IMG/VR virus record: IMGVR_UViG_3300005935_000076 | Coordinates: 1-31,819 of that record | DNA: 31,819 nucleotides | Strand: one strand, 5' to 3' | Source: a virus | Shown here: positions 1 to 31,819 of the stretch, piece by piece | How positions within the stretch are numbered: position 1 is the first letter of the stretch | Layout of the letters: each line of letters opens with the position of its first letter | Notes under the pieces: generated by a model | The model's database searches: none | The model's input: only the letters and a program-made list of their open reading frames with translations | Told to the model about the DNA's origin: nothing | Made by a program: the position numbers and the translations under genes

Positions 1-13
1 GAAATAATTTATT

Positions 14-42
14 TTGATAAAATTTTCATTTTTTTGAAGAAT
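14..42 (+). promoter_or_regulatory. Sigma70-like promoter, copy 1 of a repeated promoter
   Basis: A -35 element TTGATA (14-19) and a -10 element AAGAAT (37-42) are separated by 17 bases. The same element in the same spacing occurs at 671-699 of the 19-kb block (19671-19699). Similarity continues in exact register into the start region of the downstream gene (ACAGATAATAG, 57-67). Predicted transcription start is about position 49-50, only a few bases before the ATG at 54, so the message could be nearly leaderless. Confidence 0.6.
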
Positions 43-53
43 CGAGTGTAGAA

Positions 54-449
54 ATGACAGATAATAGTAGTAGAGACATTCCATTGATTGGTTGTAAATC
101 CGGGAAGGTGTGGGGAACGACTCAAGAGATTTTTGAATTTAATTCGATTTCGGCTCATATGATAGTAGTCAAAAAGGGGGGTTATTGTTCGACACATATA
201 CATTGTCATAAATGGAATCGGTTTTGTGTTATTAGTGGTGCGTTGAATGTAAAAATAGAACAAGATGATGTGAGTAAGTATTGGGATGATACAGTTTTGG
301 TTAAGGGAGAAATACTGGATGTTCCTCCAGGGGTTGAGCATACTTTTGAGGCTGTAGAGGATTCTGTTGCTATTGAGTTTTATTGGGTTCCACTGGGAGA
401 AGATATTGATCGACAAGGATCAGTTGGTGGTATGAAGAAAAAAAAGTAA
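54..449 (+). CDS. Small cupin-fold protein, mannose-6-phosphate isomerase type II-like
   Basis: A 131-residue single-domain cupin. Residues 48-52 contain the first cupin motif as H-x-H-x-H, followed by a glycine turn (SGAL, 61-64). The second motif is PPGVEHTF (91-98) with the likely metal ligand His96. This pattern resembles the C-terminal cupin of type II mannose-6-phosphate isomerases, which suggests a sugar-phosphate or nucleotide-sugar role in keeping with the downstream glycosyltransferases. A specific reaction cannot be assigned. The protein ends in a run of lysines. The start at 54 lacks a ribosome binding site and lies inside a sequence repeated at 19.7 kb, where it is not a start codon. 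The next in-frame ATG (codon 36) would cut into the fold, so 54 is kept with moderate confidence. Confidence 0.72.
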   Translation: MTDNSSRDIPLIGCKSGKVWGTTQEIFEFNSISAHMIVVKKGGYCSTHIHCHKWNRFCVISGALNVKIEQDDVSKYWDDTVLVKGEILDVPPGVEHTFEAVEDSVAIEFYWVPLGEDIDRQGSVGGMKKKK

Positions 450-540
450 AGTGGGGTTGTAATTAGTTACGATATAGTGTATAGTGTTTAATTAGGGAAG
501 TTGATAGTAGTACATACTTAATTGGAAAAGGAGAAAATAA

Positions 541-1197
541 ATGACTGATAAAGAAAAACTATTATTAATGAAGGAATTTCTTACAGATTTGAGTGAAAAG
601 TGTTTAATAGCATTTGCTGTTTCACATAATTTGACTCCTTTTTTTGATGTAAAAAACGAAATAGGAATGGGTTCTTATTATGCTTTGGTTGCGAGGGAGC
701 TTCTTGCAAAAGTTAATGAGGAAAAATCTGATGTAGAAGAGGAAGTAACACCTTGTGGGGAAGCTGCTTGGCGGCTGTTTATTGGAGATATTCATAGTTG
801 GAAGAATGAATTATGGGAAGAGATAGCAAAACTGAGAAAGTTGATTAATGATAAAAAGGAGTTTGTTGTGGAAGAATCTGTTGTAGAAGAGGAAATAGTG
901 ACAAATGGTGATCAAACAGTTAAAATTACGGTAGATGCTGTGTGGAAACGTTCTTTCAAAAAAGAAACACAAGTTCCAGGTATTTGGAATTTGCTTGTAG
1001 GGTCTACAGGTCTTTATTGTTTGGGAGATATCCATGAAATACAAATACCTCAAGGATATCATTGGCGAGTTTATGGTTTTGAGGATAGTTGTGTTGAGAA
1101 AGGAGAAACACTTTCTTTATTCGAAGCAAAAGAGAGGATTAAAAAAGGACTTAAAAAATTGGGATTGGAGATGGAGGAAGAGTGTGTGTCCCAATGA
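541..1197 (+). CDS. Hypothetical protein
   Basis: A 218-residue protein that I do not recognise. The N-terminal third is helical and mixed in charge. A glutamate- and valine-rich linker follows at about residues 105-120, then a more globular C-terminal half rich in aromatics (WRVYGFEDS) and ending in a basic helix. The start has a good ribosome binding site (AAAAGGAG, 9 bases upstream). The stop overlaps the next start as ATGA. The 91-base gap before it (450-540) holds no other gene and no convincing terminator. Confidence 0.7.
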   Translation: MTDKEKLLLMKEFLTDLSEKCLIAFAVSHNLTPFFDVKNEIGMGSYYALVARELLAKVNEEKSDVEEEVTPCGEAAWRLFIGDIHSWKNELWEEIAKLRKLINDKKEFVVEESVVEEEIVTNGDQTVKITVDAVWKRSFKKETQVPGIWNLLVGSTGLYCLGDIHEIQIPQGYHWRVYGFEDSCVEKGETLSLFEAKERIKKGLKKLGLEMEEECVSQ

Positions 1198-1979
1198 TAC
1201 CAGAATACACAACTGTAGTGGGGGTAGATGCTAAACACCTTAGACAGCTTTCCTGGTCTTGGCCGACGTGGAAGAAACATAAGCCGAGCTTGTTGAAGCA
1301 TCCGATGATAGTGTTCTATGATGTTGAGCAGGTTAATCAGAAAGAAATACAAGAAGTGGTAGATCATCCAAATTTGCAAATTATTGGATGGCCTTTTCCT
1401 GATTATCAATTGAATATAAAGGATGGTGGAGATAAGTGGACTAATCCTCAACGAGTTAAGATGTTGTCGGGGTTTTTGCATGTAGCTGCCAAGCATGTAA
1501 GGACTTCTTACATGTTGAAAATAGACACTGATACCGTGGCAACTGGGGATGATAATTGGATTGATCCTAAGTGGTTTGCTAATTATCCGGGGATTGTAGC
1601 ACAAAAATGGGGCTTTACCAAACCTCCTGATCAGATGATGAAGCTGGATAAATTGTTTGAAAAATATTGTGGAAAGCCTCTAAATCTTATACCAGAGCCG
1701 GGGGAAGACAAACTCAAACACCCACGAATAATTTCTTGGTGTGGTTTTTTTGCAAAGGGTCTTATTGAAATGAGTGCTAATACGGCTAACAAGTTTTGTG
1801 GTGTCGGATCATTGCCTGAGTCAACCCAAGACGGGTATATGTGGTATGTTGCTACAAGGTTGGGTTATCCCGTGAATAGGATTAATGTGAAGGATCGTGG
1901 ATTTTTTCACTGGAGTTCTGATAGGAACGTCATTAAAGCTTCAAAAGACGCTATGGGATTACCAGAAAATGAACATTAA
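1194..1979 (+). CDS. Glycosyltransferase-like protein (GT-A type)
   Basis: A 261-residue protein with the look of a GT-A nucleotide-sugar transferase. An N-terminal beta-alpha segment is followed by YMLKIDTDTVATG, in which Asp111-Thr-Asp113 fits the metal-binding DxD motif. A later segment (IISWCGFFAKG, then DGYMWYVATRLGY) resembles the acceptor half. Sugar and acceptor are unknown. The ATG at 1194 overlaps the previous TGA. An in-frame GTG at 1182 is closer to the GGAGG at 1173-1177, so either start is possible. The stop codon at 1977-1979 is embedded in the start of the next frame (ATGAACATTAA), exactly as at 3749-3759. Confidence 0.72.
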   Translation: MIPEYTTVVGVDAKHLRQLSWSWPTWKKHKPSLLKHPMIVFYDVEQVNQKEIQEVVDHPNLQIIGWPFPDYQLNIKDGGDKWTNPQRVKMLSGFLHVAAKHVRTSYMLKIDTDTVATGDDNWIDPKWFANYPGIVAQKWGFTKPPDQMMKLDKLFEKYCGKPLNLIPEPGEDKLKHPRIISWCGFFAKGLIEMSANTANKFCGVGSLPESTQDGYMWYVATRLGYPVNRINVKDRGFFHWSSDRNVIKASKDAMGLPENEH

Positions 1980-2124
1980 GAAGTCACTATTGATCGTATC
2001 TGGGGTTTGTGCTATATTGATAGCGTTGACCATAGGAAGTCTCCAATTAAACAACTCCGTCTGCGTCGGGCATTCTATTCCTATGGTCGCCTGCGTGGGC
2101 GGGGGGATTTTTGGGAGTGATGAT
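1969..2124 (+). CDS. Signal-peptide/membrane segment in frame with the GIY-YIG nuclease
   Basis: Starting from the ATG at 1969, 52 codons precede the nuclease without a stop. They encode MNIKKS, a hydrophobic stretch of about 20 residues (LLIVSGVCAILIALTIGSL), then a short Cys- and Gly-rich tail ending GGGIFGSDD. This resembles the start of a small secreted or membrane protein and has nothing to do with GIY-YIG nucleases. Its 3' half is richer in G+C than its surroundings. It may be the truncated 5' end of a gene overrun by the nuclease gene, or the N-terminus of a genuine fusion read from 1969 to 3051. The ribosome binding site for 1969 is weak. Confidence 0.5.
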
Positions 2125-3051
2125 ATGGATGAGAAAAGACTAGGGATTATTTATTTAGTAACGAATGTGGTGGATGGAAAACGCTATGTTGGAAAAACCA
2201 TAAGAACATTGCAAATACGTAAGGCTGAGCATAAAAAACATTCGAGGAGGGGGGCTGACACTTTTTTTCATAAAGCAATCCGAAAGCACGGGTTTGATGC
2301 TTTTAATTGGAGAATTTTGTTAATGAACGATGATCCCGATGAATTAAGTGATGCTGAACAGTTTTGTATTAAAAAGTTCAAAACTAGGGCTCCTAAAGGC
2401 TACAACCTCACAGCGGGGGGTGAGGGGATCGTAGGACTTGTACATAGTGAAAAGACTAAAAGGAAGATAAGTGAATCCCATAAAGGAATAAAACTTTCTG
2501 TTGATCATAAAAGGAGAATCAGTGAAGCTGGAATGGGTCGAGTGTCTAGTAGAAGAGGAATACCTTTGTCTTTGAAGACAAAACAAAAAATAAGTGAATT
2601 AACAAGAGGTGAAAAAAATGCTAGTGCTAGATTGACGGAAAGGGAGGTTCTTGAAATTTATCGTAAGGCTGACAGAGGTGAATTACACAGAAAGATAGCG
2701 GCTGAATACAAAATAGCTGAGACAACTGTGTATAATATTTACGCTCGAAGAACTTGGAAATATTTGACAGAACAGGAACCTAGACGAACAACACCTCTAC
2801 CGAAAAAGGTTTTAACAGTAGAACAACGCACAAGGATGAGTAAATCTCAATTAGGTCTTAGTAGGGGTGAAAAAAATGCTAGTGCTAAATTGACAGAAGA
2901 GGATGTATATGCAGTTCGGAGGCTTATAGTTAGTGGAGAAAAACAAAGGGTGATTGCAGATGATTATGGGGTCACATATCAAACAATATATGCCATTAAA
3001 ACCCGTCGTACATGGAAGTACCTTCCCGAACAAGACAAAAAGGAGAACTAA
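2125..3051 (+). CDS. GIY-YIG homing-type endonuclease with NUMOD3-like and duplicated HTH modules
   Basis: A 308-residue nuclease if started at the ATG at 2125, which has GGGAG seven bases upstream. Residues 7-10 (GIIY) and 21-23 (YVG) form the GIY-YIG motif; Arg32, Glu78 and Asn94 fit the conserved catalytic positions. Residues 105-160 contain NUMOD3-like repeats (HSEKTKRKISESHKG and similar). Two tandem ~55-residue modules follow (about 161-217 and 247-303), each beginning RGEKNASA, holding a helix-turn-helix and ending RRTWKYL-x-EQ. Such proteins cut DNA at a long target and spread by homing. The gene is free-standing between a glycosyltransferase and a methyltransferase, and I see no intron. 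It is in frame with an unrelated hydrophobic N-terminus (1969). Confidence 0.9.
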   Translation: MDEKRLGIIYLVTNVVDGKRYVGKTIRTLQIRKAEHKKHSRRGADTFFHKAIRKHGFDAFNWRILLMNDDPDELSDAEQFCIKKFKTRAPKGYNLTAGGEGIVGLVHSEKTKRKISESHKGIKLSVDHKRRISEAGMGRVSSRRGIPLSLKTKQKISELTRGEKNASARLTEREVLEIYRKADRGELHRKIAAEYKIAETTVYNIYARRTWKYLTEQEPRRTTPLPKKVLTVEQRTRMSKSQLGLSRGEKNASAKLTEEDVYAVRRLIVSGEKQRVIADDYGVTYQTIYAIKTRRTWKYLPEQDKKEN

Positions 3052-3054
3052 AAT

Positions 3055-3759
3055 ATGTGTGCGTCCCGGTTAATGCGGAGAAGTGGCATAGCATGTGGAA
3101 TAACAGCCGAATTACTTGACTTTGTTCCAGATCGTGTGGTACAGGTTGGAATTGGTTATCACCACGAAGAGGCACTAGTTTTGGCTGAGGAATGGCCAAA
3201 TTGTTTGTTCACGGGTTATGAAGCTCATCCCGGTATAGTTAAAAATTTGAAGGACTACCCTGGGGAAGTAATAGAGGTGGCGATTAGTGACGAAATAGGC
3301 ACTAAACCATTTTTCATTAAGAAAAGACATGGGGATGGTAGTTCGTTATTTGAACATGATTTGAGTAAGGCAAAAAATGTTGAAGAGATACAAGTACGTT
3401 GTAGCACACTTGATAATTTTTGGAGTAATGTTGAAATTGGCAAGGCTCTTTTGTGGCTTGACTGCGAAGGAGGGGAGTTAGACGCTATGCGTGGAGGAGT
3501 GGAGCTTCTTAAAAAGATACAACTTGTGAATCTGGAAATGACATCTTGCCCACCTGGAAGTGGTTGGTGTTCTATTGTTGAAACTCACGCATTTTTGGAA
3601 GATCATGGTTTTTATCAATTAACTTCTCATTCAAATCGTAGTTCTGCCGGACAGGCGGACTTCTTGTATGTTAAACACAAGTGGTTTTTATCAGAATATT
3701 GTACGAATCCGTGGGAAATTACGCGACATGCTGCTGAGGTGGGAAAATATGAACATTAA
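3055..3759 (+). CDS. FkbM-type SAM-dependent methyltransferase
   Basis: A 234-residue protein with the FkbM methyltransferase pattern. A Rossmann SAM-binding start VQVGIGYHHEEAL (about residues 30-42) is followed by an acidic residue after strand 2 (GYEAHPG). The hallmark segment ALLWLDCEGGELDAMRGG leads into a strand with NLEM. FkbM enzymes methylate hydroxyl groups of sugars and other small molecules, which fits the glycan-tailoring neighbourhood; the substrate is unknown. The gene follows the nuclease by three bases. Its last codons overlap the next start in ATGAACATTAA, the same junction sequence as at 1969. Confidence 0.82.
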   Translation: MCASRLMRRSGIACGITAELLDFVPDRVVQVGIGYHHEEALVLAEEWPNCLFTGYEAHPGIVKNLKDYPGEVIEVAISDEIGTKPFFIKKRHGDGSSLFEHDLSKAKNVEEIQVRCSTLDNFWSNVEIGKALLWLDCEGGELDAMRGGVELLKKIQLVNLEMTSCPPGSGWCSIVETHAFLEDHGFYQLTSHSNRSSAGQADFLYVKHKWFLSEYCTNPWEITRHAAEVGKYEH

Positions 3760-4141
3760 AGAAATGTGGGAAAAGAAACAATCGCTAGAAGTTCAAGAGG
3801 AGGAAATGGCGAGTAAAATAGGAGAGAGATGGCATATACTCCATAATTATCCATTTGAGGGGTTTGTGACTGACTGGTGGGTTAATGATGAGGTAATAAG
3901 AGTTGATTATCGTTATTCTTCGCAGTCTGGAAGTGAAGAATGTTATACAGGTAGCTATCTTATACGTTTTTTTGAAATAGACGATGAGGAAGAAGCCTTC
4001 AAAGCTTATGAAGCTTATCTAAAAGAGGAAAGAAGAAAAGTAAAAAACGAAGCTGCTAAGCAGAAACGAATTAATGATGAGAAATTCAAAGAAGGCGAGA
4101 AAGAGTTATATTTATCCTTAAAAGAAAAGTATGGAGAGTAA
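3749..4141 (+). CDS. Small acidic protein, member 1 of a tandem paralogous family
   Basis: A 130-residue protein of unknown function. It begins MNIKEMWEKKQSLE, has a central beta-rich part (WHILHNY, VIRVDYRYS), then YLIRFFEIDDEEEAFKAYEAYLKE and a long lysine/glutamate helix that is probably a coiled coil. The gene at 4144 shares the M-[NK]-IK-x-MW opening, the central part and the RFFE-[MI]-x-D-x2-EA-x-KA-x2-Y block; the genes at 4482 and 4539 share parts of it. The start at 3749 is chosen over an upstream in-frame start because it restores the family N-terminus and has GAGG nine bases upstream. Confidence 0.75.
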   Translation: MNIKEMWEKKQSLEVQEEEMASKIGERWHILHNYPFEGFVTDWWVNDEVIRVDYRYSSQSGSEECYTGSYLIRFFEIDDEEEAFKAYEAYLKEERRKVKNEAAKQKRINDEKFKEGEKELYLSLKEKYGE

Positions 4142-4143
4142 AA

Positions 4144-4485
4144 ATGAAGATTAAAGACATGTGGGACAAACGACGATCATTGGAAATTGATATTGATGAG
4201 TTGGGGCATACAGTAAGTAATAGGTGGCGAATACTCACTGGTTATGAATGTGTTGTAGTTGAGTGGTGTGTGGGTGAGGAAATGATACAAATCGACTATT
4301 ATTATGAACCAGATTGGAGGGTTGAAGATAAATACACAATAGATGTTCCTGTTCGTTTTTTTGAAATGGAAGACGATCAAGAAGCTCGTAAAGCTTGGGA
4401 TAAATACTGGCAGGAAATCAAGGATCAGGATCAGGATCTAGATGAGAAATATTTATTATGTGAAAAGCTGGTGAGTGAATTATGA
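4144..4485 (+). CDS. Small acidic protein, member 2 of the tandem family
   Basis: A 113-residue paralogue of the preceding protein: MKIKDMWDKRRSLEID, then WRILTGYEC, then a QIDYYYE strand and VRFFEMEDDQEARKAWDKYW. It lacks the long C-terminal coiled coil of member 1. Function is unknown. Ribosome binding site GGAGAG lies about eight bases before the ATG. The stop overlaps the start of the next short frame as ATGA. Confidence 0.75.
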   Translation: MKIKDMWDKRRSLEIDIDELGHTVSNRWRILTGYECVVVEWCVGEEMIQIDYYYEPDWRVEDKYTIDVPVRFFEMEDDQEARKAWDKYWQEIKDQDQDLDEKYLLCEKLVSEL

Positions 4486-4535
4486 AGATTAAAGAATTGT
4501 ACCAGAAACTAAAAGAAAAAAGAAAGAAGAGTTGA
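4482..4535 (+). CDS. 17-residue remnant of the tandem family
   Basis: The frame encodes only MKIKELYQKLKEKRKKS. It starts with the same ATGAAGATTAA bases as its neighbours, overlaps the previous stop (ATGA) and ends three bases before the next ATG. It may be a translated micropeptide, or more likely the leftover N-terminus of a deleted family member that keeps the translation chain going. Confidence 0.4.
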   Translation: MKIKELYQKLKEKRKKS

Positions 4536-4538
4536 ATC

Positions 4539-4880
4539 ATGAAGATTAAAAAATTGTTAATGAAAATGGCTGAATATGAGCATGGTCACATGCATTTACA
4601 TTGGGATATTAGTGATAGATTGGCATCTTTTATAGCCAAGTCTAATATGGTGGTGTGTGTTTATGAATGTTGGACAAAAGGGTCTTTTGTGTTTTGTAAC
4701 TATTCTCTTGGGACAGAATTGCAAACAATCAGTATTCCTATTTCTATTTGGGACACAAAAGACATACAAGAGGCTCGTAAAGCTTTTTGGGAGTATAGAG
4801 AAGAGTTGGATCGTGGTAAAAAAATAATGGAGTTGAATCGTGCCAAAAACATGAAGGAGAGTGAATCATGCCAGACATAG
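4539..4880 (+). CDS. Small protein, divergent member of the tandem family
   Basis: A 113-residue protein beginning MKIKKLLMKMAEYEH. It keeps the late block as SIWDTKDIQEARKAFWEYREEL, matching the RFFE-EA-KA-Y block of the genes at 3749 and 4144, but the middle is different and Cys/Trp-rich (VYECWTKGSFVFCNY). Function unknown. Its end overlaps the next gene by 13 bases. Confidence 0.68.
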   Translation: MKIKKLLMKMAEYEHGHMHLHWDISDRLASFIAKSNMVVCVYECWTKGSFVFCNYSLGTELQTISIPISIWDTKDIQEARKAFWEYREELDRGKKIMELNRAKNMKESESCQT

Positions 4881-5050
4881 CAAAATTACGAATTGATGCT
4901 TTTTGTAAAGAGTGCGGAGCAGCTTTAGTCTGTGAAGTTTCGGTGGTTACAGATGGTCTTTCTATTGATGTAGAACCTTGTGAAGAGTGTATGAAGAAAA
5001 GATACAAATATGGTTTTGTTGATGGCGGAATCAATAGTAGGAGAAAATGA
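4868..5050 (+). CDS. Small zinc-ribbon-like protein
   Basis: A 60-residue protein with two CxxC knuckles (FCKECG near residue 13 and PCEECM near residue 38) around a short beta hairpin, as expected of a zinc ribbon. It probably binds zinc and could contact nucleic acid or protein; no partner can be named. Ribosome binding site AAGGAGAG is upstream. The stop abuts the next ATG. Confidence 0.68.
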   Translation: MPDIAKLRIDAFCKECGAALVCEVSVVTDGLSIDVEPCEECMKKRYKYGFVDGGINSRRK

Positions 5051-5932
5051 ATGAATAGACTTATCTTTTTTCTGACAAGTGCCATCCCCCATTTGCCATA
5101 TCTTACCACGGCTTTGTGGACATTGAAGGAATTTTGGAATGAAGAAATTCGTGTTTACGCTTACCCGGAGTCCATTAGTCTTGTTGAAACTATATGTGCG
5201 GATAAACATCTGAATGCAAAAGCGGTTTCTTATACACCTAAACGAACTGGTAGAAATTCTCAATTTTTGAATAAAATTTCGATTGCACAGCAAATCGAAG
5301 CAGATGTATCCCTTTATTTAGACTGCGATGTTACGACTCATGGTAGTTTGGAACCCCTCTTTTATTATGCTAATAAAAACGGTTTTTGTTCGACCCAATT
5401 TTGTGATTGGCGTGTTGCGAGTAGGATGATGCGATCACGCCTAGAAACACTTCGTGAATTTGACATCATCGACAAGGACATCCTAGACCAAACTTTGGAA
5501 GGTGACTGGCCTTCTGTTAATGGGGGAGTATGGGCTTGTAGACCGGATTCTCCCGTACTCAATAAATGGTTAGAATGGTCGGTAGCTGCAAATTCGACAT
5601 TCATTCCAGATGAGAAGGTCTTGCATCTCATGCAGACTTTCTTCTCTACCGTAATGTACAAACCCTTTTACACACTATGCGAGGAAGGCCAATATAATTG
5701 CAGCCCAAAATACCAATCCGAGAATTTATCAGACGATCAAGTCGTCATACGTCATTTTCATGGTGACTCAAATGTACGTAGAAACAAATCTGAAAAAGGA
5801 TATAAAATTTGGCGACCAATATTCCAAGAGTGCCTGGATAATAACGTGGGGTCTATTTGTGATTGGTATAAAGATGTTGGGAATAAATACTTAAACCGAA
5901 CTTTGAAGGAGGAAAAGGAACGTGACACGTAA
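5051..5932 (+). CDS. GT8-like glycosyltransferase
   Basis: A 293-residue protein. The N-terminus reads RLIFFLTSAIPHLPYLTTALWTL, the opening strand and helix of a GT-A fold. Asp91-Cys-Asp93 in SLYLDCDVT is the metal/nucleotide-sugar DxD motif. VNGGVWACRPDSP resembles the NAGV/NGGV segment of GT8-type enzymes, and a late VIRHFHGDSN could provide the second metal or donor contact. Donor and acceptor are unknown. The gene overlaps the next one by 11 bases. The stretch from here to about 6.4 kb uses more C-ending codons and looks richer in G+C than its neighbours, suggesting a different origin. Confidence 0.76.
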   Translation: MNRLIFFLTSAIPHLPYLTTALWTLKEFWNEEIRVYAYPESISLVETICADKHLNAKAVSYTPKRTGRNSQFLNKISIAQQIEADVSLYLDCDVTTHGSLEPLFYYANKNGFCSTQFCDWRVASRMMRSRLETLREFDIIDKDILDQTLEGDWPSVNGGVWACRPDSPVLNKWLEWSVAANSTFIPDEKVLHLMQTFFSTVMYKPFYTLCEEGQYNCSPKYQSENLSDDQVVIRHFHGDSNVRRNKSEKGYKIWRPIFQECLDNNVGSICDWYKDVGNKYLNRTLKEEKERDT

Positions 5933-6560
5933 ATTCGGAATCGACGTTACAGAACATGACTTTCAATTCACACGACACTGGCACCTAAATCGAAATGGGG
6001 AAACCTTTGTTAAATACATCATCCCCGAATACTACAATAAGCCCATTTTGTATTTGGAATTAGGGGTATTTGAAGGCATGTCTACCACTTGGATGTTCCA
6101 ACATGTACTCTGTCATCCCGATTCGAGGGCAGTGGTCTGTGATCCGTGGTTGCAAACTCGTAAACTAGGCCCAGAGAAAATGGAAGCAGTCCGAGTACGG
6201 GCTTATCATAATCTCAAACCCTGGACTAGGACTAACAGATGTAAAATCATTCGAGGTAACAGTGCTGAAGTCCTTCGTCATATGTGTGGTAAAGGCGGCT
6301 ATGAGGGGGTTTCTAAAAACTCCGTGGACTTGGCGTTTGTAGACGGAAATCACAATAAATTTTCTGTACTCGACGACGTACAACACGTTTATAAGCTAGT
6401 TAAACCGGGGGGCATGATACTTTTTGATGACATAGAAAATCATATAGAAAAGAAAAATTATGTCAAGCAAGGTGTTGAAATGTGGTTAAAAGAGGCTGGA
6501 GATACCGTGAAATTGGAGTGGAAACATCGGTATATGGAAGGGTATAGAAAGTCATTATAG
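5922..6560 (+). CDS. Class I SAM-dependent methyltransferase
   Basis: A 212-residue protein of the Methyltransf_24 kind. YLELGVFEGMSTTWMF (about residues 44-59) is the glycine-rich SAM loop, VVCDPW provides the strand-2 acidic residue, and VDLAFVDGNHN followed by LVKPGGMILFDDI is the typical strand-4/5 region. These enzymes often act on small molecules or sugars. Start is a GTG preceded by GGAGG; it overlaps the previous gene. Substrate is not identifiable. A second, divergent relative lies at 6800. Confidence 0.8.
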   Translation: MTRKFGIDVTEHDFQFTRHWHLNRNGETFVKYIIPEYYNKPILYLELGVFEGMSTTWMFQHVLCHPDSRAVVCDPWLQTRKLGPEKMEAVRVRAYHNLKPWTRTNRCKIIRGNSAEVLRHMCGKGGYEGVSKNSVDLAFVDGNHNKFSVLDDVQHVYKLVKPGGMILFDDIENHIEKKNYVKQGVEMWLKEAGDTVKLEWKHRYMEGYRKSL

Positions 6561-6563
6561 GTA

Positions 6564-6758
6564 ATGAGTGATATAATTATTAAATTCACTGAGGAAGAGT
6601 TTGAACGTTTGACTTCGGTGACGATGTTTAGTAGTAATCCCGCTGATTTTGGGGAACAACTTAAATTGGTTGTTCAAAGGGGTAATATATTTAAGGAAAA
6701 TAGAGAGGCTAGTGCTTCAGGCACTTGGGCAGACCCACACAAAGGTCCGTTCATATAA
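6564..6758 (+). CDS. Hypothetical small protein
   Basis: A 64-residue protein that begins four bases after the previous stop. The N-terminal half looks like a short beta-helix unit (IIIKFTEEEFERL) and the C-terminus is Gly/Pro-rich and probably disordered. No recognisable domain. The ribosome binding site is poor, so it would depend on coupling to the upstream gene. Confidence 0.5.
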   Translation: MSDIIIKFTEEEFERLTSVTMFSSNPADFGEQLKLVVQRGNIFKENREASASGTWADPHKGPFI

Positions 6759-6799
6759 ATGAAAACTGGAATGTAAACAATCAAAAATTGAGGAGTAAT

Positions 6800-7354
6800 A
6801 TGAGATCACATACAAAATCATTGATAAAGTTGATACGAAAAGAAATTGGAGAACCAACAAAGGGCGTAGAAATTGGTGTCTGGAAAGGATCGGCTAGTAT
6901 ACCGTTGTTAGAGACATTTCAAGAGTTAAAACTAATTATGGTAGACCGTTATAAACAATGCGATCCTAATAGACCTGATGGTGGTATGATTAATGTTACA
7001 CAGGCGGAGATGTTTGAAGCGTTGAATTATGTTATTGATAATACGTTTTTTGCTGATGATCGACGTGTGATGATGGTAGGAAATTCCATTATCTCGGCTA
7101 GTTTTGTAAAAGACAATTCTCTTGATTTTGCTTTTATTGACGCTGATCATAGCTATGAATCAGTACAGAAAGATGTGCCATGTTGGTGGTCAAAATTACG
7201 ACGGAAGGGTTTATATTGTGGACATGATTATAATGGACATGGTGATAAGATTGGGCGATTTGGAGTTAAACGTGCTGTAGATGAGTGGGCGGAAAGCGTG
7301 GGTGTTGAAATTAAAGTAACAGGATCACATATTTGGTGGACAATAAAACCATGA
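6800..7354 (+). CDS. Class I SAM-dependent methyltransferase
   Basis: A 184-residue protein with GVEIGVWKGSASIPLL as the SAM-binding loop, LIMVDRYK with the acidic residue of strand 2, and SLDFAFIDADHSYESVQKD as the strand-4 segment. This is the same family as the enzyme at 5922. I start it at 6800, where GAGGAG lies four bases upstream and the protein begins just before the conserved fold; an in-frame upstream start at 6725 would add 25 non-conserved residues overlapping the previous gene. The stop overlaps the start of a radical-SAM fragment (ATGA). Confidence 0.8.
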   Translation: MRSHTKSLIKLIRKEIGEPTKGVEIGVWKGSASIPLLETFQELKLIMVDRYKQCDPNRPDGGMINVTQAEMFEALNYVIDNTFFADDRRVMMVGNSIISASFVKDNSLDFAFIDADHSYESVQKDVPCWWSKLRRKGLYCGHDYNGHGDKIGRFGVKRAVDEWAESVGVEIKVTGSHIWWTIKP

Positions 7355-7428
7355 GATTTCAAATTGTTTTTACTTATGGATGTAATTTGTCTTGCAAATA
7401 TTGTGCCTATCACGATATTGGGTTTTAA
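7351..7428 (+). pseudogene. Radical SAM enzyme, N-terminal stub
   Basis: A 25-codon frame overlapping the previous stop encodes MRFQIVFTYGCNLSCKYCA and then stops. C-x3-C-x2-C preceded by a hydrophobic strand (residues 11, 15 and 18) is the signature that holds the 4Fe-4S cluster of radical SAM enzymes, always near the N-terminus. The rest of the enzyme is absent; the next gene is unrelated. This looks like the 5' remnant of a deleted radical SAM gene. It is unlikely to be functional. Confidence 0.68.
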
Positions 7429-7447
7429 TTTAGGGAGGCTCGAATAG

Positions 7448-7978
7448 ATGCTTCAATATAAGCTATTTGACTTTGCTTGTCCTAAACGAACTGGAGGATT
7501 ATGGTTTTGGAAGGCTTCTCAGCTTGCAGGACTCGGTATGGGATTTACTAGGGCTTATGAATTAGAGGATGCTCCTAGAATACAAACTATGTTTCCCAGG
7601 GTAAATAAAGACAATAAATTAAGATTGTCTCTGGTTAGACATCCTTGTAATTGGTTGGCTAGTTATTATGTTAATACTCCACAGTATAGGGAGAGTTTTG
7701 ATACTTATGTTGAAGGAGTTCTTAGTTGTGGTTGCAGCCGTTCCGTTAAGAGACTGTTTGCTACTTATAAGGCTGATATAGTTTTAAGATTGGAAGACAT
7801 GCCGTGGGCTTATATTGAACTTTTGGAGTCATTAGGAGTAGGTGCGGAATACCGAGATAATGTAAGACAATTGAAGCCTCAAAATGTTTCTACGAATTTA
7901 CCGAAATGGAATCCTGAATTAAGGAAGCGGGTTATGAAAGTGGAAAAGGAAATGTGTGATGAGTACGAATACTTCTAA
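7448..7978 (+). CDS. Sulfotransferase-like protein
   Basis: A 176-residue protein resembling small sulfotransferases. CPKRTGGLWFWKAS (residues 11-24) corresponds to the 5'-phosphosulfate-binding loop PKSGTTWL. SLVRHPCNWLASYY (61-74), with Arg64 and Ser72, fits the 3'-phosphate-binding RxP...S motif. RLEDMPWAYIELLESLGV resembles the later YEDL segment. If active it would move sulfate from PAPS to a hydroxyl, perhaps of a glycan. It is short and the loop is altered, so activity is uncertain. Ribosome binding site GGAGG nine bases upstream. Confidence 0.66.
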   Translation: MLQYKLFDFACPKRTGGLWFWKASQLAGLGMGFTRAYELEDAPRIQTMFPRVNKDNKLRLSLVRHPCNWLASYYVNTPQYRESFDTYVEGVLSCGCSRSVKRLFATYKADIVLRLEDMPWAYIELLESLGVGAEYRDNVRQLKPQNVSTNLPKWNPELRKRVMKVEKEMCDEYEYF

Positions 7979-8693
7979 AAACATTGTTATGATCGTTGCT
8001 GAGATGAATGAAGTCCCTGGATTTTATGGTCGTCCTCTTCATAAGGTCAAGGGAAGACCTCTTATTCATTGGGTATATGACCGAGCTACACAGCTTAAAT
8101 TAGTCGATCAGGTGGTTATAGTATCTCCTGATGAAGAAGTATGGGATTATTGTCGAGAGCACCATTTGGGTCATATTACAATACAACATAAGATACCGGA
8201 TCAGACAGTTTTTGATTATTGTATAATGGCTTATTCTTGTATAAAAGTGGGTGTTTTGTCTAACGAACGTACTTATGATCGAATAATTTATTGGAATTGC
8301 AATGAGCCTTTAGTCGATCTTGAGGACGTAGAGCAGTTGATTGACACGATGAAGTATAACACATTGTGTCAGATTGCTACATTAGTGTCGGATATTGATG
8401 AAAAAGACGGTGAAGATCAAAACATTCTAAAGACGTTTGTACGACATAGGTGTTGTTGTAAATTTGTTACATCATCTTCGGTAGAAAAATTGAAGGGTGT
8501 TTGTGGTGTCTGGGGATTTGTGCCTGATGCTTTTTTAGAAATAGAAAAGATTCTTTATGACGAAGGAACTTTGATTCAAAATAAGTGGTTACAACTGGGA
8601 CTTGTAATTGATGCAGTCGAAATAGATCAATTACCGTTAGCTATAAATAGTCCGTCTGATCTTGTATTTTTGAATAAATTGATGGATGATTAG
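7959..8693 (+). CDS. CMP-sugar synthetase-like nucleotidyltransferase (KdsB/NeuA type)
   Basis: A 244-residue protein with the nucleotidyltransferase pattern: an N-terminal strand IVMIVAEMNEVPGFYGRPLHKVKGRPLI matching the R-x-x-S-x-R-L-P-x-K-P segment of CMP-KDO and CMP-sialate synthetases in spacing, though the usual Arg-Ser residues are changed. VDQVVIVSPDEEV follows, and near the end GVWGFVPDAFLEIE and a final SPSDLVFLNKL matching the family's DL-x2 helix. Likely role: activation of an acidic sugar with CTP, or a related nucleotidyl transfer. ATG 7959 has AAGGA eight bases upstream and overlaps the previous gene. Confidence 0.68.
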   Translation: MSTNTSKNIVMIVAEMNEVPGFYGRPLHKVKGRPLIHWVYDRATQLKLVDQVVIVSPDEEVWDYCREHHLGHITIQHKIPDQTVFDYCIMAYSCIKVGVLSNERTYDRIIYWNCNEPLVDLEDVEQLIDTMKYNTLCQIATLVSDIDEKDGEDQNILKTFVRHRCCCKFVTSSSVEKLKGVCGVWGFVPDAFLEIEKILYDEGTLIQNKWLQLGLVIDAVEIDQLPLAINSPSDLVFLNKLMDD

Positions 8694-8697
8694 TTAG

Positions 8698-9417
8698 ATG
8701 AAAAAAATAGAGATAGTAGCTCACTGTTATGCAAAAAAACATCGGCATTATGCTGATGGTCTGTTTTGCTGTATGAGTTCTCTGGTAGATAGTCGTTTAT
8801 CGGGTGTTGATGTAAAATTAACAGTATGTTGTACAAAAGATGATAAGTTAACTTTACAAGTGCTTGATTGGTTTCGTTGTTTTACTTTTAATTTTGAGAT
8901 TTGTTTTTTAACGGAAGCGGAAATAAGTCTTCGGGCCTTTGGGCGTAATAAAGTTGCTAAACAATCGGAGGCTGATATTGTATGGTTTGCTGATGTCGAT
9001 CAAATGTATAAGCCAGAAGTTTTTACACAATTAGCTGAGTGGTCATGGCCTGATAAAGCTTCTCTTTTGTTTTTGAAGGATATTAAAATAAGCACTACTC
9101 ATGCTCTTGGGGATGCTTTGCTAAAAAAAGCCTCCCAACAAAGATGTTTGATTGATATTGATGAATCGCAATTTACCAATAAGCATTATCATACAGCTAT
9201 TGGGGGAGTGCAAATTGTTCATGGGGATTTCGCTCGAAAGTATGGATATTTACAACGTTGGTTTAAGAATGGCTACAAGGGCCGAGACAACCCGTTTAAG
9301 CGTCGATGCAGGGATGATGTGAGGTATCGTAGGTTTTGTGGAAGAAAGGCTCCATTAATGGGCATTGACGTTCCTGGCATGTATAGGATTAGACACACAG
9401 AAAGCACACATGGATGA
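8698..9417 (+). CDS. Glycosyltransferase-like protein, tandem copy 1
   Basis: A 239-residue GT-A-like protein. It has LTVCCTKDD (residues 41-49), ADIVWFADVDQ with Asp99-Val-Asp101 as the DxD motif, GGVQIVHGDFARKYGY as the acceptor-side segment, and RIRHTESTHG at the end. The next gene is a clear tandem paralogue with the same motifs in the same order. The DxD is intact in this copy, so it is the likelier active enzyme. Substrate is unknown. The stop overlaps the next start by four bases. Confidence 0.75.
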   Translation: MKKIEIVAHCYAKKHRHYADGLFCCMSSLVDSRLSGVDVKLTVCCTKDDKLTLQVLDWFRCFTFNFEICFLTEAEISLRAFGRNKVAKQSEADIVWFADVDQMYKPEVFTQLAEWSWPDKASLLFLKDIKISTTHALGDALLKKASQQRCLIDIDESQFTNKHYHTAIGGVQIVHGDFARKYGYLQRWFKNGYKGRDNPFKRRCRDDVRYRRFCGRKAPLMGIDVPGMYRIRHTESTHG

Positions 9418-10142
9418 AAGAAATTGAAGTAATCACACACTGTTATTCCAAAACAATGACTCAATACGTTAATGCATTGTCATATCAGTTGAATTCGTTG
9501 ATTTTATATCCGCCGAAGAATTGTAAAGTCACAATTACTGTGTGTTGCACAAAGGACGACCATGCCGTTAATTGGACTGTAGGCTATTATTCAATGCAAA
9601 CATTACCGTCATGTAATATCAGAACTAGTTTTTTTCCTATCGAAGAACTTGGCATCCGTATGGTGGGTCGAAATTATGTAGCTAAGAGAACCAAAGCTGA
9701 CATAGTGTGGTTTGCCGATACTAATTATTTTTTTGGTAAAGGATTATTTGATGAATTAGCTTCTATAATGTGGCCGGAAGATGTTACTATGATATATCCT
9801 AAAACAGTACAAATTTCTAAAGATCATATAACTGGAGATGAGACATTAAACAAAGTCAGAGAAAAGCATAGTACGCTTGATGTGGACCCCGCTCATTATG
9901 AGGAACAAGTGCATGGATTTCCTATTGGAGGGACACAGATTGTTAAGGGTGATTTTGCTAGGGAACATGGGTATTGTGACAAACGCTTGAAAGAAGAAGG
10001 TTGGAAAGTACAAGACATTCCGTTTACTTACACACATGGAGATGGTAGATTTAGAAAATTGTGTAAGGCACATGGAAAATTAAGAAAAGTTGATTTGCCA
10101 AATGTTTTTAGGATACGACACAGTGAAACGACACATGTTTAG
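9414..10142 (+). CDS. Glycosyltransferase-like protein, tandem copy 2 with altered DxD
   Basis: A 242-residue paralogue of the preceding protein: ITVCCTKDD, KADIVWFADTNYFF, GGTQIVKGDFAREHGY and RIRHSETTHV align in order. The metal-binding DxD of copy 1 reads Asp102-Thr-Asn104 here, so the second aspartate is lost. Copy 2 may use a different donor, be metal-independent, or act as a non-catalytic partner of copy 1. Overlap of the two genes suggests co-translation. Confidence 0.74.
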   Translation: MKEIEVITHCYSKTMTQYVNALSYQLNSLILYPPKNCKVTITVCCTKDDHAVNWTVGYYSMQTLPSCNIRTSFFPIEELGIRMVGRNYVAKRTKADIVWFADTNYFFGKGLFDELASIMWPEDVTMIYPKTVQISKDHITGDETLNKVREKHSTLDVDPAHYEEQVHGFPIGGTQIVKGDFAREHGYCDKRLKEEGWKVQDIPFTYTHGDGRFRKLCKAHGKLRKVDLPNVFRIRHSETTHV

Positions 10143-10150
10143 AGAAAAAA

Positions 10151-10396
10151 ATGAGTAAAATTACAAGTAGAGAACAAATAGTTTCGTTGGCAGACAATAT
10201 CCGTCATCGTAGAAATAGATTAGGGTTGTCTCAGCGGGTGTTAGCTGAACGTATGGGTGTACCACAGCCTCGTGTGTCTGATTTAGAGTGTGAACGGAAT
10301 GATAATCCTCAATTACAAACTATGATTGCTTTAGCGAACGCTTTGGGCACTAATTTGTCGAAGCTTTTGAAAATAAGCTATAAGGAAGAACAATGA
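10151..10396 (+). CDS. XRE/Cro-CI family transcriptional regulator
   Basis: An 81-residue single helix-turn-helix protein. IRHRRNRLGLSQRVLAERMGV then PQPRVSDLECERNDNPQLQTMIALANALG is the full five-helix XRE domain, with LSQRVLAERMGVPQPRVSDLE as the DNA-reading part. It most likely represses or activates a nearby phage promoter. The palindrome inside the promoter at 11405-11433, one kilobase downstream, is an obvious candidate operator, but the link is inference. The stop overlaps the next start (ATGA). Confidence 0.88.
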   Translation: MSKITSREQIVSLADNIRHRRNRLGLSQRVLAERMGVPQPRVSDLECERNDNPQLQTMIALANALGTNLSKLLKISYKEEQ

Positions 10397-11352
10397 GAAT
10401 TTTGGTCACAGGGGCGGCTGGATTCATTGGCTATCATGTATGTAAGAGATTGCTTGTAACAGGCCATGATGTTTACGGAATAGATAATTTGAATGATTAT
10501 TATGATAAATCTTTGAAAAAAGCTCGTTTAGCAAATTTGATTGATTATTCTAATTTCACATTCTGCTGTTATGATATTACAGATCAAGATAGTATTGATT
10601 CTTGGTTTGATAATAATCGTCCTGAAATAGTTATTCATCTTGCAGCAGAAGTGGGTGTTCGTAATTCATTAAAAAATCCGCAAGCTTATGTTAATACCAA
10701 TATAGTTGGATTTTTGAATATTCTTGAAGGTTGCAAACGAAATGAAGTTAAACACTTAATCTATGCTTCGTCTAGTTCTGTATATGGTGGTAATGATTTA
10801 ATTCCTTTTTCAGAAGAACATAATGTAGATCGACCATGTAGTTTGTATGGAGCTACTAAAAAAGCTAATGAGTTGATGGCTCATACTTATAGTCATTTGC
10901 ATTTTTTGCAGACAACTGGACTTCGATTTTTTACTGTATATGGGCCTTGGGGAAGACCCGATATGTCTTATTTTTTGTTCACTAAAGCTATTTTGGAAAA
11001 CAAACCTATTGATGTTTTTAATCATGGTCAAATGAAAAGGGATTTTACTTATATTGATGATATTGTTGATGGAGTAATAGCAATTCTCAATAGAAAAAGA
11101 CTTCCTCTATATTCTGTTTATAACATTGGAAATAATCAAGTAGTCTGGCTTGATCATTTTATTGAGTTGATTGAAGATGGTTTAGGGAAAAAAGCTGTAA
11201 AAAACATGATGTCTATGCAGGGTGGGGATGTCATAGCAACTTATGCTAATATAGATAAAATAGCCAAAGATACTGGTTTCCGTCCAAGTGTTTCTTTAGA
11301 AGAAGGCATAAAGCGATTTTTGAAGTGGTACAAGGATTTTTATACAGTGTAG
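10393..11352 (+). CDS. NAD-dependent sugar epimerase, UDP-glucuronate 4-epimerase-like
   Basis: A 319-residue extended short-chain dehydrogenase. GAAGFIG (7-13) binds NAD. Ser126-Ser129 in ASSSSVYG and Tyr152-x3-Lys156 in LYGATK are the catalytic triad. LRFFTVYGPWGRPDMSYF is typical of UDP-glucuronate/UDP-glucose 4-epimerases of the capsule (CapI/Gae) branch. It would interconvert UDP-glucuronate and UDP-galacturonate. The UDP-glucose 6-dehydrogenase at 15100, which makes UDP-glucuronate, supports that assignment. Length is normal for the family. Substrate choice between UDP-glucuronate and UDP-hexose is inferred. Confidence 0.85.
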   Translation: MRILVTGAAGFIGYHVCKRLLVTGHDVYGIDNLNDYYDKSLKKARLANLIDYSNFTFCCYDITDQDSIDSWFDNNRPEIVIHLAAEVGVRNSLKNPQAYVNTNIVGFLNILEGCKRNEVKHLIYASSSSVYGGNDLIPFSEEHNVDRPCSLYGATKKANELMAHTYSHLHFLQTTGLRFFTVYGPWGRPDMSYFLFTKAILENKPIDVFNHGQMKRDFTYIDDIVDGVIAILNRKRLPLYSVYNIGNNQVVWLDHFIELIEDGLGKKAVKNMMSMQGGDVIATYANIDKIAKDTGFRPSVSLEEGIKRFLKWYKDFYTV

Positions 11353-11404
11353 TGGGTTGATTTAGGGGAATTTCAATTATTTGTCAAAAAATGATGAATG
11401 TCTG

Positions 11405-11433
11405 TTGACAATCTATACGATAAACGGTATAGT
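11405..11433 (+). promoter_or_regulatory. Consensus sigma70 promoter with internal palindrome (possible operator)
   Basis: TTGACA (11405-11410) and TATAGT (11428-11433) are separated by exactly 17 bases, an almost perfect vegetative promoter. A perfect inverted repeat CTATAC / GTATAG (11413-11418 and 11427-11432) fills the spacer and overlaps the -10, where a repressor would block RNA polymerase. It drives the gene starting at 11489 and probably the long block after it. Confidence 0.8.
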
Positions 11434-11488
11434 AAGAAAGCGTTGTGGGGAAAACGAGTTTAATTCTTATTTGAATAGGAGAAGAATT

Positions 11489-11821
11489 ATGACACAAAAT
11501 GTGTTTGATTGTGTATGGTTTGGGGGCATGTTTGAAAGATCGAAAATACAAGATATTTTGGATTCCGTAGTTGGTGTAGAGGTTGTGTTTGGACCAACAG
11601 CTGAATATACAGTACCATTTGTACAGCTTTGGAATAATAAGACAAATTGCCTTTGGCACAAAATAAATTATAAATCTTTAGTAAATGCTTGTTCACATAT
11701 TAAGACAGCAAAGGGTATATCTACTAAGGATTTCATTAAAATGGGAATTGAACAAGTTTGCATGCCGGAAGATTTGCCTGAAAATGTCTACGTATTAGTC
11801 CATTACAAGGAGGAATCATGA
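11489..11821 (+). CDS. Hypothetical protein
   Basis: A 110-residue protein of unknown function. The frame is open from further upstream (TTG at 11381), but a consensus promoter sits inside that extension, whose predicted transcript starts near 11440, and AGGAG lies seven bases before the ATG at 11489. I therefore start it there (MTQNVFDCVWFGGMF). It has an alternating hydrophobic N-terminal part and a helical middle. It is the first gene of the block driven by the 11.4-kb promoter. Its stop overlaps the next start. Confidence 0.7.
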   Translation: MTQNVFDCVWFGGMFERSKIQDILDSVVGVEVVFGPTAEYTVPFVQLWNNKTNCLWHKINYKSLVNACSHIKTAKGISTKDFIKMGIEQVCMPEDLPENVYVLVHYKEES

Positions 11822-12051
11822 ATTTGTATATATTGAGTAATAAAAAATCTGTGGGTTGGGATTGTATTACTTCTATGTTAATGGCTGCGTCTTCCAGAAA
11901 AGAAGCTATTAAAGATTCATTGAAAGAAGCAGAGCAAAACACAAGCTATACTTGGGCAAAAAAGGAAGACATAAAAACTGAGCGTATAGGAATTTATCAA
12001 GGGAAACGAACAACCCCATTTGTACTTTTGCGACATGTTTTTTATGGATAA
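11818..12051 (+). CDS. Hypothetical small protein
   Basis: A 77-residue protein with a beta strand (NLYILSNKKSVGWD), a helix (SRKEAIKDSLKEAEQ) and another strand pair. The layout resembles small phage proteins of unknown role seen in early regions. A strong ribosome binding site (AAGGAGG) precedes the ATG, which overlaps the previous stop (ATGA). No motif points to a function. Confidence 0.65.
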   Translation: MNLYILSNKKSVGWDCITSMLMAASSRKEAIKDSLKEAEQNTSYTWAKKEDIKTERIGIYQGKRTTPFVLLRHVFYG

Positions 12052-12074
12052 TAAACAAAATAAGGAGAAATAAA

Positions 12075-12368
12075 ATGAAAGTTTATGTAGACAAGGCAAG
12101 GGAAGTTGTAACAAGACAAGAATGTACTAAACTCAAGTGTGACTTGTGTGGCTCTATTGCGGAATATCCACAAAACGAAGCCTGGGAATGGGGTGGGGCT
12201 GGGACTGCCAGAGGAAACCTTGAATACCACTGGTCTATGGATGGCGAATACACTCCATACAGACATGATTTATGTTTTATGTGTGCTCAAGCTCTTGGGG
12301 ATGCAATAATTAATCGACAGGCAGCATTGCTTGAGTTGATTGGTCGTGAATCTGAAGAGGAAGAATAA
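12075..12368 (+). CDS. Small zinc-knuckle protein
   Basis: A 97-residue protein with two CxxC pairs: KCDLCG (around residue 22) and LCFMCA (around residue 67). The pattern predicts one zinc site. The middle is rich in Gly and Trp (EWGGAGTARGN). The C-terminus is an acidic helix. Possible DNA/RNA-binding or protein-interaction role; no family can be named. Ribosome binding site AAGGAG. Confidence 0.68.
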   Translation: MKVYVDKAREVVTRQECTKLKCDLCGSIAEYPQNEAWEWGGAGTARGNLEYHWSMDGEYTPYRHDLCFMCAQALGDAIINRQAALLELIGRESEEEE

Positions 12369-12371
12369 ATA

Positions 12372-12869
12372 ATGTCAAAAAATTCTTATGATGATATTAG
12401 TGGATTAGTACGCTCATTGGCTTCCGGTTATTCAATCAAGACGGGTTTGGCCTTGGATGAGTGTTTGTGGGCAGCAAATTCAGGATTTTCGAGTGCCCTG
12501 AAAAATTTCAATCCTCAAAAAAGTTCTCTTTCTACATGGGCATACATAAAAGTACAAAGCAGTCTTTCGGAATACAAAAAGAATCAAGATAAAAAGCAAG
12601 TAAATTTGGCCAGAACAACTGTGTTTAACGAGAAAACAATGAGTTCCGAGGATTCTAAATTTGATTTGCGTGATTTCTTATTTGAGTTATCCGATGATGC
12701 CAAAACATTAGTCAAATTGGCTGTAGAGAATACTTCGGAAACATTTTCTCTTGGAAGGAAACAGAAGCGGTTGAGGAAGGAGATGTTTCTTGAAATAGCA
12801 AAAAAATTGCAGTGGACAAAGATTCGTATAGCTAATTCTTTCGTAGAGATAAGAGAGGCTCTCGTTTGA
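12372..12869 (+). CDS. Sigma-70-like protein (region 2-like)
   Basis: A 165-residue protein. Residues 11-70 (LVRSLASGYSIKTGLALDECLWAANSGFSSAL, then FNPQKSSLSTWAYIKVQSSLSEY) follow the sigma region 2 plan: a helix, an acidic DEC-type turn, a helix ending in a phenylalanine-rich turn, then STWAYIKV where sigma factors read the -10. After a linker, LSDDAKTLVKLAVE and a basic C-terminal helix-turn-helix-like part could stand in for region 4. It may redirect RNA polymerase to phage promoters such as the repeated TTGATA element. It is short and divergent, so the function is inferred. Confidence 0.6.
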   Translation: MSKNSYDDISGLVRSLASGYSIKTGLALDECLWAANSGFSSALKNFNPQKSSLSTWAYIKVQSSLSEYKKNQDKKQVNLARTTVFNEKTMSSEDSKFDLRDFLFELSDDAKTLVKLAVENTSETFSLGRKQKRLRKEMFLEIAKKLQWTKIRIANSFVEIREALV

Positions 12870-14206
12870 TGGAGTTATTGGGATTTCAAAAAGAATGTAT
12901 TGAGAAAATCATTCAATTTAATGGGCGGTCGCTAATAGCCGCTGAGATGGGCTTGGGGAAGACTATTGTGGCTTTGTATTGGGCTAAGGATAATCCCCAA
13001 GTATTTCCTATGATCGTGTTGTGTCCTGCTGTGGTGAAGTATCATTGGGAGAATGAAGCTAAGGCCGCTGGGTTGACTACAACGGTCCTTGAGGGACAAA
13101 CGGTATATGAAGCAGCAAAAGAGCAGATAATAATCCTCAATTATGACATTCTTCGATTTTGGGTGGATAAGTTGCGCAGCTTAAAGCCAAATACAGTTGT
13201 TATTGATGAGAGTCAAAATTTGCAGGATTCCCGAACTAAGAAAACCAAGGCTACTAAAAAACTATGTAAGGGGATTTCAAATATATTGGCATTAAGTGGA
13301 ACTCCGTTAAATAGGCCCATTGAATTTTTTTCGACTTTGAACATATTATGGCCCTTTGATTTTTCGTCACGATGGACGTATTGTCATCGGTATTGTGATC
13401 CGAAGCACAGACCTTGGGGATGGGAATTTAAGGGAGCTACAAATACAAAAGAATTACATGAGAAGTTGGTAGAAAAGGGAATGCTCCGGTACCGGACTTG
13501 CGACGTAATGAAGGATATGCCATTAAAAACTAGGTGTGTTAACACAATACCCCTGACAAATCCTAATGAGTATCGACAAGCAACTGATAATTTTAGAGAG
13601 TGGCTACAAAAGAGGAATCCAAAAGGAGCTAAGAGAGCACTCAAAGCGGAAGCTATGACGAAAATAGGTTATTTGTTGCGGTTGTCGGCTAGATTGAAAA
13701 TGCAATATGTGATAGACTGGGCAAACGAATTTTTAGCTAATTCTGATGAAAAACTAGTTTTATTCGCTATTCATAAACAGATGATAACCGGATTGAAAGA
13801 GGGTATTAAAGCAAAGTCGGTCGTGGTTGATGGTAGTATTATTGGACCAAAACGATTTGAAAACATAGAACAGTTTCAAAATGATAAAAAGACCCGCTTA
13901 TTTATTGGTAATATCAAAGCAGCTTCAACGGGCATTACCCTTACAGCAGCTAATTATTTGGCTGTGTGTGAGTTACCTTGGCAACCGGCCACTTTGTTAC
14001 AAGTTGAAAAACGAATACATCGTATTGGAACTACGAAACCTTGTTGGATATACTATTTAATTGCGAAAGATACTTTGGAATCTAAGTTGTGTTCAGTTTT
14101 GCAAGAGAAACAAAAAGTAATGTCGGCTATAATAGACGGTGGAGAGCAGGAAACAGATTTGGATATTTACAGTCAATTAACTAGGGATTTATTGAAAGGA
14201 AAATAA
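12869..14206 (+). CDS. SNF2-type superfamily II helicase/translocase
   Basis: A 445-residue ATPase. Motif I is EMGLGKT (26-32), motif Ia lies in IVLCPAVVKYHWENE, motif II is DESQ (113-116), motif III is LALSGTPLNRP, and motifs V and VI are AASTGITLTAANYLAVCELPWQP and QVEKRIHRIG. The closest resemblance is to the small SMARCAL1-like SNF2 proteins of phages, which move on DNA and are thought to act at forks or in recombination. It has no extra domains. The ATG overlaps the previous stop (TGATG) and it is followed closely by the primase. Confidence 0.9.
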   Translation: MELLGFQKECIEKIIQFNGRSLIAAEMGLGKTIVALYWAKDNPQVFPMIVLCPAVVKYHWENEAKAAGLTTTVLEGQTVYEAAKEQIIILNYDILRFWVDKLRSLKPNTVVIDESQNLQDSRTKKTKATKKLCKGISNILALSGTPLNRPIEFFSTLNILWPFDFSSRWTYCHRYCDPKHRPWGWEFKGATNTKELHEKLVEKGMLRYRTCDVMKDMPLKTRCVNTIPLTNPNEYRQATDNFREWLQKRNPKGAKRALKAEAMTKIGYLLRLSARLKMQYVIDWANEFLANSDEKLVLFAIHKQMITGLKEGIKAKSVVVDGSIIGPKRFENIEQFQNDKKTRLFIGNIKAASTGITLTAANYLAVCELPWQPATLLQVEKRIHRIGTTKPCWIYYLIAKDTLESKLCSVLQEKQKVMSAIIDGGEQETDLDIYSQLTRDLLKGK

Positions 14207-14209
14207 CTG

Positions 14210-15082
14210 ATGATTCAAGAATTCTTAGAACAGCAACGAATAGAATACTTTGAAGAAGGTGAGCATCATCATGTTAGAGAAGGTTGGATCGGCGTAGATT
14301 GTCCATATTGTGGATCAACAGAATGTCACATGGGAATTAATATTGATCGAGCTTATTCTGTTTGTTGGAAGTGTGGTCCTCATTCTTTGTTGAAATTGCT
14401 TGTAGATTTGACGGGACAACCTTGGTCGGTATGTAAGGAAGTCATAAAGTCTATTCAAAAGCGTCCTGGAACAGATCAGGAATTAAAACAAACAGGTACT
14501 TTGAAAATACCAAGTGGTGTTGGGTCTTTGGAATATGCTCATCTTAAATATCTCATTAAGAGGGGATTTGATCCTGTAATAACTGAAAAGTTATGGGGAG
14601 TTAAAGGAATAAGTCTTTCAAGTCGATTAGCTTGGCGATTGTGGATTCCTATTTATTATCGAGGAGAATTGGTTAGTTGGACTACTAGAGACATTAATGA
14701 CAATTCTGGATTGCGATATATATCAGCTTCAAAAGATGAAGAAAAAATACCACATAAGAATCTTTTATATGGAGAAGACTTAGCTCATCATGCAATAATT
14801 ATCCATGAAGGGCCATTAGACGCTTGGAAGACTGGTCCTGGAGGTGTAGCTATAATGGGATTATTGTGGACTCCGGCTCAGTTTCAAAAGATGATACAAT
14901 ATCCAGTTAGAGTAGTGTGTTTTGATAATGAAATAGAAGCTCAGAAACGAGCCGATAAGTTGGCGAATGAGTTAAAGTGTTATCCTGGTGAGACACATAT
15001 TATACAAATTGAGTCGGGAGAAGACGTTGCTGCGGCTAGTGAAGAAGAGGTTGCAGAAATTAGAGATTGTTTTTTAGTTTAG
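14210..15082 (+). CDS. DNA primase (CHC2-type zinc finger plus Toprim)
   Basis: A 290-residue primase. The zinc finger uses Cys31, Cys34, Cys52 and Cys55 (DCPYCG and VCWKCG). The Toprim fold includes the catalytic glutamate Glu200 in IIIHEGPLDAWK and the acidic segment FDNEIEAQKRA with Asp239, where the usual DxD reads D-N-E. It would make RNA primers for the phage replisome with the DnaB-like helicase at 18266. It is shorter than DnaG and lacks a helicase domain, so helicase and primase are separate proteins here. Three bases separate it from the upstream helicase gene. Confidence 0.88.
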   Translation: MIQEFLEQQRIEYFEEGEHHHVREGWIGVDCPYCGSTECHMGINIDRAYSVCWKCGPHSLLKLLVDLTGQPWSVCKEVIKSIQKRPGTDQELKQTGTLKIPSGVGSLEYAHLKYLIKRGFDPVITEKLWGVKGISLSSRLAWRLWIPIYYRGELVSWTTRDINDNSGLRYISASKDEEKIPHKNLLYGEDLAHHAIIIHEGPLDAWKTGPGGVAIMGLLWTPAQFQKMIQYPVRVVCFDNEIEAQKRADKLANELKCYPGETHIIQIESGEDVAAASEEEVAEIRDCFLV

Positions 15083-15099
15083 AAAAGGGAATTATAAAA

Positions 15100-16431
15100 G
15101 TGAAAGTAAAATACATAGAAGTTATTGGAGCTGGGTACGTTGGCCTTGTTACAGCGGCTTGTTTGGCTGATAAAGGTCATTATGTGATGTGTGTTGATAC
15201 TGATGAAGAAAAAATCAAATTATTAAAAGATGGTATTATTCCAATACATGAGCCGGGATTGAAAGAATTGATTGTTGAAAATCAAAAACAAGGTCGTTTG
15301 CTTTTTTCATCAAATTTCAAATTTATGTTAATGAATCCTGATTTTATTTATCTCGCAGTGGGCACACCGTCAAATGAAGATGGTTCTGTAAATCTTTCTT
15401 ATCTGAAATCGGCGGCAATCTCAGTAGCTCAACGATTATGTGCAAAAACCATTATTATCTGCAAGAGTACCGTTCCTGTGGGTACGAATAAAATGCTCGC
15501 AGAATTGATTGATTCCCACACTGATGTTCCATTTGAAGTCGTAAGTAATCCCGAATTTCTTAAAGAGGGATCAGCTATTGATGATTTCAATAATCCTGAT
15601 AGGGTTGTGATTGGTAGTCGGAGTTCAGCGGCTTCAGACAGGGTTGAAGAATTGAATGATTTTGAAAATGGTTCCGTTTATAAAGTTATTAAAGCATTCC
15701 CGGAATCAGCCGAATTGATAAAGTATGCCTCTAATGCTATGCTTGCTTCTAGGATTAGTTTTATTAACGAGATTTCTAATCTGTGTGAACATTGTGGGGC
15801 TGATATTGATGAGGTTAAAGAGGGTATTGGGGCTGATAAGCGAATAGGTGGAGCATTTTTGAACCCAGGTGTAGGTTATGGGGGTTCGTGTTTCCCAAAA
15901 GATATTCAAGGTTTAGCACAAATGGGAAATGAAAATAATATTATTCTAAGAACAGTAGCGGCAATATTTGACGCCAATGAACTACAAAAACGGGTGATGT
16001 ATGTTAAACTTTATAGTTATTTTCGGGATAATTTGTACAATAAACGAATCGCTATTTGGGGATTGGCTTTCAAACCTGAAACAGATGATATACGAGAAGC
16101 TCCGGCTTTATCATTGATTAATACTTTGTTAGACGTTGGTGTAACAGTAGTTGTGCATGACCCAGAGGCAATGGACAATGTCCGGGCGATTTATGGTGAT
16201 AAGTTGATTTATTGCAATAATAAAGAGGATGCCTTGGATAATGCCGATGCTTTAGTGATTATGACAGAGTGGGATGATTATAAATGGAGTCAATTTCTGG
16301 AAATGAAAAACAGAATGAAAAAGCCGGTAGTGTTTGATGGCCGAAATATCTATAAACCCTCTGTAGCGAAGATGGGTGGTCTTACTTATATCAGTATGGG
16401 TCGAAAATCTGTTAATGTAGAGGAAAAATAG
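15100..16431 (+). CDS. UDP-glucose 6-dehydrogenase
   Basis: A 443-residue enzyme of the usual length for the family. GAGYVG (10-15) binds NAD. The catalytic cysteine is Cys264 in GYGGSCFPKD. Glu-containing PEFLKEGSA, the helix with the conserved KYASNA, and the C-terminal IAIWGLAFKPETDDIREAPA are all present. It oxidises UDP-glucose to UDP-glucuronate, the substrate of the epimerase at 10393. It sits among replication genes rather than with the glycosyltransferases. Start is a GTG with AGGGA nine bases upstream; an in-frame upstream start (15067) lies inside the primase gene and adds non-conserved residues. Confidence 0.93.
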   Translation: MKVKYIEVIGAGYVGLVTAACLADKGHYVMCVDTDEEKIKLLKDGIIPIHEPGLKELIVENQKQGRLLFSSNFKFMLMNPDFIYLAVGTPSNEDGSVNLSYLKSAAISVAQRLCAKTIIICKSTVPVGTNKMLAELIDSHTDVPFEVVSNPEFLKEGSAIDDFNNPDRVVIGSRSSAASDRVEELNDFENGSVYKVIKAFPESAELIKYASNAMLASRISFINEISNLCEHCGADIDEVKEGIGADKRIGGAFLNPGVGYGGSCFPKDIQGLAQMGNENNIILRTVAAIFDANELQKRVMYVKLYSYFRDNLYNKRIAIWGLAFKPETDDIREAPALSLINTLLDVGVTVVVHDPEAMDNVRAIYGDKLIYCNNKEDALDNADALVIMTEWDDYKWSQFLEMKNRMKKPVVFDGRNIYKPSVAKMGGLTYISMGRKSVNVEEK

Positions 16432-16445
16432 AAAAATCATACTTC

Positions 16446-16490
16446 TTATCGTACAAAGTAACTCCATACGATAATAATTGGAGTATTTTT
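16446..16490 (+). terminator. Terminator with overlapping hairpin (possible pseudoknot)
   Basis: ACTCCA (16461-16466) pairs with TGGAGT (16479-16484) and is followed by A and five Ts (16486-16490), a modest intrinsic terminator for the block ending with the dehydrogenase. An overlapping perfect 8-bp helix, TTATCGTA (16446-16453) with TACGATAA (16467-16474), encloses the left arm of the first one. The two helices together have H-type pseudoknot topology, or could act as alternatives. Confidence 0.55.
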
Positions 16491-16526
16491 GTCAGGTAAA
16501 CTGAAATTCAATAACGGAGAAAAATC

Positions 16527-16712
16527 ATGCTAGGTAAATTTCTGTATCACGGGGGAGCAATAGTATCAGCATTTTCTTTTGGATGCGTGTTGCTAAGTCT
16601 CGCTGATATTCGGATGTTGATTACATTTTTAGTCTGTTTTTTGGGCGGTTTATTGGCTCATACCGTGGGTGTGTTGTTATTGAATAAGGAATTGAATGAT
16701 GAAAATTTATAA
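16527..16712 (+). CDS. Small membrane protein
   Basis: A 61-residue protein with two hydrophobic segments (about residues 10-27 and 30-53) and short charged ends (MLGKF and LLNKELNDENL), so a predicted two-helix inner-membrane protein. Ribosome binding site GGAG is 9 bases before the ATG. It stands alone between a terminator and the structured-RNA region. Function is unknown. Confidence 0.65.
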   Translation: MLGKFLYHGGAIVSAFSFGCVLLSLADIRMLITFLVCFLGGLLAHTVGVLLLNKELNDENL

Positions 16713-16725
16713 ATACGAGACTTAG

Positions 16726-16753
16726 ACCATTTTCCCGGCGATGGGAAAATGGT
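16726..16753 (+). terminator. Strong hairpin after the membrane protein gene
   Basis: Perfect 11-bp stem: ACCATTTTCCC (16726-16736) with GGGAAAATGGT (16743-16753), loop of six bases. No T-run follows, so it may be a transcript-end stabiliser or a terminator needing a factor. Confidence 0.5.
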
Positions 16754-16823
16754 AGACAAATGAATACTTGATAGTATTGACCAATATGGTTAAAAAGTAA
16801 CTATTTATCCAAAAGCGTACATG

Positions 16824-16832
16824 TGGTATAAT
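16824..16832 (+). promoter_or_regulatory. Extended -10 promoter of the structured RNA
   Basis: TGGTATAAT is a perfect -10 (TATAAT, 16827-16832) with the TGn extension. No clear -35 exists at the usual distance, as is normal for extended -10 promoters. Transcription would start around 16839, just before the first element of the structured RNA. Confidence 0.65.
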
Positions 16833-16838
16833 TACTTT

Positions 16839-17000
16839 CTCGTACACCGTATTAGAGTCCCGGTGCTAATAGCAGGAGCAAAAGACGTATGAAGACAACT
16901 GTTTGTGAAAATAAATTAATTATAGAAACATTCACTTTTGGTTGTAGTGTATGTCTTTTGTAAAGTCCCCAAGGACTCTAAAACTTGGGGACTTTTTTTT
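16839..17000 (+). ncRNA. Structured ~160-nt RNA / attenuator leader upstream of the replication initiator
   Basis: Between an extended -10 promoter and a strong terminator lies a sequence with nested complementary segments: TTAGAGTCC (16852-16860) with GGACTCTAA (16973-16981), CAAAAGACGTA (16879-16889) with TATGTCTTTTG (16950-16960, one G-U), ACAAC (16895-16899) with GTTGT (16941-16945), and GTGAA (16905-16909) with TTCAC (16931-16935). Together they would form a long rod, with the outer helix reaching into the terminator loop. Near the 5' end CACCG/CGGTG (16845-16849/16861-16865) and TATTAG/CTAATA (16850-16855/16866-16871) are mutually exclusive hairpins. No convincing reading frame is present. 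It is either a stand-alone small RNA or a leader controlling read-through into the initiator gene at 17050. Confidence 0.65.
16962..17000 (+). terminator. Intrinsic terminator just upstream of the initiator gene
   Basis: AAAGTCCCCAAG (16962-16973) pairs perfectly over 12 bp with CTTGGGGACTTT (16984-16995), loop of ten bases, and the stem runs into eight Ts (16993-17000). This is a textbook rho-independent terminator 50 bases before the initiator start codon. Its loop (16973-16981) is perfectly complementary to 16852-16860. Confidence 0.92.
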
Positions 17001-17049
17001 ACAAAGGATGTTAATTATACTACAAAACAATCAATTCGGAGGTTTTCCC

Positions 17050-18117
17050 ATGCCTAAAAGTAACTACTTTCGACTACCAAACTGCTGGACAGACATAACT
17101 CACGACATAACGTCTTTGTCTGAATTAAAGGTTATTGAGTATGTATTACGACATACTTGGGGATTTGACGAATATGAAAAGCCTAAGAGAATAACAATAA
17201 ATGAGTTCATTATGGGCCGGAAAAAAAGAGATGGGAGTAGGATGGACAAAGGTACAGGATTATCTGAACCTTCTGTGATAAGAGGATTAAAAAAAGCAGT
17301 AGAAAATGGTTACTTAGAAGTCGAGTTGGACGGAAGGGATATGGCACGAAAAAAGAAGTTTTATTATCTAAGAATGGCAAAAAAAGATGAACCATCAAAA
17401 GTTAAGTCCAGACCTAAAGAAGTGACAGTTAGCTCTAAAGAAATGATAGTCAGACCTAAAGAAACGTTAGTTGGCTCTAAAGAAACGTTAGATCGTACAG
17501 AGAAAGACACTATAAAGAAAGACACTATAGAAAGAAACTTAATAGATAACTATTTGTCGAACCCTCCCGGGCCCGACGAAGTTACTGTAGTTTTTAATAA
17601 GTCTTTGAAAAATAATAAGTCTGCGGAAAAAAAGACGAAGTCTACAACTCCTTCTAAATTTGATATAAGAGCCGCCAAGAAACTTCACAAAATAGTATCC
17701 TCTTACATAACCATAAACTGCCGTTCAAAAATAAGTGAGTGGTCAAAACATTTTCGGTTAATGAGAGAATATGATAAAGTACCGGCTCCTAAAATTAAAG
17801 AGGCATTATTGTGGTTTGAGAAAAATATAGGAAAACTCTACGTTCCCGAGTGTTTTTCAGGAAAGTCTTTTCGGGAGGATTATAACGATGGAAAAATCCA
17901 AGCTGCTATGATTCGAGAGAAGGAAGATGAAAAAAGAATACAGAAAAAGAAGAATATGGCGAGTGGTGATGTTTATTACGGGGATATTAACGTAAGGTAC
18001 GTGCAGAGTAAGTATTTCACCAAACACGGATTTGGGCCTGCAAATCAAAAACAACTTGATGAGGTATTGGTAGAAATGGGATATTCTCCCGGTGCTGTGC
18101 CTTCTAGTAAGATTTAA
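17050..18117 (+). CDS. Replication initiator-like winged-helix protein (lambda O type)
   Basis: A 355-residue protein. The N-terminal 110 residues (YFRLPNCWTDI, SELKVIEYVLRHTWGF, TGLSEPSVIRGLKKAVENGYL) follow the winged-helix plan of phage O-type and plasmid initiators. A low-complexity linker of heptads with the pattern x-x-K-E-x-x-V (about residues 120-150) is encoded by 21-bp DNA repeats. The C-terminal part (KFDIRAAKKLHKIV onward) is basic and helical and may recruit the helicase encoded next. The start at 17050 has GGAGG seven bases upstream; the longer open frame from 16951 would begin inside the terminator. Role as origin-binding initiator is inferred from domain type, repeats and position. 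Confidence 0.75.
   Translation: MPKSNYFRLPNCWTDITHDITSLSELKVIEYVLRHTWGFDEYEKPKRITINEFIMGRKKRDGSRMDKGTGLSEPSVIRGLKKAVENGYLEVELDGRDMARKKKFYYLRMAKKDEPSKVKSRPKEVTVSSKEMIVRPKETLVGSKETLDRTEKDTIKKDTIERNLIDNYLSNPPGPDEVTVVFNKSLKNNKSAEKKTKSTTPSKFDIRAAKKLHKIVSSYITINCRSKISEWSKHFRLMREYDKVPAPKIKEALLWFEKNIGKLYVPECFSGKSFREDYNDGKIQAAMIREKEDEKRIQKKKNMASGDVYYGDINVRYVQSKYFTKHGFGPANQKQLDEVLVEMGYSPGAVPSSKI
17414..17497 (+). repeat. Four 21-bp iteron-like direct repeats inside the initiator gene
   Basis: The octamer CTAAAGAA begins at 17414, 17435, 17456 and 17477, exactly 21 bases apart, and most of each unit is similar (for example ACGTTAG in units 3 and 4). Degenerate units may flank the array (near 17393 and 17498). 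The arrangement copies that of the lambda origin, where iterons lie inside gene O. Confidence 0.78.
17501..17529 (+). repeat. Two 15-bp-spaced direct repeats next to the iterons
   Basis: AGAAAGACACTATA occurs at 17501-17514 and again at 17516-17529. The next ~30 bases are A+T-rich. Adjacent to the iterons this could be the DNA-unwinding part of the origin. Confidence 0.6.
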
Positions 18118-18265
18118 TAAAAGTTATTCAACGTAGAACGTCTTAAATTGGCCCTAGAAGGGCCTAGAATGTTTTTTTCGACTCAGAGTACCAAAAAAGT
18201 AAAGTAACGCACTGTAGGCCCCTTAACGGCCTCTCAGAGGCGGATAACGAGATAAGGATGGATGT
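18118..18265 (+). other. Gene-free structured leader before the DnaB-like helicase
   Basis: No reading frame. It holds GGCCCT/AGGGCC (18150-18155/18159-18164) followed seven bases later by seven Ts, AGGCC/GGCCT (18216-18220/18228-18232) and GCCTC/GAGGC (18229-18233/18237-18241). GGGCCTA (18160-18166) can instead pair with TAGGCCC (18215-18221). The overlapping pairings suggest a weak terminator or attenuator controlling the helicase gene. Confidence 0.4.
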
Positions 18266-19654
18266 ATGAAGCACAAGAAGTACGATGGGAGTGATTCACG
18301 TCGAATACTCTCCGCTATGATTACAGATGCGACGGTTTGTGCTAGAATTGGGAGTAAGTGGGAAAATGTTGGACTTTTTGCTAGTAGAACGGAGAATTTG
18401 ATAGCTAAGTGGGCTATAAAGTATCATCAAAAGTATGGAATAGCTATTAGGGAGAATATTGAAACATCGTTTGAGAATTGGGCAGATGGTGGGCGAGTAA
18501 GAGAAGAAACTGTAGAATCTGTAGGGAAATTGCTTGACTTTTTGAGTGAGGAGTATGATAAGGAGGAATCTCAGTCAGTTGAATATATCTTAGACATGGC
18601 CGGTCGGTTATTCAATAAGGTACGTCTTAAACAGACTTTGATGGCGGCAGAGAGTGAAATAGACGATAATGAAGTTGAGGAGGCCCAGGATCGAATAGCT
18701 GAGTTTCGGAAAGTTGAGCTTGGTGTTGGGAGTGTTTTCAAGCCTGGACAAGATTTAGAAGAATGGAAGGAGGCTCTCGATAATTCTGCTTTGGAGCAAT
18801 TGGTTAAATACCCCAAAGGAGTGGGTAAGTTTTTTTGGGGGGAATTTGGACGTGATTGCTTTGTGTCATTTGTGGGGGCGTCAGGTTCTGGTAAATCTTG
18901 GTGGTTATTAGATTTGGGATATAGGGGAGCTAGACAGCGGAAAAGAGTAGCTTTCTTTGAAATTGGAGATATGTCCAAAAATCAAGTTATTCGTAGATTG
19001 GGTCAACGGGCTTTACGTAGACCTCGGTATGATCGGATTTGTAGTATACCAACTTCTTTGGTGCATGATGAGGAGGGGGTTGATACAGATGATACTATTA
19101 TAACAGAAGATCGGATGCTTTCTGCTATCACTCCGAAAAAGTCTTTGGATGCGTGGGAAAAAATTCAGCGAAAAAAGGACTTATTTAGGTTGTCGTGTCA
19201 TCCGAATAGTAGTATAAATATGGAAGGGATTGAATCTATATTACAAGATTGGATTAGTGGTGGATGGGTTCCTGATATTATCATAATTGATTATGCTGAC
19301 TTATTAGCTCCTCCGAGGGGTATACAAGAGGAACGAGCACAAATAAATCATAATTGGAAACGAATGAGGAGGATGTCTCAGGAATATCATTGTTTGTTGG
19401 CCACGGCTACTCAGGCTGATGCAAAAAGTTATGAAAAGGGATTGTTGCGTAGAAAAAATTTCACTGATGATCGTAGGAAAATAGATCATACGACGGCGAT
19501 GGTAGCTTTGAATATGACTGATTCTGAGAAAAATAGAGGTATTACTCGTTTGAATTGGTGGAAACGTCGTGATGAGGGGTATATAGAAACCCAACAATGT
19601 AAGATTGCGGGGAGTTTTTCTGTTGGATGCCCTATAATTTTGTCTTGTTTTTGA
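18266..19654 (+). CDS. DnaB-like replicative helicase
   Basis: A 462-residue RecA-fold ATPase. An N-terminal helical part of about 150 residues is followed by Walker A GASGSGKS (204-211), a strand AFFEIGDM as in DnaB (the EM motif), Walker B IIIIDYADLL (338-347), and TATQAD with Gln383 at the sensor/H3 position. MVALNMTDSEKNRGITRLNWWKRRDEG resembles the DnaB arginine-finger region. It would unwind the fork as a hexamer, with the separate primase at 14210. The first gene after the origin region, it has its own ribosome binding site (AAGGATGG). Confidence 0.88.
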   Translation: MKHKKYDGSDSRRILSAMITDATVCARIGSKWENVGLFASRTENLIAKWAIKYHQKYGIAIRENIETSFENWADGGRVREETVESVGKLLDFLSEEYDKEESQSVEYILDMAGRLFNKVRLKQTLMAAESEIDDNEVEEAQDRIAEFRKVELGVGSVFKPGQDLEEWKEALDNSALEQLVKYPKGVGKFFWGEFGRDCFVSFVGASGSGKSWWLLDLGYRGARQRKRVAFFEIGDMSKNQVIRRLGQRALRRPRYDRICSIPTSLVHDEEGVDTDDTIITEDRMLSAITPKKSLDAWEKIQRKKDLFRLSCHPNSSINMEGIESILQDWISGGWVPDIIIIDYADLLAPPRGIQEERAQINHNWKRMRRMSQEYHCLLATATQADAKSYEKGLLRRKNFTDDRRKIDHTTAMVALNMTDSEKNRGITRLNWWKRRDEGYIETQQCKIAGSFSVGCPIILSCF

Positions 19655-19670
19655 GAAAATATCAACTATT

Positions 19671-19699
19671 TTGATAAAATTTCCATTTTTTGTGACAAT
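19671..19699 (+). promoter_or_regulatory. Sigma70-like promoter, copy 2 of the repeated promoter
   Basis: TTGATA (19671-19676), 17-base spacer, GACAAT (19694-19699). The spacer and the downstream ACAGATAATAG (19714-19724) match copy 1 at the left end of the window in exact register (both 43 bases after the -35). It lies just after the helicase stop and would drive the gene at 19761. Confidence 0.62.
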
Positions 19700-19760
19700 T
19701 GAGTCGGTTTTTAACAGATAATAGTGTAGAGGATTTGTTTTAGGGAAAGGAGTTAGAATA

Positions 19761-20114
19761 ATGGGAACAATTACAGGATGGACGAATTATCCATTTGTGG
19801 AACTGGGGGATACTCCACAGCAGTCTGGACCGTTACGAGAGTGTGAAGCATTGACTTATGATGGAAATAAGTATTCTGAGGTACTTGTTGCTGGATGTAT
19901 TTTTTATATGAAAATATTTTATGTTTTTCCAACAAGGAATGCTTGTCTTAGAGAAGTAAATTGGGTAAGTCACAAGTGGGCAAGTTCTTTGCCCAGACCA
20001 TCATGGACACATGAGGATTATAAGATTAATTCTTTGCCAATAATTAAGAATCCATCCAAAGTTGTGGATTTTTTATTGAGTATTTTGAGATTTGGAGAAG
20101 ATAAGGATGATTAA
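19761..20114 (+). CDS. Hypothetical protein
   Basis: A 117-residue protein, unrecognised. It is rich in aromatics and prolines (WTNYPFVELGD, KIFYVFPTRNACLREVNWVSHKW) and ends in an acidic tail. AAGGAG precedes the ATG. It is the first gene behind promoter copy 2. Its stop codon lies at the left foot of a long hairpin. Confidence 0.65.
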   Translation: MGTITGWTNYPFVELGDTPQQSGPLRECEALTYDGNKYSEVLVAGCIFYMKIFYVFPTRNACLREVNWVSHKWASSLPRPSWTHEDYKINSLPIIKNPSKVVDFLLSILRFGEDKDD

Positions 20115-20162
20115 GTTGAGGATTTAATTATTTCTCGTCGTGGCAGTGGGAGTCCTCGACTT
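20113..20162 (+). terminator. Long-loop hairpin at the end of the 19761 gene
   Basis: AAGTTGAGGA (20113-20122) pairs with TCCTCGACTT (20153-20162) over 10 bp with one G-U; loop of 30 bases; pyrimidine-rich tail (TCTCCTTCTTCC) follows. Similar in plan to the long-loop terminator at 31008-31067, but without a pure T-run. Confidence 0.42.
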
Positions 20163-20209
20163 TCTCCTTCTTCCATTGTCCGGCGGGATTATTTTGAAAG
20201 GTAATAGAA

Positions 20210-20338
20210 ATGAATGTTCAAAAATTGTATGAATATGTTCGGGAATTTTTTTGTGATACTTCCCGATTGGCCGAGGATACTAAGGCTGATTTAGAGTGGA
20301 TTAAAGAAGAGATTGATATTCTGTTAGATACACTTTAA
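20210..20338 (+). CDS. Very small protein (42 residues)
   Basis: A frame MNVQKLYEYVREFF... ending DILLDTL with AAAGG about eight bases upstream. It is amphipathic, acidic and predicted to be helical throughout. Length is too short to assign a function, but start, ribosome binding site and composition match its neighbours. Confidence 0.5.
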   Translation: MNVQKLYEYVREFFCDTSRLAEDTKADLEWIKEEIDILLDTL

Positions 20339-20359
20339 TTGCAAAGGAATGAGATTATT

Positions 20360-20509
20360 CAGGGTGTGGCGAAAATGGAAGACGTACATATAAGGAAGTA
20401 TCCATAATAGTTTGGTGTTCAGAATTATATGATTGATGGTGGAAACTGCCAATCAGCAGATGAACAAGTCCATAAAAATCCCATGCAGGTTCAAATCCTG
20501 CCATCCTGA
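20360..20509 (+). tRNA. Abnormal tRNA(Leu)-like sequence with ~65 extra nucleotides
   Basis: The ends form a good tRNA: acceptor CAGGGTG (20360-20366) with CATCCTG (20502-20508; one G-U), discriminator A20509, a class II D-arm (TGGCGAAAATGGAAGACGT, 20367-20385, very close to tRNA-Leu D-arms) and a perfect T-arm (GCAGG-TTCAAAT-CCTGC, 20485-20501). Between D- and T-arms lie 99 bases rather than about 35. CATATAA (20387-20393) and TTATATG (20425-20431) could extend an anticodon-like stem around 31 bases. I cannot place the anticodon. It may contain a small intron or insertion, or be a decaying gene. Confidence 0.5.
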
Positions 20510-20552
20510 TTTATTGTTTGTTTTATTGATTTTTTTTTGAAAGGAAATAGAT

Positions 20553-20726
20553 ATGATAGATATGTTTGCAGTTGAGCCCCATTTGTCAGATGGTATGACA
20601 GGCCGTAAGACGGGTCCATTTTCAACGCGAGAGCAGGCGGAGGAGGCTGGATTGTGTATGTTAGGTCTGCAAAATGGTTGTGCTGTGATTTGTGGATTTA
20701 GGATTATTGTTGAGAAAAAAGAGTAA
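20553..20726 (+). CDS. Very small protein (57 residues)
   Basis: A frame MIDMFAVEPHLSDGMTGRKTG, then TREQAEEAGLCMLGLQNG and CGFRIIVEKKE. The strand-helix-strand pattern with a QAEEAG helix resembles small phage proteins of the DUF-type found in early regions. AAAGGAAA precedes the ATG. Function is unknown. Confidence 0.58.
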   Translation: MIDMFAVEPHLSDGMTGRKTGPFSTREQAEEAGLCMLGLQNGCAVICGFRIIVEKKE

Positions 20727-20728
20727 GT

Positions 20729-20795
20729 TGCTTGATTACGATAATCTGATCCGTTAAAGTCGGAATAAAGGATAACTCAGTGAAATAATCAAGCA
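20729..20795 (+). ncRNA. Long hairpin abutting the second tRNA-like sequence
   Basis: TGCTTGATTA (20729-20738) is a perfect inverted repeat of TAATCAAGCA (20786-20795). Inside, CTGA/TCAG and TCCG-TTAAAGT-CGGA provide further helices, the last one shaped like an anticodon arm. It starts two bases after the preceding stop codon and ends exactly where the tRNA-like sequence starts. Confidence 0.4.
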
Positions 20796-20874
20796 CTCCC
20801 GGTAGCATAAGTGGGAATGCGACCCTCGTTATTATTATAGAGGGATTATGTGGGTTCGAATCCCATCCGGGTGG
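20796..20874 (+). tRNA. tRNA-like sequence with expanded anticodon loop
   Basis: Acceptor CTCCCGG (20796-20802) with CCGGGTG (20867-20873; one T-T mismatch); T8-A9; D-arm GCAT-AAGTGGGA-ATGC with the conserved A14, G18-G19 and A21; T-arm GTGGG-TTCGAAT-CCCAT (20850-20866). The anticodon stem CCCTC/GAGGG (20823-20827/20840-20844) closes a 12-base loop containing TTATTATTA instead of seven bases. Every other part is canonical. The amino acid identity cannot be read. Confidence 0.55.
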
Positions 20875-20920
20875 TTTTGGGGAAAGAAGAATTGTTTTTA
20901 GTTTTATAAGGAGTTTTGTG

Positions 20921-21688
20921 ATGCAGGTTTTAAGAGAAGGCGCGGTTAGGTTGTTGGTAGGTTTGGGATTCGCTACGGCGGGGACGTGGAACGATCAAAG
21001 ATTGCTTCAAAAATTGAAAGAGGTTGTAATGTTGGTTGAAATTGATGATACTATGTTGAAAGAGTATGATGGTTCTAGTGGATCGCGTTATTTGTTACAA
21101 TGTTTGATTGATACTCAAGAGGATGTTGAGCTTGTAAATTCATTGGATGATGTATGGGAGGAAGTTGACGTGGCTAGTGAGCAAGAGGAAGTTGTTTCCG
21201 ATTTTATTGATGATGAAGAAATTGAAATGGGCATAGATAACGAAGATGAGTTTGATGATGAAGAGGATGATTTTATTGACGACGACGAAGATGATGAGTT
21301 AGATGAGTATTTGGGTGAGGGAGCAGAGATTGAGGACGACGTAGAAGAGGTTGAAGTAGAAGTAGAAGTAATTGAGGACGAAACAGCGGAAGTTGTTGAG
21401 CCGCCGTCATTGATTGAGACTACAGTGATTCCACGACAAAAGGCTAAGCGTCGTAAGTCTTTTGAGCGTGTATCGGGTATAAAGATATTAAAGACTCGTC
21501 CATTTTGTGCTGGGGTTGTGATTCGTCGAAGAGGGCTGACTGCGGGAATTACATCAGAGATGGTTAATGAGGTTGATGTGATGATGGATCGGAAAAAGAA
21601 AAATCCGACAACTTCTAAGACGTGTTTGTCGGCGGCATGGCACGCAATTAGAGGTTTTATGCAGAATGAGATTAAGGAGGAAAAATGA
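20921..21688 (+). CDS. Acidic protein with globular ends, unknown function
   Basis: A 255-residue protein in three parts: an N-terminal helical unit (VRLLVGLGFATAGTWNDQRLLQKLKE), a highly acidic low-complexity middle (about residues 85-155, mostly Asp/Glu), and a basic C-terminal unit (RPFCAGVVIRRRGLTAGITSEMVNEV, TSKTCLSAAWHAIRGFM). The two ends could form one domain split by the acidic linker. Acidic regions of this kind often mimic DNA or bind basic proteins. ATG 20921 has AAGGAG seven bases upstream. No known family recognised. Confidence 0.68.
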   Translation: MQVLREGAVRLLVGLGFATAGTWNDQRLLQKLKEVVMLVEIDDTMLKEYDGSSGSRYLLQCLIDTQEDVELVNSLDDVWEEVDVASEQEEVVSDFIDDEEIEMGIDNEDEFDDEEDDFIDDDEDDELDEYLGEGAEIEDDVEEVEVEVEVIEDETAEVVEPPSLIETTVIPRQKAKRRKSFERVSGIKILKTRPFCAGVVIRRRGLTAGITSEMVNEVDVMMDRKKKNPTTSKTCLSAAWHAIRGFMQNEIKEEK

Positions 21689-21837
21689 TGAAAGATTTAT
21701 CTCCATATGAAGAGGCTTGGTTAATTATTAGTAAAACAGAAGAGGGGGCAATTTTGTTGGCAAATATGATTGTTTCTCTTTCCGATGCTATTGATAGAAT
21801 TAATGTGCTTGAGCAAATTAAAAAGGATTTGATATGA
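21688..21837 (+). CDS. Very small helical protein (49 residues)
   Basis: MKDLSPYEEAWLIISKTEEG followed by a helix with MIVSLSDAIDRINVLEQIKKDLI. AAGGAGG lies seven bases before this ATG (an ATG one codon earlier is also possible). Stop and start overlaps with both neighbours (ATGATG and ATGA) argue for a real translated gene. Function unknown. Confidence 0.58.
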   Translation: MKDLSPYEEAWLIISKTEEGAILLANMIVSLSDAIDRINVLEQIKKDLI

Positions 21838-22499
21838 GTCGAATATCTGAAATGAAGAACAAGTTGAATGATGCTCCGACTGATATTTTGTCGGTGCTTG
21901 CTGGTGGTCTATTAAAAACAGGTGATTTTATAAATCAGTTGGGTTATTCTACTGCTGATTTTTATTTTACCAAAGCAATAGGAGATAATCGAGGTGAGTG
22001 GGATGATTCAGTACATCAATGGGCATTGTCAGATTTGATTGAGAAAGAGGAAGTTCAGTGGCAGTATGATGAGCATCTCAATGTTTGTTATGCGTTGAAA
22101 GACACTTGGTTAAAAGAAGAGTGTGGGGAAGATTCGTTTTCTCTTATTCGTATTGAGAAATTTCTTAAAAAGATATCAAATTTAATTGCAATTCCTATTT
22201 TGGATAAGGATGGGAATTTTAATGTTCCAAGACCAAGAGATGTGAATCAGAGGAGTTGGGATTTGCTTTCTTTTAATATATGTGAGATTAGTAATAAAAA
22301 GGGAGATGATTGTCGAAACATATATTGTGATGGAGAAAAAGTAATTGTGTTGGATTATCATTTTGTTGTGGGGGTGGAGGGGAAAGATAAAACTACTATT
22401 GAGTTTGTTTGGCCGGAAATTGAATCAAACCCAGAAAAAGTAGCGGAAGCTGTATTAACTTTATTGAAAGAAGAACAAAATGAAGATAAACAGAGTTAA
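21834..22499 (+). CDS. Hypothetical protein
   Basis: A 221-residue protein placed between the acidic protein and the clamp gene. Composition is mixed, with several Trp and acidic residues; a helix near the N-terminus (SRISEMKNKLNDAP) and a C-terminal helix (PEKVAEAVLTLLKEEQNED). No recognisable motif. It overlaps the clamp gene by 20 bases, so the two are probably translationally coupled. Confidence 0.68.
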   Translation: MSRISEMKNKLNDAPTDILSVLAGGLLKTGDFINQLGYSTADFYFTKAIGDNRGEWDDSVHQWALSDLIEKEEVQWQYDEHLNVCYALKDTWLKEECGEDSFSLIRIEKFLKKISNLIAIPILDKDGNFNVPRPRDVNQRSWDLLSFNICEISNKKGDDCRNIYCDGEKVIVLDYHFVVGVEGKDKTTIEFVWPEIESNPEKVAEAVLTLLKEEQNEDKQS

Positions 22500-23487
22500 A
22501 TTTTTGAAGCAATTGAAAAGTGTGTCAGCCGGATTGGCAGCTTTAGAAGTTCTGGAACAACAAAGCACTTGTTTTGTGTTTCAGGATGGTAAAGTCAAAA
22601 CATTCAATGACGAAGTTGCTTGTGTGTCTGATTCTCTTCTGAGTATGGAGGGAGCTATTCAATCTAAATTTTTGTTAGCTTTGTTGAATAAGTTGACTGA
22701 GGAAGAAATTGATATTGAGTTAGACGAGTCTAAAAATGAGTTAGTTGTTAAGGGAAAGCGAAGGTGGGCAGAGCTTAAAATGGAGCAGTCTATTCTCTTG
22801 CCGGTCGATAGTGTTGAAAAGCCTAAAGAATGGCAACCATTGAATGAAGATTTTGTTGATGCGGTTTCCGTTGTTTCTCATTGTGCGAGTAAGGACAATT
22901 CTAAATTTGTATTGACTTGCATACAGATAGAACCTGATTGCATTATTGCTTGTGATGATTCTCAAGTTTGTCGGTATTCTGTTAAGACGGGCATAACGAA
23001 ATCCATACTGATTCGACAAGAGGCATTGAAACGTATTGTAGGTCTGGATATGGTGGAATTGGCCGAGACAGAAAATTGGATTCATTTTAGGAATAAAAGG
23101 GGTTTGAGTTTGTCTTGTCGTTTGTACATGGATGAGTATCTTGATGTATCTGATATTTTCAAAGAAGAACCTACTGAGGAAATTAGTTTTCCAGAGGATT
23201 TAGAGGATGTCGTTAAAAAGGCTGAAATTTTTTCTTCTGGAGAGGGATGTATTTGTGTTGAGTTGAAAAATAACAAGATGCGAGTGACTGGTCAGGGGGA
23301 GAGTGGGAAGTATGTGGAGCAGAAAAAGGTTTTATACGATGGGAAATCGTTAAAATTTCAGATTGATTCGAAGTTGTTATTAGAGATTATCAACAGAAAA
23401 AGTGTGTGTAGAGTTGCAAAGGATCGGTTGTTTGTTGTGTCCGATAAGTGGAAGTATGTGGCTTCTACGGTTTTGAAAGATAATTAA
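22480..23487 (+). CDS. DNA polymerase sliding clamp, bacterial beta (DnaN)-like
   Basis: A 335-residue protein with the repeating strand-helix pattern of the beta clamp: N-terminal VKFLKQLKSVSAGLAA, SKFLLALLNKLTEEEIDIEL with LVVKGKRRWAELKM, a middle unit ending CDDSQVCRYSVKTG, and the C-terminal SLKFQIDSKLLLEIINRKSVCRVAKDRLFVVSDKWKYVASTVL. It is a little shorter than cellular DnaN (about 365) and divergent. It would hold the polymerase on DNA and be loaded by the DnaX-like protein at 27572. Assignment rests on pattern and context. Confidence 0.72.
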   Translation: MKINRVKFLKQLKSVSAGLAALEVLEQQSTCFVFQDGKVKTFNDEVACVSDSLLSMEGAIQSKFLLALLNKLTEEEIDIELDESKNELVVKGKRRWAELKMEQSILLPVDSVEKPKEWQPLNEDFVDAVSVVSHCASKDNSKFVLTCIQIEPDCIIACDDSQVCRYSVKTGITKSILIRQEALKRIVGLDMVELAETENWIHFRNKRGLSLSCRLYMDEYLDVSDIFKEEPTEEISFPEDLEDVVKKAEIFSSGEGCICVELKNNKMRVTGQGESGKYVEQKKVLYDGKSLKFQIDSKLLLEIINRKSVCRVAKDRLFVVSDKWKYVASTVLKDN

Positions 23488-23488
23488 A

Positions 23489-24673
23489 ATGGGTTTTTGT
23501 TGTCTAAAAACAGATTCAAAAAAACATGTTAGTACAAGACCATCTTGTGGTGCATGTGGTTTGTCTCGAAAATGTGTATCTCCTAAAATGAAGCCTATGG
23601 GTTTGGGCAAAAAGGAAATACTCATAGTGGGAGGTACGCCGGGACATCGTGAAGATAATGAAGGTATTCAAGTAGCTGGTGTGTCTGGTTTGTTTTTGAC
23701 TAATACTTTGGCTAAGTTGGGAATTGATTGTTTTGGTGATTGTTGGTATACCAACGCTGTCCTTTGTAAGACTGGGAATGTGAAGAATCAATCGAAGTAC
23801 GTTGATTTTTGCCGTCCTACTTTGTTGAAGACAATAAAAGAGTTGAAGCCTAAAGTCATAATTTTGTTGGGTAATCTTGCGGTAAAATCATTAATAGCTC
23901 ATACGTGGGGAAAAAATAAAGTAGGGTCTGTTGCGAGGTGGGCCGGTTTTCAGATACCTTGTCGGGAATATGATGCTTGGATTTGTCCTACTTATGAACC
24001 ATTTTTTGTTAAACAAGAGGACCATCCAGCTTTAGATTTATTGTTTATGCAACATATCCAAAAAGCTGTTGAATTAAAAGGGCGTCCCTGGAATGGTAAT
24101 GTGCCGGATTATGGTAAAGATGTGGAGTGTATTTATGAGGCAGACAAGGCTGCTAAAATACTGCGAAAAATGATTAAGAGGGGTGGTAGAGTAGCTTTTG
24201 ATTATGAAACCAATATGTTGCAGCCTTACGCGAAGGAAGCTCAGATTTTCAGTTGTTCGGTGTGTTGGGAGGGGAAGAAGACCATATCATTTCCGTGGCA
24301 TGGTGAAGCAATAAAAGTTATGGGAGAATTGTTGCGGAGTTCTCTGAAAAAAATTGTGTGGAATTTGAAGATGGAAAAGGTTTGGTCAGAAAGGGAATTT
24401 GGTTTTGAGGTTAATAATTGGTTATGGGATGGAATGATAGCGGAGCATGTTATTGATAATCGTCCGGGTCTAACTGGGTTGAAGACCCATGCGTTTCTTA
24501 GGATAGGACAACCAATATATGATGATGGAGTGAGTGAGTTTTTTAGGACGAAAAGACCTAATACTCCGAATAGAATAGATCAAGCCGATTTGGGACGAGT
24601 GTTGAAGTATGGTGGCATGGATGCTTTGCTAACTTTTAAGATAGCTAAACAACATTTTAAGGAGATATTGTGA
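23489..24673 (+). CDS. UDG-like domain fused to 3'-5' exonuclease; N-terminal part of a split family A polymerase
   Basis: A 394-residue two-domain protein. Residues 18-190 resemble Fe-S uracil-DNA glycosylases (family 4/5): Cys20, Cys23, Cys93 and Cys108 fit the cluster ligands, and VGGTPGHRED (47-56) and TYEPFFV (168-174) fit the active-site motifs. The usual Glu of GExPG is Gly49, and the usual His of the H-P motif is Glu170. Residues 230-394 are a DnaQ/PolA-type exonuclease: FDYET (237-241), NLKME (292-296, Asp replaced by Glu) and YGGMD (374-378). In related phages such a protein continues into the polymerase domain; here it stops and the polymerase is a separate gene (25976). Confidence 0.85.
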   Translation: MGFCCLKTDSKKHVSTRPSCGACGLSRKCVSPKMKPMGLGKKEILIVGGTPGHREDNEGIQVAGVSGLFLTNTLAKLGIDCFGDCWYTNAVLCKTGNVKNQSKYVDFCRPTLLKTIKELKPKVIILLGNLAVKSLIAHTWGKNKVGSVARWAGFQIPCREYDAWICPTYEPFFVKQEDHPALDLLFMQHIQKAVELKGRPWNGNVPDYGKDVECIYEADKAAKILRKMIKRGGRVAFDYETNMLQPYAKEAQIFSCSVCWEGKKTISFPWHGEAIKVMGELLRSSLKKIVWNLKMEKVWSEREFGFEVNNWLWDGMIAEHVIDNRPGLTGLKTHAFLRIGQPIYDDGVSEFFRTKRPNTPNRIDQADLGRVLKYGGMDALLTFKIAKQHFKEIL

Positions 24674-25368
24674 TTACACAAGGGGATTTAAGTGTTTGGG
24701 GATTTGAGTTATATCAAGGTGATTGTCTTGGTGTGATGAAAAATATGCTTGATAATTCAGTGGACATGGTTTTGACAGACCCTCCATATAATATTGCTAG
24801 AAAGAATAATTTTAAGACAATGGGAAGGTCGGGCATTGATTTTGGAGAGTGGGATAAGAATGTTGATCTGTTTAGTTATATAGATGAGTGTTATAGGTTA
24901 TTAAGAAAAAACGGCTCGTTTGTTGTGTTTAATGATTGGAAAAATCTTGGGGATATAGTTAAATATGCTGAAAAATTAGGGTTTGTGACGAAGGATTTAT
25001 TAAGATTTGAGAAGACTAATCCAATGCCGAGAAATAGAGAACGTCGTTATGTAACTGATTATGAATGTGGTATTTGGTTCGTAATGCCAAAAGCTAAATG
25101 GATTTTTAATAGGCAACATGACAAGTATCAGCGTCCAAAGTTTGTGTATTCTATTGATAGGGGTTTTCATCCTACTCAAAAAAGTCTGAGGTTGATGGAG
25201 GATTTAGTTAGAATACATACTAATGAAGGTCATATTGTTTTTGATCCATTTATGGGCAGTGGCACAACTGGAGTAGCTTGTTTGAAATTAAATCGAGATT
25301 TTGTTGGGGTTGAATTGGATGAGGGGTATTTTAAGACAGCTAAGAAGCGGATCGAGGGGGTGTTATAA
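24670..25368 (+). CDS. DNA methyltransferase, beta-class (N6-adenine or N4-cytosine)
   Basis: A 232-residue enzyme. Motif IV DPPY (37-40) comes before motif I FDPFMGSGTT (191-200), the beta-class order, with HPTQKS (167-172) between. It would methylate an exocyclic amino group of adenine or cytosine in a specific site, most simply to protect phage DNA from host restriction. No partner nuclease is nearby. The GTG start overlaps the exonuclease stop (GTGA) and uses AAGGAG inside that gene. It lies between the two halves of the polymerase, flanked on the right by a duplicated exonuclease fragment. Confidence 0.92.
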   Translation: MITQGDLSVWGFELYQGDCLGVMKNMLDNSVDMVLTDPPYNIARKNNFKTMGRSGIDFGEWDKNVDLFSYIDECYRLLRKNGSFVVFNDWKNLGDIVKYAEKLGFVTKDLLRFEKTNPMPRNRERRYVTDYECGIWFVMPKAKWIFNRQHDKYQRPKFVYSIDRGFHPTQKSLRLMEDLVRIHTNEGHIVFDPFMGSGTTGVACLKLNRDFVGVELDEGYFKTAKKRIEGVL

Positions 25369-25466
25369 TGCAAAAAACATGGTCGGAAAAGACTTTTGGT
25401 TTTGAAGTTGGGAATTGGTTATGGGATGGTATGATAGTCGAACAACATTTTGAGGAGATGGAATGA
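25368..25466 (+). pseudogene. Decayed duplicate of an exonuclease segment
   Basis: A 32-codon frame. Its first 25 codons match 24371-24445 of the exonuclease gene (about 57 of 75 bases by my count; WSE-x-x-FGFEV-x-NWLWDGMI is shared). Its last nine match the end of that gene, 24647-24673 (QHF-x-E). The roughly 200 bases between are missing. The tail provides GAGGAG as ribosome binding site for the next gene. Confidence 0.82.
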
Positions 25467-25735
25467 GTAAAAGATTGACAGATGTAGAAATTGATGAATT
25501 GGTAGAAGTGGTTTTAATTTTAGTAACAATGAAAATACGTGAAGGTAAGTTGATTTATGATTTATTTCCAGGTTGGAGAGTATCTTCTGATATAGATGAT
25601 TTACATCCTGATGATCGAGATGTTTTTGAATATCGTTTAGGGCTGGTTTGGATAGACAGAGCTAAAGAAGCGTTATTGCCTGAAGGTGAAATTAGGCGAG
25701 GTGATTTTGTTTATTCGGAGAAATCAAGGGATTAG
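25463..25735 (+). CDS. Hypothetical small protein
   Basis: A 90-residue protein, start overlapping the relic's stop (ATGA) with GAGGAG six bases upstream. The N-terminal helix (VEIDELVEVVLILVTMKIREG) is amphipathic and the middle is acidic (DIDDLHPDDRDVFEYR). Function unknown. It lies between the halves of the split polymerase. Confidence 0.63.
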   Translation: MSKRLTDVEIDELVEVVLILVTMKIREGKLIYDLFPGWRVSSDIDDLHPDDRDVFEYRLGLVWIDRAKEALLPEGEIRRGDFVYSEKSRD

Positions 25736-25736
25736 A

Positions 25737-25973
25737 ATGAAAAAAGAAGCATGGGCGATTGAAACAAGTAAAAATTCAGGAAATTTTATTGGTTATTTGT
25801 GGTTTAGTCATAGAATGCTAACTAATAATCCTCCTTGGCGTAGTGGTTTGGAGGTGGCTTTGTTTTCTACACGCGAACAGGCAAGAGAACATAATAAACA
25901 GGTTCGAGGACCGGCAACATTAGGACGTTATTCTTGTTCAAGAGTAACAAAAGTATCAATTGAAATAAATTAG
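25737..25973 (+). CDS. Hypothetical small protein
   Basis: A 78-residue protein. I choose ATG 25737, directly after the previous stop and behind AAGGG, rather than an in-frame upstream codon that overlaps the preceding gene. WAIETSKNSGNFIGYLWFSHRM, then LEVALFSTREQAREHNKQVRG, resembles the two-strand and helix units common in small phage proteins. Unknown function. Confidence 0.6.
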   Translation: MKKEAWAIETSKNSGNFIGYLWFSHRMLTNNPPWRSGLEVALFSTREQAREHNKQVRGPATLGRYSCSRVTKVSIEIN

Positions 25974-25975
25974 TA

Positions 25976-27313
25976 ATGACAATAACATACACAACAAAAG
26001 ATGCTTATGATTTATTCCATGAGGGACAGATTGCTTTCTCTCAGATGGAATCTAATGGTATGAGGATTGATGTACCTAGGATGACTAAGACCATCAAAAA
26101 AGTAGAGAAGCGAATAATCGAATTGAGTGCTGGATTGAAAGAAGATGATGTATGGAAGTTGTGGCGACGAAGATTTGGACAAAAAACCAATATGAATAGT
26201 CGTCCACAGTTAGGTGTAGTTTTGTTTGAGGAGATGGATTATAAAATAAAGAATAGGACGAAGACTGGAAGACCTTCCGTGGATGAGACTGCTTTGTCTA
26301 AGATAAAATTGCCTTTTGTGAAGCAATATTTGGAAATAGGAAAATTAAAGAAGTTGCAGTCTACTTATTTGAAGGGCATTCAAAGCTGTGTTGTTGATGG
26401 TTATTTGCATCCATCGTTTAACTTGAACTTGGTAAAAACTTTTCGGTCTTCATCAAATTCTCCGAATTTTCAAAATATTCCCATACGAGATAAATTGATT
26501 GGGAAATTAGTCCGTAGTTGTTTCATTCCTAGAGACAATCATGTGTTAGCAGAGGTCGATTTTTCCTCTATGGAATTTCGATGTGGGGCTTGCCACTGGA
26601 ACGATCCTGAATTAGTTAAGTATGCCAGTGATCCAGAACTAGACATACACCGGGATATGGCTGCTGAGTGCTTTGCAATGCCTATAGATCAAGTAACTCC
26701 CGAAGCTAGGTTTTTTGCTAAAAATCAATTTGTATTTCCTCAATTTTATGGTAGCTATTATGTGCCTTGTGCTAAGAATTTATGGTCTGTCATGGGTGGG
26801 TTGTCATTGAAAAATGGTCAATCGGTGAGAGATAATTTAGCAGCACAAAAGATAACAAGGACTAATTTTGAATCACATATTAAAAAAGTAGAAGATCATT
26901 TTCATTCCAGATTTCCAGTGTGGGCAGAAAGGAAGGATGCTTGGTGGGCTGATTACATAAAGCGTGGGTGGTTTGATATGGTAACAGGATTTCGGGTGAA
27001 GGGGGTTTATACTCGTAATCAATTGATGAATTTTCCTGTACAAGGTCCAGCATTTCATGCACTTTTATTGAGCTTGATTTTGGTTAATCGGTGGTTATTG
27101 AAAAACAAAATGAGGTCAAAAATTATAGGACAGATTCATGATTCGATAGTGTTTGATATACACTCCGAGGAACAGGACGAGGTATTGCAGAAAACGAAAC
27201 AGGTTATGACTGAGGAAATTAGAGAATTGTGGAAGTGGATTGTGGTGCCGTTAGTTGTGGACATAGAAGTGTCTGATACTACTTGGCATGAAAAAGAAAA
27301 AATTGAAATTTAA
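25976..27313 (+). CDS. Family A DNA polymerase, stand-alone polymerase domain
   Basis: A 445-residue polymerase lacking an exonuclease. It begins in the thumb (FSQMESNGMRIDVPRM, NSRPQLGVVLFEEM, TGRPSVDETAL). FRSSSNSPNFQNIP is the usual lead into motif A, VDFSSMEFR (194-202, with Asp195). Motif B runs Arg245, Lys249 to Tyr258-Gly259 with one more residue between Lys and Tyr than in E. coli Pol I. PVQGPAFHALL and motif C QIHDSIVFD (His388-Asp389) complete the active site. It probably pairs with the UDG-exonuclease protein at 23489. The start has almost no ribosome binding site, so translation may depend on the gene just upstream. Confidence 0.95.
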   Translation: MTITYTTKDAYDLFHEGQIAFSQMESNGMRIDVPRMTKTIKKVEKRIIELSAGLKEDDVWKLWRRRFGQKTNMNSRPQLGVVLFEEMDYKIKNRTKTGRPSVDETALSKIKLPFVKQYLEIGKLKKLQSTYLKGIQSCVVDGYLHPSFNLNLVKTFRSSSNSPNFQNIPIRDKLIGKLVRSCFIPRDNHVLAEVDFSSMEFRCGACHWNDPELVKYASDPELDIHRDMAAECFAMPIDQVTPEARFFAKNQFVFPQFYGSYYVPCAKNLWSVMGGLSLKNGQSVRDNLAAQKITRTNFESHIKKVEDHFHSRFPVWAERKDAWWADYIKRGWFDMVTGFRVKGVYTRNQLMNFPVQGPAFHALLLSLILVNRWLLKNKMRSKIIGQIHDSIVFDIHSEEQDEVLQKTKQVMTEEIRELWKWIVVPLVVDIEVSDTTWHEKEKIEI

Positions 27314-27323
27314 GGGAGAACAA

Positions 27324-27551
27324 ATGAAAGAAAAATCAGAACAAAAGAAGAGGGTTGATTCTTATATAGAAAATGTATTTGTAGCATTGAACGGATTAGC
27401 AGAAGAAATGGAAAAAACAAAAGAAGCTCTTAAGAAATGGATGCAGGCTGAGTTGAAAATACATGATGTGGAATATGAAGAAGAAGATGACAATAAATCA
27501 TTTGCGTATTGTAATAGGGATAAGCGTGGTTGTAAGAAGAGTTGCGAATAA
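27324..27551 (+). CDS. Small helical protein with Cys-rich tail
   Basis: A 75-residue protein. The first 50 residues form a long charged helix, probably a coiled coil (SYIENVFVALNGLAEEMEKTKEALKKW). After an acidic stretch the end reads AYCNRDKRGCKKSCE, with three cysteines that might bind a metal. Start 27324 is preferred to an in-frame upstream codon because GGGAG lies five bases before it. Function unknown. Confidence 0.62.
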   Translation: MKEKSEQKKRVDSYIENVFVALNGLAEEMEKTKEALKKWMQAELKIHDVEYEEEDDNKSFAYCNRDKRGCKKSCE

Positions 27552-27571
27552 GTAAAGAGAAAGAATAAATA

Positions 27572-28498
27572 ATGTCAATTGAACTGTGTAAAAAATATCG
27601 ACCAAAATCATTTAAGCAGGTAATCGGCCAGGACGTTGTTATTTCTACGATTATTAGCCTTGGAAAGAGGAAAGTAATTCCCCATGCTATTTTGCTAACG
27701 GGTCCGAGTGGTGTCGGAAAGACAACTATTGCTAGAATACTCCGAAAAAAGTTGGGTTGTTCTGAACATGATTACAAAGAAATGGATATTGGTACGGCTA
27801 GGGGTATTGATGATGTTAGACAGTTGAAGAAAAATATGCACTTGGCTCCGATGGGGGGTAAAAGTCGTGTATATTGCTTAGACGAGATTCACAGAGCAAC
27901 GGTAGATTTTTTCAATGGTGCTCTAAAGATGTTGGAGGATACTCCAGATCATGTGTACTTTATTTTATGTACAACAGACCCACAAAAATTACCAAAAACT
28001 ATTATAAATCGTTGTACAGAGTTACGATTGTCGCTATTGAATCGTAATGAAATAGAGAGTCTAATAAAGGAGGTTGTGAGGAAAGAAGAGGTGGTGTTGT
28101 CGGAGGATGTTGTTGATCGGATAGCCTCAGTGGTCGAAGGGAGCCCTCGAAAAGCACTTGTGTTGTTACATTTGGTGTTGGGCATGGAAGCAAAAGAGGA
28201 ACAACTTGCGGCCATTGAGGCGGGTGATTCGTCGAGGGACGCCATTGAAATTTGTCGAGCTTTGCAGAGGTCTACGGTGTCATGGGGGGAAGTGGCAAAG
28301 ATTTTGAAGGGGATAGATGATTTGCAGGATAAAGCCGAGGGTATTCGTTGGTTGATTCTTTCATATTTTACTACGGTGGCATTGGGGGGAAATTTAGAAA
28401 AAGCTGAAAGAGCTTGTGCAATTATTGAGCGATTTGAAGAAAATTTTTATGATAGTAAACGGGCTGGATTAGTAGCCGCCTGTTTTGCAGTAGTTTGA
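27572..28498 (+). CDS. Clamp loader ATPase, DnaX (gamma/tau)-like
   Basis: A 308-residue AAA+ protein. KKYRPKSFKQVIGQ is the typical opening. Walker A is GPSGVGKT (44-51), Walker B is CLDEIH (102-107), sensor 1 is in ILCTTDPQKLPKTIINRC, where the usual S-R-C reads N-R-C, and EGSPRKAL is sensor 2. The four-cysteine zinc module of bacterial DnaX is absent. It would load the beta-like clamp at 22480 onto primed DNA. No separate delta subunit is visible in this window. Confidence 0.9.
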   Translation: MSIELCKKYRPKSFKQVIGQDVVISTIISLGKRKVIPHAILLTGPSGVGKTTIARILRKKLGCSEHDYKEMDIGTARGIDDVRQLKKNMHLAPMGGKSRVYCLDEIHRATVDFFNGALKMLEDTPDHVYFILCTTDPQKLPKTIINRCTELRLSLLNRNEIESLIKEVVRKEEVVLSEDVVDRIASVVEGSPRKALVLLHLVLGMEAKEEQLAAIEAGDSSRDAIEICRALQRSTVSWGEVAKILKGIDDLQDKAEGIRWLILSYFTTVALGGNLEKAERACAIIERFEENFYDSKRAGLVAACFAVV

Positions 28499-28510
28499 TG
28501 AGGAAAAATT

Positions 28511-28972
28511 ATGTATTTAGGAGTATTAGAAAAACCCCACCATAAAGCTGAGTGTCAGTGTACTGAGTGTTTTGAATGGATGTCACAAGAGATAACTAGG
28601 TTACGTTGTAAATGTGAGGATATGGAGGAAAGAGAAAATATGTCAGGTTCCGAACAGACTGAAGAAATTTTAACAAAAATAGAGGAAAAATTGAAGGAAA
28701 ATATGTGTGAGAAAGAAAATGAAATGAATCCTTTTGTAGTTGGTTACAAGAGTTTTGATAATGGTGTGTGTCAAATTTTGAATATACAAAAAACTTTTTT
28801 TAGAAGGTTTTATCATAATGATAAGAATCGTATAACAGAAGTGAGTGACTTAACTAGAAAGCAAGCTTTTATTTTATTATTGAGTTGGAATTGGTCTATA
28901 GAAAAAGCTTTGGAGAAAATTCCATTGCATGGCGACCATTTTTGTACTTTAGGTGGAAAGGAATTAAAATGA
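28511..28972 (+). CDS. Hypothetical protein, paralogue of the next gene
   Basis: A 153-residue protein. The N-terminus has clustered cysteines (CQCTEC, then CKC) that may bind zinc, followed by a glutamate-rich helix. The last 60 residues (FFRRFYHNDKN, then RKQAFILLLSWNWSIEKALEKI) match the C-terminal half of the following protein. An in-frame ATG near 28640 would give a shorter protein containing mainly the shared domain. Function unknown. Confidence 0.62.
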   Translation: MYLGVLEKPHHKAECQCTECFEWMSQEITRLRCKCEDMEERENMSGSEQTEEILTKIEEKLKENMCEKENEMNPFVVGYKSFDNGVCQILNIQKTFFRRFYHNDKNRITEVSDLTRKQAFILLLSWNWSIEKALEKIPLHGDHFCTLGGKELK

Positions 28973-29277
28973 GTAAAGAAAAAGAAGATTTGGCAGTTGA
29001 CAGTGATTTTATTATTGCTAGTCAGAAATCAGGAGATAAAATTGAACAGCTTTTAAGAGTGGGTGCGGTTTATTTTCAGAGGAATTATTATAATGATGTA
29101 GATTCGGATATAGCCGGATATTCACAAGCTATAGCATCGTATTCGTTGAGTGAGGAAGACGCTTTTGCTGTGTTATTGGAGTGGGGTTGGTCTGTGCGGG
29201 AATCTTTGGGAAGAATCACCTTACCAAGATTGATTCGTACACCGCAGTGTTTGCAAAAGGAAAATAAAAATGAATAA
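28969..29277 (+). CDS. Hypothetical protein, paralogue of the previous gene
   Basis: A 102-residue protein with YFQRNYYNDVD and EEDAFAVLLEWGWSVRESLGRI, aligned with FFRRFYHND and RKQAFILLLSWNWSIEKALEKI of the preceding gene. ATG 28969 overlaps the previous stop (ATGA); a longer frame from 28885 would lie within the upstream gene. The two are a tandem duplication with only the C-terminal domain conserved. Function unknown. Confidence 0.66.
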   Translation: MSKEKEDLAVDSDFIIASQKSGDKIEQLLRVGAVYFQRNYYNDVDSDIAGYSQAIASYSLSEEDAFAVLLEWGWSVRESLGRITLPRLIRTPQCLQKENKNE

Positions 29278-29746
29278 AAAATCAAAAGACCCAAGTGTTG
29301 ATTTACAAATCAATGAGTATCGTTTAGACACTGAGTGGAAAAAACAGGCTGAATTGTATTACCAATATGCGGCGGAGTTGGCTGATGCTCGGAAAGAGTT
29401 AGACAGTAATAAATCTAAGCTTGAGAAGACAAAAGCCAGTTTGTATAAAATGATTAGTGCTGCTCCCGAAGTATATGGATTAAAGAAGAGTACAGAAAAT
29501 GCCATTAATTCGGCAATACTGGAACAGCTTGATTATGTAGATGCCCAAGCGGCTATTATAGAGGCAAAATACAGGGTCGATATATTGGCGGCTTTACTGA
29601 CTGCATTTGACCACAAGAAAAAGGCTCTTGAAAATTTGGTGCAATTGTTTTTGGCTAATTATTTTGCAAGGCCAAGTACGTCAGAGGAAGGAAATGAAGT
29701 GATAGAGAGTCGGAAACCTGTGGGATGTCGGCAAAGGAAGGTGTAA
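29270..29746 (+). CDS. Coiled-coil protein, possible UvsY-like recombination mediator
   Basis: A 158-residue, almost wholly helical protein: EWKKQAELYYQYAAELADARKELDSNKSKLEKTKASL, a short Pro/Gly break (APEVYGLKK), then EQLDYVDAQAAIIEAKYRVDILAALLTAFDHKKKALENL. Two long helices around a turn, a size near 150 and a location next to a gp32-like protein all recall T4 UvsY. Sequence alone does not prove it. Confidence 0.6.
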   Translation: MNKKSKDPSVDLQINEYRLDTEWKKQAELYYQYAAELADARKELDSNKSKLEKTKASLYKMISAAPEVYGLKKSTENAINSAILEQLDYVDAQAAIIEAKYRVDILAALLTAFDHKKKALENLVQLFLANYFARPSTSEEGNEVIESRKPVGCRQRKV

Positions 29747-29755
29747 GAGTAAATA

Positions 29756-29932
29756 ATGTTTACTTGGGATATGTTTAGATTTTATGTTGTAATAGTTTTG
29801 TTGTTGATGGTATTGTGTTACTTCGTAATACCGTCAATTGTATATGGGATTGTTAAAAATGCCACGGTGGCATATTACAAGGGATTAGATTTTATTAAGA
29901 AAGAGGAAAAGAGTAATGGTAAAGAGAAGTAA
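29756..29932 (+). CDS. Very small membrane protein (58 residues)
   Basis: MFTWDMFRFY is followed by one long hydrophobic segment (about residues 11-35, VVIVLLLMVLCYFVIPSIV) and a lysine-rich tail (DFIKKEEKSNGKEK): a single-span membrane protein with its basic end predicted in the cytoplasm. It overlaps the start of the next gene by 17 bases. The ribosome binding site is weak (AGAG). Function unknown. Confidence 0.55.
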   Translation: MFTWDMFRFYVVIVLLLMVLCYFVIPSIVYGIVKNATVAYYKGLDFIKKEEKSNGKEK

Positions 29933-30998
29933 GAACAAACGAAAGAGGTTGTCGGCACAATCGGCAGTAGAGAATTCTAAGAAAGGATTTTTTAGAACGA
30001 GTGTTGATCCTGGGCCGGATACGACATTCTTCAAGTTGGAAAAGGATGTTTCCAGAAGAATTGATGTGATTCCCTATGTGGTGAAAAGTGATGATAATCC
30101 TGAAGCCAATAAGGGGGATGATTGGTATGAGCGTACTTATTGGGTGCATAAACCTGTTGGGCCTAATAATAATTCGTATGTTTGTCCTGCAAAAACACAT
30201 AATAAGCCTTGTCCTATTTGTGAGAAGGTGGAGGAGTTGTCGGATGCCGGTGAGGATAAGGTTTTGATTAACTCATTGCGTCCTAAGCGTCGTCAATTGT
30301 GGAATGTTATTGATACAGAATCTCCTGGAGAAGGTATTCAGTTGTGGGACATTAGTTATCACCTGTTTGGCAAGGAATTGATTGATACAATTGCTAACGC
30401 CGATGAGGATGATGGTTACGAATACTTTGCCGATATTGAAGATGGTTTCACTTTGAAATTGGGTGTTGAGGCTAAGAGTTTTGATGGAAATTCTTATAGT
30501 GAAGTCAGAAATATCAATTTCAAACCGAGGAAAGAGCCTTATGCCGAGGATATTATTGATAAGGCGATTGATTTGGATTCCATTTTAATTGTTTTAGAGT
30601 ATGATAAGTTGAAGTCTATCTTTCTTCAAATCGACGAAGACAATGATGAACGTCCTGAAAAGGATGCTCCGAAGGAAGAGGAAATTCAGACTGCCGAGGA
30701 TTCTGGTCTGGTTAAGGGTGATACTGTTGACCATGAGGATTTGGGTGTATGTACTATTTCTAGGGTTAGTCGAGATGGAACGTCCTTGCTTCTGAAGGAT
30801 GATGGTGGAGAACTGCATAAGGCAATTTCTGTTTCGGATGTGGTTAAAATGGATGTAGAGGAGGAGGAAGAAAAACCCAAGCCTTCTGTTAAAAAGAAGA
30901 AGACTAAGAAAGCTCCACCTAAAGAAGCAGAGCCTGAAGATGAGGAATGGGATGAAGATGATGATGACGATGATGATTGGGGTGAGGATGATGAGTAG
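29916..30998 (+). CDS. Single-stranded DNA-binding protein, gp32-like with zinc site
   Basis: A 360-residue protein. A basic N-terminus (VKRSKNKRKRL) precedes a core in which Cys90, His95, Cys99 and Cys102 (VCPAKTHNKPCPIC) form a zinc site in the manner of T4 gp32. RQLWNVIDTESPGEG and LWDISYHLFGKEL are typical of that core. The C-terminal 130 residues hold a KOW/SH3-like segment (VKGDTVDHEDLGVCTISRV), a lysine-rich stretch and a final Asp/Glu tail, the usual protein-recruiting acidic end. It would coat ssDNA at the fork and coordinate recombination and replication. Confidence 0.86.
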   Translation: MVKRSKNKRKRLSAQSAVENSKKGFFRTSVDPGPDTTFFKLEKDVSRRIDVIPYVVKSDDNPEANKGDDWYERTYWVHKPVGPNNNSYVCPAKTHNKPCPICEKVEELSDAGEDKVLINSLRPKRRQLWNVIDTESPGEGIQLWDISYHLFGKELIDTIANADEDDGYEYFADIEDGFTLKLGVEAKSFDGNSYSEVRNINFKPRKEPYAEDIIDKAIDLDSILIVLEYDKLKSIFLQIDEDNDERPEKDAPKEEEIQTAEDSGLVKGDTVDHEDLGVCTISRVSRDGTSLLLKDDGGELHKAISVSDVVKMDVEEEEEKPKPSVKKKKTKKAPPKEAEPEDEEWDEDDDDDDDWGEDDE

Positions 30999-31007
30999 TT
31001 AGTGATC

Positions 31008-31067
31008 GGTGGCGGTACTTTGAGCTTCTTTCCCCCTATTCTAGGCCGAAGTGCCGTCATCTTTTTT
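31008..31067 (+). terminator. Intrinsic terminator with long loop after the SSB gene
   Basis: GGTGGCGGTACTT (31008-31020) pairs with AAGTGCCGTCATC (31049-31061) over 13 bp with a few G-U pairs, loop of 28 pyrimidine-rich bases, and six Ts follow at once (31062-31067). Confidence 0.78.
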
Positions 31068-31093
31068 AGTTTTATTCGAAAAGGATGTATAGT

Positions 31094-31819
31094 GTGAGTA
31101 AATTAAAAGTAGATCGACGATTGAGTGTTGCTTTTTCTGATCATCATATTCCATTTCAGTCAAATCTGGCTTGTAGAATGGGCTTTAATTTTGTGAAGGA
31201 TCATAAGCCCGGACTCATCCATCTCCTTGGGGATATTGGGGATTTTTACACATTATCAAAATTCGATAAGGATGTCAGTAGAAAGGCTACACTTCAAGAC
31301 GATTTGGATGCTGTGAATAGATTTTTGGCAGAGTTAAGAGATGTAGCTCCAGATGCTAAGATTATTTACAGTGAAGGAAATCACGAATTTCGATTACGTC
31401 GTTATTTGAGAAGTGATGCAAAGGCGTTGGAGAGTTTAAGGGCTTTGAATTTGGATAAGTTGTTGGATTTTGAGAAACACAATATTCAATATGTAGAACA
31501 AGATAAGCCTTATCGAGTGGGTCCGTTGTTGTTTACGCATGGACAATTAGTTCGCAAGTGGAGTGGAGCATCGGCCAAGGCTCATTTTGAGAAGTTTGGT
31601 TGTAATGTACTTCATGGACATACTCACCGATTAGGTTCTTTTTATCATCGGGATGTTTCAGATCATTATGGGGCTTGGGAAAATGGGTGTATGTGTACAT
31701 TAAATCCCGAGTATGTCACCGCTCCAGACTGGCAACATGGTTGGTCGGTTATTTGGTCACAACGGGATTATTTTCACGTGGAGCAGATATGTGTGATTAA
31801 GGGTCGATATAACTATCAT
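31094..31819 (+). CDS. Calcineurin-like metallophosphoesterase, 3' end beyond window
   Basis: 242 codons without a stop before the window ends. The two-metal phosphoesterase motifs are all present: SDHHIPF (D-x-H), LLGDIGDF (GD-x-x-D), GNHEFRLR (GNHE), LFTHG and HGHTHRLG (GHxH). Phage relatives are Mre11/SbcD-like or single-domain phosphoesterases; the size fits the latter. Start is GTG 31094 with AAGGA eight bases upstream; an in-frame ATG at 31085 is too close to that site. Confidence 0.85.
   Translation, partial: MSKLKVDRRLSVAFSDHHIPFQSNLACRMGFNFVKDHKPGLIHLLGDIGDFYTLSKFDKDVSRKATLQDDLDAVNRFLAELRDVAPDAKIIYSEGNHEFRLRRYLRSDAKALESLRALNLDKLLDFEKHNIQYVEQDKPYRVGPLLFTHGQLVRKWSGASAKAHFEKFGCNVLHGHTHRLGSFYHRDVSDHYGAWENGCMCTLNPEYVTAPDWQHGWSVIWSQRDYFHVEQICVIKGRYNYH

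Follow-up and report, generated by a model that had tools for sequence, protein, structure and literature searches.

The window, that is, the whole stretch of DNA analysed (31,819 nucleotides), is the virus record IMGVR_UViG_3300005935_000076, in which the long ORFs lie almost all on the + strand. The element described here is surrounded by genes whose products match the protein families of SNF2-type helicases, primases, replication initiators and DnaB-like helicases. The initiator matches PHROG 391 and 2514, which carry the annotations 'replication initiation O-like' and 'DnaD-like helicase loader', and its gene has a GGAGG site at about 17038–17042. The DnaB-like helicase gene is presumed to be the next gene of the same operon. 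Protein searches find no relatives of the initiator in cultured phages, and only distant ones of the window's helicases, polymerase and clamp loader. The features considered are the following, the promoter, P1, the Shine-Dalgarno and P3 being recognised from the sequence itself:

16824–16832, + strand: extended -10 promoter, TGGTATAAT
16845–16865, + strand: P1, 5' hairpin CACCG[TATTAGAGTCC]CGGTG
16852–16860, + strand: A, kissing segment TTAGAGTCC in the P1 loop (own-shuffle p = 0.005)
16874–16878, + strand: Shine-Dalgarno AGGAG of the leader ORF
16878–16961, + strand: P2, long hairpin (z -3.34 in the window)
16889–16963, + strand: leader ORF of 24 codons, MKTTVCENKLIIETFTFGCSVCLL (ATG at 16889, TAA at 16961–16963)
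16962–17003, + strand: P3, intrinsic terminator, 12-bp stem plus T run
16973–16981, + strand: A', kissing segment GGACTCTAA in the terminator loop, complementary to A
17050–18117, + strand: replication initiator (O-like/DnaD-like), the putative regulated gene
18266–19654, + strand: DnaB-like replicative helicase (PHROG 19, E 2.8e-24)

Other traits of the region are worth recording. Just 5' of the promoter, at 16724–16755, there is a 10-bp perfect inverted repeat, CCATTTTCCC-ggcgat-GGGAAAATGG, which has no T run and is possibly an operator or an origin element. The initiator frame stays open upstream through the terminator (16951–17049), as far as an ATG at 16951 that has no Shine-Dalgarno. Sugar-nucleotide genes, epimerase-like and UDP-glucose dehydrogenase-like by reading, are found in or near the replication region (10393–11352 and 15109–16431), and the UDP-glucose dehydrogenase-like gene separates the primase from the initiator, which are adjacent in several relatives. 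About 800 bp at 20114–20918 are gene-poor, with a single short ORF, and a weak tRNA match (34.4 bits, not called by ARAGORN) lies at 20796–20874. DNA polymerase A is split into two genes, 23489–24670 and 25976–27310, in such a way that a uracil-DNA-glycosylase domain and the 3'-5' exonuclease are fused while the polymerase domain is separate; a putative DNA methyltransferase-like gene, identified by reading, lies between the two parts.

Transcription of the leader probably starts at about 16839–16842, from a promoter whose -35 match, by reading, is weak. The terminator stem, AAAGTCCCCAAG / CTTGGGGACTTT, pairs 16962–16973 with 16984–16995 around the loop GACTCTAAAA (16974–16983) and is followed by the T run. 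Segment A is perfectly complementary over nine bases to A', which comprises terminator loop bases plus one stem base, and the duplex has an energy of -12.2 kcal/mol. A sequence-only reading of this DNA had correctly placed the promoter, the 12-bp terminator and the nine-base helix tying the 5' region to the terminator loop, but it counted the latter among four nested helices. The helix is not nested, because it pairs into the terminator loop and is interleaved with the terminator; the order A-B-A'-B', from P1 loop to terminator loop, defines a kissing pseudoknot. The two mutually exclusive 5' hairpins that it had proposed both exist, namely P1 (p = 0.063 for its stem on its own) and the alternative TATTAG/CTAATA hairpin at 16850–16871. 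In P2, the region of the leader ORF start is base-paired with the stretch immediately 5' of the terminator. The RNA is indeed highly structured, since positions 16836–17002 fold at -51.3 kcal/mol, against -32.4 ± 3.7 for shuffled sequences (z -5.07; 0/200 shuffles as stable). Fold energy alone is not decisive, as a scan of the whole window reaches z values near -5 in other windows too, some of them in coding DNA.

DNA similarity and exact-pattern searches retrieve a sole match, the near-identical contig IMGVR_UViG_3300031227_000232, which overlaps the window at 99.9% and extends beyond it, the observed differences all being outside the element; single-protein scans add nothing beyond this contig. 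Further relatives were reached via conserved neighbour proteins, with an SNF2 helicase alignment and then two DnaB-like helicase alignments. These three overlapping alignments of 80 loci each represent a broad set of uncultured phages, and they were complemented by 19 loci in genome bins, several of them of Planctomycetaceae. Many relatives have a strong terminator upstream of the initiator, with a loop complementary to a segment farther upstream, while such a terminator was not found in L018, L021, L022, L024 and many others. In 26 elements, the window included, the order P1, long hairpin P2 and terminator is found upstream of the replication module. The kissing match was one of the criteria by which these elements were picked; the ORF and P1 statistics given below were not directly selected for, yet they come from this curated set. 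The downstream gene matches replication-initiation families in 7 of the 10 relatives scanned, with no such match in the other three (L130, L132 and L159).

Two layouts can be distinguished. In type I, the layout of the window, the terminator loop has 5–14 nt and its partner, mostly within a 5' hairpin loop, is mostly located 80–130 nt upstream (53 nt in L256). In type II, the loops mostly measure 17–55 nt (12 nt in L230), the partner lies about 14–47 nt before the terminator and the pairing extends over 8–17 bp (15 bp in L017, 17 bp in L128), with the same A-B-A'-B' order. Type II is kept apart from type I because it gives a weak signal for the leader ORF (11/15, with 7.2 expected; p 0.03). 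The leader ORF of two type II elements (L017:10462-10566 and L027:10273-10370) seems to begin at or beside the transcription start, that is, to be leaderless, and overlaps the pairing segment.

The kissing complementarity was evaluated in 38 terminators upstream of dnaB, not selected on the kiss, by means of dinucleotide shuffles of the upstream 200 nt, and 41 terminators downstream of dnaB in the same loci served as controls. It is significant at p<=0.05 in 15/38 of the former and in 0/41 of the latter (Fisher 3e-6, Mann-Whitney 1.5e-8), and seven of the 38 reach p<=0.01. All 26 A sequences of the type I elements are distinct, and each is still complementary to its own A'; these are compensatory changes in homologues, whose absence had been named beforehand as speaking against the element. 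A terminator loop fits the upstream zone of its own element better than the zones of other elements (mean 17.9 vs 13.0; permutation p 5e-5, the lowest value attainable with 20,000 permutations; n=26), although this comparison is not independent, its 26 elements having been chosen partly by kissing match. The A segment of the window is the best partner for its terminator loop among the upstream zones of the 26 elements. The geometry recurs as well, with a helix of about 7 bp, usually 0–2 loop nucleotides before A' and up to six after it, larger loops often carrying AACTA, AACCT or AACTT 3' of A'. P1 is taken in the relatives as the hairpin found around segment A, the only one covered by the systematic count, and this stem is significant (p<=0.05) in 16/26 elements. 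A TATAAT, or a 5/6 match to it, precedes the kissing segment by 18–41 nt in most of the 26. Between L102 and L103, which are 74% identical, the terminator stem has changed on both sides, from GCCGG/CCGGC to GCCGT/ACGGC. The element is real, and it is conserved by its architecture and covariation.

Pairing between segments of the same strand in the leader of a phage gene has precedents in the CI RNA immunity of phage P4 and the c4 RNA of P1/P7. The element could likewise act in trans, so that the A and A' loops of terminated copies would act on new transcripts and the RNA, as its own antisense, would set replication timing or copy control. Both kissing partners do lie in one RNA that ends before a replication gene, and their sequences are phage-specific, as self-specific control predicts; in P4, the transcription of replication genes is terminated by such same-strand RNA pairing (PMC4825925). 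However, the similar loop geometry favours intramolecular pairing, and type II, with up to 17 bp formed a few tens of nucleotides away, resembles cis pseudoknots, so we regard trans regulation of this kind as improbable. P4 CI, unlike the leader described here, is a processed RNA derived from an untranslated primary transcript, and pairs with seqA and seqC. To our knowledge, neither P4 CI nor c4 RNA pairs into the loop of an intrinsic terminator, and the Rfam C4 family gives no gathering-level match at the element in the window and 14 relatives.

Structured leaders in which loop-loop contacts control a replication initiator are also known from plasmids, as attenuators or pseudoknots of the initiator genes of pT181, pIP501 and ColIb-P9 (repZ). 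These systems use an antisense RNA from the counter-strand, and that of ColIb-P9 acts on translation instead of termination. For the present leader, a consensus scan, too weak to serve as a test, lists no opposite-strand promoter-like site in 16824–17049. The leader of Salmonella Gifsy-1 IsrK likewise yields a small RNA and a read-through mRNA, although with a different structure and different genes; the part of the source consulted describes no kissing terminator.

The leader also holds a putative coding frame. It had been stated that no protein is encoded in it, which is probably wrong, as the window has a 24-codon ORF preceded by AGGAG and 24/26 elements have an ATG from which the frame stays open as far as the terminator, against 7.7 ± 2.3 in shuffles. 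An open ATG frame with a Shine-Dalgarno match of at least 4 is found in 14/26 elements, 1.6 being expected. The number of ATGs between P1 and the terminator is not above that of shuffles; of the 41 ATGs that precede P3 by 45 nt or more, 31 have a frame open as far as P3, a share that is 44% for other codons (p 4e-5), and ATG is the sole codon open in more than 16 elements. L132 and L227 lack a convincing ATG frame. The stop codon is placed at the first bases of P3 in the window, L129, L157, L213 and L237, just 5' of it in L122 and inside it in L102, L103, L217 and L226. Further leader ORFs stop beyond P3, and in L208, L196 and L232 the stop overlaps or touches the likely ATG of the initiator; the frame of L156 passes through the terminator and beyond a likely gene start. 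Many leader ORFs thus run past the terminator, and the terminated RNA of those relatives would have no stop codon.

The presence of a Shine-Dalgarno, an ATG and an open frame would agree with an ordinary short mRNA that is bounded by P1 and the terminator and codes for a functional micro-protein. This is a very improbable reading, as the leader peptides are unlike each other across relatives, except those of L102 and L103, and many frames reach the terminator without having met a stop. A conserved functional peptide was accordingly rejected. Judging from these comparisons, the relatives keep the possible access of a ribosome to the terminator, and not the peptide sequence. The open frame up to the terminator is left unexplained by another proposal, a discrete trans-acting small RNA (a sponge, decoy or antisense with a host or phage target), in which the P1-P3 kiss would close and stabilise the RNA and the terminator would both end it and insulate the initiator gene. 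Termination would release an RNA of about 160 nt, which makes the replication-control small RNA of the sequence-only reading possible, and the element has its own promoter, a strong terminator, a compact fold and a short TACAAT motif common to P2 of 10/26 elements. Nevertheless, the element goes with the initiator gene in the relatives inspected, and the loops, which would be the likeliest target contacts, differ in every relative, so that a small RNA of this sort seems unlikely.

Over the 26 elements, P2 folds better than shuffled sequence (mean z -3.2; z under -2 in 19/26), and its pairing tends to join the ribosome site to the bases directly before P3. The predicted unpaired fraction of this site falls in the window from 0.45 in the nascent RNA to 0.19 in the full RNA. 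Over the elements, predicted accessibility goes from 0.48 to 0.27 and is lower in 20/23, values that have no shuffle baseline and a fall that is partly expected from any added RNA. The frequency of TACAAT in P2 exceeds the shuffle maximum of 7 for any hexamer. The motif is located about 24–58 nt before the terminator (e.g., L226:2344-2349) and is a candidate pause site, -10-like element or loop motif; no consistent -35 is seen by eye that would make it an internal promoter.

Several known modes of leader control were compared with these features. Searches against Rfam 15 at gathering and permissive thresholds give no credible match, with no gathering-level hit at the element in the window and 14 relatives, in keeping with the earlier statement that no known family is recognised. 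Classical amino-acid attenuators (trp, his and phe leaders) do not apply, there being no codon run in the 24 codons and no antiterminator; a permissive Rfam match to Phe_leader scores 23.8 bits, far under the 55-bit cut-off. The 'riboswitch-like' label is likewise unsupported, given that no Rfam match and no conserved aptamer or ligand-pocket sequence is found and that the common features are the pairing and the TACAAT motif in P2. A classical antiterminator was rejected, since none of the 26 elements shows excess complementarity to the terminator 5' arm upstream of it (0/26 at p<=0.05); with nothing upstream competing for this arm, a trp-type antiterminator is unlikely. It could also be considered that the kiss itself is the antiterminator, delaying the terminator hairpin, so that a factor breaking P1 would turn the operon off. 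A' emerges ahead of the 3' arm and the kiss can therefore form first. Yet it is confined to the loop and enters the stem by at most two bases in type I elements, leaving it almost free, so that kiss and terminator are able to form together, and classical antiterminator pairing is absent; we consider this reading highly improbable.

A close parallel is the pyrBI operon of E. coli, with its leader peptide pyrL. As in pyrBI, an intrinsic terminator lies between promoter and operon, the leader frame reaches it and no antiterminator hairpin is needed, a nearby ribosome blocking the terminator in pyrBI and, as proposed, here. Unlike this leader, that of pyrBI senses UTP via polymerase pausing and serves other genes. 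We know of no kissing pseudoknot in pyrBI, nor of a hairpin hiding its leader ribosome site. The earlier suggestion of an attenuator setting initiator expression fits well with an element that recurs before initiator genes, with a strong terminator and a leader ORF reaching it. In E. coli, termination fell from about 90% to less than 10% when the stop codon lay 5 bp upstream of a terminator (PMC4824070), and the pyrBI leader relies on the coupling of translation and terminator (PMC5021804). Because a ribosome stopping near a terminator nearly abolishes termination and pyrBI makes use of this, we propose, with moderate confidence, that the leader is a translation-coupled transcription attenuator, with pyrBI-like logic, of the operon of the initiator and the DnaB-like helicase. 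The computation establishes the parts and how they are arranged, a kissing pair that covaries, a leader frame that stays open and a location ahead of the initiator; the attenuation mechanism itself is probable.

The model proposes that transcription begins just 5' of P1, and that a ribosome would load on the nascent leader ORF before P2 closes and would trail the RNA polymerase. On reaching a stop at, inside or beyond the terminator, it would cover the 5' arm of P3, and the blocked terminator would let the polymerase continue into the initiator and helicase genes. Without a ribosome, P2 would shut over the ribosome site, P3 would form and its loop would kiss the P1 loop, so that transcription would stop and a compact, untranslatable RNA would be released. 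P2 may set the timing by closing the ribosome site, and the docking of P1 and P3 may lock the terminated form. We infer the direction of control, from translation to read-through, and likewise that the kiss either aids termination or silences and protects the terminated RNA. The weak point of the model concerns the lag of the ribosome, owing to which terminators lying less than 100 bp into a coding region mostly function unless the polymerase pauses (PMC4824070); the ribosome must catch up within about 75 nt, and a polymerase pause would be required, for which TACAAT in P2 is only a candidate signal.

The element is undescribed in Rfam 15 and in the literature searched, in which, with subscription journals mostly outside its scope, the kissing-terminator architecture was not found described either. 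Tentatively, and as a possibility a little short of probable, it may represent a phage RNA switch of a new and widespread class. In such a switch, a 5' hairpin would kiss the terminator loop through covarying bases, a leader ORF hidden by structure would sense translation and gate the initiator, and the terminated RNA may also have sister genomes as targets in trans. Terminators might moreover be tuned or protected by docking their loop on a 5' hairpin, which we did not find described in that same literature. How phages time the start of DNA replication is known for only a few models, and this element, if the proposal is true, would be a recurring RNA switch at the replication start of uncultured phages.
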